Of a stretch of DNA of 64,000 nucleotides, positions 1 to 64,000 are shown piece by piece. The notes under the pieces are model-generated. The model was not told where the DNA came from and did no database searches. It saw only the letters and a list, made by a program, of their open reading frames with translations. The position numbers were made by a program, and so were the translations under genes. The stretch is taken from the NCBI GenBank assembly GCA_027459785.1, contig DAIDGU010000046.1, positions 1-64,000 on the forward strand, given 5' to 3'. Source of the DNA: Ktedonobacteria bacterium (GTDB lineage Bacteria > Chloroflexota > Ktedonobacteria > Ktedonobacterales > JACDGC01). How positions within the stretch are numbered: position 1 is the stretch's first letter; each line of letters opens with the position of its first letter.

Positions 1-63
1 CGGGGGGCGGACAGTGAGCAGCGGGGGACGGACAGTGAGCAGCGGGGGGCGGACAGTGAGCAG
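1..63. repeat. Tandem repeat, 21-bp unit (cggggggcggacagtgagcag), three copies in window; may extend beyond the window start
   Basis: Units start at 1, 22 and 43 and are followed directly by a palindromic repeat copy at 69-88. Confidence 0.9.
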
Positions 64-107
64 CGGGGGGCGGACATTCCTGTCCGCCATTTGAGGGGGA
101 ACGAGCG

Positions 108-974
108 GTGGGTATGGCATCGAATTGGCCGTTGCGCCAGGCGGATACGGTGGAGTGCGAGCGGGTGCTGCCCGTGGGGCGCGGCATAGTGCGCGTGGCG
201 GTGGACGACCCCGTGGAGCCGGAACAGGTCGTCGCGCAAGGGCCAAATCAGCCGCCGGTGCTGGCGGGGCTGCGCGGGCGGGTGAAGCGCGTCATTCCGG
301 AGCGCGGCGTGGTGATCGCTGGCACGGCGACGGTGGTTGTGGGCGTGGCGGGCGTCGGGCAGCCGGTCGTTGGCCCGCTGGTGTTTTTGCCGCCATCGGG
401 TGCGATCAATCAGATGCCGTCAGGGGCCGTGGCCGTCATCACCGGCGAACTGACGCGCGAACTGTTAAGCGCCGCCCGCGCGGCCCGCGCCGTAGGCATC
501 TGCGCGCCCAGCGCGCAGCCGGAGGTGATCGAGCTGCTCACCGGCACAGAATGCACGGCGCTGATCGACGGCTCCATGCCGCCGACAAATCCCCCGCCGC
601 TGAGCGTCTTGCTGGTGCATGGCTTCGGTCGCCGCCCCCTGCGCACGGAACTCGCGCAGGTGTTGGGCAGCCACACCGGCCAGCCAGCCTTGTTGCAACC
701 GGCTATGCATCAGACGCACGGGCAGCCGCCGCAACTGGTCTTGCCGCTGCCGTGGCAATCCGCCCCACGCATCAGCTTCGACGACACGATCATCCCCGGC
801 GCGCTGGTGTGGGTGCTGGGCGGCGACTTCCACGGCGCGGCGGGTCGCGTGGCCCGCCTGCTGCACGCCGGCCAGGTGTTGCCCTCCGGCATTCGCGCGC
901 GCGCCGCGCGCGTGCGCCTGGAAAACGGTACGGAAGTGACGCTGCCCCTCGCCAACTTGCAGCGCGTGGGGTGA
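108..974 (+). CDS. Hypothetical protein, possible KOW-like C-terminal segment
   Basis: Long ORF; the +2 frame ORF 125-1258 looks like a GC-rich shadow. Confidence 0.6.
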   Translation: MGMASNWPLRQADTVECERVLPVGRGIVRVAVDDPVEPEQVVAQGPNQPPVLAGLRGRVKRVIPERGVVIAGTATVVVGVAGVGQPVVGPLVFLPPSGAINQMPSGAVAVITGELTRELLSAARAARAVGICAPSAQPEVIELLTGTECTALIDGSMPPTNPPPLSVLLVHGFGRRPLRTELAQVLGSHTGQPALLQPAMHQTHGQPPQLVLPLPWQSAPRISFDDTIIPGALVWVLGGDFHGAAGRVARLLHAGQVLPSGIRARAARVRLENGTEVTLPLANLQRVG

Positions 975-1000
975 ACGCGGCCAGATGGCCTAGGGTGGGG

Positions 1001-1978
1001 CTACTGCGCCGTCAGGTGGCGCACGGCGGTGATCAGGGTTTGTGCGTTGGGCAAGACGGCGTTTTCCAGTTCAGGGCTGGCGGGAGTGGGCAGGCTGAGC
1101 GCGCCGATGCGCAGGACGGGGCCAGCGAGATCGGCGAAACAGACTTCGGAGATGAACGCGGCCAGTTCCGCGCCGAAGCCGCCGAAGCGCACATCTTCGT
1201 GGAAGACGATGGCGCGGTTTGTCTTGTGGACGGAGGCGGCGATGGTGGCGAAATCTAACGGCTGCAAGGTGCGCACGTCCACGACCTCGATAGCGATGCC
1301 GTCATCGGCCAGCAGATCGGCTGCCGCCAGGGATTCCACGACCATCGCGCCATAGGTGATCACGCTGGCCGCGGTGCCGGCGCGCCGCACTGTCGCCACG
1401 CCCAGCGGCACGATATAGTCGTCGTCCGGCACCGCGCCCACCGGCTCGTGGTAAAGCCGCTTCGGCTCCAGGAAGATCACCGGATCGTCGTCGCGGATCG
1501 CCGCCTTGATCAGCCCCTTGATATCCGCTGGCGTCGCGGGGATGACGACCTTCAGGCCAGGGATATGCGCAAAGAACGCTTCCACGCTCTGGGTGTGGTC
1601 CGGCCCGCCGCCCCCGCCGCCATAGGGCGCACGCACCACGATGGGGCAGGTCCAGGCGCCGCGCGAACGATAGCGCAGCTTAGCGGCTTCATTGGCGATC
1701 TGCCCCAGCGCCGCGAAAAGGTAATCCGCGAACTGGATCTCCGCCACGGGGCGCAAGCCGCCGAGCGCCGCGCCGACACTGATGCCAACGATGCCGTTTT
1801 CAGAGAGGGGCATGTCCCACACGCGCGCGGCACCGAATTCGCGGCGTAGCCCTTGCGTGGCGGAAAAGATGCCGCCAGCGACACCGATATCTTCGCCCAG
1901 CAGCACCACGCGCTCGTCGCGCGCCATTTCGTCGCGCAGTCCCGCGCGCAGCGCCTGGATCATCGTTTGTTCGGCCAT
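1001..1978 (-). CDS. Thiamine-dependent 2-oxoacid/acetoin dehydrogenase E1 component, beta subunit
   Basis: Typical E1 beta sequence (VLLGEDIGVAGGIFSATQGL..., PYGGGGGGPDHTQSVEAFFAHIPGLKVVIPATP). Confidence 0.93.
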   Translation of the reverse strand: MAEQTMIQALRAGLRDEMARDERVVLLGEDIGVAGGIFSATQGLRREFGAARVWDMPLSENGIVGISVGAALGGLRPVAEIQFADYLFAALGQIANEAAKLRYRSRGAWTCPIVVRAPYGGGGGGPDHTQSVEAFFAHIPGLKVVIPATPADIKGLIKAAIRDDDPVIFLEPKRLYHEPVGAVPDDDYIVPLGVATVRRAGTAASVITYGAMVVESLAAADLLADDGIAIEVVDVRTLQPLDFATIAASVHKTNRAIVFHEDVRFGGFGAELAAFISEVCFADLAGPVLRIGALSLPTPASPELENAVLPNAQTLITAVRHLTAQ

Positions 1979-1984
1979 CGCCGG

Positions 1985-3007
1985 TCAGCCCCCCTTGCGC
2001 TCGTCTTCGGTCGGCGCGCTCCCCGGCGCGAACAGGTGATCGCGCACCGTCTGCGGATCGGGCAGGGGCGCGTCCAGGGCCGCGGCCAGCGCGGCTTCCT
2101 GCGCCGCGCGGAGTTCAGCGCGCAGCGAAGCATCCGCCGCCGGCGTCATATCGCCCCGCGACAGCAGATAGGCGCGCAGCCCTTCCACCGGATCACGCGG
2201 ATCGGCATCGTCGCCCGAACCGCTGAGGCGGGGGATGATCACCTCGATCAGCGTCGGCCCCTGGCCGGCCCGCGCCCGCGCGAAGGCCTCGCGCGCCGTC
2301 GCCAGCACCGCCAGCACGTCGCTGCCGTCCACGATCACGCCCGGCATGCCATACGCTGCCGCGCGGTCCGCCACGTGGGCCACCGGCATCTGGGCGGTTT
2401 GCGGCGTGGAAAGCGCGATGCCGTTATTCTCGCAGACGAAGATGACCGGCAGGTGGTGCAGTCCGGCGAAATTGAGCGCCTCGTGAAAGTCGCCCTCGCT
2501 CGTCGCGCCCTCGCCGAAAAACGTCAGCGCCACCGCGCCCTCGTGGCGCAGTTGCGCGGCCAGCGCGATGCCTGCCGCGTGCAGTGTCTGCGTCGCCACC
2601 AGGCCCGACGCGCTCACCACGCGCAACGCGCGGCTGTTCCACTGCGCGGGTCGCATGCGGCCTCCGCTGATCGGGTCGGTAGCGCGGCTGAGTTGGTTGA
2701 GGAAGATCGCTTCGACGGGCATGCCGACGGCCAGCATCGCCGCCAGGTCGCGGTAATAGGGGAGGATGTAATCGAGGCCAACGCGCAACGGTTCCACGCA
2801 GCCCACTTGCGCCGCCTCGTGGCCCCGACACACCGCGCCGCCGATGGCGTGGCCCTGCGCCCGCAACTCCGCCAGGCGCTCATCCAGCAGGCGGGCGCGC
2901 AGCATCAGGCGATAGGCGCGCAGCAGGTCGTCTGGTTGCAGGTCGAGGGTGATCCGGCGCGCATCAAGGCGCGCTAAGCGCATCCGTTCCTCGTCTTGCC
3001 TTCGCAC
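1985..3007 (-). CDS. Thiamine-dependent dehydrogenase E1 component, alpha subunit
   Basis: TPP-binding segment GEGATSEGDFHEALNFAGLHHLPVIFVCENNGIALSTP; adjacent to E1 beta. Start may be internal. Confidence 0.93.
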   Translation of the reverse strand: MRRQDEERMRLARLDARRITLDLQPDDLLRAYRLMLRARLLDERLAELRAQGHAIGGAVCRGHEAAQVGCVEPLRVGLDYILPYYRDLAAMLAVGMPVEAIFLNQLSRATDPISGGRMRPAQWNSRALRVVSASGLVATQTLHAAGIALAAQLRHEGAVALTFFGEGATSEGDFHEALNFAGLHHLPVIFVCENNGIALSTPQTAQMPVAHVADRAAAYGMPGVIVDGSDVLAVLATAREAFARARAGQGPTLIEVIIPRLSGSGDDADPRDPVEGLRAYLLSRGDMTPAADASLRAELRAAQEAALAAALDAPLPDPQTVRDHLFAPGSAPTEDERKGG

Positions 3008-3027
3008 GCGCTGCCATCCTCCCGCGC

Positions 3028-3456
3028 TCAGCGCCGGCCTACCATGCGCTGCTCGAAGCCGTGGATCGCTTTATCCAACGATGAGGTCTCGTGGCTGAAA
3101 TCGTGTTCGATCATGCGCGCCAGATAGAGGCCGCCGCGCGTCGCCTCGATGGCCGCCAGCGTCAGGGCGCTGGCATAGGCCACCACCAGGCCGAAGGCCG
3201 CCGCCAGCAGATGTGTCACCAGCGTCGGTCCCTGGTGCGTCAGCAGCGCGCTCGCGCCTTCCACCGCGCCAGCCGCAATCAGCCCCGCCACCGGGATCGA
3301 AACGAGAATGGCCGTCACCGCGCGCAACAGCGTCGTCAAGACATTATGGAGGATATGCAGAATCTGATTTTGCATGCGCGCCCACCTCGTCGCCCCTGAA
3401 CAGACATCGTATCGTTGTGTGCAGCATACCAGATTCCACGCGAAAGGGCAAATCAT
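3028..3456 (-). CDS. Small hypothetical membrane protein
   Basis: ORF with hydrophobic segments; start uncertain (possibly MQNQILHILHN...). Confidence 0.5.
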   Translation of the reverse strand: MICPFAWNLVCCTQRYDVCSGATRWARMQNQILHILHNVLTTLLRAVTAILVSIPVAGLIAAGAVEGASALLTHQGPTLVTHLLAAAFGLVVAYASALTLAAIEATRGGLYLARMIEHDFSHETSSLDKAIHGFEQRMVGRR

Positions 3457-3555
3457 TCGCGCGGGAAAAGCTCACATTGCGCCGGGGCGGGCGGTTGCAA
3501 CCGCCCGCGTTATGGGTGCTGTATGTTCGCACGCACACATTCCCACATGCCTATC

Positions 3556-4392
3556 TCAGCACTGGGCGGTCGGCTGCACCTGTGGCCCTGGATTGAAGGT
3601 TGCCAGGATGTGGTTCCACAGGGGCTGCTCAATCTGGAAGAACGTCGAGATGAAATACTTCGCAGAGCTTTGCAGCCAGATCTCGAAGGCTTTGCCATGC
3701 GCGAAGAAGACGCGCCCGAAAGCGGGGGCGGAGTAGCCATTCACCGGGTCGCCGCCATTGGTATCAACGTTGACGGCGGGATAGGGGCCGACGGTCGTGT
3801 CGGTGGCCGCACCGCACAGCAGTTGCTCCACGAACGATTCCTGGTAATTGGTTGTCGCGCGCACGAAAAAGAGTGTTACGGGGTGCGTCGGGAAGTTGGG
3901 ATCATAGACATTCGTGATCGGCTCGTCGAACTCAACATTGCTTTCCAACGAGCTGATGCCCGGCGTCACGAACCAGGAGACGGGATATTGCACCGAATAG
4001 CCATACGTCGGATCGACATAGACGGAATAGGTTCCCGGCACCGGCGTGACATGCGGTGCTTTGCTGGTTGGCGCGGTCACGGGAGTGCTGCTGCCGCCGG
4101 TGGTTGGCGGCGGCGTGCTGGTGGCCGTGCGCGCCGTAGACGTGTTGCCGTGCGCGCAGGCGGCGACGAAGAGCATCACACCCAGCGCGGATAAAGCCCA
4201 CCAGCGCGGCATTTGCCGGCCCTGGCGCATGTGACGTTTGTTGAACACGCGAATTTCCCCCACATATGATTGAGATAAAAAGCCAGTTGATCTGGATGGG
4301 ACTATCTTACGCCGGGGCAAGAGGTGTGTCAACCGTTTGGCCCCTTTGGGTGCTACAACGCTGGGGGGCGGAATGTGACCACCATCAATCAT
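3556..4392 (-). CDS. Hypothetical lipoprotein with Thr/Ser/Pro-rich linker
   Basis: Lipobox-like LFVAACAHG followed by a low-complexity linker; start uncertain. Confidence 0.65.
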   Translation of the reverse strand: MIDGGHIPPPSVVAPKGAKRLTHLLPRRKIVPSRSTGFLSQSYVGEIRVFNKRHMRQGRQMPRWWALSALGVMLFVAACAHGNTSTARTATSTPPPTTGGSSTPVTAPTSKAPHVTPVPGTYSVYVDPTYGYSVQYPVSWFVTPGISSLESNVEFDEPITNVYDPNFPTHPVTLFFVRATTNYQESFVEQLLCGAATDTTVGPYPAVNVDTNGGDPVNGYSAPAFGRVFFAHGKAFEIWLQSSAKYFISTFFQIEQPLWNHILATFNPGPQVQPTAQC

Positions 4393-4531
4393 ACCCGCCG
4401 CTCACGTACATAGCCATTGCCGGATGCCCTGTCTCCACGCGCCACACGTCACTGCCCGCCGGATGATCCCACACCAACTATCTGTCGTGACCCGCCAGGC
4501 GCGTGCTTTGGGACAGCCAGGGACGCCAAGT

Positions 4532-5527
4532 TCACGATCCCAGCGCGACCGGCACCGCGCGCCATGCGCCGCCGGTGTAGTCGAAGATGCTCGTCTGGCT
4601 GAGGTTGCCGCCGGCCCACACGGCACCATCCGGCGCGACGGCGATGGTGTTGAACTGCGCGTCGGCGGGCGGGGGCAGGTGTTGCCACTGCTGCGTGTCG
4701 GTGGCATAGGTGAAGGCTGAACCGTGATCGCCGACGATCCAGACCGTCCCGTTGGTGATCGCTACAGCACGGCCCGTCACGTTCATCGGCGTCGTCAACT
4801 CGTACCAGAGGCCGCTGTTGCTCAGCCGCACCGTCGTGCCGTCATCCCCCACGGCCCAGCCGTCGTTGGCCGACAGGGCCAGACCATAGAAGTTCGTGTG
4901 GGTGAAGTGAGTCGGCATACGCCAGGCGGTGCCATCGTAATGCAGGAACATGCCCAGTGCACCGACCACCCACACATCATTCGGCGCGCGGGCGGCGATG
5001 GCGTAGAGATCGCTGGGCATGCTGGTAGGATATTGCGTCCATGTGCCATTCAGGAAGTGATAGAGCACGCCGCCATCGCCGATGGCCCAACCTTCCTGGG
5101 CGCTCGTAAATTCGATGCCATTGATCGGCACGCCGAATTGCTGGCGGTGCCACACACCATCCGCCCCCCGCGCGAAGATAAAGCCACTTTCCTGCGTGGC
5201 GTCGCCATGCGTGGCATCGCTGCGTGCGCCGGCCACCCAGAGCGTGGGGCCGGTGACGGCGATGGCCTTCAGCGCGTCGCCTTCCTGAGTGGGCGGCGGA
5301 TCGGGCGCGCGTTGCCATGCCCCGTTCGTCTCGCGCAGGACAACCGGCTGGCTATGCGCCGGCTGTAAGCCGATGGCCCAGCCACTTTGCGCGCCCGTCA
5401 GCGCGATGCCGGTGATATAAAGATCGTGCGGTGAATCCAAAAGGGCCAGATTCGGCCCACACGCCGCCAGCAGCAGCGCCGCCACCATCATGACCAGCAC
5501 CCACCCCACGCGCCTCGACCGCTGCAT
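4532..5527 (-). CDS. Lipoprotein with beta-propeller-like (YCF48/BNR-type) repeats
   Basis: Lipobox LLLAACGPN and repeated GWAIGDGG / VWVVGALG / GWAVGDDG motifs. Confidence 0.75.
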   Translation of the reverse strand: MQRSRRVGWVLVMMVAALLLAACGPNLALLDSPHDLYITGIALTGAQSGWAIGLQPAHSQPVVLRETNGAWQRAPDPPPTQEGDALKAIAVTGPTLWVAGARSDATHGDATQESGFIFARGADGVWHRQQFGVPINGIEFTSAQEGWAIGDGGVLYHFLNGTWTQYPTSMPSDLYAIAARAPNDVWVVGALGMFLHYDGTAWRMPTHFTHTNFYGLALSANDGWAVGDDGTTVRLSNSGLWYELTTPMNVTGRAVAITNGTVWIVGDHGSAFTYATDTQQWQHLPPPADAQFNTIAVAPDGAVWAGGNLSQTSIFDYTGGAWRAVPVALGS

Positions 5528-5704
5528 AGCTCTCGCCTGGCTTTCTATCGTGTGTCGTAATCAGCTTACGCCGATCATTATAGCATGCCGCCACGCCACT
5601 GTCTGCCCAGCAGGACGCCCCCCGCTTCGCCGGTTTGGCCCCTCCTTTGCGCGCTGCCAGGCACGAGTTATGGCGCTAGGAGTGGCAGAGAAGGGACAAC
5701 AACG

Positions 5705-6574
5705 ATGGCGATGGCGACACAACCGATCGATCAATTCAGTGCGCGGTTACAAAACGGTATCAAGACGGTGCTGGGCGGCAAAGCTCCCGCGCCGCGTCGG
5801 GTGAAAAACTGGCTGCATGGCACGCCCATCCACCATCCGGCGCATCCCGCGCTGGTGAGCCTGCCCATCGGCGCGCTGGCCGTCGCCTCGGCGCTGGATG
5901 CGCTGTGGCTGGGCAACCGGCGCAAGCGGGCCTGGGCGGCGGAAGGGGGCCGCGTGGTGACGCTGCTGGGTGCGGGCGGCGCGCTGGCCTCGATCCTCAC
6001 CGGCATGGCGGATTGGAGCGAGACGGACGGCGAGGCGCGACGGTTGGGCCTGGTGCACGGCGCGGTCAATGTCGGCACCTTCGGCCTCTATGCCGTTTCC
6101 ACGGCGCTCCGCCTGGGGCGCAAGCGCGGCGACAGCGTGCCGGCGGCGCTGCTGGGCTTCGTTGGCACGGCGCTGCTGACCTTCACCGGCTACCTCGGCG
6201 GCGAGATCGTCTATAAGTACGGCACCGACGTGAACCATACTGCCTGGGACGAGGAGCAGCGCGACTTCGTGCGCGTCATGGCACTGGCGGATCTGCCGCA
6301 GGGCCGGCTGACGCGCGGCGAGGTGGCGGGCGTCGCCATCGTGTTGCTGCGCGACGGCGATAGCATCAGCGCCCTCGATGCGACCTGCACGCATGCCGGT
6401 GGGCCGCTGGACCAGGGAACGCTGCACGACCACGTCGTCACCTGCCCCTGGCACGGCTCGCAGTTCTGCCTGCGCGATGGCAGCGTGGAGGATGGTCCCG
6501 CGACGGTGCCGGAGCGCGTCTATGATGTGCGTGTGCGCGACGGTCAGGTGGAAGCGCGTTTGGCGAAGGTCTAG
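5705..6574 (+). CDS. DUF2231-like membrane domain fused to Rieske [2Fe-2S] domain
   Basis: Rieske motifs CTHAGGPLD and CPWHGSQFC; N-terminal multi-TM region; start MAMATQPIDQF. Confidence 0.85.
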   Translation: MAMATQPIDQFSARLQNGIKTVLGGKAPAPRRVKNWLHGTPIHHPAHPALVSLPIGALAVASALDALWLGNRRKRAWAAEGGRVVTLLGAGGALASILTGMADWSETDGEARRLGLVHGAVNVGTFGLYAVSTALRLGRKRGDSVPAALLGFVGTALLTFTGYLGGEIVYKYGTDVNHTAWDEEQRDFVRVMALADLPQGRLTRGEVAGVAIVLLRDGDSISALDATCTHAGGPLDQGTLHDHVVTCPWHGSQFCLRDGSVEDGPATVPERVYDVRVRDGQVEARLAKV

Positions 6575-6636
6575 CGCCACGGATACACAAAAGGGAGCGG
6601 ATGGCGCACCACCCACTCCCACTAGCTTCGCAAACA

Positions 6637-7038
6637 CTAGGCGGCTTTGACATCCACCGTGCCGCCGGCTTCTTCCAGCTTGGCCTTGAGCGTGGCGGAC
6701 TCTTCCTTCGAGACGCCCTCTTTGATCGGCTGAGGCGCGCCCTCGACGAGATCCTTGGCCTCTTTCAGGCCCAGGCCCGTCAGTTCGCGGACGACTTTGA
6801 TCACGCCGATCTTCTTGGCGGGATCGGCCAGGCCGGAGAGGACGACATTGAACTCGGTCGGCTCTTCCGCCACCGGGGCCGCGGCTTCGCCGCCGGTGGG
6901 CATCGCCATCGGCATCCCCATCGGCATCGCCGCCGCCGCTGTCACGCCCCACTTGTCTTGCAGGGTCTTGGTGAGTTGCACCAGATCGAGTACATTCAGT
7001 TGTTCGATCTGCGCGATGATTTCATCTACCTTCGCCAT
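6637..7038 (-). CDS. rplL: 50S ribosomal protein L7/L12
   Basis: [41 protein letters not shown]; start [12 protein letters not shown]. Confidence 0.97.
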
Positions 7039-7144
7039 GATGTGGTTTCCTCTTTTTCTGTTATGTGTCGCACTGGCAGACATATTTATCTGCTCTACAA
7101 AGACCCGGAGGACAAACATTCCTGTCTGTCACGGTGGGGCGAGA

Positions 7145-7669
7145 TCAGAAGGTCGCGCCCTGTTTTTCGGCGTAATTGTGCAGGATCTGCACGAGGTCGC
7201 GCAGCGGTGCGCCGACGAGGCCGGCGGTCTGGTTGAGCGGCCCCTGGACCGTGCCGACGGCCTGGGCGCGCAGATTATCGCGGCCCGGCAATTTCGCCAG
7301 GCTTTCCAGTTGCGCGGCGTTCAGCTTTTGTGAGCCAAGCATGCCGCCTTTAACGGTGACGATCTTCGAGGTGCGGACGTAGTCCAGCACGGCTTTCGCG
7401 GCGCTCATCTCGTCGTCATAGCCGATGGCGACGGAGGTTGGCCCGTTGAGCACATCATCGACGTTGGCGACGCCGGCTTCCCGCGTGGCATTGCGGAACA
7501 GCGTATTCTTGACGACCACGAAGTCTAGCCCGCTGCCGCGCAGTTTGTGGCGCAGATCGTTCTGGTCGGCGACGTTCAGCCCTTGCGTTTGCATCAACAC
7601 CAGCGCTTTCATGCGCCGGAGCTTGTCGGTCAGCGATTGGATGATCTCGCTCTTGCGTTGGGTAGGCAT
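7145..7669 (-). CDS. rplJ: 50S ribosomal protein L10
   Basis: MPTQRKSEIIQSLTDKLRRMKALVLMQTQGL...; upstream of rplL. Confidence 0.96.
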   Translation of the reverse strand: MPTQRKSEIIQSLTDKLRRMKALVLMQTQGLNVADQNDLRHKLRGSGLDFVVVKNTLFRNATREAGVANVDDVLNGPTSVAIGYDDEMSAAKAVLDYVRTSKIVTVKGGMLGSQKLNAAQLESLAKLPGRDNLRAQAVGTVQGPLNQTAGLVGAPLRDLVQILHNYAEKQGATF

Positions 7670-7713
7670 TCCCTTTCCCCCTTTCTCGCATGGTAGGTGC
7701 CAGCGTTCCACGA

Positions 7714-7870
7714 CCAATAAAAATGGCCCCGATGGGCGACAGATGCCCAGGGACCACAGACGGGGGTGATGCCACACAACCAATCACTCTCTGGCAACCG
7801 ATGCCGTGCCGCGAGAGCAAGTTCGTTGGCGCTAGACCCACACCTCGGCAGGCCCCACGATAGGGATTAG
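7714..7870 (-). promoter_or_regulatory. Ribosomal protein L10 leader with terminator/attenuator hairpin
   Basis: On the minus strand: GGGGCCTGCCGAGGTGTGGG ... GGTCCCTGGGC-loop-GCCCATCGGGGCC-ATTTTTATTGG upstream of rplJ. Confidence 0.8.
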
Positions 7871-8044
7871 ACGCTCGCGCGTGCCTGCGGTCTCTGGTGG
7901 AAAATCGCTCGCTGAGATGGAGTATATGCGGAGGGAGGGCGGTTTGTCAAGGTGCTGGGCGCTTCGGGGGGTCGCACCCGACCGGCACACATGCGATAAT
8001 ACACCGGACAGTGAGCGACATCACAGGAAAGGGAAGACCAAAAC

Positions 8045-8923
8045 ATGAATACCGATGACATCCAGCAAGTTTGCGTGATTGGCGCGGGGACGATGGGATC
8101 GCAGATCGCGCTGCAATGCGCGCTGAGCGGCTATGCCGTGAACCTGACGGACGCGGCGGCGGGGGCGCTGGAACGCGGCATGGCGAGCAATCGCACGTTG
8201 GTGGGGCAGCGCGTCAGCAAGGGGCGCATCACGCAAGAAACGGGCGAGGCCGCCCTGGGACGCCTGCTCCCCATCGCCGATCTCGCGGAGGCCGTGCGCG
8301 AGGCGGATTTCGTCATCGAGGCCGCCTTCGAGGATCTGCTGGTCAAGCGCGAGATCTTTGCCCGGCTGGATGAGGCCAGCAAACCGGATGCGATCCTGAC
8401 CTCGAACTCCTCCACGCTGGTCATCAGCAAGATCGTCGATGGCGTGCTGACCGATCCCGCACGCGCGGCGAACTTCCACTTCTTTCATCCCGCCACGGTG
8501 ATGAAGCTGGTCGAGGTGGGCAAAGGACCGGCGACGAGCGACGCGACAGCACAGGTATGCATGGACTTCGCGCGGCGTATCGGCAAAGAGCCGGTGTTGG
8601 TACAGAAAGAGATTCACGGATTTATCGTCAACTATGTGTTGGGCGCGCTCACCCGCGCCGCGATGGATCTCTATCAAGGCGGCTATGCGTCGTATGCAGA
8701 CATCGACAAGGCGCTCAAGCTGGGCTTGAATCACCCGATGGGGCCATTCGAGCTAGCGGACTTCAGCGGCGTAGACATCCTCTATCACGCGATGGCCGAA
8801 CGCTACCGCGAGACGGGCGATCCCGCTGACCAACCACCAGCCTTCATCATTGAGATGATCAATGAAGGCCGGCTGGGCCGCAAATCAGGCAAAGGCTTCT
8901 ACGATTACGCGCCCAAGAGCTAG
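8045..8923 (+). CDS. 3-hydroxyacyl-CoA (3-hydroxybutyryl-CoA) dehydrogenase
   Basis: VIGAGTMGSQIA Rossmann motif; NHPMGPFELADFSGVD; GRKSGKGFYDY. Confidence 0.95.
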   Translation: MNTDDIQQVCVIGAGTMGSQIALQCALSGYAVNLTDAAAGALERGMASNRTLVGQRVSKGRITQETGEAALGRLLPIADLAEAVREADFVIEAAFEDLLVKREIFARLDEASKPDAILTSNSSTLVISKIVDGVLTDPARAANFHFFHPATVMKLVEVGKGPATSDATAQVCMDFARRIGKEPVLVQKEIHGFIVNYVLGALTRAAMDLYQGGYASYADIDKALKLGLNHPMGPFELADFSGVDILYHAMAERYRETGDPADQPPAFIIEMINEGRLGRKSGKGFYDYAPKS

Positions 8924-9020
8924 GCTGCCAGGGGAAAGCACGTGCTAGTGCGAAGGCGAGACCCTGCCCAGCCGCGCCCTACCATCCCTGGATGGCACGG
9001 GGCGGCGGATTACGGATGCT

Positions 9021-9638
9021 TCACTCGTGGTAGTTCCGCTCGCCGGCATAGATGGCGACAGGCAGGGCGTTTTCGGGCGGCGTGATGGGGCAGCTAAAGT
9101 TGTCGTTGTAGGCGCAATAAGGATTGTAGGCCAGGTTGAAATCGAGGATGGCAATGGGCTGTTCGCTCGCGCCATCCTCGATATGCACGTCCATGTAGCG
9201 GCCCGCGCCATAGGTCTCTTTGCCGGAAAGGGCGTCGCGGAAGGGGATAAAGTACGTCATTTCCTCAGCGTCGCCGCTATCTTCCACATCGCCGGCTTCT
9301 TCAGCGTCGCCGCTATCTTCCGCGTCGCCAGCTTCTTCCGCCCCTTGATAGCCGGTGAGGGTGTGTTCCTGGCCGTCGATGGTGAAGCGCAGGGTGGCGG
9401 CTTTGACGAATGCGCGGAACGCGCCGTCACTGGTCGCCATCTGGATCGGCGCGCTGGCGGGCAGGCGTTCTACCTGGGCCACCAGGCGCAACGCGAAGAG
9501 CGGCGGATAGTAGCGCAGCCCCTTGAATGCGGCGCGCTCAGCCAGCGGGATCGGCGATTCCGGCGCGGTGCGAAAATACTCGTCTTTCTGGTGCCGAAAC
9601 TGGGCGAGGGCTTTAGTGTAGTCTTGTTCGATGCTCAT
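9021..9638 (-). CDS. DUF1684-like protein with acidic tandem repeat insert
   Basis: [36 protein letters not shown]-like signature. Confidence 0.8.
   Translation of the reverse strand: [205 protein letters not shown]
9265..9336. repeat. 36-bp in-frame tandem duplication inside the DUF1684-like CDS
   Basis: tcagcgtcgccgctatcttccacatcgccggcttct / tcagcgtcgccgctatcttccgcgtcgccagcttct. Confidence 0.9.
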
Positions 9639-9780
9639 GGGGCTGTTTCCTCCGCTTGACTTCTTCTGTCTGCGTGTGTTTGTGTGCCTGGTGAAAAGGC
9701 TTCCCTCTAATCGTATATCTCCTGCTCATAGTGTGACAAGGACTGCTCCTCCTGGCGTGGGGCGCGGGCGGACGGCGAGG

Positions 9781-10470
9781 CTAGGCCGCAGCCCAGGAAC
9801 CGACCAACCAGGGATGGTGCGCGTTGGTGCGCCGCAGGGCCGCCGCCAGCCAGGCACGCGCGGCGGGCGCGAGCGCGGGCAGCGCGTGCGCGAAGTCGGC
9901 CTGGTTCTTGGGCAGAGCGGGATTGTTCGATTTGTAGAGCAGTGCCACTTCCGGCGCGAGGATCGGCAGCCCACCGGGCGCGGCGATGAACGCCTGGGCG
10001 ATGGGCAGACGAATGGCGGGATCGCGCCGGAACAAAAACGTATCCCCCGCCGCCTCGTTGAAAAGGATCTCCAGGAAATCTGGCGTGTACCGAGGGTTGC
10101 GGCACCAGATCGTATGGACCGGCAGCTCGATATAATCGCGCGCCATCCAGGGGATGAGTTCGCCGGCGATGGCTTGTTCCAGCGACCAGCCGCGCGCTTC
10201 GAGGTAGGTATACATCGGCTTTTGGTCGGCGCGCAAGATGGCGATGTCGATATCCTTGTGTTCCCGCGTGACGCGATCCAGAAAGAGGTCGATGGCCCAG
10301 CCGCCGCCGATGCCCCAGCGGTGCGGGTAGGCCGCCAGCAACGCCGCGATCCGGCGCGGCTCCACGAAATCAGCACGTTTGCCCACGGTTGATGCTTCCT
10401 TCAACAGATGACTCCACAGGCAGCGACATTGCATCCCAGGCGGCGACATTGCCCCATACGCTGCTGCCAT
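9781..10470 (-). CDS. Nucleotidyltransferase-fold protein (aminoglycoside adenylyltransferase-like)
   Basis: WGIGGGWAIDLFLDRVTREHKDIDIAILRADQ; start uncertain. Confidence 0.7.
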   Translation of the reverse strand: MAAAYGAMSPPGMQCRCLWSHLLKEASTVGKRADFVEPRRIAALLAAYPHRWGIGGGWAIDLFLDRVTREHKDIDIAILRADQKPMYTYLEARGWSLEQAIAGELIPWMARDYIELPVHTIWCRNPRYTPDFLEILFNEAAGDTFLFRRDPAIRLPIAQAFIAAPGGLPILAPEVALLYKSNNPALPKNQADFAHALPALAPAARAWLAAALRRTNAHHPWLVGSWAAA

Positions 10471-10525
10471 TGTAACATCTGGCGTGTGCTATCGTTACAT
10501 GCAAGAGAAAGCAGGAGGTTAGACC

Positions 10526-11011
10526 ATGCAATCATTACCAGCATACCCCGAATCCAGCAACCTGGCCGCGCGCGACGCACAGCAACAGGAGCGCACGGCA
10601 TTCATGCGCGACATCGGCACGGGCTTCGGCTCGCTGGCCGGTGCCAGTTTGCTCTTTCTTTCCGTGCTAGCGAACCAGTCCGCGCACGATCTGGTGATTA
10701 CGGTGGCAGTCGCGTGCTTCGCGGTCGCGTTGCCGCTGCTGGCCTTCACCACGGTGGCAGCCTATGCGCTGGCCCAGTTCGTTGCCAAGCCAGAGGCCAA
10801 GCAGAGTGGCCGGTTGCGCCGCGCGATTGGCACGACCACTTTTTTTGGCTTGCTCGGCACGGCGGGGGTGGTCGGGGGCATCACAGCGCTGCTGTGGCGG
10901 CTGGAAATGGTGGCGGCGCTCGGCTTCGCCGGCTGCGCGCTGATCGCGCTGGTGACGTTCCTGAGCTTCGCGCGCCATGTCGCCGCCGCGCATAAGTCAC
11001 CGACGCAGTAA
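10526..11011 (+). CDS. Hypothetical membrane protein
   Basis: Four hydrophobic segments. Confidence 0.65.
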   Translation: MQSLPAYPESSNLAARDAQQQERTAFMRDIGTGFGSLAGASLLFLSVLANQSAHDLVITVAVACFAVALPLLAFTTVAAYALAQFVAKPEAKQSGRLRRAIGTTTFFGLLGTAGVVGGITALLWRLEMVAALGFAGCALIALVTFLSFARHVAAAHKSPTQ

Positions 11012-11089
11012 GCGCCGGAAGTCCCATGATTGTCGCGTATCCTGGGCGGCGGTGCTATGCTCACAGGAGAGAGAGGAGCAGCATCGCCG

Positions 11090-13996
11090 ATGTCCACTGT
11101 GCCGCGCCCCACCCCGTCCGCCGTCGCCGCCACTGAAACCCCGTGCTTCCTGTGCGCGCTGGATGGCACGCGCTGCCAGATCCCGCAGATCGAAGGCAAA
11201 CTCATCGGCGCGCGGGTGGAACGCCGCGAACCCAAGCAGATCGCCGTCATCGGCTTGGTGACGGACGCGGGGGTGCGCGTGCGGTTGAACCTGGGGCCGA
11301 GCGCGGTCGCGCTGGTGGAACGCCTGGCCGTGCTGCCGGCGGAGGTGCTGCACCAACTGCGGTGCCGCGCGCTGCACCTCGTGCCGGGCAAGGCGAACCC
11401 GCCCGCGCCGGGGCAACAGCCCTTCGAGGTGGCGCTGGCGCTGCCCGCGACGCTGGCGATCATCGAACCCGATCTGCTGCTCAACATCACCGATCTCAGC
11501 CACGGCAATTACTGCGTGCGCCAGGAAGTGCTGCGCGATCTGTTTCCCAGCCCGCCCAACGCGGCAGGGCTGCGCGGCACGCTGATCCACACGATCTTCA
11601 AAGAGTTGCTCAAAGATCCCGCGCTGCAACCGGAGCCGCTGGTGGATGCCAACCTGCGGGCGGCAGTCGTGGCGCTGGCCGAGACGGGCGCGACGGAAAA
11701 CGAATTGCGCGGGGAGATCGCAGCGCACCTCACCAACCTGGCCGCCTGGCGGACGACGCAACAGGCGCGCTTCACGGATGCCCGCGTGCGCGCCGAAACC
11801 TTCTTGCTGGCCCCAGAGATTGGCCTGAAGGGCCGGCTAGACATCCTGCTGGAAGGCGCGCGGGAGCGCAGCTTGCTGGAATTGAAGACAGGCCGCGCCG
11901 CTGGCGAATTGCCCAAGCAAGATCATCGCTGGCAGGTGTACGGCTACCACGCGCTGCTGGCGGCGCGCGGCAACGGCCAGCCACCCCTGGCGCGGCTGCT
12001 CTATTCCGGCACGCCCGGCGCGGCGGCGGACTACGGCATCCCCTGCACGCTGCGCGAGATCCAGCGCGTCATCGGCATCCGCAACGAGCTGGCGCTGGTG
12101 CGCGTGACCGGCACCGTCCCCCCGCCGCCCGGCGGCAATAAGTGTGGGCGCTGCGCCATGCGCGCCAGTTGCGCCGAAACGTCGGCGCTCATCGGCTGGC
12201 AGCCGCCTCCTGGCGATCCGCCCCTGCCGCGCCAGGAGCGCGACGCCGTATGGTTCCGGCACTGGTGGGCGCTGCAACGCCTGGAAGGCCGCGCCAGCGA
12301 GCAGCAAACGCACGCGCTCTGGCAACAGACGGCGGCGGAACGCATCGCAGTGGGCAGCGCCATCGGCCCGCTTGAATTGCTCGCGCCGCCCCAGGCGACC
12401 GAGAAGCACGAGTGGCTTTACACCTTCCGCTGCGCCAACTCCTCCGAGCTGCGCGAGGGCGACGAGGTGTTGCTCAGCGACGGCGATCCAGTACACGGCG
12501 AGGTCGTCAGCGGCACCCTGATCGAGATCAAGGCGGATCACCTGACGGTGTGGGCGCGCGAGCAGATCGACGCTCCCGCGCTGATCGACCGCTATAGCGC
12601 GGACGTGGTGCAGCGCCGCATGCTGCATAACCTCACGCGCTGGCTGCACGTGGACGACCACCGCCGCGCGCTGGTGCGCGGGGCAACGCGCCCGCGCTTC
12701 AATCCCGATCCGCCACCGCTGAACCCGACGACGCTGCTGGGGCTGAACGGCGAGCAGGCCGACGCCGTCGTGCGCGCCTTGACGATGAAAGATTACCTGC
12801 TGATTCAAGGGCCACCGGGGACGGGCAAGACCAAGGTCATCGCTGCCATCGCCGGCGCGCTGGTGGGGCGCGGCTATCGCGTGGCGCTGGCGGCCTATAC
12901 GAACCAGGCGACAGATACGCTGCTGGCACGGCTGGTGGCGAGCGGCGTCACGAACGTCATCCGCCTGGGCCACGAAGTGGCCGTCGCGCCGGAATTGCAC
13001 CAGTATCGCCTGCTGGCCCAGGCCCGCGCCCGTGCCGGCACGGCAACGCCTGCGGCGGAGGAGGTGCGCGCGGTGCTGCGCGCCGCGCCGGTGGTGGCGG
13101 CGACGGTGGCCACGTGGTCCGCCGAGGCGCACGAGGTCGAAGGCACCATGCCGCTGTTCGACGTGATGCTGGTGGACGAGGCGACGCAGATCACGCTGCC
13201 CGGCGTGCTGGGCGCGCTACGCTGGGGCCGGCGCTTCATCCTGGTGGGCGACGAGCGCCAATTGCCACCGCTGGTGCAGAGTCCCGCCGCCCTGGCGAAC
13301 GGGCTGGGCATCTCGCTTTTCGAGGCGCTGCTGGCGAAAGCCCCGGCGGAAGCCGTGGTGGCGCTCCGCCGCCAGTATCGTATGCACACGGCCATCTGCG
13401 CCTTCCCCAGCCAGCACTTTTATGGTGGCAAGCTGGTGGCGGACGATGCCGTCGCCCATGCCCCGCTGCCCATCACGCCGGCTCGCTACGCGGCCATCCT
13501 TGATCCCGCGCGCCCGGTCGTGTGGGTTGAAACGCCGCCCCCTCCTGTGGATCAACGGGGTGGGTCGGGGGTGGCGCGTGCGCTGAAAGTCAATGAGGCG
13601 GAAGCGCAGATGGCGGCACAGCTCGCGCTGGCACTGACGGCCAGCGGGCTGGACGCGACAGAGATCGGCGTGATCGCGCCCTTTCGGGCGCAGGTAGCGC
13701 GCATCCGCCAGCTTGCCGGCGATCTGGTGGCGCAGGGCGCGACCATCGACACCGTCGATCGCTTCCAGGGTAGCGAACGCGCGGCGATCATCCTCTCGCT
13801 CACCGCCAGCGCGCCCCTCACGCCGGCCGCGGGGCTACCGGCCTTTTTGGGCGATCCGCGTCGGCTGAACGTGGCGCTCACCCGCGCCCGCCACAAGCTG
13901 ATCATCCTGGGCAACCGCGCCGCCGTCGCGCCGCAATCCCTGCTGGGCGCGCTGGCCGAGCATTGCGCGGATGTGGCCGTGGAATGGCGCGGGTGA
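11090..13996 (+). CDS. Dna2-like protein: Cas4/RecB-type Fe-S nuclease fused to SF1 helicase
   Basis: Single upstream Cys (NYCVRQEVLRDL) plus C-x2-C-x5-C (CGRCAMRASC); nuclease ELK and QVYGY motifs; Walker A QGPPGTGKTK; VDEATQ; C-terminal NVALTRARHKL. Confidence 0.88.
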   Translation: MSTVPRPTPSAVAATETPCFLCALDGTRCQIPQIEGKLIGARVERREPKQIAVIGLVTDAGVRVRLNLGPSAVALVERLAVLPAEVLHQLRCRALHLVPGKANPPAPGQQPFEVALALPATLAIIEPDLLLNITDLSHGNYCVRQEVLRDLFPSPPNAAGLRGTLIHTIFKELLKDPALQPEPLVDANLRAAVVALAETGATENELRGEIAAHLTNLAAWRTTQQARFTDARVRAETFLLAPEIGLKGRLDILLEGARERSLLELKTGRAAGELPKQDHRWQVYGYHALLAARGNGQPPLARLLYSGTPGAAADYGIPCTLREIQRVIGIRNELALVRVTGTVPPPPGGNKCGRCAMRASCAETSALIGWQPPPGDPPLPRQERDAVWFRHWWALQRLEGRASEQQTHALWQQTAAERIAVGSAIGPLELLAPPQATEKHEWLYTFRCANSSELREGDEVLLSDGDPVHGEVVSGTLIEIKADHLTVWAREQIDAPALIDRYSADVVQRRMLHNLTRWLHVDDHRRALVRGATRPRFNPDPPPLNPTTLLGLNGEQADAVVRALTMKDYLLIQGPPGTGKTKVIAAIAGALVGRGYRVALAAYTNQATDTLLARLVASGVTNVIRLGHEVAVAPELHQYRLLAQARARAGTATPAAEEVRAVLRAAPVVAATVATWSAEAHEVEGTMPLFDVMLVDEATQITLPGVLGALRWGRRFILVGDERQLPPLVQSPAALANGLGISLFEALLAKAPAEAVVALRRQYRMHTAICAFPSQHFYGGKLVADDAVAHAPLPITPARYAAILDPARPVVWVETPPPPVDQRGGSGVARALKVNEAEAQMAAQLALALTASGLDATEIGVIAPFRAQVARIRQLAGDLVAQGATIDTVDRFQGSERAAIILSLTASAPLTPAAGLPAFLGDPRRLNVALTRARHKLIILGNRAAVAPQSLLGALAEHCADVAVEWRG

Positions 13997-14060
13997 GCGC
14001 GCCCTCAGCGTGTATGTGACGACGCTACTCCCCCACAACGGGACAGTGCCGGAACAGGAG

Positions 14061-14140
14061 GGCGGACAGGAATGTCCGCCCCACGATCACCGGGAGGACA
14101 GCCATTCGTGTCAATCACGCGGCGGACAGGAATGTCCGCC
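14061..14140. repeat. Two copies of dispersed palindromic repeat GGCGGACAGGAATGTCCGCC
   Basis: Exact 20-mers at 14061-14080 and 14121-14140. Confidence 0.95.
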
Positions 14141-14260
14141 CCACGAAATTTGCTGCTCGCCCCACGATCATTATGGGCCTTAGTGTGATCGCGATTCATC
14201 GCGCTTCACGTCCCATGCCTGTCATACCGATTGCTGATAAAGATGGTGGTCAGCGCGGCC

Positions 14261-14316
14261 GGACAGCCATTCCTGTCTGTCCTCCGGGGGAGCGTGACAG
14301 ACAGGAATGGCTGTCC
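14261..14316. repeat. Perfect 21-bp inverted repeat with 14-nt spacer, related to the palindromic family
   Basis: GGACAGCCATTCCTGTCTGTC (14261-14281) and GACAGACAGGAATGGCTGTCC (14296-14316). Confidence 0.95.
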
Positions 14317-14525
14317 TCCGGTACCCATATTGATTATCCGCAAAGGGGATTGCCCTCCGCACGATCCGCCCCGTCCCAGCCTCCGCAGGGAGGCTTCGTG
14401 ATCGAAGCCCAGCGGCTTTAGCCGCCGGCTGGTCGGGTGTGGCAGTCGCGGCTCCGCCAGCTGGCCGGGCGCGGCGTGCGCGAAGTTCTTGGCGTGAGCG
14501 CGGTTCCGCCGCCTAGCCCCCGCGC

Positions 14526-17513
14526 CTACGTCGCGGTGACGCGCATCAGGGGCAGCCCGTCGGCATCCACCAGCAGCACGCCGAAAAGCCAGGGACCGCT
14601 GGCCGGCGCGGCGAGTTGCACGCTGATGATATGCCGCCCTGTTGTCAGCGGGTGCGGGCCAAAGCGCGTGACGGGCCAGTGGCGCGCGAGGCCGGCCAGC
14701 GTCGGTTGCGGCGTTCCGCCGTCCATGGTGGCCCCATCAACGGTGATAACCAGGGGGCCGCTGGCCCAGGTGTCGAACGAAAGCGTCGTCGCCTCCGCGA
14801 GATCAATGGCTGCGGTCGCCTCGGCGGTCAGGGCTTGTTCGGTAGCCAGCAGCGCGGTGAAAGGATCGGTCAAATTGGTGCGTGGCACGAGATCGGCGCG
14901 GAACGCCGTCCAGGTGGTCTGGCCGTCATAACGCACCTGCCAGCTCTGGATGGGCGGCTGGAGATCGGGGCCACGCAAGACCACCTCGCGCTGCTCGTCG
15001 CCTGCCGTGAAGCGCACGTCGCACGACCACTGCTGCGGTTGCAAGGTCGGTGCCAGCGTGAAGGGAACCGGAACGAGCGTCGCCGCGCTGAGGTCGCGGA
15101 AGGTCTGCACGATTTTCGTGGCACTCTGCGCGTGGCTGTGTCGCCAGATAAGCGCCACGTCGCAGGGGTCCGCTTGGCCGTCCGCCGCGTAAGGTGGCAC
15201 CAGCAACACTTGCCCTAACGTCGCCGCCCCATCGGCTGCCGCGTGGGCGCTGAGGTGCGCGAAGGGGGGCGAGGGAGCCTGGCGCGGGCTGATCGCCGCC
15301 GCTGATGCCCAGCGCGCCGTAGCGGTAAAAGGCGCGTCTTTCGGCGTTGCCGGCACGGTGACGAAAAGGCGCTGCGTCGCCTGATCGTAGCGCCAGGCGA
15401 GAGGTTGCTCCGCGCCGTCGCACACTTCCTGCGGCGCGGTGACGCCGACGAAGGTCAGCGTATAGGTGCGGATCGCGGGCAGCGTCGGGCAATAGCCGGC
15501 CACCGGCGCAATGCGCAGCGTGCGCGCCGACGCGCCATCCGCCGTGCTGGTGATGGTGGTCCATTCACACGCGCCCCGCTGATAGTCCTCGGTGGTGCCG
15601 TCATCCTCGTAGAGCCGAAACGTACCATCCGCCCCAGGAAAGATGCGCAGTTCCAGGTGCTCGGCGGGAATATCGGCGAGATGCAGGGCAGGGGGTCCGT
15701 GCCGCGTCGAGACGGCGGTGGCCAGGGGAATGATCGCGCCCGCCCGCACGAAAAGCGGCATGGTGGTGAGATCGCCCGCCACGCGTTCCCAGCGCGGACC
15801 CACCAGCGCCGCGCCGGTATCGAAGCGATACCAGGTTCCCGGCGGCAGCCACACATCCACCGTCGCTACGCCGGTCGCTGGATCGGCAGGTTGGGTGATG
15901 GGCGCGGCGATGAGATCGTCGCCCAGCAGATACTGCCCCGGTGCGGCATAAGCATCTTCATGGTCGGGGTACGCATAATACATCGGGCGGCAGAGCGCGA
16001 TCCCCTGATCATGCGTGTGCCGCGCCATAGTATAAAGGTAGGGGATCAACTGGTAGCGCAGCGCGAATGCCTGGCGCGCGGCGGCCAGCACGGGCGCGGG
16101 GAAGGCCCAGGGGCGACGTTCGCCCAGGGGATCTTTAGTGGCGTGCAGCCGCAAGCACGGGCTGAGCGCGCCGAACTGCACCCAGCGCACGAAAAGTTCC
16201 GGTTCCACCGCGCCGAAGTGGCCGCCGATGTCATGACTCCACCAGCCGAAGCCGACGTTCGCCGCCGTCGCCGTGAAGTGCGGCAAGGCCGCCAGCGTGG
16301 CCCAGCCGCCAAATGTGTCGCCGCTGAAGCCCAGCGGATAGCGATGATTGCCCAGACCGCCCCACCGGCTGAAAAGCAGCGGGCGCTGTCCCCGGCGACG
16401 CGCGTCGGTGAAGTGCAGATGATTGAGCCAGATCAACGGATCGAGGCCGGCGATCTCTGTGCTTTCGCCCTGTTGCCAGTCGATCCACCAGAAATCGACG
16501 CCCTGGTCTTCTAAGGGGTGATGGAGGTGGCGGAAATAGGCGGCGGCGAACGCGGGATCGGCGATGCGAAAGGGGATGGGTGTCCCCGCCGTGGCCGGCT
16601 GGCTCAGCGCCGCCGCGACATCAGCGTAGGCCGTTTCGTGGGGATGGACGCCCTCGGCGGGATGGAGGTTCAGGGTGACACGCAAGCCCTGCGCGTGCAT
16701 CGCCGCCAGGAAGGCTGCTGGATCGGGAAAAAGATCATGATTCCAACTATAGCCCGTCCAATGCCCCGGCGTGTGCCAGTCCATATCGACCACCAACACA
16801 TCCAGCGGGAGTTGCTGCTCGGCGAAATCGGCGACGAGTTGGTGCAAATCGTCGGCGCTATAGGGCCAGAAGCGCGACCACCAAATGCCCAGGACGTAGC
16901 GCGGGATAAGCGGCACTGCCCCGCCGAAGTGCGTATACTCGGCCAGCGCCTCAGAATAGGCATGCCCATAGCCGAAAAAATACCAATCCTGCACGGATTG
17001 CTCAGGTCGCGCCTGCACCCAGCCGCCATCCGCCGTGAAGACGACGCCTTGGCTGTCATCGACCAGCGCCCAGCCGTCGCGCGCGACCAGTCCCGGCTCC
17101 AGCGGCACATCCCCGCCGGTGTCGTCCAGGGTGCGCCGTGTGCCACCCAGGTTGTCGGTGGCCGGCTGCCCCGGTCGCCAGGTGGTGGCCGTGTCTGGCA
17201 CGGTGATCGTCAGGTTGTCCGCCGTGAAGCACCCGCTGTGCAGGCGATAGGTGAGCCGCAGCGCGCCTGTATCGATCCAGATCTGCTCGCCATCTTCGCG
17301 CACCGTGAAGGCCGGCGGCGCGGCGCTATGCCGCTGTGGAAAGGCGAACGTGGCGGCATCGGTGAAGACGCCAGAAGGCGACCATTCCAGCCGCAGCAAA
17401 CGGGCCGTCAGCACCGTGAAGCGGACATGCCCTCGCACGACCACCGCCAGGGGATGGGCATGCGGGTTCCCCGCCAGGCGGATACGTTCCAAAAAATCGT
17501 TCTGTTCCATCAC
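14526..17513 (-). CDS. Glycoside hydrolase family 31 (alpha-glucosidase/alpha-xylosidase-like)
   Basis: WWSRFWPYS, VLVVDMDWH, GFSGDTFGGW, FGWWSHDIGGHFG, RYQLIPYLYT. Confidence 0.93.
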   Translation of the reverse strand: MMEQNDFLERIRLAGNPHAHPLAVVVRGHVRFTVLTARLLRLEWSPSGVFTDAATFAFPQRHSAAPPAFTVREDGEQIWIDTGALRLTYRLHSGCFTADNLTITVPDTATTWRPGQPATDNLGGTRRTLDDTGGDVPLEPGLVARDGWALVDDSQGVVFTADGGWVQARPEQSVQDWYFFGYGHAYSEALAEYTHFGGAVPLIPRYVLGIWWSRFWPYSADDLHQLVADFAEQQLPLDVLVVDMDWHTPGHWTGYSWNHDLFPDPAAFLAAMHAQGLRVTLNLHPAEGVHPHETAYADVAAALSQPATAGTPIPFRIADPAFAAAYFRHLHHPLEDQGVDFWWIDWQQGESTEIAGLDPLIWLNHLHFTDARRRGQRPLLFSRWGGLGNHRYPLGFSGDTFGGWATLAALPHFTATAANVGFGWWSHDIGGHFGAVEPELFVRWVQFGALSPCLRLHATKDPLGERRPWAFPAPVLAAARQAFALRYQLIPYLYTMARHTHDQGIALCRPMYYAYPDHEDAYAAPGQYLLGDDLIAAPITQPADPATGVATVDVWLPPGTWYRFDTGAALVGPRWERVAGDLTTMPLFVRAGAIIPLATAVSTRHGPPALHLADIPAEHLELRIFPGADGTFRLYEDDGTTEDYQRGACEWTTITSTADGASARTLRIAPVAGYCPTLPAIRTYTLTFVGVTAPQEVCDGAEQPLAWRYDQATQRLFVTVPATPKDAPFTATARWASAAAISPRQAPSPPFAHLSAHAAADGAATLGQVLLVPPYAADGQADPCDVALIWRHSHAQSATKIVQTFRDLSAATLVPVPFTLAPTLQPQQWSCDVRFTAGDEQREVVLRGPDLQPPIQSWQVRYDGQTTWTAFRADLVPRTNLTDPFTALLATEQALTAEATAAIDLAEATTLSFDTWASGPLVITVDGATMDGGTPQPTLAGLARHWPVTRFGPHPLTTGRHIISVQLAAPASGPWLFGVLLVDADGLPLMRVTAT

Positions 17514-18448
17514 TATCCTTTAAGGCCGGTGGTGACGACACCACGCATGATCTGGCGCTGAAAGATCAGAAAGAGGACGAGCGGTGGCACAGTGGCGATG
17601 ACGAAGCCGGCCAACAGCACGTTTTGTGGCTGGTAGGAATTCTGGGCGATTGCCTGCTGGTAGAGCGCCGGAGAAATCGGCAGGCTATTGGGATCGTTGA
17701 GGACCAACAACGGCCAGAGGAAATCTTTCCAGGTGGCGAAGATGGTGAACATCGAGACGACCGCCAGGGCGGGCAGCGAATTCGGCAGGACGATGCGCGT
17801 GAAGATTTGCCAGGCATTCGCGCCATCGATGCGCGCCGCTTCGATCAACTCGTTGGGCAGCGTGTCGAAAAAGCTCTTGAGAATGATGATATTGAAGGCA
17901 TTGGCCGCCTCTGGCAGCCAGATCGCCCACCAACTGCCGATCAGCGAGATGCCAAAAATGGGCAGGTGGATCACGGTGAAGTACTGTGGGATGAGGTAGG
18001 CGATGGCCGGGACCATCAGGGTGCTGAGGAAGAAGAACAACAGGACGTTGCTGAAGATCGGTTTCAGCTTCGAGAGCGCGTAGGCCGCGGTCGCCGAGAC
18101 CAGCAGTTGCAAAGCCACCGCGCCGGTGGCCAGCGCAGCAGTGTTCGCCAGGTAGCGCAGGGAGTTGAGTTGCTGCCACGCTTTGACGAAGTTGATCCAT
18201 TCCGGCGAGCTTGGCCACAGCACCGGCGGCGTGTTGAAGATTTGGATACTCGGCTTGAGCGCGCCGCTCACCATCCACAGCAAGGGTCCGATGGTAAGCA
18301 CCGTCCCCAACAACAACAGACCAAAAATGGTCCAATGGGCGATTTTAACGGCGGGTTTGCGAAACTCCAGGTCGGAGATGATCGACCGCTCATGGTTGGC
18401 GGTGGCGCGGAGGGTGATGCGGCGGCGCCCTTTGATGCTCAACTGCAT
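17513..18448 (-). CDS. Carbohydrate ABC transporter permease (MalG-like)
   Basis: [34 protein letters not shown]-type EAA motif; start [10 protein letters not shown]. Confidence 0.93.
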   Translation of the reverse strand: [311 protein letters not shown]

Positions 18449-18450
18449 AG

Positions 18451-19398
18451 CTACTCTGCTCCTCCAAGGTTGAGGCGACGGGTGATGCCGAAATAGATCA
18501 GGGAGAGGACGACGAGCACCAGGAAGAGGATCACGCTCAAGGCGCTCGCCGCGCCAAAGTTGCCGCTGTTGAAGGCGTAGTTGTAGATCAACAGGATGAC
18601 AGTCATCGTCGAAAGATCCGGTCCCCCGCCGGTCAACGTGAACGGCTCGGTGAAGACCTGCACCGTGGCGATGATCTGGATGAGCAGCAAGATGAGCATG
18701 ATGCCGCGCATCTGGGGAAGGGTGATATTCCAGATGCGCCGCCAGATGTTCGCGCCGTCGAGTTCCGCCGCCTCGTAGAGTTGCGCGGGAATGCCTTGCA
18801 GCGCCGCCATATAGATGAGGACGGTGCCACCCATGTTGGCCCAGGTCGTCACGATGACCAACGAGGGCAAAGCGGTGCTGGGCGACTGTAACCAGGGCTG
18901 TGGGGCCGCATGCACAACCGAAAGGAGCGAGTTGATCAAGCCGCCATCGTGGGTATACATGTAGCGCCACAAAAAAGCTGTGACCAGGGGCGGGATGATC
19001 ACCGGCAGGTAGAATGCCAGGCGAAAGTAGCCGGTGCCGTGGCGGATTTCATTGATGGCGATGGCCAACACAATCGGAATGAGGTAGCCGATCAACAAAC
19101 CGTAGAGCGCATAGGACGCGCTATTGCGCCAGGCCGTCCAGAAGAGCGGATCATGCAAGACAAAGCGGTAATTGCTCCAGCCCGCGAAGGTGGGGACGCC
19201 ATAGAATGCGTTTTTTTGAAAACTGAGGATAAACCCATATACGACGGGATACCAGACAAAAAAACCGAAGATGCCCAGCGCCGGCAGCAAAAAAAGGATG
19301 CCCGCCGTATTGCGGCGCGCGAAGCGCAGCAGCGGCTGCACGCGACTGGTGGTGCGGGGTTCCGCCTGCGACAGCGCAGGTTGATCCAGTGTGACCAT
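18451..19398 (-). CDS. Carbohydrate ABC transporter permease (MalF-like)
   Basis: YEAAELDGANIWRRIWNITLPQMRG EAA loop; start MVTLDQPALS preceded by AGGAGGT. Confidence 0.93.
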   Translation of the reverse strand: MVTLDQPALSQAEPRTTSRVQPLLRFARRNTAGILFLLPALGIFGFFVWYPVVYGFILSFQKNAFYGVPTFAGWSNYRFVLHDPLFWTAWRNSASYALYGLLIGYLIPIVLAIAINEIRHGTGYFRLAFYLPVIIPPLVTAFLWRYMYTHDGGLINSLLSVVHAAPQPWLQSPSTALPSLVIVTTWANMGGTVLIYMAALQGIPAQLYEAAELDGANIWRRIWNITLPQMRGIMLILLLIQIIATVQVFTEPFTLTGGGPDLSTMTVILLIYNYAFNSGNFGAASALSVILFLVLVVLSLIYFGITRRLNLGGAE

Positions 19399-19582
19399 CG
19401 TTGACCTCCTGAGCGCGCAAAGGGGAACGCGCACCGACATCGGGTGATCGAACACGAAAATCAGAAAGTGACACGCAATTCACGAAAAAAGGCTGCTTCT
19501 TCGTGGTCAGCGTGATCGCTTCGTGGCTTGCGTGTTCGATCGGTTCCTCCGGATATAGGATCAGACGTTCGCTAGCAATGGC

Positions 19583-20968
19583 TTAGCTGCCCGAACTCAG
19601 CGTCGCCTGGAAGTTGGTTTGCGCCGTGTTGAGCAACGTCTGGGGGTCCGCCTTGGCGCTGGTCAGCACGCCCTGCACGACGGGGTCGAGCGCGGCATAC
19701 ATGGCCTGGGTCTGCACGGGCGGTTCGGGGCGTAGCGCCAGCCCGGAGTTGGCATAGAGCGCGTAGTTGTCGAGCGGCAGGTTCGCGTACTTCTGGCTGA
19801 TGGCCTGAAGGCTCTGCTGATAGCTGCCAGTGAAGATCGTGGCGGTCGGGAAGCCCACCGGCAAACCCGAAGCGGCGGCTTGCACCGTGCTATTCTCGAT
19901 CACGCTCAGGTCAAAGCGATAGTAGCTGGCCCATTCCACGGCGGCGTTCAACACGTCGCTGCTATCTCCGGCCTTGAACACGTAGACATGCCCACCGGAA
20001 AGGGTGGCGTTGCCGGGATTCGTGGGGCTTTGCGGCATCGGCCACAGGCCGATATTCGTCATATCCGCCTGATAGGCTGTTTGCAGCGCGGGCAGCGTAT
20101 CCGACGCCTCGACGACCATCGCAGCTTTGTTGGTGCCAAAGATTTGCAGGGCGTCATTATACCCGACCAGGACTTCGTTGTACAATGACTTATCGGTGAA
20201 CTTCATGGCCTGCAAGTTCTGTAACCACGCGACAGCCACGGGGTTGTTGAAGACGGCCTGGGTGGAACTGCCGCTACCGGATTCCAGATTGCCACCGCCG
20301 GTATAGATCCAGTTGGTGAGGTGCCAGCCACCGGTGTTCTGGTTGGTCAGTTCGACGAAGCCGGGGACGCCGGTTTTCTGCGCGATCTGCTTGGCATACG
20401 CGCGGAAGTCATCCCAGGTTTTCGGCGGGGACGCCGGATCAAGGCCGGCGGCTTTGATGAGCTTGATATTGAACATCAAGCCCAACTGATAGCCGGCATA
20501 TGGCAGGCCGTAGACGCTGCCGCCGGATGAGGCGATGGCGAGCGCACTGGGGGTGTAGCTGCTGAAAAACGATTGCTGCTTGGCATAGGTCGTGATATCC
20601 GCGACGGTGCCGCGCGCGATCATGAGTTGCGGATCGGTGAAGGGGGCATCGACCATGTCTTCCTGTGAATGCGCCGCCGCCTTGGTAAAGTACCCTTGGG
20701 TAGTGTAAGGGTCATTCAAGGCGTTGATCGTAACCCCTTTGTGGTTTTGCTGGAAGGTTTGGACGTAATCCTGGTAGATCTTTACCTGCGCAGGATTACT
20801 GGAAGCGGGCAACTCGTTGGTGGTGAAGGTGATCAGACCGTTACTGCTGGAGGCAGGGCCGCAGGCGGCGAGGATATTCGCGCCAACGAAGCCGGCCCCG
20901 GCGATGGCGGCGTTGCGCATAAGGGTGCGGCGCGAAAGCATGGGATTGCCAAAAGAGCGCGAGGTCAT
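19583..20968 (-). CDS. ABC transporter extracellular sugar-binding lipoprotein
   Basis: Signal peptide with lipobox NILAACGPA; family-1 solute-binding architecture; upstream of two permeases. Confidence 0.93.
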   Translation of the reverse strand: MTSRSFGNPMLSRRTLMRNAAIAGAGFVGANILAACGPASSSNGLITFTTNELPASSNPAQVKIYQDYVQTFQQNHKGVTINALNDPYTTQGYFTKAAAHSQEDMVDAPFTDPQLMIARGTVADITTYAKQQSFFSSYTPSALAIASSGGSVYGLPYAGYQLGLMFNIKLIKAAGLDPASPPKTWDDFRAYAKQIAQKTGVPGFVELTNQNTGGWHLTNWIYTGGGNLESGSGSSTQAVFNNPVAVAWLQNLQAMKFTDKSLYNEVLVGYNDALQIFGTNKAAMVVEASDTLPALQTAYQADMTNIGLWPMPQSPTNPGNATLSGGHVYVFKAGDSSDVLNAAVEWASYYRFDLSVIENSTVQAAASGLPVGFPTATIFTGSYQQSLQAISQKYANLPLDNYALYANSGLALRPEPPVQTQAMYAALDPVVQGVLTSAKADPQTLLNTAQTNFQATLSSGS

Positions 20969-21200
20969 AGCTGTGCTGCTCCTTTACGAAGTGACACACA
21001 CCAGTGTGTGATGAAGCGCCGCTGACGAGCGTTGGAGGTGTGCAAGCGCGACAATTGCAGGGATTGTGCGCGACACCTGGGCCAACTCACGCTGACGACG
21101 CAGCCGACGTCAGTGCCAACCCGGCGATGTGAAGAAGCGCGGGACATGTCAGAACAGCGACATGTGCAAAAGTCCAAACGTGGAGCATGGGTTTTTTTTT

Positions 21201-21269
21201 GGCAATCGTTTCCCATCACGTTCTGGCAACACTATACCAGAGTCTCTTTATGGTTGTCAAGGGGGTACC
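21201..21269 (-). promoter_or_regulatory. Promoter and LacI-type operator of the sugar ABC operon
   Basis: Minus strand TTGACA (21260-21255), 18 nt, TATAGT (21236-21231), then GGGAAACGATTGCC (21214-21201). Confidence 0.75.
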
Positions 21270-21324
21270 GTAACCAAGTTTATGAAGGGGTAAGGTGGTG
21301 TCGTTCTGCGCCCAATTCCGTTGT

Positions 21325-21378
21325 CGGTTGACTTTAGACTGCTTTCCGGTTGACTTTAGACTGCTTTCATGGTACGCT
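21325..21378 (+). promoter_or_regulatory. Putative lacI-family gene promoter with duplicated -35 box
   Basis: Perfect 22-bp tandem repeat cggttgactttagactgctttc (21325-21346, 21347-21368); second TTGACT (21350) is 17 nt from TACGCT (21373). Confidence 0.6.
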
Positions 21379-21436
21379 GAAGCGGTAGAAAAAAAGGGAC
21401 ATCGTTTTCCAGTTTTCCCGCTGAGAGAGTGAGTGT

Positions 21437-22477
21437 ATGGCCTTGAAGCGTAATGGCGAGAGCCGCATGACCATCGCCCAAATCGCCGATGAAGCCGGCG
21501 TTTCGATCACGACCGTTTCCAAAGTGCTGAATCGTATGCCTGGTGTCGCGTCAGCGACGCGCGAGCGCGTGGAAAAAATTGTCGCTCATCGCCAATATGT
21601 GCAGAGCCATGCCGCACGGCAGTTGCGCAAAAGTCAAAGCGGCCTCATCGATCTGGCGATCATGCGGTTGGAAGGCGGCTATGATCTGGGCATCATGCAG
21701 GGCGTACAAGATGTCCTTGAAACGACCGGACACCGGCTCGTCGTCTTCGCCACCCATGAGGATGAAGCGCTGGAACAGCGTTGGCTACGGCGCATCCTCG
21801 AACAGGCATCGGATGGGGTGTTGTTGCTCCAGCCCTATGCACGCACCAATCTCACGAACGTCTTAGTCGAAAATCATCTCCCCTTCGTCGCCATCGGCGA
21901 CCGCAATGATCAACAAGTGGCCTTTCCCTCGATTGGCTCTACGATCTGGCAAGGGGGGTTTACGGCCACCGAATATCTTATCGGCCTGGGGCATCGGCGG
22001 ATCGGCATCATCACCGGGCCGCTGGCGTTGCGCACCTCGCGCGCCCGGCTCGCGGGCTATCGGGAGGCGTTGGCCGCCGCTGGCATCGCCGTGGATGAGG
22101 CGCTGATCATGGAAGGCAACTACATGTTGGGCGATGGCTACCAGCAGACCTGCGCCCTGCTCGATCTGCCGGAACCGCCCACCGCCATTTTCGCCGGCAA
22201 CGATGCCCAGGCCGCGGGCGTTTACCGGGCGCTCTACGCGCGCGACATCAAGATCCCCAGCCAAATGAGCGTGGTTGGGTTCGATGACGTGATGTATTCG
22301 CCGCAAATGTCGCCGCCATTGACGACCATTCGCCAGCCGCTGGTGGAGATCGGGCGCATGGCTGCCACGCTGCTGCTGCGCCTCATCGCGGGGGAGATGC
22401 TGGACATGAATCATCTCGAACTTTCGACATCGCTGGTGATCCGCGAATCCTGCGCGCCGCCAGGGATTAGCCGGTGA
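21437..22477 (+). CDS. LacI-family transcriptional regulator
   Basis: HTH TIAQIADEAGVSITTVSKVLNRMPGVASATRERV; ligand domain with TTIRQPLVEIGRMAATLLLRLI. Confidence 0.97.
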   Translation: MALKRNGESRMTIAQIADEAGVSITTVSKVLNRMPGVASATRERVEKIVAHRQYVQSHAARQLRKSQSGLIDLAIMRLEGGYDLGIMQGVQDVLETTGHRLVVFATHEDEALEQRWLRRILEQASDGVLLLQPYARTNLTNVLVENHLPFVAIGDRNDQQVAFPSIGSTIWQGGFTATEYLIGLGHRRIGIITGPLALRTSRARLAGYREALAAAGIAVDEALIMEGNYMLGDGYQQTCALLDLPEPPTAIFAGNDAQAAGVYRALYARDIKIPSQMSVVGFDDVMYSPQMSPPLTTIRQPLVEIGRMAATLLLRLIAGEMLDMNHLELSTSLVIRESCAPPGISR

Positions 22478-22494
22478 AGAGCGCGGGTTTTTTA

Positions 22495-22506
22495 GGAAAC
22501 GTTTCC
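22495..22506. promoter_or_regulatory. LacI-family operator palindrome GGAAACGTTTCC
   Basis: Perfect 12-bp palindrome 18 bp after the lacI-family stop codon. Confidence 0.75.
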
Positions 22507-22697
22507 CCCTGCTTTTGCGGGTGTCACAAGGGTGGCATGCGCGGCGGGGGTTCGTTTTATGGGCGCTCTTTCGTGCCATAGCGACCTTATCGCCAATGCG
22601 GGTAAAGACAGTGGTCAGCGGGGCCGGACAGACAGGTATATTTATCCTCCATTACCCAAACCGATCACTTGCAAAGCGTATTAAGGATGCTGGTTCC

Positions 22698-22765
22698 GGT
22701 ACCACTCTTGACAAACATTCACTCTTCTGGTATAGTGTTGCCTGAGTATGGCAGGAATCGTTTCC
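22698..22765 (+). promoter_or_regulatory. Promoter and operator of the beta-helix/malectin gene
   Basis: TTGACA (22708), 17 nt, TATAGT (22731), operator GGAATCGTTTCC (22754-22765). Confidence 0.8.
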
Positions 22766-22990
22766 CGAAAAATTTTCGCATCACGTTGATCGTTCAACGG
22801 CGTCGCGCGGCTTTGCGACGTCCCCTCACCGTTCGCGTCGTCGCAGGTGCGTTATTGGCGCGCATCTGTCGCGCGGGGTCAGCAATGGTGTGTGACCCTT
22901 CCCCCTCCTCGTGCGCTTCGCGAACGACCCTGTACCGGCGTCGCATCATGGCACACACTGGTGTGTAAAGCAGCTAAAGGAGCTTTCGCC

Positions 22991-25900
22991 ATGTCCTTGC
23001 GCAACGGTGCTGCCGCGCAATCCCCACGCCACCCCTGGGAACACCCGTGGCGTTTCGTGCGGCAACACAGTCGGATTCTTGTCTCGATCACCGTCATGCT
23101 GATGAGTATCGGCATTTTCAGCGCCATCGCCATCGTTTCTGGTGCCTCCATCGCCCACGCGCAGGGCGGCACGGGAGCCACGTTGCCGTATGTGGAGATG
23201 GAGGCGCATGCCGCCACCACCAACGGCAGGATTCTTGGTCCCGACGCTGTGGTAGGCGACCTGGCCGGCGACGCAGTCGATCGCCAAGCGGTGCAGCTAG
23301 GCCAGGGACAATACGTGCAATTCACGCTGCCGCAGCAGGCCAACTCGATCAACCTGCGCTACAGCATCCCCGACTCGGCCAGTGGCGGCGGCATCACCGC
23401 GCCGCTGAGCATCTACATCAACGGCACCAAGCAGAATGATCTGCACCTGACATCGCAATATAGCTGGGTCTATGGCACGCCGGACTTTTCTAATTGTTAT
23501 GGCACGTGGTCGAACACCCCCGGCGGCACCGCGCACCATATGTTCGACGAAGTCCACGAGTTGTTGCCGGAAATGGCAGCTGGCACCACGGTGAAGCTGC
23601 AAGTGGATAGCGAAGACACCGCCCAGTGGTACGCCATCGACGTGGCGGACTTCCAGGAAGTGCCGGCGGCGCTGACCGAACCCGCCGGTGATCTCTCCGT
23701 CACCGCTTATGGCGCGGACCCGACGGGCGCGACGGACTCCACCCAGGCGATCCAGAACGCGGTCAACGCGGGCGAGTCGCAAGGCAAAGGCGTGTGGATT
23801 CCAACTGGGAACTACCTCGTCACCAACCACATCATCGTCAATAACGTCACGCTGACGGGCGCGGGGCCGTGGTATTCGGTCCTGGGCGGGCCGCCGACCA
23901 ACAGCGACAACACCGGCGTGGGCGTCTACGGCCAATATGGCGATCCGACGACGGGGGCGGGTGCCAGCAGCAACGTCACCATCTCGAATTTCGCCATTGA
24001 AGGGCAGATCTCGCAGCGCGACGACTGCTATGAGGAAAACGGCATCGGCGGCGCGCTGAATAACTCGACGATCTCCAATATGTGGATCGAGCATACCAAG
24101 GTGGGCATGTGGTTCGACGGCCCGTTCAGCGGCCTGACGATCACCGGCAGCCGCATCGACTCCACGATGGCGGACGGCATCAACTTCCATGCCGGCATCA
24201 CCAATTCCAAGGTCACTCAGACGATTGTGCGCGGCACCGGCGACGACGGCCTGGCACTGTGGTCTGATATCAACCATACATCGACGGGCGACAACAACGA
24301 CACCTTCGATCACAACACCATCCAGTCGCCCTGGGTGGCGAACGATATCGCCGACTACGGTGGTTCGGGCAACACCGTCACCAACAACAGAGTCTCTGGC
24401 TCCGAATATCGTGGCGGCGGCATCATGTTCGACTACGAGGATTTCGGCGGGTCTACCGCCCCCTTCGGCGGCACGACGACGGTTTCGAACAACACGCTTT
24501 ACCAGGCGGGTGGGTTCGGCGACCAAGGCATCTTGGAATTCGGCGCGCTGATGTTCTGGGCCGACAATGGCGCGATCAACTCGCCATTCACGATCGCCGA
24601 GAATGAGATCGACGATAGTCTCTTCGGCGCGATTCAGTTCGATGGCGGCAATGCGTTCGCCACCGCGACGATGAGCAACGATAACATCAACGGGGCGGAG
24701 TTCGCCTTTGTGGATAAGGTCACGACGGTCACAGGATCCGCCGCATATGTGACGGCCAGCAACTTGACGGTGGGGAGCTTCCAGAGCTGCGAGTCGGTGG
24801 GATCCTTTAATGTCACGCAGGATTCGACCGATACGGGCTGGAACACCACGTCGCAGACCTGCAATCCGCCCTCACCCACGCCGCCCGGCGGCGGCGGAGC
24901 CACGGCGACGCCCACCTTCCCGGCGGGACCCACGGCGACGCCCACCCTCCCGCCGACCGCGGTTCCCACCGCCACGCCGGCCCCCGGCAGCGATGTGGTG
25001 GCGATCGACGCGGGCAGCAGTTCCGCAGTGAACAATTACAGCGCCGACGAGTATTTCAGTTCGGGCGGCAACGAATACTCCGACACCTCGACCAGCATCA
25101 CCTTTAAGGGGCTGGATAGCAATCCCGCGCCCCAGGCGGTGTATCAAACGTGTCGCTGGGCGACCTCGTTCACCTATACTATCCCGAACTTGACCGCTGG
25201 TGCGACGTATACCGTGGTGCTGCACTGGGCCGAACTGAGTTTCCAGGCAACGGGAGCGCGCACGTTCAATGTGGCCATCAACGGGACGACTGAGTTGACC
25301 GATTTCGATGTCTACGCCAACGCGGGCTACAAGACGGCCATCAGCCGTGCGTTCACCGTGACAGCCACCGGTGGCCAGATCGCCATCGCCTTCACCCACG
25401 GCACCGCTGATAATCCGTTCATCAGTGGCATCGAAGTGTTGTCATCTTCCAGCACGCCGACGCCGACGCCAGTGCCACCGACCGCGACGCCCGTAGCGAC
25501 CGCGACACCTTCTGCCACGGCGACGCCGACCGGCAGCCTGACGCTGGTCACGGCGATCGACGCCGGGGGTGGGGCCGCGAGCAGCTATGTCGCGGACACG
25601 GATTTCAACCAGGGCAACGAGTATTCGGATACTTCCACAGCGATTGATACGAGCGGTGGGCTGGATAGCAACCCGGCACCGCAGGCGGTGTATCAGACCT
25701 GTCGCTGGAACAGTTCCTTCGCGTATACCATCCCCGGCTTGACCTCTGGTGTCACCTACACCATACGCTTGCACTGGGCGGAACTGACCTTCCAGTCGGT
25801 CGGCGCACGCACGTTCAACGTGGCCATCAATGGTAATCAGGTGTTGACCAACTTCGACGTGTTCGCCACAGCGGGCTACAAGAAAGCTCTGGGCAAAACC

Positions 25901-26491
25901 TTCACCGCAACGGCCAATAGTAGTGGGCAGATCGTGATCGCCTTCACACAAGGCACAGCGGATAATCCGTTCATCAGCGGCATCGAGGTGCTGGCACCGT
26001 CGAACGCGCCCACGCCGACGCCCGCGCCCACGCTTCAACTGGTGACGGCGATCAATGCCGGTGGCAGCACGAGCGGCAGCTATATCACCGACACGGACTT
26101 TAATACCGGCAACGAATATTCCGACACCTCGACCGGCATCAACACGAGTTCTGGACAGGACAGCGATCCGGCACCGCAGGCCGTCTACCAGACCTGCCGC
26201 TGGAACAGTTCGTTCACCTACACCATCCCGAACCTGACTGCTGGTGCGACGTATACCGTGGTGCTACATTGGGCGGAACTGACCTTCCAAGCAACGGGAG
26301 CGCGCACGTTCAATGTGGCCATCAACGGGACGACTGAGTTGACCGATTTCGATGTCTACGCCAACGCGGGCTACAAGACGGCCATCAGTCGGAGCTTCAC
26401 CGTGACGGCCACCGGTGGCCAGATCGTGATCGCCTTCACGCAAGGCACCGCTGATAATCCGTTCATCAGCGGCATCGAGATCTACCACTAG
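22991..26491 (+). CDS. Secreted right-handed beta-helix (pectate-lyase-3/GH87-like) protein with three C-terminal malectin-like domains
   Basis: YGADPTGATDSTQAIQNAV; repeated TISNMWIEHTKVGMWFDGPFSGLTI; three repeats with HWAELxFQxxGARTFNVAINGxxxLxxFDVxAxAGYK; Pro/Thr linkers. Confidence 0.85.
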   Translation: MSLRNGAAAQSPRHPWEHPWRFVRQHSRILVSITVMLMSIGIFSAIAIVSGASIAHAQGGTGATLPYVEMEAHAATTNGRILGPDAVVGDLAGDAVDRQAVQLGQGQYVQFTLPQQANSINLRYSIPDSASGGGITAPLSIYINGTKQNDLHLTSQYSWVYGTPDFSNCYGTWSNTPGGTAHHMFDEVHELLPEMAAGTTVKLQVDSEDTAQWYAIDVADFQEVPAALTEPAGDLSVTAYGADPTGATDSTQAIQNAVNAGESQGKGVWIPTGNYLVTNHIIVNNVTLTGAGPWYSVLGGPPTNSDNTGVGVYGQYGDPTTGAGASSNVTISNFAIEGQISQRDDCYEENGIGGALNNSTISNMWIEHTKVGMWFDGPFSGLTITGSRIDSTMADGINFHAGITNSKVTQTIVRGTGDDGLALWSDINHTSTGDNNDTFDHNTIQSPWVANDIADYGGSGNTVTNNRVSGSEYRGGGIMFDYEDFGGSTAPFGGTTTVSNNTLYQAGGFGDQGILEFGALMFWADNGAINSPFTIAENEIDDSLFGAIQFDGGNAFATATMSNDNINGAEFAFVDKVTTVTGSAAYVTASNLTVGSFQSCESVGSFNVTQDSTDTGWNTTSQTCNPPSPTPPGGGGATATPTFPAGPTATPTLPPTAVPTATPAPGSDVVAIDAGSSSAVNNYSADEYFSSGGNEYSDTSTSITFKGLDSNPAPQAVYQTCRWATSFTYTIPNLTAGATYTVVLHWAELSFQATGARTFNVAINGTTELTDFDVYANAGYKTAISRAFTVTATGGQIAIAFTHGTADNPFISGIEVLSSSSTPTPTPVPPTATPVATATPSATATPTGSLTLVTAIDAGGGAASSYVADTDFNQGNEYSDTSTAIDTSGGLDSNPAPQAVYQTCRWNSSFAYTIPGLTSGVTYTIRLHWAELTFQSVGARTFNVAINGNQVLTNFDVFATAGYKKALGKTFTATANSSGQIVIAFTQGTADNPFISGIEVLAPSNAPTPTPAPTLQLVTAINAGGSTSGSYITDTDFNTGNEYSDTSTGINTSSGQDSDPAPQAVYQTCRWNSSFTYTIPNLTAGATYTVVLHWAELTFQATGARTFNVAINGTTELTDFDVYANAGYKTAISRSFTVTATGGQIVIAFTQGTADNPFISGIEIYH
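25010..26488 (+). repeat. Three tandem malectin-like domain repeats; copies 1 and 3 share an identical 98-bp tract
   Basis: gcaacgggagcgcgcacg...acggccatcag is identical at 25247-25344 and 26291-26388. Confidence 0.9.
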
Positions 26492-26713
26492 CACGGGGGA
26501 GTCCTCACCCCAGGGCGAGCACATGTAGGGGCGTACCCTTGTGGTCGCCCTGCCCCTCCATCCCATCTGCGGATCGAGAGGGGGGCGCAGCATTAGGATT
26601 GATCGCGTGGATCGCGCCGATCACGTTCAATGGCCTGTCTCCTCCTCTCTGCCGCAGCGGGGAGGGGGTCGGGGGGTGGGGCCATTCCTTTTACCTGGAA
26701 GGAGTATAAGAAC

Positions 26714-28528
26714 ATGGCTGCGCTGAGCACTGAGGCGGCGCATGGGCGCGGGGCAAGCGTCGGGCAGTACGTGCGGCAGCATCTGCGCGTGCTGATCGCC
26801 GTGGTCATCATCGTGGTTGCCGGTGGCGTCGGCGGCGCGATCGCGCTGGTCAACCACACTGCCGGAGCGATTCAGGTGACGGGCGGGACGGGGGCGACGC
26901 TGCCCTATGTGGAGCTGCAAGCGGAAGATGCCGCCACCAATGGCACGATCATCGGGCCGGATGCTACGTTCACCCATCTAGCTGCCGAGGCGTCGGGGCG
27001 CAAGGCCGTCACGCTGACGCGCGGGCAATACGTTGAATTCACGCTGCCGCAGGCGGCGAACTCCATCGACGTGCGCTACAGCATCCCCGATTCCGCTGAC
27101 GGTAATGGGCTGACCGCGCCGCTCAGCGTGTATATCAATGGCGTTCATCATCCGGCGCAAACACTGACGTTGACTTCGCATTATAGCTGGCTGTATGGCG
27201 CGTATCCCTTCACCAACAATCCCAAGGCCGGCACACCGCAACATTTCTATGATGAAACGCGCCTGCTGTTGGGAGAAATGCCCGCCGGCACCAAAGTGCG
27301 CTTGCAGGTGGATGCCGCCGACACCGCGCCGTCTTATACCATCGATCTGGCCGACTTCGAGGAGGTCGCGCCGCCGCGCTCCCAACCAGCGGGGTATATC
27401 GCCGTCACCGATCCGCCTTATGAGGCAGATCCGACGGGCAAACACGACGCCACGCAGGCCATCCAAAAGGCGCTCGACGCAGGTGCCAAGCAGGGCAAGG
27501 GCGTCTGGCTGCCGTCGGGAACCTTCACGGTCACGGGGCATCTTATGGTCAACAATGTGACGCTGGCCGGTGCCGGCCCGTGGTATTCGATCCTATCGGG
27601 CGACGGCGTGGGCGTGTATGGCGCTGCCGCCCCGCAGCCCAGCCAGAACGTCCATCTGGCCGATTTCGCCATCTTTGGTCGCGTGCGGGATCGGGTGGAT
27701 AGCGCGCCGTTGAATGGCATCGGTGGGGCGCTGAGCGATTCGACCATCAGTGATATCTGGATCGAGCATACCAAGGTGGGCATGTGGTTCGACGGCCCCT
27801 TCAGCGGCCTGACGATCACCGGCTGCCGCATCCGCGACACAACCGCCGACGGCATCAATTTCCACGACGGCATCACCAACGCGACGGTCAGCCAGACGCT
27901 GGTGCGCAACACAGGCGACGACGGCCTGGCGATGTGGTCCGATCACCAGGCGGATGCGCATGACACGTTCGACGCGAACACCGTGCAGTTGCCGATCCTG
28001 GCGAACGGCATCGCGCTCTACGGCGGCGCGGACAATCGCATCAGCAACAATCGCGTGGAAGATTCGCTGACGCAGGGCGGCGGCATTCAGGTGGGCAATC
28101 GTTTCGGCGCGGTGCCGCTCAGCGGCACGACCACCATCGCCAATAACACGCTCGTCCGCGCCGGCTGCTATGATCCCGGTTTTCAATATGGCATCGGCGC
28201 GCTCTGGTTTTACGCGCTGGATGGTCCGCTGACGGGGCAGATCAACGTGTCGCAGATGGAGATCGATGCCAGCATCAACGAGGCGATCCAGTTCGTCGGC
28301 AGCACCACGATCACGCACGTGACGCTGGACCACGTGCGCATCAAAGGGGCCGGCACCTTCGCGGTGCAGGAGCAGACGCCCGGCGCGGCCACGTTCACCG
28401 CCGTTCAGGCGAGCGGCCTGGGGGCCAGCGGCGTGTATAACTGCGGCGTGACCTTCACCATCACACAAGGCGCGGATGACACCGGCTGGAACACGTCCAG
28501 TTGCGGCTTCCCGCCACCCCAAAACTGA
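26714..28528 (+). CDS. Paralogous secreted beta-helix protein lacking malectin-like domains
   Basis: High similarity to the N-terminal two thirds of 22991-26491, including WIEHTKVGMWFDGPFSGLTITGCRI. Confidence 0.85.
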   Translation: MAALSTEAAHGRGASVGQYVRQHLRVLIAVVIIVVAGGVGGAIALVNHTAGAIQVTGGTGATLPYVELQAEDAATNGTIIGPDATFTHLAAEASGRKAVTLTRGQYVEFTLPQAANSIDVRYSIPDSADGNGLTAPLSVYINGVHHPAQTLTLTSHYSWLYGAYPFTNNPKAGTPQHFYDETRLLLGEMPAGTKVRLQVDAADTAPSYTIDLADFEEVAPPRSQPAGYIAVTDPPYEADPTGKHDATQAIQKALDAGAKQGKGVWLPSGTFTVTGHLMVNNVTLAGAGPWYSILSGDGVGVYGAAAPQPSQNVHLADFAIFGRVRDRVDSAPLNGIGGALSDSTISDIWIEHTKVGMWFDGPFSGLTITGCRIRDTTADGINFHDGITNATVSQTLVRNTGDDGLAMWSDHQADAHDTFDANTVQLPILANGIALYGGADNRISNNRVEDSLTQGGGIQVGNRFGAVPLSGTTTIANNTLVRAGCYDPGFQYGIGALWFYALDGPLTGQINVSQMEIDASINEAIQFVGSTTITHVTLDHVRIKGAGTFAVQEQTPGAATFTAVQASGLGASGVYNCGVTFTITQGADDTGWNTSSCGFPPPQN

Positions 28529-28530
28529 CT

Positions 28531-29778
28531 TCAGTGCGCCTGGCCGGCACTGAGGGTGGTCTGCCAGAGCGCCTGGCCATCCGCTGCATGCAGCGCCACC
28601 ACGCCGCCATCGGTCGGTGGGATGTGGGGGCCGTTGCAGGTGTAATTGCCGGAGCCGCCGACGCCGCCATACAGGGTGTTGCCCACGACAGCGACGGGCA
28701 ACATCGGTCGCTGAGCCGCCGCGCCGCGCCAGCGCACGGTATGGCTGGTGGCGTCCACCGCGCTGATGTCCGTGCCACCCAGGTACAGCGTGTTTTGCGC
28801 GTAGACCAGCGGCATATCCGTATTGGGCAACAGCGGCATGTTGTCATTTTGCGTCAAGGTCCAGGCGACGGTGCCGGTTTGGCTGGTCAGCGCGACGAGC
28901 TGCGCCGCGAAATGGGCATCGGCGGTATACGTTTGGGTGGCGACAACGAGCAGCCCTTGCGCCAGGATGGGGCGCGTTGTCGGTCCGCCAGCAAATTGGC
29001 GCAGCAACAGGCGTCGCCTGTTCGCCGGATTATAGGCAGCGACATCGGTGACTTCGGCGGAGGGCAGCGAGCGCGGCCCAGCGACCGTGCTGTCGATGAT
29101 GCTGTCGTACAGCACGCCTTGCACCAGCACGGGGGTGGTGAATTGGATCAGGGGGGACGAGGAGGGCGTGAACCAGCGCTGCTTGCCGGTGGCGGCGGCG
29201 AGGGCATACAAGCCGTCCGCGCCGAAATAGAGCGTGTCGTTGACCAATGTGAGATCACCCACGATCTCCGGCGGGTTCGGGCCTTCTACCACCGGCAAGG
29301 CAAACGACCAGGCAGGTGTGCCATCCCGCGCATGCACGGCGACCACGCCGGACCCGCCCGCGACATACACCAGGCCAGCGCCAATGACGGGCATCGCCAG
29401 GGCGACCGCAAAGCCCGGCTGGAAAGTGGTTGTATGCCAGATGATTCTGCCATCAGTGGCCGCCAACGCATACAGCGTGGTGGCGCTGCGCACATACACC
29501 ACGCCGGCGACGACAGCGGGCGTCGAAAGCAGTCCGGTCGAAAGTGGGGTGATCCACAGGAGTTTGCCATCGCTGGCCCGCAACGCATAGATATTCCCAA
29601 ACTGGCCGCCCACGTAAATCACGCCGTCCACGACCGCCGGGCGCAATTGCACGTTCATATCGGCGGGCAGCGAGCAGATCCCCCTTACGCTACCCGGTAA
29701 ATCGCATGCCGCCAGCGACGCGGCAAAGATCACAACGCCGATGAGGCGCATCCACCGTGGGGAGAGGTAACGGCGCAT
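28531..29778 (-). CDS. PQQ-type beta-propeller lipoprotein
   Basis: Repeated VYVGGQFGNIYALRASDGKLLWITPL-like units; lipobox AASLAACDLPG. Confidence 0.85.
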   Translation of the reverse strand: MRRYLSPRWMRLIGVVIFAASLAACDLPGSVRGICSLPADMNVQLRPAVVDGVIYVGGQFGNIYALRASDGKLLWITPLSTGLLSTPAVVAGVVYVRSATTLYALAATDGRIIWHTTTFQPGFAVALAMPVIGAGLVYVAGGSGVVAVHARDGTPAWSFALPVVEGPNPPEIVGDLTLVNDTLYFGADGLYALAAATGKQRWFTPSSSPLIQFTTPVLVQGVLYDSIIDSTVAGPRSLPSAEVTDVAAYNPANRRRLLLRQFAGGPTTRPILAQGLLVVATQTYTADAHFAAQLVALTSQTGTVAWTLTQNDNMPLLPNTDMPLVYAQNTLYLGGTDISAVDATSHTVRWRGAAAQRPMLPVAVVGNTLYGGVGGSGNYTCNGPHIPPTDGGVVALHAADGQALWQTTLSAGQAH

Positions 29779-30249
29779 AGGAAGATCCTTTCAATCAATA
29801 GGCACGTCTGCGTATCAAAAGGATCAGACGCTATGGGAGGTGGTTTTGTTGCATGGCATCGTGGTCTCTATCGCGCGATCATGGGATACGGATATCGTCC
29901 GGTGATGAAACGCATGGTTGTGGCATCTCATGAGGGGAAAGGGAAGGAGTTGAACTTCTTTTGATCCCGCTATCAATCGTCCGTCACAGTCCACCATCCT
30001 AGGCGCTGTCTATGGTTAGGCTTCTTTTGCTATGGTCTATGTTTGTGGGCTTTGTCGTCACGTTTCATGCTCGGTTGGCAGCATGCCGTTTTCTTTTTGA
30101 TTGCTGCTCCCATAGTAATCCATGTTCGCGCTCATAGGTTGTAATGATGTTGCCGACGAGGTCAAGCATGCTGGTGATCGAATTATTTTCATCTCCCGCT
30201 CCTGCATCAAGTATATCGGATGCTATGCTTTGCATCATTCACTTGCTTG

Positions 30250-30435
30250 TCACGGTGGCGGAATCCCTAAATCATTGCAGATTTTCCGCACCAGCTTTTC
30301 GCCTATCTCATTATGGCGTGGAACGGTCGAGCTACGACCGGTTACTGGGTTTCGATAGATGGTATGATTGCTTCCTTCGCGTTTAAAGGTACAGCCGTGT
30401 TGTTCTAAATGCTGAATGAAATCGTGGCGCTACAC
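30250..30435 (-). pseudogene. hicA: hicA toxin remnant: GTG start followed by a TAG at codon 2
   Basis: Minus-strand reading: GTG-TAG-CGC-CAC-GAT-TTC, then HDFIQHLEQHGCTFKREGSNHTIYRNPVTGRSSTVPRHNEIGEKLVRKICNDLGIPPP*, a HicA pattern. Confidence 0.75.
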
Positions 30436-30441
30436 ACGTGC

Positions 30442-30657
30442 TTAGATGGTCATGCTTTCACGCAGAACAGGGCGATCAGCGATTTCTTGACGGCTTTGTT
30501 CGCGATTCTCCTCTAAAATCATGTGGATGGCTTCTTTTAAATTTTCGCGGGCCTCATCAAGCGTCGCCCCTTGCGAGTTGGCACCAGGCAGTTCTTCGAC
30601 AGAGCCAATCCACCAGGGACCGTCTTGCTCGAAAATAGCGATAAACGTATTGGTCAT
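30442..30657 (-). CDS. hicB: HicB-like antitoxin
   Basis: FIAIFEQDGPWWIGSVEELPGANSQGATLDEARENLKEAIHMIL. Confidence 0.85.
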   Translation of the reverse strand: MTNTFIAIFEQDGPWWIGSVEELPGANSQGATLDEARENLKEAIHMILEENREQSRQEIADRPVLRESMTI

Positions 30658-30678
30658 GAAAGTATGCCCTCCTTATCT

Positions 30679-30885
30679 TCATTCAAGTATACAATATGAG
30701 GCATCGATCTCCTGATCGACTTCTCTGATCCACTCAGCCATCGCCGCGACATTGGCGGGATCGCTCAGCGTCAGTTCCCACTGCATTTCCGCCTCAAGCA
30801 CCGTCGCTAGCTCGTTCTGGATCGCATCGGGGAGTTGCTCTGCGGCAACGACAGCGGCACGAAAACGATCACTCATTGTTTTCAT
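30679..30885 (-). CDS. Small hypothetical protein (68 aa)
   Basis: Compact ORF just upstream of hicB on the same strand. Confidence 0.5.
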   Translation of the reverse strand: MKTMSDRFRAAVVAAEQLPDAIQNELATVLEAEMQWELTLSDPANVAAMAEWIREVDQEIDASYCILE

Positions 30886-30909
30886 CTTTATCAGGGGCGG
30901 TATAAAAAC

Positions 30910-30959
30910 GAGGTCAGGCGTAGCCTGACCTCAGTGGGTGGAGATGGGGGGGAGTTGAA
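30910..30959. repeat. Distal att site: ssrA 3'-end fragment plus adjacent hairpin
   Basis: gaggtcaggcgtagcctgacctc hairpin followed by the att core; matches 37817-37866 imperfectly. Confidence 0.85.
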
Positions 30960-31099
30960 ATCTTGTTCAAACGTCCGCACTCGTCCATCTCTATGCCTGG
31001 GTCGGCCTATTTCCTGGCTTTTCTTTCCGTCATCATACCACAAAGTCCGTCTCTGTTTTTCGGCTCTGGGGTCAGGGTTGGGGTCAAAGTTTCACTTTG

Positions 31100-31555
31100 C
31101 TATGGCAACTGCACCAAAGCCAGTAGTATACCTTTAAATGTGTGAGGTGTACTTGCCATTGCTTTATCGACAACTTGCCTATACCTTCTTCGTATATCGT
31201 AACGTTCTAACCGAAAATTTGTATCTATGTCGCCATTAAATACAAAATTGCCAAAAGGTGAAAACAAATGCCAAGATTTATCACCAGGGCCATCAATACC
31301 GGTAGCACCGTCTATTTCCCATCTACCTTTTTTTGTTATGAAGTAAAATCTATACGGATTGTTGGGTAAAAGTTGAATGTTAAGTGCGTTAGCAATTTCC
31401 GGTGAAAGAGCTGCTTCAAGTTTGCGCTTGTATTGATTTACATAATCCGCAATTTGTTGCTTTTCTCTTGCCTCTTTGGCTTTTCTCTCTTCCTCGGCAC
31501 GTTGTTGTTCTAATTGCATCAGCCGCTGGATTTCTTTGGGATCTGGCTGAGACAT
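31100..31555 (-). CDS. Element-encoded hypothetical protein with charged N-terminal coiled coil
   Basis: ORF; EQQRAEEERKAKEAREKQQ segment. Confidence 0.6.
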   Translation of the reverse strand: MSQPDPKEIQRLMQLEQQRAEEERKAKEAREKQQIADYVNQYKRKLEAALSPEIANALNIQLLPNNPYRFYFITKKGRWEIDGATGIDGPGDKSWHLFSPFGNFVFNGDIDTNFRLERYDIRRRYRQVVDKAMASTPHTFKGILLALVQLP

Positions 31556-31574
31556 AATGATTCTCCTCTCACTG

Positions 31575-33038
31575 TCACCTCTTTAGGTGAACACATTCTT
31601 GATATGCTCTCACTATACGTGAAGGGCTGGGCTTCGTCAAGTCAAGCTCATATGCATGCTCATCCAAGTCGTACCGCGGCGAAAAGAATAGGTGTTTGAT
31701 AAGTTGCATACCTTCATCGCTGAAAGCATAGGCATAGAGCTTCGTTACCTGTATTGAGGGATAGTTTTCGCACCAGAAATTTATGATGCCTTGCAACAGT
31801 TGGCGAAAGTCGTTTCGATGTTCCGGGCGAATAATGGTAGAGGCAACATAGCCAACATAGCTATGGCCTGGTTCGTACATGTAGATATCGTTGGCGGTGA
31901 TATCCTTTTCGCTCATCTCTCCTTTCAGAATGCGTAGGATAGTTGCCTCATCCATTGGCATAATGGTCAAGGCTCCCCATACATCTTTGCGGTTGTTGGC
32001 ATCGAACATGATACGACAGGCACGTGGGTTCTTCTCCCACCATGTTCGGGTGATGGAAGTATCCACGGCGTTATCTGGGCCATACACTTCGTAATCGAGC
32101 GCCAGGACATAAGGTAGGTCGCTTACTCGTATCCAGTCGGTTGCCGCTTTTTCGGTGGGTTGTTGTATAGTTTGTGTTTGTTGCTTCTCGTGGCGTTTCA
32201 TACGGCGCTGGCGGTTTTTGATGGCACTCTGATATTCCTTTACCAGGTCGGATGTTGGCTTCTTCTCCGTCAGATCCAGCACAAAGGGCTTACGCTCATC
32301 TCCGAGCGGGCCTTTCCCTGCGGGCATGCCAACAAAACCGAGCTTGCGTGCCAGGCGCTCACCGTCTTCGGTATTTGCCATTGTATAAATTCTGCAGATT
32401 GTAACTCCTCGCTCTGCCAGCATGATAAGGTAACGCATTGTTTCGCGTAAGAGGATGGCGGCGTAGAAAGTCGTTCTTAAGTCGTAGCATGCGATAATGC
32501 TGACGACATAGCAATCTAAGGGCATATCAGGCGTAAAGGGGCGATATTCTTCCGGCCTGATATCTGATTCATCCATTTGAAAGTGAATAAGCCGGTCAAT
32601 GATGCCATCAGCCAGGGGACTCATAGTGATACTGCCCGCTACTCGTCCGGTTGCTGTATCTTTCAGCACATGGATACATTCAGGATTGTAAGGGAACCGG
32701 GCCATGATATCTTGTGGCGCGATGATACCCACATCGCCCCATACCGTGCGCTCTATCGAGACAAGCTGCTCTAAGTCTTCAAATGTAGGAACCATAAATG
32801 CTAGCCTCTCTGGTTTCGCCTCATACCCTTTGACATTATCGCTACGTTCCTTCGCCAGCGTGTCAATTGCATTCTTTGGATAAACAGCCTGTTTTCTCAG
32901 TGGCAAGGCAATTTTGGGTATCTGCCCTTGCTCAACAAGATAGTAAAACGTGCTGCGTGGAATATCGAGACGCCGGATAGCTTCGGCGGCGGTGTAGTAA
33001 TCCTGCATAACTGCTGCTCCTGGAAAATGTCCATGCAT
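31575..33038 (-). CDS. N-terminal HTH (MerR/excisionase-like) protein with two GNAT-like regions
   Basis: YYTAAEAIRRLDIPRSTFYYLVEQGQIPKIAL HTH; two internally similar ~200-aa regions resembling GNAT folds. Start may be MQDYYTAAEA. Confidence 0.65.
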   Translation of the reverse strand: MHGHFPGAAVMQDYYTAAEAIRRLDIPRSTFYYLVEQGQIPKIALPLRKQAVYPKNAIDTLAKERSDNVKGYEAKPERLAFMVPTFEDLEQLVSIERTVWGDVGIIAPQDIMARFPYNPECIHVLKDTATGRVAGSITMSPLADGIIDRLIHFQMDESDIRPEEYRPFTPDMPLDCYVVSIIACYDLRTTFYAAILLRETMRYLIMLAERGVTICRIYTMANTEDGERLARKLGFVGMPAGKGPLGDERKPFVLDLTEKKPTSDLVKEYQSAIKNRQRRMKRHEKQQTQTIQQPTEKAATDWIRVSDLPYVLALDYEVYGPDNAVDTSITRTWWEKNPRACRIMFDANNRKDVWGALTIMPMDEATILRILKGEMSEKDITANDIYMYEPGHSYVGYVASTIIRPEHRNDFRQLLQGIINFWCENYPSIQVTKLYAYAFSDEGMQLIKHLFFSPRYDLDEHAYELDLTKPSPSRIVRAYQECVHLKR

Positions 33039-33066
33039 CTATCATACCACACATTGGATGTTTTAG

Positions 33067-33181
33067 ACATCTGGACATTACCAGATGTTTTGGACGTTTG
33101 GAGAATGAATTGGACAGATGGTATTGACATTTTCCGAGTGAGGTGATATCATATGGACAGATGGTAATTACCATCTGTCCA
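33067..33181. promoter_or_regulatory. Operator-like control region with multiple inverted repeats
   Basis: ACATCTGG-6-CCAGATGT (33067-33088); TGGACAGATGGTA half site near 33111; 28-bp perfect palindrome TGGACAGATGGTAATTACCATCTGTCCA (33154-33181). Confidence 0.8.
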
Positions 33182-33440
33182 ATAGCTCTTGAACAAGTGA
33201 ATAGGCCGGACATGGGGGCCATATCCCATGAGTGTCGTCCCAAGAAGCGCACCAAGGCAGCGGGTGGGAGTGTTCAGCCCATAACGACATGTCCCCACTG
33301 CTCAGAGTTAGCGAGACCTTGCAATGGGAAATGGGACGGCACGATGGCGGGCGTGTAACAGGTGCTATGCAGGGTTCGATACCCTGCCGCTCGTCCTCTG
33401 GTTCACTGTGAACCAGAACAACATAAAGGGAGAACACAGC

Positions 33441-33776
33441 ATGCAACTCAATGGCAAAGTCTTGGCAGGTACGACGACGACCATTACCACCAAAAAAGGC
33501 ACGGCGCTGGATAAGACGCGCCTCAAGGTGTTGGACATCGGCGAAGAGGTGGCCGGGGATGTCTCGGTGTACTGGATTGATTTCATCGGTGACACGGCAC
33601 TCACGGAGGATGAATTGGCGGCGGTCAGCCATGAAGAGGTGGTGATTGAGATTCGCCGCATCTCGGCCAGCGGGTCCAATGGCAAGACCTATCTCAATCT
33701 GACGGGCGGTGCGGTGCTGCACGGTGGCATGCCGGTGCAGGCCAAGCTGCTCAAAGATAAAGGGAAACGTGTTTAG
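33441..33776 (+). CDS. Element-encoded hypothetical protein (111 aa)
   Basis: MQLNGKVLAGTTTTITTKKGTALDKTRLKVLDIGEEV... preceded by AAAGGGAGAACACAGC. Confidence 0.65.
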   Translation: MQLNGKVLAGTTTTITTKKGTALDKTRLKVLDIGEEVAGDVSVYWIDFIGDTALTEDELAAVSHEEVVIEIRRISASGSNGKTYLNLTGGAVLHGGMPVQAKLLKDKGKRV

Positions 33777-33845
33777 CAAAAGCGCACGGGGGAAAGTTAG
33801 CGGCTTTCTCCCGTGCTTGTCTGTTCGTAAAGGGAGAACATAGAC

Positions 33846-34055
33846 ATGTTCATTGATACCACATGGCGGCGTCCAGCGCAAGAGACGACCTGGCCCGCTT
33901 CGTATCGTGGGGTTGGCCTGGCTATCGAACGGCTAGCCGATGGCTGGTATATCGGGATGGCAGAGGGCGGCTATCGCTCGCGGCCCTATCCTGATTCACA
34001 AGCGGCACTGGCCGACGTGACGGCATGGATTGATAGCCAGGTGGTGATGCGGTGA
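33846..34055 (+). CDS. Element-encoded small hypothetical protein
   Basis: ORF with upstream AAAGGGAGAACATAGAC, overlapping the next start. Confidence 0.6.
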   Translation: MFIDTTWRRPAQETTWPASYRGVGLAIERLADGWYIGMAEGGYRSRPYPDSQAALADVTAWIDSQVVMR

Positions 34056-34780
34056 CACAACCAGCACCACAAGCAACGGCATCGGCTGATGAACAAGAAC
34101 ACGAATTGCCGATGCTGGCAGGGATTGCGGGTTTCTTCCACTGGCTGGAAGAGTTCTTGGTTATCCTTTCCGGGCCGTTCCTGACCTTCGGGTTGGGCAT
34201 CGGCCTGGTGGATTTGCTGTCGGATGGGGCGTTGTTCGTCAACGCTCCTGCATTACTCTATGTGTGGGCCATCGCTCAAACGGTGGGCGTGGATGGCCAG
34301 CTCGTCGGCACCTGGGCGCGGGTCGGGCGGGCCTTCCGTAAACAGTCCTGGGGGGCGGTGATTGGTTTTGTCATCCTGGGTGTGGTGCTGGCCTATGTCG
34401 GCTTCGTCGCGGCACTGGTCTTCGCCTACCAGCAAGCCTATCACCTGACCACAGCGGGCGCGCTTGCCAAGTTGGGCTTTGATACCGTCACCTGGCTGTG
34501 GCAACGGACGGCGGTCTCTGTCGGTCTGGTGTGTTTGTCGGGCTTGCTGCGCTATCAGAAGCCGCGTCCGGTGGTCGTGGATGTGGAGGCAGAGATCCAA
34601 CGTATCGAGAACGCGCGACGGATTCAGGCGGCGAAAACGGCGGCCCAGGGCGACCGGCTGCGGGGGTTGGTCGGGGTGGTCAAAGGCACGGCGCAGGCGG
34701 CGCAAGGTACGGGAAGTGGTGCATCGGCCTCCCCTTTGCCGTCACACAACGGCCAGGCGAACCAAGGCAAACGGTCGTAG
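34052..34780 (+). CDS. Element-encoded membrane protein
   Basis: Several hydrophobic segments; ATGA-type overlap with the preceding ORF. Confidence 0.65.
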   Translation: MTQPAPQATASADEQEHELPMLAGIAGFFHWLEEFLVILSGPFLTFGLGIGLVDLLSDGALFVNAPALLYVWAIAQTVGVDGQLVGTWARVGRAFRKQSWGAVIGFVILGVVLAYVGFVAALVFAYQQAYHLTTAGALAKLGFDTVTWLWQRTAVSVGLVCLSGLLRYQKPRPVVVDVEAEIQRIENARRIQAAKTAAQGDRLRGLVGVVKGTAQAAQGTGSGASASPLPSHNGQANQGKRS

Positions 34781-34920
34781 TGGGGTTGCGGGCGAACGCG
34801 GAATTACCGTCACAACGGATGACGGCGGCGGAATATGCGCGGTTGCAGGAAGCGCGGGAACGGCTGGGCTTAGGGCATTTGGGCCAGCGCCGGGGGGGAC
34901 GGTCGGCAGCAGGGGACTAA
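34780..34920 (+). CDS. Small ORF (GTG start, 46 aa) overlapping the preceding stop
   Basis: TAGTG overlap; VGLRANAELPSQRMTAAEYARLQEARERLGLGHLGQRRGGRSAAGD. Confidence 0.4.
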   Translation: MGLRANAELPSQRMTAAEYARLQEARERLGLGHLGQRRGGRSAAGD

Positions 34921-34999
34921 CCAAACACCTGTGCTAGAGCATGCTGCACCCCTCTTGTTTTTCGGGGACTGGACGGCCCCCGCTTGACGCCCTCTGACC

Positions 35000-35066
35000 A
35001 GCACGCAGGAAGGGACCCCGTCAAGAGAGGCACGACGCCGACCTTGACGGGGAGGGAATGCGTGCT
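35000..35066. repeat. Nested inverted repeat upstream of rep (candidate origin)
   Basis: AGCACGCA (35000-35007) / TGCGTGCT (35059-35066) enclosing CCCCGTCAAG (35016-35025) / CTTGACGGGG (35043-35052). Confidence 0.7.
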
Positions 35067-35209
35067 ACTGTTGGGCGGCATGCGGGGGCGTCTCGAACCC
35101 CTTGGACCACCTAGACCCCTAGACCACCTGCGCCCAGGGAAAGCTGACCTTTGGGAGTGCGGATACAGTATCACGCACTCCCTAACTTACCACAAGGGGA
35201 GAACGAGAC

Positions 35210-36397
35210 ATGACGTATCAGGTGGTGAACCATCACATAGACACCTTGCTCTTGAATGTCAAGGGCAAGATGCCACAGGCTACGGCTGAACGCCTTGACC
35301 AACTGCAAGGGCTGGCAAAAGAGATAGAGCAGGATGTCCAGAGCGATTGGCAGTTTCGCGGGCATCCGCTCTTCCTGAAACCGCACGGGGCGAAAAATTG
35401 GCGGTGGATTCTGGCGTGTGGGGATGGTTATCTGCATATCGACCTGGGCAAGGGCAAGCTGAACGGCATTATAGCGAAAGTGCGGTTTTCCTCCTTCCTG
35501 CTGCACGAGATGGGGGCGGGCGTGGCGCTCACCGCTGTCTATGCGTTCCTGGCGGCCATGCTGGGCGAGGGGTTCACCTTGCAAGTGAGCGAGGTGCATA
35601 TCTGCGCCGATATCGCTGGGTGGGAACTTTCCCTCGACGATGCCGGGCGGTTCGTCTCGCAGGGGCGGGCCAAATCAGCGCGGCTGGCCGATGACGAGGG
35701 GAGCGCGGATGACGGGCAGATCGTGCGGCTCACCGGGCGGCGTTGCTCGGAATATAAGTTTAGTCAAGGGGCACCGCACTCCTGCGACATCTACGATAAG
35801 ACCTTGGAAGTGAAGGTGCGGGGCAAGCAGTGGTTCCATGAGATTTGGAAGGCCAACGGGTGGGATGGGGAAAGCAAAGTGACGCGGGTCGAGTTTCGCT
35901 ACAAACGGGAATGCTTACATGAGATGGGGATTGAATGCCCTTATGACATGCTCGACCGGCTGCCGGACCTGTGGGCCTACAGCACACAGAAATGGCTCCG
36001 CCATACCGTGCCAGACAATGACAGCAATCAGAGCCGGTGGGACACCTCGGACGTGTGGGACGTGGTGCAAGGGGCATCGGGCAACGATGATGCCGTGCCA
36101 GCCGTGCGTACCAAAAAAGTGGAACTGGACACTGAGCGGTCGCAAGCGGGATTCGTGGGCTACGCGACGAGCTGGGCGATAAGGGCAGTGTGGCTCTTTC
36201 AGGGAGCCATTGAAAACGAGCGGGGCATGCCCAAAGGGTTGCCGCTGGAAGTCGTGGAAGAAGATGGGGGCGGATTCCTGGGCTGGGCGTATGAACAGAT
36301 GCAAGCATACCTCACAGAGCGCAAAGAGGCGACGTTCGCGGAACTGATGCACGCCAAAGGCAAGAAAATTACCAAGCTGTTAGCGGCAGCGGCCTAA
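35210..36397 (+). CDS. Replication initiation factor-like protein (Rep_trans-type)
   Basis: ADIAGWELSL, CDIYDKTLEVKVRGKQWFHEIW, TRVEFRYKRECLHEMG; upstream of xis and int. Confidence 0.7.
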   Translation: MTYQVVNHHIDTLLLNVKGKMPQATAERLDQLQGLAKEIEQDVQSDWQFRGHPLFLKPHGAKNWRWILACGDGYLHIDLGKGKLNGIIAKVRFSSFLLHEMGAGVALTAVYAFLAAMLGEGFTLQVSEVHICADIAGWELSLDDAGRFVSQGRAKSARLADDEGSADDGQIVRLTGRRCSEYKFSQGAPHSCDIYDKTLEVKVRGKQWFHEIWKANGWDGESKVTRVEFRYKRECLHEMGIECPYDMLDRLPDLWAYSTQKWLRHTVPDNDSNQSRWDTSDVWDVVQGASGNDDAVPAVRTKKVELDTERSQAGFVGYATSWAIRAVWLFQGAIENERGMPKGLPLEVVEEDGGGFLGWAYEQMQAYLTERKEATFAELMHAKGKKITKLLAAAA

Positions 36398-36413
36398 CGC
36401 AAGAGGGGGAACG

Positions 36414-36617
36414 ATGAAAAAACGCGCGGTGGTGGAAGAACAGGCACCTATCAAGCTGTTACTGACGGTGGAAGAAGCGGCTCAGGCGTTAGGCTTGGGC
36501 CGCTCGTTGTTGTACGACCTTCTGGCACGCAAAGAGATTTTCAGCGTCAAGATTGGGCGCGTTCGTCGTATTCCCCTTGCGGCTTTGCAAGCATTCATCG
36601 AACAGAAGATAGCGTAG
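36414..36617 (+). CDS. Excisionase-like HTH protein
   Basis: LLTVEEAAQALGLGRSLLYDLLARKEIFSVKIGRVRRIPLAALQAFI. Confidence 0.88.
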   Translation: MKKRAVVEEQAPIKLLLTVEEAAQALGLGRSLLYDLLARKEIFSVKIGRVRRIPLAALQAFIEQKIA

Positions 36618-36633
36618 GGAGGGGGGAAACAAC

Positions 36634-37761
36634 ATGCCTAAAAAACGTGGCAACGGCGAGGGGAATATCAAAAAGCGTTCAGATGGGCGTTGGGAAGCTC
36701 GTATCTCGACAGAGGATGGGAAACGCAAGAGTATATATACCAACACTCGCCAAGAGGCGGCACGGCTCATGAACGCTGCTCTTAAAGATAAAGAGGATGG
36801 TATCCCAATTATTACGGATAGCCAGACGGTCGGGGAATACTTGACCTCCTGGCTTGAAACTGTGCGATATCAGGTCAAGCCTAGCACCTGGCGGCGCTAC
36901 GGAAACTTCGTCAAGGGGCATATCATCCCGGCGCTTGGGAAGATACCGCTCTCGAAGCTTTCCGCTCAGCAAGTTCAGATGCTTTATACAAAGGTGCTGA
37001 ACAAAGGGCTGTCAACGACAACCGTGCATCATATACATGGCATGTTGCATCGGGCGCTCGAAGATGCTCTGAGGATGGCACTTATCCAGCGCAATGTGAC
37101 AGAGATGGTAAAACCGCCTCGTCGTCGGCATCATGAGATGGCTATTCTAACCGCCGAACAGGCTCGAACAATGCTTGCGGCGGTGGTGGGCGATAGATTC
37201 GAGGCGCTCTATGTGCTGGCGCTTACAACAGGCATGCGCCAAGGGGAATTGTTCGCCCTAGAATGGAAAGATGTAGATTGGCAACATAGCACGTTGCTTA
37301 TCCGTGCCTCAGTGCAAGAGGATGGCAGCAAGTTCATAATAGCAGAGCCAAAGACGGCATACTCTCGGCGTCGGATTGGGCTGACGCCAATGGCATTGGC
37401 GGCATTGCAGACGCATCGGGAACGAATCAAACAAGAAAAAGCCTTGCTCGGCGCTGCCTGGGAAACCGCCTATGATTTGGTGTTTCCTAACACTGTCGGC
37501 GGGGTGATGATACCTGATAACTTCGTTAAGCGCAATTTCAAGGCACTGCTGCGGAAAACTGGCTTGCCTGATATCCGGTTTCATGACCTGCGCCATACCG
37601 CAGCTACGTTGATGCTCAGCCGTGGCATTAACCCCAAGGTGGTATCAGAGATGTTGGGGCATTCTGACGTGGGTATCACTTTGCGGATTTACGCGCATGT
37701 GCTGCCGCATATGCAACAGGCAGCGGTGAATGCCATGCAAGCACTATTCGATGAAGAATAG
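36634..37761 (+). CDS. Tyrosine recombinase/phage-type integrase
   Basis: TGMRQGELFALEWKDVD, FHDLRHTAATLMLSRGINPKVVSEMLGHSDVGITLRIYAHVLP. Confidence 0.97.
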   Translation: MPKKRGNGEGNIKKRSDGRWEARISTEDGKRKSIYTNTRQEAARLMNAALKDKEDGIPIITDSQTVGEYLTSWLETVRYQVKPSTWRRYGNFVKGHIIPALGKIPLSKLSAQQVQMLYTKVLNKGLSTTTVHHIHGMLHRALEDALRMALIQRNVTEMVKPPRRRHHEMAILTAEQARTMLAAVVGDRFEALYVLALTTGMRQGELFALEWKDVDWQHSTLLIRASVQEDGSKFIIAEPKTAYSRRRIGLTPMALAALQTHRERIKQEKALLGAAWETAYDLVFPNTVGGVMIPDNFVKRNFKALLRKTGLPDIRFHDLRHTAATLMLSRGINPKVVSEMLGHSDVGITLRIYAHVLPHMQQAAVNAMQALFDEE

Positions 37762-37845
37762 GGCAATTCTGGCGGTTGGGGTCAGGGTTGGGGTCAACAG
37801 GGGTAGCAAAAGCAACGAGGCCAGGCATGGCCTGACCTCGATGGG

Positions 37846-38210
37846 TGGAGATGGGGGGGAGTTGAACCCCCCGTCCAAATATGCGCCGGAAACGATGTCC
37901 TACAGGTTTAGCCGATGATTTGCATGTCGCGCGGTGGTCTCCCGTCGGCAGGATACCTTCGCGCCCGGCTCGCTGGTCTCAGGCGGTGCGTAGCGAGCGT
38001 CGGCACCGCAGCCCCTCAGCTAAGTGACACCCGCGCCCCGGCCCGCTGAGAAGAGGACGGACGGATGCGCTTCACTGGGTATTAAGCAGCGAAAGCGAGT
38101 TGTGGCTGCTGTTTGGCAGCTATTGTTTGCTGGTGGTTTAACGAGGGTGGATACCAGCACCTCGACCTGCAATCGATCCCTTCGCCTACCTGTCGATCCC
38201 CAGCATCCCC
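37846..38210 (-). ncRNA. ssrA: tmRNA (ssrA)
   Basis: 5' GGGGATG pairs with 3' CATCTCC; T-arm GGGGG-TTCAACT-CCCCC; tag reading frame ending LAFAA* (38082-38120, putative tag AAKQQPQLAFAA). Confidence 0.92.
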
Positions 38211-38391
38211 AGGGTTCGCCTCATAGAAAGGGAACACATCCAGTATACCACGGATGCGACCAAGATGCAAGGGCCAAGGGGCCGTCTATCTGGGCTACCT
38301 TGTTGCGCCGCGCGCGGCTGAGGCGTATACTACAAGCAATTCATGCCACGTGATTCTGCCGCATTGCACTGAGGAGGATTGGTACGACGTT

Positions 38392-39246
38392 ATGGCTTCA
38401 TCCAACAAAGGGGGGCGGAGCTTACCAAACAGCCGCCCCAGCGCCACGACCGGCACAAACGCGCAGAAACCGAAAACGACCGGTACCCTCGCCCAGGGCG
38501 CGAAATCCAGTACGCCCAGCCGGCCCGTCACCACGAAATCGGCCACGCTGAGCCGCCCCGTCAATGCGAAAGCACCGGTCAGTCAGCCGACCAACACGAA
38601 GTCCGCGCCGGCCAGTCGCCCGGTCGCCTCACGCGCCGCAGGAGCCAGTGCGCCCGGTGCCGTCGTCAAGCGCGCCGGCATCTCGCCCACGCGCCAGGCA
38701 CGGCTGGAAGCGCAGCGCCAGCATCAGCGCAACAAACAGACGATCAATATGATCGCTGCCGGTTTTGTTGTGTTGCTGGTGGTGATCGTCGGCTTCGCCA
38801 TCTATCAGGCCATCCCCAAGCCGGCCCCAGCGCAAAAGGCTTGCTTGACTGTCCCCGCTAATTTGCCATCGAATGCGGATCAACCGCCACCGACGAATCT
38901 GAAGCCGGTGAAATTGAGCAACGGCCTGGAATATATCGATCTCGTCGTTGGCTGCGGCGCGGCGGTGCCAACCGGCGGCTCATTTACCGCGAATTATACC
39001 GGATGGGTCGAGGGCGGCCACAAGTTCCAATCCTCGCGCGATCCCGGCAGCAACGGTCCATTTCAGGCGAATTTAGCGCAAGTTATCCCCGGTTGGCAGC
39101 AAGGTTTGCCCGGCATGAAGGTTGGTGGTGTGCGACGCTTGATCATTCCCGCTGCGTTGGCGTATGGTGCAAATCCCCAGCCGGGATCGGGTATCCCACC
39201 CAATGCTAACCTGATCTTCGACGTATCGGCGATCAGCATCCCCTGA
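38392..39246 (+). CDS. Membrane-anchored FKBP-type peptidyl-prolyl cis-trans isomerase
   Basis: FTANYTGWVEGGHKFQSSRDPG...VIPGWQQGLPGMKVGGVRRLIIPAALAYG; TM helix; Ser/Thr/Pro-rich N-terminus. Confidence 0.92.
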   Translation: MASSNKGGRSLPNSRPSATTGTNAQKPKTTGTLAQGAKSSTPSRPVTTKSATLSRPVNAKAPVSQPTNTKSAPASRPVASRAAGASAPGAVVKRAGISPTRQARLEAQRQHQRNKQTINMIAAGFVVLLVVIVGFAIYQAIPKPAPAQKACLTVPANLPSNADQPPPTNLKPVKLSNGLEYIDLVVGCGAAVPTGGSFTANYTGWVEGGHKFQSSRDPGSNGPFQANLAQVIPGWQQGLPGMKVGGVRRLIIPAALAYGANPQPGSGIPPNANLIFDVSAISIP

Positions 39247-39412
39247 TCGGCCAGGGCCGTGTGGGCAATTACCGCCCGGCAATGCTAGAGGCGCGGCGGC
39301 GCGCATGGTACAATGCACTACAAGATGATGGACAAACATACATCGAGTTGGCATGACCTTGTGCCGCTGCGCCGTTTGTTGACGCGCGCGGCCCTACGGC
39401 TGGAGGCTGGAT

Positions 39413-40543
39413 ATGTCCCAGGCGACCGCGCCGCTGGTGCGCTGCCAGGACGTGGCGACGCGCGTATCGGCACATGGGCGGGCGTTGACGGGCGTCACGT
39501 TCGAGGTGCAGCCGGGCGAGATCTTCGCGCTGGCCGGGCCGGGCGGCAGCGGGAAGTCATCCCTGCTCGCGCTCCTCGCGGGTTTACACGCGCCGAACGC
39601 TGGCGCAATCAGCGTCGCTGGTGTTGACCTCACCCGCCGGCCCGGCGGCATCGCCGCCTTCACCTCGTACCTGGCGCAGCACTCCGACGCCCCCGAACAC
39701 CTGCGCGTGCGCGAGTTGCTCTTTTTCACCGGGCGGCTGCGCGGTTTGCCGGCCAACACCGCCCGCGCTGTCAGCCGCGACCTGCTGGACCAGAGTGGGC
39801 TGGACCCCATCGCCGGCCAACCCCTCGCCGCGATCTCGCGCGGGGAAGAGCGCCTGGCGCGCTTCTGTGCCGCGCTGATGGGCGCGCCGCGCCTCTTGCT
39901 GCTGGATGAGCCGACGGCGGACCTCGACTTTCGCCAGCGCCAGTGGGTGTGGGATGTCATCCGCCAGATGCAGGGCAGCGGCGTGACAACGATCGTGGCG
40001 ACGCACCACATTGAAGAGATCGAGCCACTCGCCAACCGCCTCGCCTTCCTGCGCGACGGCAAACTCATCGCGCTGGGCGAAGTCACGTCCCTGAAAGAGA
40101 AATTCAGCCGAGGACCGCGCATGGACCTCAAGCTGATCGCTGGTGCGACGCTGGGCAACATCACGCGACTGAAGTTGGAGGCGCTGGGCGAGATCGTGGA
40201 ACACGAGCCGGGCATCTTCTCGCTTTACCCTAAGCCGGATGCTATCGGCGGCTCCATCGTCGCCTCCATCCCCGTCACGACGATGGCCCAGGCGCTGGCT
40301 AAGGGCCGCAAGGGCGGGCGCAAAAAGAAAGACACTGCCGTCGTTCCCGTTCCCAATCAGGTGCTGATCAACGAAGATGCCTGGCTGCTGGATCGCACGA
40401 TCAATCTCCCTGGCACGCTGGGGCGCACGATTGAAGAGATCTTCACGATCATCGGCTCACAGAACGTGGCGGAGTTCTGGTTCGCGCCGCCCACGCTGAC
40501 GGATGTCTATCTGCAACTGACCGGAGAAGATGCCCATGCCTGA
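39413..40543 (+). CDS. ABC transporter ATP-binding protein
   Basis: GPGGSGKSSLL Walker A, LLLDEPTADLDF Walker B, variant signature AISRGEERLA. Confidence 0.92.
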   Translation: MSQATAPLVRCQDVATRVSAHGRALTGVTFEVQPGEIFALAGPGGSGKSSLLALLAGLHAPNAGAISVAGVDLTRRPGGIAAFTSYLAQHSDAPEHLRVRELLFFTGRLRGLPANTARAVSRDLLDQSGLDPIAGQPLAAISRGEERLARFCAALMGAPRLLLLDEPTADLDFRQRQWVWDVIRQMQGSGVTTIVATHHIEEIEPLANRLAFLRDGKLIALGEVTSLKEKFSRGPRMDLKLIAGATLGNITRLKLEALGEIVEHEPGIFSLYPKPDAIGGSIVASIPVTTMAQALAKGRKGGRKKKDTAVVPVPNQVLINEDAWLLDRTINLPGTLGRTIEEIFTIIGSQNVAEFWFAPPTLTDVYLQLTGEDAHA

Positions 40544-41369
40544 CGCGCACACGGCCTTGCGTCCGCTGGTGAGCATGCACCTGCTGGCGCTGCGGGGCCA
40601 GTTCCTTACTATCGTGCTGGCGACCATCGTGCTGCCGCTGGGCATCAGCGCGGCGCTGATTGCCGCGCCACTGACGGCCACGCCGCTCCAGCGCACGAAC
40701 GTCCTGGCGCTCAGCCCGTTGCTGCCGCTGCTGGGGATGGCCTTTCTGGTGATCCCGGCGCACTTGGCGCACATGCGCGAGGCCGGGCAGATGCGCTTTT
40801 TCGCCGCGCTGCCGATTCACCGGGGCGTGCTGCTGCGGTCGCTGTTGCTGGTCGCCGCACTGGCTGTGCTGCCGGGCGTCGTGCTGGCCAGCGTGGGCGT
40901 GATGGATCTGCTGCACAATCGGGCATTGCTGGGGGTCTTGCCGCTGCTGGCGCTGGTGGTGGCCGCGCTCCCCCTCGCGCCGCTGGGCGCGTGCATCGGC
41001 CTGGCTGGGCTGCGCCAGGGCGCGGCGACCGCGTGGGGGATGTTCGCATACGCCGTTTCAGTCGGCGGCTTGATCGTTCACATTGCCGCCAACCACCTCA
41101 CGCCCACCGTGAACCATCTCACGGCGATCCTGCCGGGCGCGCTGGGGAGCGATCTGATCGCGGCGTTTCTGCCGCTGAGCGGCCCGCGCTCCGTGCCGGC
41201 GGATCTGCTGGGGCTGTTGGCCTATGCGGGCGCGGCGGGCTACCTGGCGTTCCGCCTGGTGCCGTGGCGGATTGAGGCGCGGGCTGATCCAGCGGCGCTA
41301 GCGCCCTCGCTCCCGCCGCCGGCTCCGGCGTTGCCACCGTCGAGCGCGTCCGGTTCATCCGGCGCGTGA
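40530..41369 (+). CDS. Hypothetical membrane protein, probable ABC-2-like permease partner
   Basis: Multi-TM, overlaps the ATPase stop. Confidence 0.7.
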   Translation: MPMPDAHTALRPLVSMHLLALRGQFLTIVLATIVLPLGISAALIAAPLTATPLQRTNVLALSPLLPLLGMAFLVIPAHLAHMREAGQMRFFAALPIHRGVLLRSLLLVAALAVLPGVVLASVGVMDLLHNRALLGVLPLLALVVAALPLAPLGACIGLAGLRQGAATAWGMFAYAVSVGGLIVHIAANHLTPTVNHLTAILPGALGSDLIAAFLPLSGPRSVPADLLGLLAYAGAAGYLAFRLVPWRIEARADPAALAPSLPPPAPALPPSSASGSSGA

Positions 41370-42180
41370 TGATCCCCGGCAGCACCATGACGACGATGGC
41401 GACCAGGCTGACGACACCGATAAGCGTCGGCAGATTCGCCCCGTGCCGCCAGGCCGCGCCGGAAATCGCGCCGCCACCTAGCAGCACCAGGGCATAGATG
41501 CACCGTCCCACGAAGATCGGCGGGACGAAGATGCGTAGCCGCATTCCCAGCGCGCCCACCGCCAGGTCGAAGGGCGAGGCCAATGGCGACAGGCGCGTCA
41601 GCGCCAGCACGACCCACTCTTCGCCGTGCATCGCGCGTTCCGCCGCCGCCAGCACCGCACCATTGGTAAACTCGGAGGCGCGCAGCCGTTGCGCCCAGCC
41701 CTGCACGATGCCGCGCCGGCGCGGCGCGCTTATCGCCGCCTTGCGCACGGCCACTGCGGGCGCGCTCTTGCCGTCCAGCGTCGTGCGCGCCTCCCCGCCT
41801 GACCTGGGGCGGCTCCCATCCCTCGTGGGGCGGACATTCCTGTCCGCCAGCGTTGAGATCTTGCCGCGCCCGTCCGCCTTCTGTTCCGGCTCACCGGCTT
41901 TGCGCCGCGCGAAACGCTGCCAGAGCGCACCACCGCTGCGCCCCAGGAGCAGCGCGATGACATCGCGCAGGGTACTCGCCAGTGCAACCGCCACGACTAA
42001 CACGATGAAGATGAGCCAACCGTCGCGCATTTGCATCGCTAACGCGCCCGCCAGCAGCAACGTGAGCGTGATGGGAAAAGGAAAGCCGGCGAAACTGAAG
42101 ATCACCAACCCGGTGACGATCAAAACGAATACCGGCGCGGGCAGATGTGCCGCCGCGTGCAGCCAGGCTTCTCCATTCAT
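41119..42180 (-). CDS. DedA/VTT-like membrane protein
   Basis: N-terminal VIFSFAGFPFPITLTLLLAGALAMQ and LTRLSPLASPFDLAVGALGMRLRIFVPPIFVGR; start MNGEAWLHAA. Confidence 0.65.
   Translation of the reverse strand: MNGEAWLHAAAHLPAPVFVLIVTGLVIFSFAGFPFPITLTLLLAGALAMQMRDGWLIFIVLVVAVALASTLRDVIALLLGRSGGALWQRFARRKAGEPEQKADGRGKISTLADRNVRPTRDGSRPRSGGEARTTLDGKSAPAVAVRKAAISAPRRRGIVQGWAQRLRASEFTNGAVLAAAERAMHGEEWVVLALTRLSPLASPFDLAVGALGMRLRIFVPPIFVGRCIYALVLLGGGAISGAAWRHGANLPTLIGVVSLVAIVVMVLPGIITRRMNRTRSTVATPEPAAGARALAPLDQPAPQSATAPGGTPGSPPRPHRPTAPADPPARSAGRSAAETPRSDRSPARPAGSP
41829..41848. repeat. Dispersed palindromic repeat copy inside a CDS
   Basis: GGCGGACATTCCTGTCCGCC, encoding ADRNVRPT on the minus strand. 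Confidence 0.95.
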
Positions 42181-42528
42181 GTGCCGCACGCTCCTCGCCC
42201 CGCCGTCGTTTCTTGCTATTGCTAGGAGATAGTACCACAGATAGAACGCACACACCCAACCTGGCACACGCCCCACCATTTCGGCTGATCGCGTTCGCTC
42301 CCAGTTATGCTGGGGCGCAGATGGAAGTTGACGACAGATCGGGTAGACGGTAGTTTAGGGAGGACGACAGAAGGACGGCGGGCGACGGCGATGACCACCT
42401 AATGGTGCCACTATGCATCAACCGCTCGCTTCGCTCTTGCCTGTGCGCGTTTTTCAGCATACAATACTTCTGTCATCGGTGCTGTTGGCGCACGTTTTCC
42501 ACGTTTTCATCGTACAAAGGATCGTGTT

Positions 42529-45027
42529 ATGGTACCAAACGAGCCATCATCTGACGATATCACCATCACCGAGATCGCCAGGGAGCGGTCGCCGGCGGAG
42601 CGCGTGCTGATCTGGCTGCTGCGGCGCTGGTGGGCGCTGGCGGCGGCGGCGGTGCTTAGCACCGTGGTCAGCGAACTGACCGGCATCGGCGGCACATTAT
42701 TCAATGAGTTTGCCAACGGCCAGGCACTGGCATTGCCGCCGGTGCAACGCGGCGTCGTCGGCTCGCTCTTCGCGCGCTATCCCATCCCCACGATCATTGG
42801 CGTGGTGGTGATCATCATCTTCACCGTCGTCGCGTTTTTTGCCGACCGCGCGGAACAAGCGCGCCTGACACGGCTGACGGCAGAGGCTGAGCAGCGCGCC
42901 AAAACCGAGCGCCGGCTGGAATCGCGCGCGGAGGCGCGGCAAGTGCTGGAAGAGTTCTTTCAGCAACAAAAGTCCCAGCAACACCTCGACAGCGAAGGCG
43001 ATGAGGAGGAGGCCGCCAGCACCCAGAGCGCGCGGCCCATCGTCCTGCCACCGCGCCCCACGCTCGTCATCGGGCGCGAAACCGAGCTGGCGCGCATCGC
43101 CGGCATCCTGCGCTCTCCCGCCACGACGGCGCTGGCCTTGCGCGGCATGGGGGGCGTGGGCAAAAGCACGCTGTTGCTCGAAACGCTCTATCGCCAGAAG
43201 GACGCTCAGGCGTTTCCGGGCGGCATCGTCTGGCTTTCGTGCCAGGATCTGGTAGACGACGACTGCGAAACGCAACTATATGACGCCGCTGGCATCGCGC
43301 TGGGACTGAGCGAGGTTGCCAAGGTCGATGGGGCTAATGCCAAAGCGCAGGCGTTGGCGCGCGGCGTGGCGGGCCGGCAGATCCTGATCGGCCTGGACAA
43401 CGTGGAACAGCAAATGCCGCTGGATCGTGTGCTGGCGGCGCTGACGGCGCGGGGCGCGAACGGTGCCGGGCCGGTCGTGCTGCTTTCGACGCGCGTCACC
43501 TGGCCCGATGTGCCGGGCCTGACGGAACTGGACCTGGACGTGCTGACGCCGGAGCAGGGCTTCGCGCTGTTGCAGCGGCTGGTGGAACGCGGCGGCAAAG
43601 CGACGATCAGCGCCGAGGACGCGCCAGCGGCGCAAGCCATCGTGGCGGCGGTGGGCGCGTTGCCCTTGGCCCTGGAACTGGTGGCTCCGCGCATCGTGCG
43701 CCGCGCCGAGCCGCTGGCCGCCCTGGCCGTGCGCCTGCGCGCCGAAGGCGTGGAGCTGAAAGGCCGCACGCGCAGCATCGAGCGCACTTTCGACCTGACC
43801 TATGAGCAACTCAGCGCCGTCGAACAGCGCGGGTTCGGCGCGCTGGCCGTCTTCGCCGGCACGTCGTTCAGCCAGGATGCGGCGGTCGCGGTCATGGTCG
43901 CCGTCCTGGGCGACGCCGCCACCGGGCAGATCTTGCTGGATCTCGCCGATCTCAGTTTGCTGCGCGAAGTGCCGCAGGCGGACGGCCCGCCGCGCTATCA
44001 GATGCATCCGCTGGTACGCCAGTTCGCCCGCGAGCGCCTGCGCCAGCAAGGCGCGGATGCCGAGCAGGCGGCGGAGTTGGCGGCGGCGCAGTTTTATCGC
44101 GCCGTGGCGCATCGGCACCAACGCCAGCGTGTCGCCACCTATGCAGCTATCGACCAGGAATATAGCAACATCCTGGGCGCGCTGGGCTGGGCCTATCAGC
44201 AGATGAAGACGACGACCGATCCCAGGCTGGGAACGCAACTCGCGCAACTCGTCGCCGACAGCGCCGGTGATCTGCGCGACTTCATCCAGGATCGCGGCTA
44301 TTGGACGGACGGGCGGCGCATCTTGCGCTGGGGCATCGAGGCCGACGCGCGGCTGGGCAACCAACAACGCCAGAGTTCGATGCTGGCGATGCTGGCCTTC
44401 ATCGTGCGCCAGCAGGGCGACCTGGACGAAGCGGAGGGCTATTTCAACCAGGCGCTGGCGCTGGCCCGCGCCCGCAACGACCGCCGGGGCGAGGCGGCGC
44501 GCATCCATAACCTGGGGACGCTGGCGCTGATGCGTGGCGACCTGCCACGCGCCCGCGCGCTTTACGAGGAGGCGCTGGCGATGCGCCGCGCGCTGAATGA
44601 GGCGGGCGGCATGAGCGCGACCCTGCGCTCGCTGGGCATTCTGGCGGCGGAACAGGGCCAGTGGGACGAGGCCCGCCGCTATCTGCGCGAATCGCTCGAT
44701 CTCAAGAAGGTGCAGGGCGTCTCGCGCGGGCGCACGTTCTGTGAACTGGGCAGCGTATTGCTGCGCGACCCCGACGGCGACCGCACGCAAGCGCGCAACC
44801 TGCTCCAGACCGCGCTGGATATCGCCCATCAATTCAATGTGAAGAATGATGAGGCCCACGCGCTGGATTGGCTGGGCGCGCTGGACCTGGCGGAAGGTGA
44901 CATCGACGGGGCGCGCACCCGCTGGGAAGCCGCCTTGCAGATCTATGCCGCCCTCGGCGCGGCGGCGGCCAGCGCCACCCGCGACCGCCTGGCGAAGCTG
45001 GCCGCGCCCGTGGCGGCGACGGCGTGA
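42529..45027 (+). CDS. STAND NTPase: TM + coiled coil + NB-ARC + TPR-like repeats
   Basis: Walker A GMGGVGKSTLL, QILIGLDNVE, GALPLALELVAPRI, YQMHPLVRQFARERL, C-terminal TPRs. Confidence 0.87.
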   Translation: MVPNEPSSDDITITEIARERSPAERVLIWLLRRWWALAAAAVLSTVVSELTGIGGTLFNEFANGQALALPPVQRGVVGSLFARYPIPTIIGVVVIIIFTVVAFFADRAEQARLTRLTAEAEQRAKTERRLESRAEARQVLEEFFQQQKSQQHLDSEGDEEEAASTQSARPIVLPPRPTLVIGRETELARIAGILRSPATTALALRGMGGVGKSTLLLETLYRQKDAQAFPGGIVWLSCQDLVDDDCETQLYDAAGIALGLSEVAKVDGANAKAQALARGVAGRQILIGLDNVEQQMPLDRVLAALTARGANGAGPVVLLSTRVTWPDVPGLTELDLDVLTPEQGFALLQRLVERGGKATISAEDAPAAQAIVAAVGALPLALELVAPRIVRRAEPLAALAVRLRAEGVELKGRTRSIERTFDLTYEQLSAVEQRGFGALAVFAGTSFSQDAAVAVMVAVLGDAATGQILLDLADLSLLREVPQADGPPRYQMHPLVRQFARERLRQQGADAEQAAELAAAQFYRAVAHRHQRQRVATYAAIDQEYSNILGALGWAYQQMKTTTDPRLGTQLAQLVADSAGDLRDFIQDRGYWTDGRRILRWGIEADARLGNQQRQSSMLAMLAFIVRQQGDLDEAEGYFNQALALARARNDRRGEAARIHNLGTLALMRGDLPRARALYEEALAMRRALNEAGGMSATLRSLGILAAEQGQWDEARRYLRESLDLKKVQGVSRGRTFCELGSVLLRDPDGDRTQARNLLQTALDIAHQFNVKNDEAHALDWLGALDLAEGDIDGARTRWEAALQIYAALGAAAASATRDRLAKLAAPVAATA

Positions 45028-46205
45028 AGACGCGACGCAGCCGCGCCGGCAGCGAGGCGGAATTCGCCGCATGGTGGGCCGACGGCGCGATCGGCGGCCA
45101 TGACCTGCGCACCAGCGACGGGCGCACCGCGCGCGTGCTGTTTCAGGGCCGCGCCGGCGGTCCCGTCGGCCCCGACTTCCGCGACGCCGTGATCCTGCTG
45201 GATGGCGCGCGACAGACGGGCGACATTGAACTGCACTTGCGCGCGGCGAACTGGTATGACCATCGGCACCAGACCGACCCGCGCTACGACCACGTGATCC
45301 TGCATGTCGTCGCGCACGGTCCCCTGCCGCCCGCCGCCGTCACGCGCCTCGCTTCCGGCGCGGTCACGCCGTCGGTCGTGCTGGGCGACCGCGCCCGCTT
45401 TGCCGCGCCGTCGCCGCACCACCCCACCTGGCCCTGCCAGGCCGCGCCGTTGCCCGCGCCCGACCGTGCCGCCGCGCTGGTTGCGTGGGGACGGGCGCGC
45501 TTCGCCGCCCGCGTCGCCCGGTTCCGCGCCGACCTCGCCCTCGCGCCGGACCCCGCCGCCGCTCTCGATGGCCTGCTGCTCGCCGCCATCGCCGAGGCGC
45601 TGGGCTATGGCCGGGATATGTATCAGCGTGGCGCGGCCCGCGACCTTCTGAGCGCACGCCGGTTGCAGGCGCTGGTGCAGCTCACGGAGGAGTGGGCGCG
45701 CGTGTCGCCGGGGGCAGTATGGTGCGGAGCGGCGCTGGCCGGCGGCGAGCGGGCGGGGTGGGAGCGGTTGCTGCGCGTGCTGGCTCCGGCTGGCTCGGCC
45801 ATCGGGCGGCAACGCGGCGCGATTGTGCTGTGGAATGCCGTCTTGCCCGTGCTGGTGGCCTATGGCGACGCCTGTGGCAATCAGGCGCTGGCGCAGATCG
45901 CGCGGGCGATTGCCTGGCACGCGCCGGGGCTGCCGGGCAACACGATCACGCGCGGCATGGCGCGCTGGTTGGCGCTGCCTCGCCCGCCCGCTGGTGCGCT
46001 GGCCCAGCAGGGACTCCAGCATCTGCATGCGCGCTGGTGTCGCACGAAAGACTGCGCCGCCTGTCCCGCCCACACTGGGCAATCAGCGCATCGCCTAGCG
46101 GCCAGCGATCTGTCCGTCTTACCAGATGCGCCACGCCTCGTAGACCGGCACGCCGCGCTCCAGCACATGCACGCTGATGGTGCTGCGAAAGATTTCGGCG
46201 CGTAG
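45024..46205 (+). CDS. DUF2851-like protein
   Basis: VLFQGRAGGPVGPDFRDAVILLDGARQTGDIELHLRAANWYDHRHQTDPRYDHVILHVV. Confidence 0.8.
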   Translation: MKTRRSRAGSEAEFAAWWADGAIGGHDLRTSDGRTARVLFQGRAGGPVGPDFRDAVILLDGARQTGDIELHLRAANWYDHRHQTDPRYDHVILHVVAHGPLPPAAVTRLASGAVTPSVVLGDRARFAAPSPHHPTWPCQAAPLPAPDRAAALVAWGRARFAARVARFRADLALAPDPAAALDGLLLAAIAEALGYGRDMYQRGAARDLLSARRLQALVQLTEEWARVSPGAVWCGAALAGGERAGWERLLRVLAPAGSAIGRQRGAIVLWNAVLPVLVAYGDACGNQALAQIARAIAWHAPGLPGNTITRGMARWLALPRPPAGALAQQGLQHLHARWCRTKDCAACPAHTGQSAHRLAASDLSVLPDAPRLVDRHAALQHMHADGAAKDFGA

Positions 46206-47102
46206 CGGCGCGAAGAAAAACGGCCCCAGGATGATCAGCCGCCGTTCGCCGGAGCGCAGGGCCAGCGCGAAATCCAGCGGCACCTTATCCATCACGCCCA
46301 CATCGTCCCAGGCCAGGGTGGTCGGCTTGCCGAAGCCGCGCGCCAGCGCCATGCCCGTTTCGGTGATGGCGACGGTCTGGCGGAACAGAACCAGCATGCC
46401 CGCGCTGAGCGCCGCGAGGCCGATGCCGGTGATGAACAGTGGCATGCCGCCGGCGAAATGGCCCCACACGGCCAGCGCGATGCCGCCCGCCAATGTCGCG
46501 CTGGCTCCCGCGATCCAGATCGGCGCGACAGCGACGGTATATTCGGCGTTGGGGTCCGCCGGCCCCCCCAGCAGCGCCAGCGCCTCCTTCAATGCCGAAC
46601 TGAGCACGGCGGGCGAGACACGCAAGAGGATCTGCCGCAGCAATTGGCGGCTCTGCGTCAAGCCGATCTCGATGAAGATCAACTGCTGGCCGTCGCTCGA
46701 ATGCAGGCGCAGGATGCCGAAGCGCCGCTCCACCCGATCGATCAGCGCCCAGCGCAGCAGCCGGCGGCTATCCCACGGCGTGCGCGCCTCGATGCCCTCG
46801 CTGGAAGCGCGCACGGTGGTCAGCAGGATGCGCGCCAGGCCCAGCGCCGCCACGAGCCAAAGCGCCGCCAGTCCCCCCCCCACGGCCAGCACCACCCGCG
46901 CGAAGAGGCTGCCCACTCCGCTGATGCCCGCCAGCGCCAGGGCCGCCAGCAACAGCAGCATTGGCCCCACCAATAGCGACGCCGCCAGCGCCCCGCGTGG
47001 GCGAAAAAGCTGTGCCTCTAACGGCATCGGCGGTTGCGGGGGATGAACCAGGCCGGACGTGGGCCGGGTAATCGGTCCGGTGACTCGTGATTGTCGCATC
47101 AT
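46119..47102 (-). CDS. Hypothetical membrane protein (PH-like)
   Basis: Two N-terminal TM segments; overlaps the 3' end of the DUF2851-like gene by 87 bp. Confidence 0.6.
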   Translation of the reverse strand: MMRQSRVTGPITRPTSGLVHPPQPPMPLEAQLFRPRGALAASLLVGPMLLLLAALALAGISGVGSLFARVVLAVGGGLAALWLVAALGLARILLTTVRASSEGIEARTPWDSRRLLRWALIDRVERRFGILRLHSSDGQQLIFIEIGLTQSRQLLRQILLRVSPAVLSSALKEALALLGGPADPNAEYTVAVAPIWIAGASATLAGGIALAVWGHFAGGMPLFITGIGLAALSAGMLVLFRQTVAITETGMALARGFGKPTTLAWDDVGVMDKVPLDFALALRSGERRLIILGPFFFAPLRAEIFRSTISVHVLERGVPVYEAWRIW

Positions 47103-47224
47103 CAGCTCGCTCGCTTCTTCTACAAGATCAAGAGATACGCTATTATAGCATATGAGCAGCCGCTGGCAGATAGGTCATGTGAAAAAAACGCTGACCCCCT
47201 TCCGCCCCGTTTGGCCCGCCTCGT

Positions 47225-47908
47225 ATGCTGAAAGAAAGTACCAGCGTGGGAGGTGGGCGCATGCAGGCTGGGCGTAGGGAGAGCTGCGCGTATTGCGGAC
47301 AACCGTTGCGGCTGGTGGCCGGCTTCTGCGCGGCATGCCAGGCACCTGCGACCGTCGCCCAGCGTGCGCGGCTGATCGCGGATGCAGGGCTGCCGCCGGA
47401 GGGCCGTGAGATCCCTGCGCGCCCGCTCGTTCCGCCGCCGGAGCCGTCGCCCGTGGGGCAGGGTTCCGGTGCAGCGCCGGGACGCGCCGCAGTGATCATC
47501 ACACGCTTATTGCTGGCGGGCGGCTTGATCGCGCTGGGGTTGGTGTTCGTCGCCGTCAGCGTGCGACTGAACGCGAATCCCATCCGGTTGCTCATGCCGC
47601 CGCCCGTGGGGACGGTGGTGGTGCGCCAGGCGGCGGACGGGCCAGCCAGGACGAGCGTCAGCACCGGCCAACCATTCATCTTGCAATATGACCTGACGGT
47701 GCAGAGCGGGCAGGCTGCCGTCACCCTCACCATCGCGCCCCAGCATGGCCCGCCACGGGCGCTCACCGAGACCTGGCCGCGCGGCCATACCACCCGCGCC
47801 CAAACCCTCGTCGCCCTCGCGCCGGATCGCTGGCAGATCACCCTGCGCGAGAACGGCACCGTGATCGCGGCGCTGACGCTTCAGATCGCAGGACCGCCGA
47901 CGATATGA
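47225..47908 (+). CDS. Zinc-ribbon hypothetical membrane protein
   Basis: CAYCGQPLRLVAGFCAACQ; one TM; start possibly 47261. Confidence 0.6.
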   Translation: MLKESTSVGGGRMQAGRRESCAYCGQPLRLVAGFCAACQAPATVAQRARLIADAGLPPEGREIPARPLVPPPEPSPVGQGSGAAPGRAAVIITRLLLAGGLIALGLVFVAVSVRLNANPIRLLMPPPVGTVVVRQAADGPARTSVSTGQPFILQYDLTVQSGQAAVTLTIAPQHGPPRALTETWPRGHTTRAQTLVALAPDRWQITLRENGTVIAALTLQIAGPPTI

Positions 47909-48265
47909 TCAAAGATTCATCAAGCTCAAGCGTGAGCGTTGTGCCGTTAAGCAGTGGCGGAATGCGCGTTGCCGCCATTTTCGCGCCTGGGTGCATATGA
48001 CGAAATGGTCAGAAAGCAGGGCGGGTGATTCACGCGAAAGTCAGGAACATATGGCATACTAAAACAGGTACAGCGATAGGCGGATGTGTGGTTGAGTGAT
48101 TGGTCCCCCCAGGCTGGGTAGATGTTGTGGGGTGGTCGGGGATGATCGCTGTAATCCGCTGAGTGGTCTTGCGTCATGCAGGGCCACTCATTTTTTTGGA
48201 TGCGACAAATCCCATCGGCATCGTGTATGATACCAGCAGACGAATATCTGTGCTGAGGATGCCTG

Positions 48266-49543
48266 ATGACTGCGCTGCTCGCTGATGAAGCCTATGCCCG
48301 CGACCTGGATGCGCGCGACGACCTCGCCGCCTTCCGTGACCGCTTTCACCTGCCCCCCGCCACGATCTATCTGGATGGCAATTCGCTGGGCCTGGTCTCG
48401 CGTGATGCCGAGGCGACGCTGGTGCGGGCGCTGGATCAGTGGCGTCGATTGGGCATCGACGGCTGGACGCAGGCCGAGCCACCCTGGTACTTCACCGGCG
48501 AAGAGCTGGGCCAGTTGACCGCGCCGCTTGTCGGCGCACGCGCGGATGAGGTCGTCGTCACCGGCACGACCACGGTGAACTTGCATGCGTTGGTCGCCAC
48601 GTTTTATCAGCCGCAGCGCGGGCGCGGCAAGCTCGTCTGCGCCGATCTCGACTTCCCTTCCGATCTCTACGCCCTCGCCAGCGAGGTCGCCTTGCAGGGG
48701 CGCGATCCGGCGCGCGATCTCGTGCGGGTGCGCAGCCGCGACGGGCGCACGCTCGATGAGGACGACATCATCGCCGCCTTCACGGACGACGTGGCGCTGG
48801 CGGTGCTGCCCAGCGCGCTCTATCGCAGCGGCCAGGTGCTGGATATGGCGCGGCTGACGGCGGCGGCCCATGCGCGGGGCATCCTGATCGGCTTCGATGG
48901 CGCGCACAGCGTGGGCGCGTTGCCCCATGCTTTCGACCAGTGGCAGGTCGATTTCGCCTTCTGGTGCGGCTACAAATATCTCAACGGCGGACCGGGCTGC
49001 GCGGGCGGCTTGTACGTGAATCGCCGTCATTTCCGGCGGCTGCCCGCCTTGCGCGGCTGGTGGGGCTATGATAAAGAGCGCCAGTTCGATATGGCTCCCC
49101 ACTTCAAAGGGGCCAAGGGGGCGGGGCGCTGGCAGATCAGCACGCCATCGCTCTTCGCCTGCGCCGCGCTGTATGGCTCATTGGGCATCTTCGCTGAAGT
49201 GGGCCTGACCGCAATTCGCGCGAAGTCGCTGGCGCTCACGGACTACCTGATCGCGCTGGTGGACGAACTGGCGGAGGATGGTTACGCCGTCGGCACGCCA
49301 CGCGAGCATCCGCGCCGGGGCGGCCATGTGGCCGTGGAACACGCCGACGCGCCGCGCATCTGTAAGGCGCTGAAGGCGCGCGGGGTCATCCCCGACTTCC
49401 GCCCGCCCAATGTCATCCGCCTGGCTCCCATCGCGTTCTATACCAGCTTCCAGGATGTCTTTCAGGCGGCGCAGCATCTGCACGCCATCGTCGCGGGCGG
49501 CGAGCACCTGCGCTATGCCGAGGGGCGCGAGGTCGTGGCATGA
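48266..49543 (+). CDS. kynU: Kynureninase
   Basis: IYLDGNSLGLVSRDAE, GFDGAHSVGALPHAFDQWQVDFAFWCGYKYLNGGPGC. Confidence 0.95.
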   Translation: MTALLADEAYARDLDARDDLAAFRDRFHLPPATIYLDGNSLGLVSRDAEATLVRALDQWRRLGIDGWTQAEPPWYFTGEELGQLTAPLVGARADEVVVTGTTTVNLHALVATFYQPQRGRGKLVCADLDFPSDLYALASEVALQGRDPARDLVRVRSRDGRTLDEDDIIAAFTDDVALAVLPSALYRSGQVLDMARLTAAAHARGILIGFDGAHSVGALPHAFDQWQVDFAFWCGYKYLNGGPGCAGGLYVNRRHFRRLPALRGWWGYDKERQFDMAPHFKGAKGAGRWQISTPSLFACAALYGSLGIFAEVGLTAIRAKSLALTDYLIALVDELAEDGYAVGTPREHPRRGGHVAVEHADAPRICKALKARGVIPDFRPPNVIRLAPIAFYTSFQDVFQAAQHLHAIVAGGEHLRYAEGREVVA

Positions 49544-49596
49544 GGGACGCGATTCCAACCGCCCGCCGCACCTTCATAATCTCGGTGCTAGCGGCG

Positions 49597-50316
49597 TCAG
49601 TCGCCCGGCATGAGCTGGTTCGCTCTGGGTGGCGTGATGGTGCGACCTTGATTCCAGCCGGTGAACACGTAGGTCGCGCTGAAGGCCAAGGTATAGGGCG
49701 TGCCATCGCTGGCGGTATACGGCTGGGAAGCGGTTTTCACGATCTTTAAAGGAAAACTGTCGCGCTGACGCAACCACAGATCTTCCGTCCCCGGCACCTG
49801 CACCAAGCCCCCATCCGGCGCATTATAGGGATAGATGAAATGCGCGTGCAGATGCCAGGCTGCCACGCCGTTCAGTGGGGTGCTGTCGCTCAGTTGCACG
49901 CTGGCTGCCTCGACATGATCGTAATTGATGATGTCCGTGTCGTAGTTGACATAAATGCCGAGATCTGGATCGTTCAAGACGGTCCACAGCGTGTCCCCGC
50001 TCAGCAGCGCATACAGCGTGCCGCGGTCGCTCAAAACGATCGTCGTGGCCGTCTTGCCGTTGGTCGTTTTCACCAGGGTGAGGCGCATGCGCAAGGGCTG
50101 CATGGTCGTGATGCCGGTGCCATCCTGTGCCTGGTTGTCGGCGACGAAGTGCGTGGTGAAGGCGGCGTCGCGCAGATTCGCCTGCCGCGCCTGCGCGAGG
50201 ATGCGCGCCCCCGCCGAGGGCGCGGCGTTCGCCGGCGTGCCACCGCCGCAACCGACCAGCCAAGCATTCACTGCCAGCATCCCTGCCAGGCATACTGCGC
50301 GCACCGAATGCCTCAT
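49597..50316 (-). CDS. Lipoprotein (LppX/LprAFG-like)
   Basis: Lipobox WLVGCGGGT and LolA-like fold pattern. Confidence 0.55.
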   Translation of the reverse strand: MRHSVRAVCLAGMLAVNAWLVGCGGGTPANAAPSAGARILAQARQANLRDAAFTTHFVADNQAQDGTGITTMQPLRMRLTLVKTTNGKTATTIVLSDRGTLYALLSGDTLWTVLNDPDLGIYVNYDTDIINYDHVEAASVQLSDSTPLNGVAAWHLHAHFIYPYNAPDGGLVQVPGTEDLWLRQRDSFPLKIVKTASQPYTASDGTPYTLAFSATYVFTGWNQGRTITPPRANQLMPGD

Positions 50317-50341
50317 AACTCCTCACTCGTGTGACCGGTTA

Positions 50342-51418
50342 TTAATGCCCACTGACGATGCGGCTGATGTCGTTGAACGTGATGACCGCGATCAGCGAGA
50401 GCAAGAAGACCATGCCCGCCAGGTTGATCAGCGCCTCGCGTTCGGGAGCCAGCCGCTTGCCGCGCCGCAGCACCTCCACGCCCAGGATCAGGAGCCGACC
50501 GCCGTCCAGGCCAGGGATGGGCAACAGGTTCACCACCGCCAAGTTCCAACTCAGGAAGGCGGTGAAAAAGAGCAACGCGCCGATGCCCTGGCTGGACGCA
50601 TCGCCTGCCGCCTGCACGATGCCGACCGGCCCTGTTACCGCATCCGCCGGTTTGATCAGGCCGGTTAAGATGTCGTGGATGCCCTGGCCCTCTAATTGAA
50701 AGTCATAGCCGATCTGCCAGATGCCCACGGCTGGCGCTTGCCAGGGCGCGATGTGCGTGAAAAGCACGCCGATGCCGATGCCGACCGCCCCTTGCCCCAC
50801 TGGCGGATGCTTGCGCGCCTGCACCTGCACGTCGCGCTGCTGGCCGTTTCGACTGACGGTGAGCGTCAGCGGCACGGAGGCGTTGTTGGTGTGGTCGCTG
50901 GTGACGGCGTTGTGGATGAAGAGCGAGACATCCTCCGCCCCATGCACCGCCTGGCCGTTGATGGCGACGATGCGGTCATTCGGCTGCAAGCCCGCCGCCG
51001 CCGCTGGCGATCCCTTCTCGATGACGCTGATGATGGGGATGCTCGGATTGGGCGCTTGCTGGGTGACGGCATAGAAGCCCGAATAGAGGAGCCAGGCGAA
51101 GATAAAGTTCATCGTCACACCGGCGACGAGGATGGCGGCGCGCTTGCCAGCGGTCTGCGCGGCGAAGGTGCGCGGATCGGCGTTGCCCTGCTCGTCGGTC
51201 GTCTCGCCGTTCTCGCCGGGCATGCGCACATAGCCGCCCAGCGGGATCAGGTTCAGCGAATAGGTCGTCTCGCCGCGCTTGATGCCCACAATGCGGGGCG
51301 GGAAGCCGATGGCGAATTCATCGACGCGCACGCCGGCACGTTTGGCTACGATGAAATGGCCGAACTCATGCACCAGCACCAGCACGGCGAAAACGAGGAG
51401 GGCGATCACGATTTGCAT
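50342..51418 (-). CDS. Site-2 metalloprotease (RseP/RasP family)
   Basis: HEFGHFIVAKRAGVRVDEFAIGFPPRI; PDZ; NLLPIPGLDGGRL. Confidence 0.95.
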   Translation of the reverse strand: MQIVIALLVFAVLVLVHEFGHFIVAKRAGVRVDEFAIGFPPRIVGIKRGETTYSLNLIPLGGYVRMPGENGETTDEQGNADPRTFAAQTAGKRAAILVAGVTMNFIFAWLLYSGFYAVTQQAPNPSIPIISVIEKGSPAAAAGLQPNDRIVAINGQAVHGAEDVSLFIHNAVTSDHTNNASVPLTLTVSRNGQQRDVQVQARKHPPVGQGAVGIGIGVLFTHIAPWQAPAVGIWQIGYDFQLEGQGIHDILTGLIKPADAVTGPVGIVQAAGDASSQGIGALLFFTAFLSWNLAVVNLLPIPGLDGGRLLILGVEVLRRGKRLAPEREALINLAGMVFLLSLIAVITFNDISRIVSGH

Positions 51419-51434
51419 TACTCAGGGTTCCTCT

Positions 51435-52601
51435 CTATCGGTCAGCCGTCGCGGCATACTCGCGCGCCCAGGCACACGCCGCTAACACAGCGTCCAGGTC
51501 CGGATCGTCCACCACGGTGTGCGCGGCCAGCGTGCGCGCGATGCGCCGAGGGATCTCCATCAGGCCGATCTCCCCTCGCAAGAAGAGCGCCACCGCCGTT
51601 TCGTCCGCGCCCACCAGCGCCGCCGTGGCCGTGCCGCCGCGTTGCGCCGCTTCCAGCGCCAGCCGGAAGCAGGGGAAGCGAGCCGTGTCTAGCGCGGCGA
51701 AGTCCAGCCGGGCGACATCGGGCCAGCGCAACGGGGGCAGCAGGTCATTGCCGCCGTTATCCAGCCGCACGGGATGGCTGAGCGCCTCCTGGATCGGCAG
51801 GTGCATGGTCGGCAGGCTCGCCTGCATCTTGATCGAGCCGTCGATGAATTCGACCATCGAATGCACGATGCTCTGCGGCTGCACCACGACCTCGATGTGG
51901 TCATACGGCACGTCGAAGAGCCAGCGCGCCTCGATCACTTCCAGCCCCTTGTTCATCAGGGTCGCGGAATCGATGGTGATCTTCGGCCCCATCACCCAGG
52001 TCGGATGGCGGAGCGCCTGCGCTGCCGTGACCGCCTCCATCTCGGCCAGCGTCGCGTGGCGGAAGGGTCCACCGGAGGCGGTGATGATCAGCGTGCGGAT
52101 GCTCGCCGGATCTTCGCCGCGCAGACATTGCCAGAGCGCGCTGTGTTCGCTGTCGATGGGGACGACCGCGACGCCCGCCGCGCACGCCGCCGGCATGACC
52201 AAATGCCCCGCCATCACCAACGTCTCTTTGTTAGCGATGGCGATGGTCTTGCGCGCCGCGATGGCCGCCAGCGTGGGGCGCAGTCCCACCAGGCCGGAGG
52301 TGGCCGCGACCAGTACGTCGGCCTCCGGGTGGGTAGCGACAGCCAGCAGGCCGTCCATGCCGCGCTGTGCCTGCGGCAGCAGCTCGTTCAGCCGCGCCAG
52401 CACAGCGGGATCATCGGCATCCGCCGCGACGAGATCGGGCGCGAACTCGCGCGCCTGCGCCGCCAACAGATCGACGTTATGGCGCGCGGCCAGCGCCACC
52501 ACGCGGAAGTGATCCGGGTGGGCGCGCACAACATCGAGCGTCTGGCGTCCGATGGAACCGGTGCTGCCCAGCAGGGCAATCCGGCGCGGCAAAGCGTGCA
52601 T
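51435..52601 (-). CDS. dxr: 1-deoxy-D-xylulose-5-phosphate reductoisomerase
   Basis: LLGSTGSIGRQTLDVV, ANKETLVMAG, PIDSEHSALWQCL, GPKITIDSATLMNKGLEVIEA. Confidence 0.97.
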   Translation of the reverse strand: MHALPRRIALLGSTGSIGRQTLDVVRAHPDHFRVVALAARHNVDLLAAQAREFAPDLVAADADDPAVLARLNELLPQAQRGMDGLLAVATHPEADVLVAATSGLVGLRPTLAAIAARKTIAIANKETLVMAGHLVMPAACAAGVAVVPIDSEHSALWQCLRGEDPASIRTLIITASGGPFRHATLAEMEAVTAAQALRHPTWVMGPKITIDSATLMNKGLEVIEARWLFDVPYDHIEVVVQPQSIVHSMVEFIDGSIKMQASLPTMHLPIQEALSHPVRLDNGGNDLLPPLRWPDVARLDFAALDTARFPCFRLALEAAQRGGTATAALVGADETAVALFLRGEIGLMEIPRRIARTLAAHTVVDDPDLDAVLAACAWAREYAATADR

Positions 52602-52647
52602 AGGCAGAAAATCCAGTATCCTATCTCACCGTTACATAAAACGCGCA

Positions 52648-54531
52648 CTATGCTGACGTTTCCGCACTATCGCATACTCGCTTCCTCAAGGCCGAGGCGG
52701 AAAGGAATGCAAGGATAGACTGCGGATGGGAAGTGCGTAAGGAGGTCGAGTACGACCAGCCAGCATAGTGAATGCGTCTGCCCTCAAGGGGGCGGGGTGT
52801 AATCCCCTGCACGGGTAACAGTAGCCGTGCCTCCTGTCTGCTATACACACAGGAGTTGACCTCTTTGGAGGTCACGCGATACCACGTGTACCGCTTGGTT
52901 CGCTGATACGTACCGAGAAACGCCATGCCCAACCGGGCAATATTCAAAGAGGCGGCATAGTCGCGTGAACCATTCCAGCCACACGCCGCGCAGCAGAGCC
53001 ATGCTCCCCAGTCCACCACCTTCGTGCGGTCAGTTGATGCTGAGGACCGGTAGGTCTGGGCAGGCTTGCCACAGTGCGGGCAGGTATGGCTGGTGTGCTC
53101 AGGATATTCCTGGCGTGCGCGGATGCCGAGCAGATGACATTTGTACTTCAGCACTCGCCAGAGTTCGCCCCTCACGGTCGTGTTCTTGCGCCAGTTGCGC
53201 CAGCGGCCTCGCACATTCTTGCCTCGCCCGACGGTGCGTAAGGTTCTCAGATCCTCCCCACAGATCAGATGGCAGTCATGCACCAATGCCAGCAAGATCA
53301 GCACATTGGACGCCAGGTGCGCCAGTTCCCGATTCCGCCGCCCATACGTCTGCCAACACCGCTCAATCCGCTGCTTCAACGCGGCAACGCGTTCCTGCCA
53401 GAGCGCGAAGTGAGCGGGCAAGGGGGTGTGGTGCTCATCCAGCGCCTTCACCGCTGCGGTCATCAGCGTCTGGTACTTCTCCTGGCAGGCTTTGAGCCGG
53501 TCAATCTCGCGCCGCAAACGGGCTTGACGACCATCCATGCCTCCGGTGTTGAGAAACACCGGGCGGCTGATCTGATGATACGCGCCTGCTCCCTCGCGCT
53601 GTTCGATGACCGAGACGGTGATGAGCGAGCGAATGCCCCAGTCGAAGCCGACGACGCGCTGTTCTTGCTCCAACGGAGGAAGCAAGTGGGCTGGGACTTC
53701 CAAGATGACATCGACGACCGCGAGGCGTTGGCCGGTATCATCCACCAGTTCGCGTAAGGTCGGGGCGAGCGTAGTGGCTCTCTGACGCAAGGCGGCACAG
53801 AGGGTTTCCGGCAAGGGGATCTCATGCAGCCAGGAATCCCATGCCCATTGGCCCTGTATATCGGGCGTGCGTAACCGGAGCCACAAGGCGGCACGGTCGT
53901 GTTCCTGCTGGGTGGCAAGGTCACACCAACTGATGCGGTCCACGATGGCACGATAGGTTTGTCCGGCGCTCATCCCATCATCCCCAGCGAAGGTTACTTG
54001 CGCGACCTGCTGCACCGGAATGGGCTGTAACGCCTCATAGGTCGCGGGGAATGTCCCCCTTTCCAGATAGACGTTGCACGCTTGTTCAATCACGTTAGTC
54101 AGTGCCATGAAGCTCTCGGCATCGTCGCGATCCGTGCGTAACGCCCGCACCTGCTCTTTGATGGCGCGATAGTCCTTCACCGCCGGGCGTTTGCCCTCAG
54201 CCGGACGAATGAGGTCGGCGGTGAGTAAGGGGAGGATGGTCGTGAAGACCTGTTTGCGGGTGGCCTGCGCACGCAAGATACGTCCGGCTTGTTCCATTTC
54301 GCAGCGTTCTTGGCGGTTGCCATGCCCCGGTCGTTGCACTAAGAGGGCTTCGACCTGTTTCCAGGCGGGGCTGGTGCGTTCCACCGCAGGGGCAAACGCA
54401 TCTAACTGCGGCCAGAGGGTGGTGAGCATGCCATTGATCGCTGTGCGGCTGGCATCCAACATCCGCAAGGCGGCGGCTTGCAGATGATCAGGCAAGCGGA
54501 TCGGATAGGATAAGGGCTGCGTCTTGGCCAT
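52648..54531 (-). mobile_element. tnpB: Solitary TnpB/OrfB (IS200/IS605-type RuvC nuclease) gene
   Basis: RuvC-I FDWGIRSLITV, RuvC-II ICGEDLRTL, zinc finger CPHC...CAAC, RuvC-III RDYAASLNI; no tnpA in window. Confidence 0.88.
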
Positions 54532-54559
54532 GTTTCCCTCCTTACTGCCTGGTACGAGG

Positions 54560-54588
54560 AGTATAATCTTGCCCAACGAATCTGTCAA
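54560..54588 (-). promoter_or_regulatory. Near-consensus sigma-70 promoter for tnpB
   Basis: Minus strand TTGACA-17-TATACT followed by AAGGAGGG and ATG at 54531. Confidence 0.75.
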
Positions 54589-54729
54589 CTGTTATTCACC
54601 CCTCTGTTGGCAAAATATGCCGCCAGCATGCGGGGAAGTCGCGTTCAGCTTTCAGATTATACCATTGTCATGCCGGATCGCCTATATCCGGCCAGCGTGC
54701 ATCAGTCACACCATACGTTTTTTTTACAG

Positions 54730-57153
54730 CTAGCCGTTGCAGGCTGGCACAGCCATCTGATAGACGGCGTCGGTCGTCACCGGATTGGCGGTGAAGGTCT
54801 GCGTCGTAGGGGGCTGGTTGCCGCACGGTGGTCCCGTCACCGTCACGGTCAGGCTCACCAGCGTGTCGGCCTGGTGCTGGAAGTGTAGCGTGTAGGGCTG
54901 GCCAGGGGTATATACGTGTGGCACGTACCAGGCAAGCGTTGGATTAGGGACGTTCCAGGCGACCGGGTGTGTGGTGGCGTCGCCCTGCAAGATGTAGAAC
55001 GCGCCCAGCATGCCGCGCCCTGGTATATCGCTCGTCGTCGTGTCGATGCCGCCGAACTGCCAGTTGCTCGCGCTGAGCAAGGTCGGCTGCTGGGCGGTGT
55101 AAACGCGCACGAACTGGCGATAGAACAGGCCGAAGTTCGCGCCGGCATTGGCGTCATAGAGCACGTTATAGACCTGATTTGGATCGGTGCCATCCTGAAT
55201 GGCCGGCGGTGTCCACGTGTAGGTGATCGTCATGGTATGCGTCGCGCCACCCTTGGCATCCAGTTGCACCTGATCCGTGATCTGCTCGTGGAGGAACTGG
55301 CTGCCCTTGTTGCCGCTGATGTTGGTGTCGTTCACCATCAGGGAGTCCGCACTGCCGGTGTACATCTCCGATGAGATCTGGTAGTAGCGCAGGAAGTTTT
55401 CCGCCGTCGGATTGGTGAAGGCCACCTGAATATCTTTCGTATGCAGGTCGTTCAGCAACATGCCGGCGAAAGTCAACAGACGATCTTTGGGTTCGGCCTT
55501 GAGTTTCGCCAGCAAGGCTTTCGCCAGCAGCGCCGTGAAGCGCTTATTCGCCGAGGAAAGCGTATCGCCTTTGCCGGCCTTAGTGCCAAGTTTACGCCCC
55601 TGCGTGGTCAACTGATAATAGTGAATCTTATCTTGCAGGTTCTGCGCAGTGACGATATCGTTATAGGGCGATGGGATCGTGATCGGCCCGGTCAGCGTCA
55701 ACATCTGTTCGATCACCGTCGGTTCGATGGCGATGACGCCCGCCATCGGCAGGTGTTCTTTGCCGATGATGGCACCGTGGCTATCCGTGACCGGCGCGTA
55801 TGCCCCGTTTTCCAGTCCCAACTCGCTGAGATCGTAGGCTGCTGAGGTGGGGAAGTCTGGCGAGAGGTTCGCGTCGCGCAGACCCCACGGCAGATAGGAC
55901 GACGGCCACCACGACAGGTACGTGGCCGGCGGCACATTGGCACTGCCAACGGCGGAAGCATCGAAAGGCTTGTCGAGCAGATACACATCTTGTAAGTTGA
56001 TCGTCCCCGGTCGCCCCTGGCTCATCGCCATGATGGCGTAGTTGCCCTGAAAACCACCAGTCGCGCGCATCTCTGCCGGATCCATCGTCGTGATCAAATA
56101 GCCCACCGGCTGACCGACTCCTAGGATCGCTGGGGCTGCCGGCAAGAATTGCTCGATCAAGGGGATGAGCGTGGGGATCTGGGGAATCAGTTGTAGGAAG
56201 GGGGTGATTTTGGCGCGCTGGCTGGCGGAAAGCGCCGCGAAAAGGACATCCGGCGGCGCGGCACGTAGGCGCATGATGAGATCGCTCACATAGGGCAGGG
56301 CGCTTTGCAGATTTTGCTGCATCGTCGTCAAATCTTGCATATGCAACGCGCCGTCACCCTGGTGGGTGGGACCATTATTCGTCAGGGGAGCCGAGACATA
56401 GACATCAGCCAAGGTAGCGATGGTCGGGAACAACTGCTGCGTGATCTGCGCGGCATCCAGCGCGACACCACTCAGCAGATAGGCGCTACGCAACAGGTTA
56501 CTGATCCCCGGCGCGTGCATCGCCGCCGCCAGGGCGGGGTCCGGGTGTACGAGGCGCTGATGCAATTCCTGAAAATCGCGCAAGGCGATGGCGACATCTG
56601 CCGCCGCCAAAGCACGTTGCTTATTGCTGATAAATTTTTCACTCAGATGATGATTGCCCACACCCAGATCTTCCGGCACACGCTCCAGCGCAGCCAGGCC
56701 GTTCGAGGCCAAACTTTTCAGCGAAAAGTAATCCGTGGCCAACCCAACGCCACTGCCGATGAAACAGGTGGTGATTGCGATCAACAGCATGAAAGAGAGC
56801 AAGACATTGAAGGCCCGGCGCGTCGGTTTCTGGCTTTTGGGCAAGCCGGACCGGACCCACGGGACCAGTTCGTTTAAGGAACCATGCACCGCCTGGCGAT
56901 AGGCGTCCATCCGCTGGCTCACGCGCTGCAATAAGGGCGCTTGGCCATACTGTGCGAACGAAGTATAGATCGGCTGCTCCGGGCGGTTGCCCCAGGCATC
57001 CCGTTGTGGATCGCTGGTAGCTGCGGGTTCATCCAGTATGTTGCTACTCGCGGCATCCCTGGTTTCTGACGGGGTTTGCGGCAGTTCACTCAGCACAGCA
57101 ATCTTTTCCTTTGCGCCAGAAACGGATGGCACCGGGATCAAGGGGACATACAC
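54730..57153 (-). CDS. DUF4012-like membrane protein
   Basis: MDPAEMRATGGFQGNYAIMAMSQGRPG signature; N-terminal TM helix. Confidence 0.85.
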   Translation of the reverse strand: MYVPLIPVPSVSGAKEKIAVLSELPQTPSETRDAASSNILDEPAATSDPQRDAWGNRPEQPIYTSFAQYGQAPLLQRVSQRMDAYRQAVHGSLNELVPWVRSGLPKSQKPTRRAFNVLLSFMLLIAITTCFIGSGVGLATDYFSLKSLASNGLAALERVPEDLGVGNHHLSEKFISNKQRALAAADVAIALRDFQELHQRLVHPDPALAAAMHAPGISNLLRSAYLLSGVALDAAQITQQLFPTIATLADVYVSAPLTNNGPTHQGDGALHMQDLTTMQQNLQSALPYVSDLIMRLRAAPPDVLFAALSASQRAKITPFLQLIPQIPTLIPLIEQFLPAAPAILGVGQPVGYLITTMDPAEMRATGGFQGNYAIMAMSQGRPGTINLQDVYLLDKPFDASAVGSANVPPATYLSWWPSSYLPWGLRDANLSPDFPTSAAYDLSELGLENGAYAPVTDSHGAIIGKEHLPMAGVIAIEPTVIEQMLTLTGPITIPSPYNDIVTAQNLQDKIHYYQLTTQGRKLGTKAGKGDTLSSANKRFTALLAKALLAKLKAEPKDRLLTFAGMLLNDLHTKDIQVAFTNPTAENFLRYYQISSEMYTGSADSLMVNDTNISGNKGSQFLHEQITDQVQLDAKGGATHTMTITYTWTPPAIQDGTDPNQVYNVLYDANAGANFGLFYRQFVRVYTAQQPTLLSASNWQFGGIDTTTSDIPGRGMLGAFYILQGDATTHPVAWNVPNPTLAWYVPHVYTPGQPYTLHFQHQADTLVSLTVTVTGPPCGNQPPTTQTFTANPVTTDAVYQMAVPACNG

Positions 57154-57606
57154 ACGGGCTTACTGCATGTTGTATGCCGGAGCGGCACGTAGATGGTCTC
57201 TGCTTTAGCATACGCTCCCAAAATGAACGTTTCATGAAGACGGATTGTTACAATCGTGCTGGGCATCCGGAAGGGGATCCGCGCAAATGCGCTCTCTCCC
57301 TGCCATTTATCCCACTATGTGGTCAGATACAATATTTCACTTCCCGCATGGTTGTATTATCGCCCGCCCAGGTCAAGTATTGGTAATTATAGTACTTTTT
57401 GCAGCGTTATTCCAAGGAATGCTAACCTTCCACTAGACATTGCTAATCCGTAATGCGCGACCGGGAAATACTTGATCGCCTGCGAAGGCTATGTTATGCT
57501 GATGGCAATCGCGCCGCCGCGTCGCGGAATCATCACCGAATCGCCACTTATACTGGCCGTTAGGCAAGGTGGGGCGCTGATCCGGTTGGAAAGGTGAGCA
57601 GATTTC

Positions 57607-58389
57607 ATGTCTTCAGCAGATGCCAACGCCGCCACCCGTGCGGAAGTGGATGCGCAGATCGAGCAATTGAATGAAGCCGCGCGCTGGCTTGAAGAGCATG
57701 CTGACGATACCGTGAAGCGCAGTGGGGTCTTCATGTTACCGCCAACCGTTGTCCCGCGCTCGCGGCGTAACTATGCGCTCAAGCGCGTCTTCGATTTTTT
57801 CGTGGCGCTGATCGCCATCATCCTGCTTTCCCCCGTCTTGCTCCTCGTGGCGCTGGCGGTGAAGTTGGATTCCAAAGGTCCGGCGCTGTTCCACCAGGAA
57901 CGCATCGGCGAGGCGGGCAAACCGTTTCAGGTGTATAAGTTTCGCAGCATGCGCATCGACGCGAACGACGCCGTGCATCGCGCGGCCATCGCGCAGTTCA
58001 TGCAAGGCCAACAGATCGGCGGCGATGGCGAGAATAAGTATAAGCTGGCGCGCGACCCGCGCATCACGCGCATCGGCGGCTTCATCCGCGCGACCAGCCT
58101 GGATGAACTGCCGCAGCTTTTCAACGTCCTGCGTGGCGACATGAGCGTCGTGGGGCCGCGCCCCGCCATCCGCTACGAGGTGGAGCAATATCGCTACCGC
58201 CATCGCTATCGCCTGCTGGTCACGCCCGGCATCACGGGCATCTGGCAGGTGTATGGGCGTAGCAAAGTCGATTTCGAGACGCTCGTTTCGATGGATCTGC
58301 ATTACGTCACCGATGGGACGTTCTGGCTCGATCTCAAGCTCATTTTGCTGACGTTCGGCGTGGTTTTCAAGCGCAGTGGCGGCAAATAA
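57607..58389 (+). CDS. Undecaprenyl-phosphate sugar phosphotransferase (WcaJ/WbaP-like)
   Basis: [63 protein letters not shown]. Confidence 0.95.
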
Positions 58390-58575
58390 CCGAGCAAGGG
58401 ACCGATGTTGCTCGCGCTGGTCCAGGTCGTTGCTGCACCGGTATCATCTCTTACTCATCACGCGATCACCATATGACGCACGCTCGCCTTTGGGCGACGG
58501 CCATCACCAAAACACGCATGGAATGCCGGATAGCTATGGTTCAGTGAAGCCTGCTATCCGCAAGGGAGGTCATCA

Positions 58576-59646
58576 ATGTCATTGCCGCTGGGAAAAGCGG
58601 ACGCCGCCACGACGATCGCGCCGCAACGGACGTTGCGCTTCGGGCAAATCGGGTATGGCTACTGGGGACCGCTGATGTTGCGCAACCTGGCCAAACAAAA
58701 GAATGCGGAGGTCGCGCTGCTGGCGGACCTGTCGGAAAAGCGCCTCGCGGACGCCCAAAGCACCTATCCGGGGCTGCCGGTCACGCAAAATCCCGCTGAT
58801 GTCCTCAACTCGTCTGCGATCGACGCCGTCTATATCGCCACGCCGCTCGCCACACACTTCGAGCTGGCGCACCAGGCGCTGGCCGCGGGCAAGCACGTGC
58901 TGGTGGAAAAGCCGCTGACGGATAACGCCGCCAATGCGCGCACCCTCATCGCCCTGGCTGAGGCGAAGGGGTTGATCTTGATGGCGGGCCATACCTTCGA
59001 GTATAGCCCGGAAGTCGAATATTTGCGCAAGCTGTACACTTCTGGCGAACTGGGCCGCACGTATTACATCAATTCCAGCCGCCTGAACCTGGGCCTCTTT
59101 CGCCGCGATGCGGATGTCATGTGGGATCTCGCGCCGCACGACTTCTCGATGATCAATTTCATCCTGGGTATGGCACCCGTCGCGGTCAGCGCGCGTGGTG
59201 CGGCCTGCGTGCATGACGGGCTGATAGATGTGGCTTACATCGATCTGAAATATCCCGATGGGATCATCGCCCATGTGCATGTAAGTTGGCTGAATCCCAA
59301 CAAAGAACGACGCTTCACCATCGTCGGCGACCGGCGCATGGTCAGCTATGACGACACCGCTGGCAACGAGAAGATCAAGGTCTATGATCGCGGCGTGGAC
59401 CGGCCCGATTACGCTTCGACCTTCGGCGAGTTCCAGTTGTCCTATCGTTACGGTGAGATCGTCATCCCCTTCGTCAAAGGCGAAGAGCCGCTCTCCGTCG
59501 AATGCCAGCACTTCGCCGAGGCGATCCGCTCCGGCCAGCCGCCGCGCAGCAACGGCACTGTCGGGCTGCATGTCGTGCAAACGCTGGAAGCCGCGCACCA
59601 GAGCATCGCGCAGGGCGGCGTCTACGTCGCTACGCAGTTCGACTAG
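58576..59646 (+). CDS. Gfo/Idh/MocA-family oxidoreductase
   Basis: IGYGYWGPLMLRNL, YIATPLATHFELAHQALAAGKHVLVEKPLT. Confidence 0.95.
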   Translation: MSLPLGKADAATTIAPQRTLRFGQIGYGYWGPLMLRNLAKQKNAEVALLADLSEKRLADAQSTYPGLPVTQNPADVLNSSAIDAVYIATPLATHFELAHQALAAGKHVLVEKPLTDNAANARTLIALAEAKGLILMAGHTFEYSPEVEYLRKLYTSGELGRTYYINSSRLNLGLFRRDADVMWDLAPHDFSMINFILGMAPVAVSARGAACVHDGLIDVAYIDLKYPDGIIAHVHVSWLNPNKERRFTIVGDRRMVSYDDTAGNEKIKVYDRGVDRPDYASTFGEFQLSYRYGEIVIPFVKGEEPLSVECQHFAEAIRSGQPPRSNGTVGLHVVQTLEAAHQSIAQGGVYVATQFD

Positions 59647-59858
59647 GATTGATCTGCCGGTCGGCATGGTGCGCGCTCTGGCCAGGCCGGCTAATTCATC
59701 TGGTGTGGCTGCGCCAGAAGTACCAGCGGCTCTTGGCGAACGCCCTAAAGACTGCTACACTGGGGACGGGCAAACTTCTGCCCGCCCTCCCGTTCCTGTT
59801 TTTCCGCGTGGCCACAACGGCCACGATCCCACTATCGAAACACACGAGGTATTTCCCA

Positions 59859-60986
59859 ATGGCAGAACGCTTGAAGCTCGTTGACCTGCGCCGCCAGTAT
59901 GCGCCGCTGCGCGAAGAGATCCTGGCAACTATCGACGGTGTGCTGACCGACATGAACCTGAACCTGGGGCCGAACACGCGCGCCTTCGAGCAAGAGTGGG
60001 CCGAGTTCTGCGGCACGAAGTATGCGCGCGGTGTGGATAACGGCACCGATGCCCTACAATTGGCGCTGTACGCCTATGGCATCGGCAAGGGTGACGAGGT
60101 CATCACGCCCGTCAACACCTTCGTCGCCATCGTCGAGGCGATCCTGGCCGTCGGCGCAACCCCGGTCTTCGTGGATTGCGATCCCGCCACGTATAACATC
60201 GACATCGAGCAGACGCGCGCCGCCATCACGTCGCACACCAAGATGATCGTCCCCGTCCACCTTTACGGCCTGGCGGCGGATATGGACCCCATCCTGGAGA
60301 TGGCGCGGCCCAAGGGCATCATCGTGCTGGAAGACTGCTCCCAGGCGCAGGGCGCACAGTATAAGGGCCGCCGCGTGGGTGGCATCGGCGACAGCGCCGC
60401 TTTCAGCCTCTATTACACGAAGAACCTGGGTGGCTATGGCGAAGCCGGCATCTTCAATACCAACGACGACGAGATCGCCAAAAAGGTTGATATGATGCGC
60501 CAGCACGGCGCGCAGCCCACCTCGCGCTACCTGCACGAGATCCTGGGCTTCAATTCCCGGCTGGACGAGATCCAGGCGGCGATCATCCGCATCAAGTTCC
60601 GTCATCTGGCGGAGTATAATGCTCAGCGCCGCCACTGGGCGGGCCGCTACACGGAGTTGCTGGGCGACACGGTGGTCACGCCCAAGCGCTTCCCCGGCTA
60701 TGAAGAGGTCAACTACGTCTACGTCATCCGCACACCGCAGCGCGACGCGCTGAAGGCGAAGCTGTTGGAAGCGGACATCGAATCTGGCATCCACTATCCG
60801 ATTCCGCTGCACCTGCTGCCGGTGACGGCGGACCTGGGCTACAAAAAAGGCCAGTTCCCCGTGGCGGAACAGTACGCGCAGGAGATCCTGTCGCTGCCGC
60901 TTTACCCTGAACTGACCGACGCCGAGGTGGAGCGCGTCGCCGCGACGGTCATCGCCTCGGTGCGTGAATTCGCCCCCACGCGCTAG
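59859..60986 (+). CDS. DegT/DnrJ/EryC1/StrS aminotransferase
   Basis: DNGTDALQLALYAYGIGKGDEVITPVNTFVA, LEDCSQAQGAQYKGRRVGGIGDSAAFSLYYTKNLGGYGEAG. Confidence 0.96.
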   Translation: MAERLKLVDLRRQYAPLREEILATIDGVLTDMNLNLGPNTRAFEQEWAEFCGTKYARGVDNGTDALQLALYAYGIGKGDEVITPVNTFVAIVEAILAVGATPVFVDCDPATYNIDIEQTRAAITSHTKMIVPVHLYGLAADMDPILEMARPKGIIVLEDCSQAQGAQYKGRRVGGIGDSAAFSLYYTKNLGGYGEAGIFNTNDDEIAKKVDMMRQHGAQPTSRYLHEILGFNSRLDEIQAAIIRIKFRHLAEYNAQRRHWAGRYTELLGDTVVTPKRFPGYEEVNYVYVIRTPQRDALKAKLLEADIESGIHYPIPLHLLPVTADLGYKKGQFPVAEQYAQEILSLPLYPELTDAEVERVAATVIASVREFAPTR

Positions 60987-60989
60987 GCA

Positions 60990-62192
60990 TCAGAAGCGCA
61001 GCAGGCATGTTTCCAGGGTCAGGCCGGGGCCGAAGGCCAGCATCACGCCCCATTCCCCCGGCTTGGTTTGCCCGGACCGCAGCAGGCGATCCAGGATCAG
61101 CAGCACGGTGGCTGATGAGCAGTTACCGTGGTCGCGCAACACGTCCCATGAAAGGGCCATCTGGGCGGGTGTGAGTTCCAGCGCCCGCGCTACGGCGTTC
61201 AAGATGCTCGGCCCGCCTGGATGGACGATCCAGTGGGTGATGTCGGCCTGGCTCAGGCCGTGCTGGGCCAGCAGGTGCGCGACCACGCCGTCGATGCGGC
61301 GGCGCAAGGTCGCCGGCACGCGCGGCGAAAGGCTCATCATGAAGCCTTGATCGGTGATCGTCCAGGCCATTTGACCAGCGGCGGCGAAATCCGCCGCGCA
61401 ATAGGTAGCGACCACTTCGGGGCCAGTGGCCGCGGGATCGTCGCGGAGCACCAGCGCGGCGGCGGCATCGCCGAACAGCGCGAACGAAGTCAGCACCTCT
61501 TCATCATCCGTCGGCATGAAGTGCAGCCCGGTCAATTCCACGCACAGCAGCGCCGCCGTCGCCCCCGGCTGCGCCCGCACGGCGGCCAACGCCTGGCGCA
61601 GCCCCACGAGCGCGCCGAAGCAGCCCATATGCCCCACGCAGAGCCGCCGCACGTCCGCTGGCATGCCCAGGTCGCGCGCCAGCACAACATCCAGCCCCGG
61701 CGCGGCATAGCCTGTACACGTCACAGTGATGAAATCGGTGATCTCCCCCGCCGCGATCCGGCGCGTGGGATTGGACACATCAAGCGTGGGGCGGACATTC
61801 CTGTCTGCCGTGCCGTCCAACACCACGCCTTCTAGTGCCGCGCGGCCCAGCGGCGGGGCCAGGCGCTGGAAATCGGCCATGCGTGCGCCTGTGGAGTGGG
61901 GCTGCTGGTAGTAATCGTCGATGGCGACGGCGAATTGGCGCTGCTGCACCTGCGCCGACGCGAACAACTCCGCGATGCGCGCCTCTGGCGTGGCCAGCGG
62001 CCCCTGGGCCAGCAAAGCAGCCGGTGATCGGCGCAGGATCGCCTGGATGATCTGTAACAGATCGGCTTGGGAATAGTGGTACGCGGGGTGGGCGGGGGCG
62101 AGGGCGACGATGCGCGGGTGGTGTGCCACGAAAATATGCTCCGATCTAGCTGACACGATTCCCCCGGCGACCATGCCGCAAAGATGGTGCAA
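60990..62192 (-). CDS. Type III polyketide synthase (chalcone synthase-like)
   Basis: Catalytic Cys GHMGCFGALVGL, His VHPGGPSIL, Asn RDHGNCSSATVLLILD; start may be internal. Confidence 0.92.
   Translation of the reverse strand: MHHLCGMVAGGIVSARSEHIFVAHHPRIVALAPAHPAYHYSQADLLQIIQAILRRSPAALLAQGPLATPEARIAELFASAQVQQRQFAVAIDDYYQQPHSTGARMADFQRLAPPLGRAALEGVVLDGTADRNVRPTLDVSNPTRRIAAGEITDFITVTCTGYAAPGLDVVLARDLGMPADVRRLCVGHMGCFGALVGLRQALAAVRAQPGATAALLCVELTGLHFMPTDDEEVLTSFALFGDAAAALVLRDDPAATGPEVVATYCAADFAAAGQMAWTITDQGFMMSLSPRVPATLRRRIDGVVAHLLAQHGLSQADITHWIVHPGGPSILNAVARALELTPAQMALSWDVLRDHGNCSSATVLLILDRLLRSGQTKPGEWGVMLAFGPGLTLETCLLRF
61790..61809. repeat. Dispersed palindromic repeat copy inside the type III PKS CDS
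   Basis: GGCGGACATTCCTGTCTGCC, encoding ADRNVRPT on the minus strand. Confidence 0.92.
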
Positions 62193-62345
62193 TGGCTGAG
62201 CGCGCCCGAATCATCCGGCGCAGGTGGTAGTGTTTCGTTCTGTTCTAGGTTACACGCGGAGCCTATTGCAAAGATGATACCAGTCGGTGCGTTAGCAAGA
62301 TCAAGAGAAAGGTGCGCAAATACACAATTCTGGGCCGGAAATCGC

Positions 62346-62374
62346 TTGACAGATGGCCGAAACTGATCTATGCT
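62346..62374 (+). promoter_or_regulatory. Candidate sigma-70 promoter upstream of prkA
   Basis: TTGACA-17-TATGCT, about 450 bp before the prkA start. Confidence 0.4.
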
Positions 62375-62825
62375 CATAACGATACCCATGACGACGAGAA
62401 GGGGCAGCATGCAACGCAACTGACGCGCAGCGCACGTGACGCTGCGCTTGCACCTCTGACAAGCGCATAGCACGTTTGGCTTTTGGGACGTGAAAGGGCT
62501 GGTTTCCTCGCCGACCACGGAGAGCGATCCGGTCCTTTGTGGTATCCACAGAACGAATATGTGGAACAACCGAACCAGACATGCAATTCGGCGCGTGGCA
62601 TGCTACAGTTGTGCAAGATACTGTGCGTATGGCGCGATCTTCGCTCGCTGATAGACCTCCCCATAGCATCTACGAATGGAGTGGCCACTGAAGGATCGCA
62701 TCTGTCAGGATAGGCGGTCCGGTTGAGGCGATGGGTGACTTGCGCGCTCTGGTCCTTTGGCGCTGGGTATCCGCCCGGCACGTAACCGGCCTGGTCACGG
62801 TCAGGCCCCCTGTGGAGGTAAGACA

Positions 62826-64000
62826 ATGGATCTGGTCAAACGGCTCGAAGAATACCGCGAGCGTGAGCGCAATTTGAAGTGGGAAGGCACTTTCGCGCAA
62901 TATTTTGAGATTGCGACGAAAACTCCGAAGGTGACGCAGCTTTCCCATGAGCGCATCTATAACATGATCATGGCGGCTGGCACACAGACCACCCCCCAGG
63001 GCTACACCCACTACGATTTCTTCGACGACGAGATCTTCGGCCTGGATCGTCCCATCCAGCAGATCATGGAATATTTCCACTCCGCCGCCCAACGCCTGGA
63101 AGTGCGCAAGCGCATCTTGCTGCTGATGGGTCCCGTCGGTGGCGGCAAATCGACCATCGTCGCCTTGCTCAAGCGCGGCCTGGAAGATTACACGCGCCTT
63201 TCCAACGGTGCCGTGTATGCTATCCGTGACTGCCCGATGCACGAGGAACCGCTGCACCTCATTCCGCCCGAACTGCGTAAGGATGTCGAGCGCGAATTCG
63301 GCATCTACATCGAAGGCGACCTCTGCCCGCAGTGCCGCTATCAGCTCGACAACGTCTATGGCGGCAAGATCGAAGAGGTGCCGGTCACGCGCATCACCTT
63401 CAGCGAGAAGCACCGCATCGGCATCGGGACGTTCACGCCATCAGATCCAAAAAGCCAGGATGTCGCCGAGCTAACAGGCGGTATTGATCTTTCGACCATC
63501 GGCGAGGTCGGCAGCGAGAGCGATCCACGCGCCTATCGCTTCGACGGTGAACTCAACATCGCCAATCGCGGCATGGTTGAGATGATCGAAATCCTCAAGA
63601 CCGATGAGCGCTTCCTTTACGTCTTGCTGACGCTCTCGCAGGAGCAAAACATCAAGACGGGCCGCTTCAGCATGATCTACGCCGATGAGGTCGTCGTCAG
63701 CCACACCAATGAGAGCGAGTTCCAGGCGTTCGTCGGCAACCGCAAGTCTGAGGCGCTGCAAGACCGTATCATTTTGGTGAAAGTGCCGTACAACCTGCGC
63801 GTCAGCGATGAGGTGAAGATCTACGAGAAGCTGCTCAAGCAGAGCGCGCTGCAAGACGTGCATATCGCGCCGCACACGCTGCGCATCGCCAGCATCTTCG
63901 CCGTGCTCACGCGCCTGGAAGATTCCAAGAAAGCCGGCATGAGCCGGATGAAGAAGCTCAAACTGTATGACGGCGAGGAGTTGGAAGACTTCAAAACGAA
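62826..64000 (+). CDS. prkA: PrkA/YeaG-family serine protein kinase (runs off window end)
   Basis: Translating from ATG 62826: MDLVKRLEEYRERERNLKWEGTFAQYFE...LLMGPVGGGKSTIVALLKRGLEDYT...; GGAGGT upstream. Confidence 0.93.
   Translation, partial: MDLVKRLEEYRERERNLKWEGTFAQYFEIATKTPKVTQLSHERIYNMIMAAGTQTTPQGYTHYDFFDDEIFGLDRPIQQIMEYFHSAAQRLEVRKRILLLMGPVGGGKSTIVALLKRGLEDYTRLSNGAVYAIRDCPMHEEPLHLIPPELRKDVEREFGIYIEGDLCPQCRYQLDNVYGGKIEEVPVTRITFSEKHRIGIGTFTPSDPKSQDVAELTGGIDLSTIGEVGSESDPRAYRFDGELNIANRGMVEMIEILKTDERFLYVLLTLSQEQNIKTGRFSMIYADEVVVSHTNESEFQAFVGNRKSEALQDRIILVKVPYNLRVSDEVKIYEKLLKQSALQDVHIAPHTLRIASIFAVLTRLEDSKKAGMSRMKKLKLYDGEELEDFKT

Follow-up and report, generated by a model that had tools for sequence, protein, structure and literature searches.

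A putative helper-dependent rolling-circle element integrated at ssrA in a soil Ktedonobacteria genome

Rep_trans enzymes are common to rolling-circle plasmids, inoviruses and integrative elements of the ICE and IME types. In plasmids of the pT181 family and RepSTK1 (Rep_trans, PF02486), the initiator gene lies beside a hairpin origin. Inovirus satellites of the RS1 type combine a repressor with a Rep_trans initiator and carry no assembly genes. For the inoviruses proper, the morphogenesis ATPase pI/Zot is the only universal marker (PMC6813254). The Rep_trans fold and active site recur in MOBT relaxases, represented by the elements ICEBs1, Tn916 and ICESt3; the N-terminal HTH of these relaxases is confined to ICE proteins (PMC6499999). 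The defining features of AICEs (pSAM2, SLP1 and relatives) are an FtsK/SpoIIIE Tra and one of RepSA, RepAM or Prim-Pol, and reports of them come only from Actinomycetales (PMC3218068). We describe an element of ~6.9 kb in the tmRNA gene (ssrA) of a soil Ktedonobacteria (Chloroflexota) genome, contained in a window of 64 kb (the whole stretch of DNA analysed), and place its family between rolling-circle plasmids, inoviruses and ICEs/IMEs.

Boundaries and attachment site

The left and right ends of the element are defined by the following features:

30907-30933, old terminator adjoining the left repeat
30935-30959, left attachment repeat, the displaced ssrA 3' end
31067-31087, plus strand, probable left integrase arm sites
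36414-36617, plus strand, Xis, recombination directionality factor
36634-37761, plus strand, Int, tyrosine integrase
37777-37797, plus strand, probable right integrase arm sites
37814-37840, element-borne terminator adjoining the right repeat
37842-37866, right attachment repeat, completing the ssrA 3' end
37844-38210, minus strand, tmRNA gene (a single ARAGORN call)

The first-pass annotation had proposed an exact 25-bp direct repeat with one copy completing ssrA and the other 6.9 kb away, and both the sequence and ARAGORN bear this out. Repeat and terminator together form a 53-nt unit (30907-30959 and 37814-37866; 91% identity, spacing 6907). A 26-nt repeat pattern allowing up to three mismatches has just two matches in the 64 kb, compared with 0 in 100 shuffles, and no further copy of the ssrA repeat was found elsewhere in the whole genome. 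Int (PF00589, 4e-27; PHROG integrase, 5e-81) adjoins ssrA, and a second copy of that gene's 3' end lies at the opposite side of the element, as in site-specific integration by a tyrosine recombinase; integrases related to it adjoin ssrA in other genomes. The adjacent excisionase-like gene matches HTH_17 (2.5e-13) and TIGR01764 (6e-14). Repeats, Int, Xis and Rep thus agree with the earlier reading: site-specific integration into ssrA of an element that ends in rep-xis-int.

In a genome of the same genus (G001) ssrA is unoccupied, and the sequence downstream of it (ACTGAGGTCAGG) resembles the copy at 30907, unlike the int-proximal copy. The displaced left copy thus looks ancestral, and the int-proximal 3' end would have arrived with the element. 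The left flank of the element is non-syntenic in G001, so that the empty site could not be reconstructed. Each pair of arm sites consists of two GGGGTCA motifs 12 bp apart, the left pair being a 21-bp perfect repeat of the right, and these are the only four occurrences of the motif in the element. An ssrA element in another genome (L053 in G017) has the same paired design with a different motif. The predicted attP junction reads ...CTCGA-TGGGTGGAGATGGGGGGGAGTTGAA-ATCTTG... and had no match in viral contigs.

The initiator, its origin and the accompanying genes

Between the ends, we annotated the following genes and sites:

31100-31555, minus strand, 151-aa cargo protein
31575-33038, minus strand, 487-aa protein with an N-terminal HTH_17 (2.7e-6) and a duplicated GNAT-like domain, probable regulator
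33109-33183, operator-like palindromes between the divergent operons (inverted repeats, with a perfect 28-bp palindrome at 33154-33181)
33441-33776, plus strand, orf111, 111-aa SSB/PriB-like protein with a predicted OB fold, probably ssDNA-binding
33846-34055, plus strand, 69-aa conserved protein, found in four core loci
34052-34780, plus strand, 242-aa multi-spanning membrane protein with a charged C-terminal tail, conserved in siblings
ending at 34920, small ORF
34976-35089, plus strand, long imperfect hairpin preceding rep, candidate for a single-strand origin or an accessory to the origin
35153-35182, plus strand, candidate double-strand origin, hairpin GGGAGTGCG-GATACAGTATCA-CGCACTCCC
35210-36397, plus strand, Rep, Rep_trans-type rolling-circle initiator by predicted fold and catalytic residues

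Modeling indicates that Rep is an initiator of the pT181 (Rep_trans) type with all catalytic residues kept. Its AlphaFold model (pLDDT 87) finds Rep_trans initiators as the best PDB matches in Foldseek (4CIJ, 4CWC and 4CWE; E 1e-11 to 4e-10), and not the unrelated fold that the first-pass annotation had named as the case against its reading. Asp-11, Asp-134, Glu-228, Tyr-195, Lys-197, Glu-200 and Arg-226 are invariant in the Rep alignment and correspond to the Rep_trans active site (PMC4797284), with its Asp, Asp and Glu metal ligands and the motif Y-x-K-x-x-E/Q. Unlike the plasmid enzymes, Rep is too diverged for a direct Pfam Rep_trans match at E<=1; PDB sequences likewise gave no match to it by single-sequence or profile search, and the fold search alone succeeded. 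Distant members of the Rep family do match the Pfam model. The earlier call of a Rep_trans-like initiator therefore holds by fold, residues and distant relatives, although not by a direct Pfam match. Rep shows no N-terminal HTH by Pfam, and its model begins with a beta strand.

The candidate double-strand origin is located 30-60 bp upstream of rep, the arrangement known from the plasmids. Its loop, AGTA[A/T]CA, is kept while the stem sequence varies in 12 of 26 rep loci, the only ones to pass this strict test, compared with 0.01 expected by shuffling. Similar loops occur at rep loci of other phyla. Sequence conservation thus makes this hairpin a probable double-strand origin, with a putative nicking site in the loop. 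The region 34921-35209 as ssDNA folds with -70.9 kcal/mol (z -6.6), and its counterpart in a sibling element of the same genome (L033) reaches z -10.6.

The stretch from 33441 to 34920, taken in the first pass for one protein, is really four small genes. The cargo had been called unrecognisable, which stands for the 151-aa protein (no Pfam, PHROG or NCBIfam match; absent from sibling elements) but not for the 487-aa protein, with its HTH_17, nor for orf111. The best of five AlphaFold models of orf111 (pLDDT 78), the one good model of the five and built on a 6-sequence alignment, has top PDB folds that are almost all OB/SSB/PriB, with E 4e-3 and up. By hhalign, orf111 gave no significant match to the SSB or OB families from larger elements, and no relatives of it were found in viral contigs. 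The one match to a Walker A regular expression falls in orf111 and is not a P-loop. Ten of the 33 rep loci carry a relative of the 487-aa protein, and nine of these 10 members have HTH_17; the GNAT match in this family is weak (one member, E 0.2). Argued from gene position alone, the 487-aa protein is probably a repressor. A defence-system scan of the cargo gave nothing convincing.

A family of elements at several attachment sites

Relatives of Rep are present in 28 of 121 Chloroflexota genomes. A tyrosine integrase lies near rep in 27 of 33 loci and xis in 14 of them. One such locus (L115) belongs to a cultured species, Dictyobacter aurantiacus. The core of the family comprises the OB-fold protein, the 69-aa protein, the membrane protein and rep. 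In the same genome this core is also found at tRNA-Pro (42-bp repeat) and tRNA-Lys (50-bp repeat), with other integrases, and a decayed copy, with rep truncated and stops in orf111, adjoins tRNA-His. A search for copies at ssrA in related genomes, suggested in the first pass, found Rep inside bounding repeats in three (G017, G019 and G040); in four more (G043, G030, G039 and G002) Rep lies close to ssrA. The gene thus serves repeatedly as a site in other members of the order. Relatives carrying the same genes without an ssrA repeat had been named as evidence against an integrative element; such relatives do exist, yet they have their own integrases and tRNA-gene repeats, and the case for mobility is thereby strengthened rather than refuted.

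Sequence comparison indicates strong purifying selection on orf111 and rep (dN/dS 0.02-0.06 against L033). In two sibling elements, orf111 is 99 and 95% identical to the copy here (dN/dS 0.02-0.04) and the membrane protein 86 and 85% (L033 and L035; dN/dS 0.13-0.16); a membrane protein is found at the same position in three further loci (L037, L040 and L047). The family is widespread and apparently undescribed; a limited literature search, which is no proof of the latter, found no paper joining Ktedonobacter with integrative and conjugative elements. With this locus, small integrative elements of the rolling-circle type come to light as a large family in Ktedonobacteria, and their predicted origin is directly testable. 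Should excision work, Int/attP and the origin might also serve for genetic work on this class, for which few tools exist.

Proposed cycle and alternative readings

We consider it probable that the locus is an integrative element which replicates as a rolling circle and depends on a helper, and which belongs to a family specific to Ktedonobacteria. Int would recombine the 25-bp core in ssrA using the paired, 12-bp-spaced arm sites at both sides, and integration would bring a replacement 3' end and terminator, leaving the tmRNA intact. Xis may shift the reaction towards excision, after which Rep, with Tyr-195 and a metal site of two Asp and one Glu, would nick the AGTATCA loop of the 35153-35182 hairpin and start rolling-circle replication. 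The single strand could be coated by the OB-fold protein, and synthesis of the second strand may begin at the long hairpin (34976-35089). The divergent HTH protein and the palindromic operators between the operons probably silence the replication operon. Unlike the plasmids, the element integrates by Int/Xis, and SSB-like and membrane-protein genes precede rep. We judge movement between cells to be helper-dependent, since the element encodes neither a translocase nor a relaxosome partner nor a phage assembly ATPase.

It is possible, if doubtful, that Rep doubles as a MOBT-type relaxase and that the element is mobilized by the T4SS of another element. Rep shares the catalytic core, and the element the Int/Xis, of Rep_trans IMEs and MOBT ICEs; two reports describe a Rep_trans relaxase for streptococcal IMEs (PMC7563843) and OB-fold partners of a Gram-positive relaxosome (PMC12614216). 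Yet the N-terminal HTH of MOBT relaxases is missing, as are a coupling protein and a T4SS, and Rep is also like the Reps of tiny rolling-circle plasmids and phages. Its own genome (G000, 94% complete) contains no convincing T4SS, the VirB4 matches being sub-threshold. A T4CP-like protein on contig C35 is a single isolated match among unrelated, non-conjugation genes.

We regard it as rather unlikely that the element is a filamentous-phage satellite or remnant, in which Rep and origin would make ssDNA for packaging by a helper inovirus, as with RS1 and CTXphi. Among the public tblastn matches of Rep are, besides tiny plasmids, the phages Zuza27 (Thermus) and Yong-M4-251 (Synechococcus) and a Zot-bearing Paenibacillus replicon; the viral protein that matches it best in fold is an Inoviridae Rep. 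In other phyla, relatives of Rep lie in Zot-(...)-rep-int arrays with similar origin loops, and inovirus prophages (the two phages above and IMG/VR contigs) share an SSB-like gene and in many cases a rep-(xis)-int end. The divergent repressor-like gene and the SSB-like protein would also fit a satellite, although RS1-type satellites differ from an element with its own Int/Xis. However, Zot (PF05707) is absent from the element's own genome, where no helper inovirus was detected, and from its family (f1); the element, lacking pI/Zot, is not an inovirus. Partial Zot matches outside the family, in long ORFs, were read as other ATPases. No Ktedonobacteria element examined encodes a P-loop (Walker A) protein, and no short single-TM coat-like gene was apparent on inspection of the listed core ORFs. 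The Reps of Ktedonobacteria group in a clade of their own (support 0.99), separate from inovirus Reps, and replication and integration genes are often swapped among elements (PMC6813254).

The first-pass annotation had likened the locus to an AICE without an FtsK-like translocase. The absence was confirmed: no FtsK domain or FtsK-type Tra occurs in this element, in any element of the family or near related reps. An FtsK-domain protein near the sibling on contig C6 (G000:C6:9370-9909) lies outside that element. The AICE label itself does not fit, since this Tra is lacking and Rep has the Rep_trans fold, with no Pfam match to RepSA, RepAM or Prim-Pol; nor does a rep-xis-int order identify an AICE, since inovirus prophages whose Reps belong to this family have such an end too. 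It is thus improbable that dsDNA is transferred AICE-like by an FtsK-like pump of the host, a process in which the 242-aa membrane protein would take the role of Spd; the protein has no match to Spd. The constant position of this protein in the family speaks for such transfer, as do the gene order and the mycelial, actinomycete-like hosts; the element also shares with AICEs the tRNA/ssrA-type sites and, with those of the RepSA type, rolling-circle replication. The hosts are mycelial, spore-forming and actinomycete-like, which makes a comparison with AICEs possible across the two phyla. We would give equally little credence to a minimal intercellular transfer of the family's own, unrelated to AICE Tra, T4SS or inovirus assembly, by the membrane protein, the OB-fold protein and Rep-made single strands. 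An inactive remnant kept by drift, for which the decayed sibling provides a precedent, is very unlikely for our element, given that all its genes are intact, orf111 and rep show the low dN/dS noted above, and the repeats are perfect at both ends.

Insertion into ssrA and spread of the family

The genome carrying the window (4.84 Mb, 88 contigs, 94% complete; window's contig 102 kb) belongs to Ktedonobacterales, Chloroflexota, as judged by its named relatives. ARAGORN located a single tmRNA gene in the window:

37844-38210, minus strand, tmRNA gene (ssrA)

Its last 25 bp (TTCAACTCCCCCCCATCTCCACCCA) recur as an exact copy at 30935-30959, with a spacing of 6907 bp; we found no third copy in the whole genome and no such repeat in shuffled windows. 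The adjoining terminator extends the repeat to 53 nt at 91% identity. In G001, a genome of the same genus with an unoccupied ssrA, the 3' flank resembles the element's left copy, which thus represents the displaced original, the right copy having arrived with the element. The integrative element in ssrA proposed by the first-pass annotation is real, with repeat, Int, Xis and Rep all present. GGGGTCA occurs in the element only as two pairs with 12-bp spacing, one 107 bp inward of the left core and the other 44 bp inward of the right core. The G017 element shows the same arrangement with GTTGCTAC pairs at 11-bp spacing, and both sets look like integrase arm sites. Just beyond the left attachment site we noted a HicB-like antitoxin-type ORF (30442-30657), with a similar stretch on a different contig in G001.

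Rep relatives were found in 28 of the 121 Chloroflexota genomes searched. The 33 loci examined frequently contain a tyrosine integrase (27/33), a Xis-like gene (14/33) or a relative of the element's 487-aa protein (10/33). In G017 (12.5 kb, 31-bp repeat), G019 and G040, rep is flanked by ssrA on one side and a displaced copy of its 3' end on the other, and it lies near ssrA in G043, G030, G039 and G002; integrases related to the element's Int adjoin ssrA in several such genomes. ssrA is a recurrent integration site of Rep-bearing elements. Separately, an ssrA element of ~6 kb (G038:C1:2127032-2133367), delimited by a displaced copy of the 3' end, lacks a Rep of this family. Motif pairs spaced by 11-12 bp are found ~50-90 bp downstream of ssrA in many Ktedonobacterales genomes (L069-L098; G002, for instance, has TTGACCAC twice), which hints at putative arm sites of further ssrA elements.

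Rep and its candidate origin

The AlphaFold model of Rep is confident (pLDDT 87), and in Foldseek the Rep_trans initiators 4CIJ, 4CWC and 4CWE rank on top (E 1e-11 to 4e-10), followed by TBP, which is known to resemble this fold. The RepSTK1 active site comprises D9, D116, Y179, K181, Q184, R194 and E196 (PMC4797284); the counterparts in our Rep are D11, D134, Y195, K197, E200, R226 and E228, invariant among 24 homologues. We read the element as an integrative rolling-circle element. In one Rep subgroup (L104, L105, L107, L124-L126, L128, L067), His replaces the second metal-binding Asp and Asn replaces Arg226 (DHYKENE versus DDYKERE); L106, of the same subgroup, has Gln at the Asp position, and several members adjoin Zot-like genes. 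These substitutions suggest that the metal site of Rep_trans enzymes is altered in this subgroup.

We located a candidate origin just upstream of rep:

35153-35182, candidate origin hairpin, GGGAGTGCG-GATACAGTATCA-CGCACTCCC

At 12 of 26 rep loci, an AGTA[AT] loop closed by a stem of 8 bp or more lies no further than 400 nt upstream of rep (shuffles average 0.01). The stems vary from locus to locus and the loop is constant, as would be expected if the nick were made in the loop of a cruciform. Similar loops (TTAGTAACA, CCAGTATCACA, TTACTAACAG) accompany Rep relatives at Planctomycetota, Lysobacteraceae and Firmicutes loci. As single-stranded DNA, 34921-35209 folds far above chance (z -6.6; -10.6 in the sibling element L033). 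We infer where the origin hairpin is nicked and what part the long hairpin upstream of rep plays.

Core genes and sibling elements

Rep, Xis and Int are grouped, in this order, at the ssrA end. Upstream of rep, the plus strand encodes 111-aa, 69-aa and 242-aa (membrane) proteins, as well as a small ORF that ends at 34920. The 111-aa protein (orf111) has a predicted OB fold, its best PDB matches being mostly SSB and PriB with modest E-values. The minus strand encodes a 151-aa protein and a 487-aa protein starting with an HTH, whose gene points away from the core operon; palindromes lie between the two.

The core (the 242-, 69- and 111-aa genes and rep) is common to other elements of the same genome: L033 on C6 (orf111 99%, Rep 93% identical), L035 on C21 (95% and 62%) and the decayed L034. 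These siblings occupy tRNA-Pro (42-bp repeat) and tRNA-Lys (50-bp repeat) or lie beside tRNA-His, and their integrases differ from the element's; L037 in G001 also uses tRNA-Pro (49-bp repeat). Compared with L033, dN/dS is low (orf111 0.02, rep 0.06, membrane protein 0.13), indicating working genes rather than drift. At the position of the 487-aa gene, L035 encodes another HTH protein and L033 a protein with weak similarity to MerR, and thus the divergent gene fits a putative exchangeable repressor. In L034 (G000:C22), adjoining tRNA-His, rep is N-terminally truncated and orf111 contains stops; the integrase is still open. As cargo, L033 encodes a membrane protein with a TIR domain (6216-7145; PF13676, 1e-6), possibly a defence gene.

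Relationship to known elements

Rep relatives in other phyla often reside in inovirus prophages that carry Zot and end in rep-int. Among viral folds, our Rep is best matched by an inovirus Rep. pI/Zot, the only universal inovirus marker (PMC6813254), is not found in the element, and we thus rejected an inovirus identity. AICEs require an FtsK-type Tra together with RepSA, RepAM or Prim-Pol (PMC3218068); the element has neither, and the AICE label, given earlier for the rep-xis-int order, is dropped. Rep is probably not a MOBT relaxase, as it lacks the N-terminal HTH of these enzymes (PMC6499999). The closest functional parallels are integrating RCR plasmids and mobilizable or satellite elements. 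Larger relatives also encode SSB, a lytic transglycosylase or glucosaminidase, SprT and a primase-like protein; we found in them no Walker A ATPase able to pump DNA or assemble phage.

All 24 Ktedonobacteria Reps form one clade (support 0.99), outside of which are Dehalococcoidia-like and Thermus inovirus Reps. This separate clade, together with the Rep relatives in inovirus prophages, indicates a module common to phage and non-phage elements, and the Ktedonobacteria family has a history of its own. We also noted a probable inovirus prophage (L062, G053:C1:164000-183500) in a Chloroflexota genome of small size (1.5 Mb). It combines a Rep relative with a 181-aa P-loop Zot-like protein, SSB, short membrane proteins and a secreted/TM protein of 528 aa, and an integrase adjoining tRNA-Ala lies nearby.
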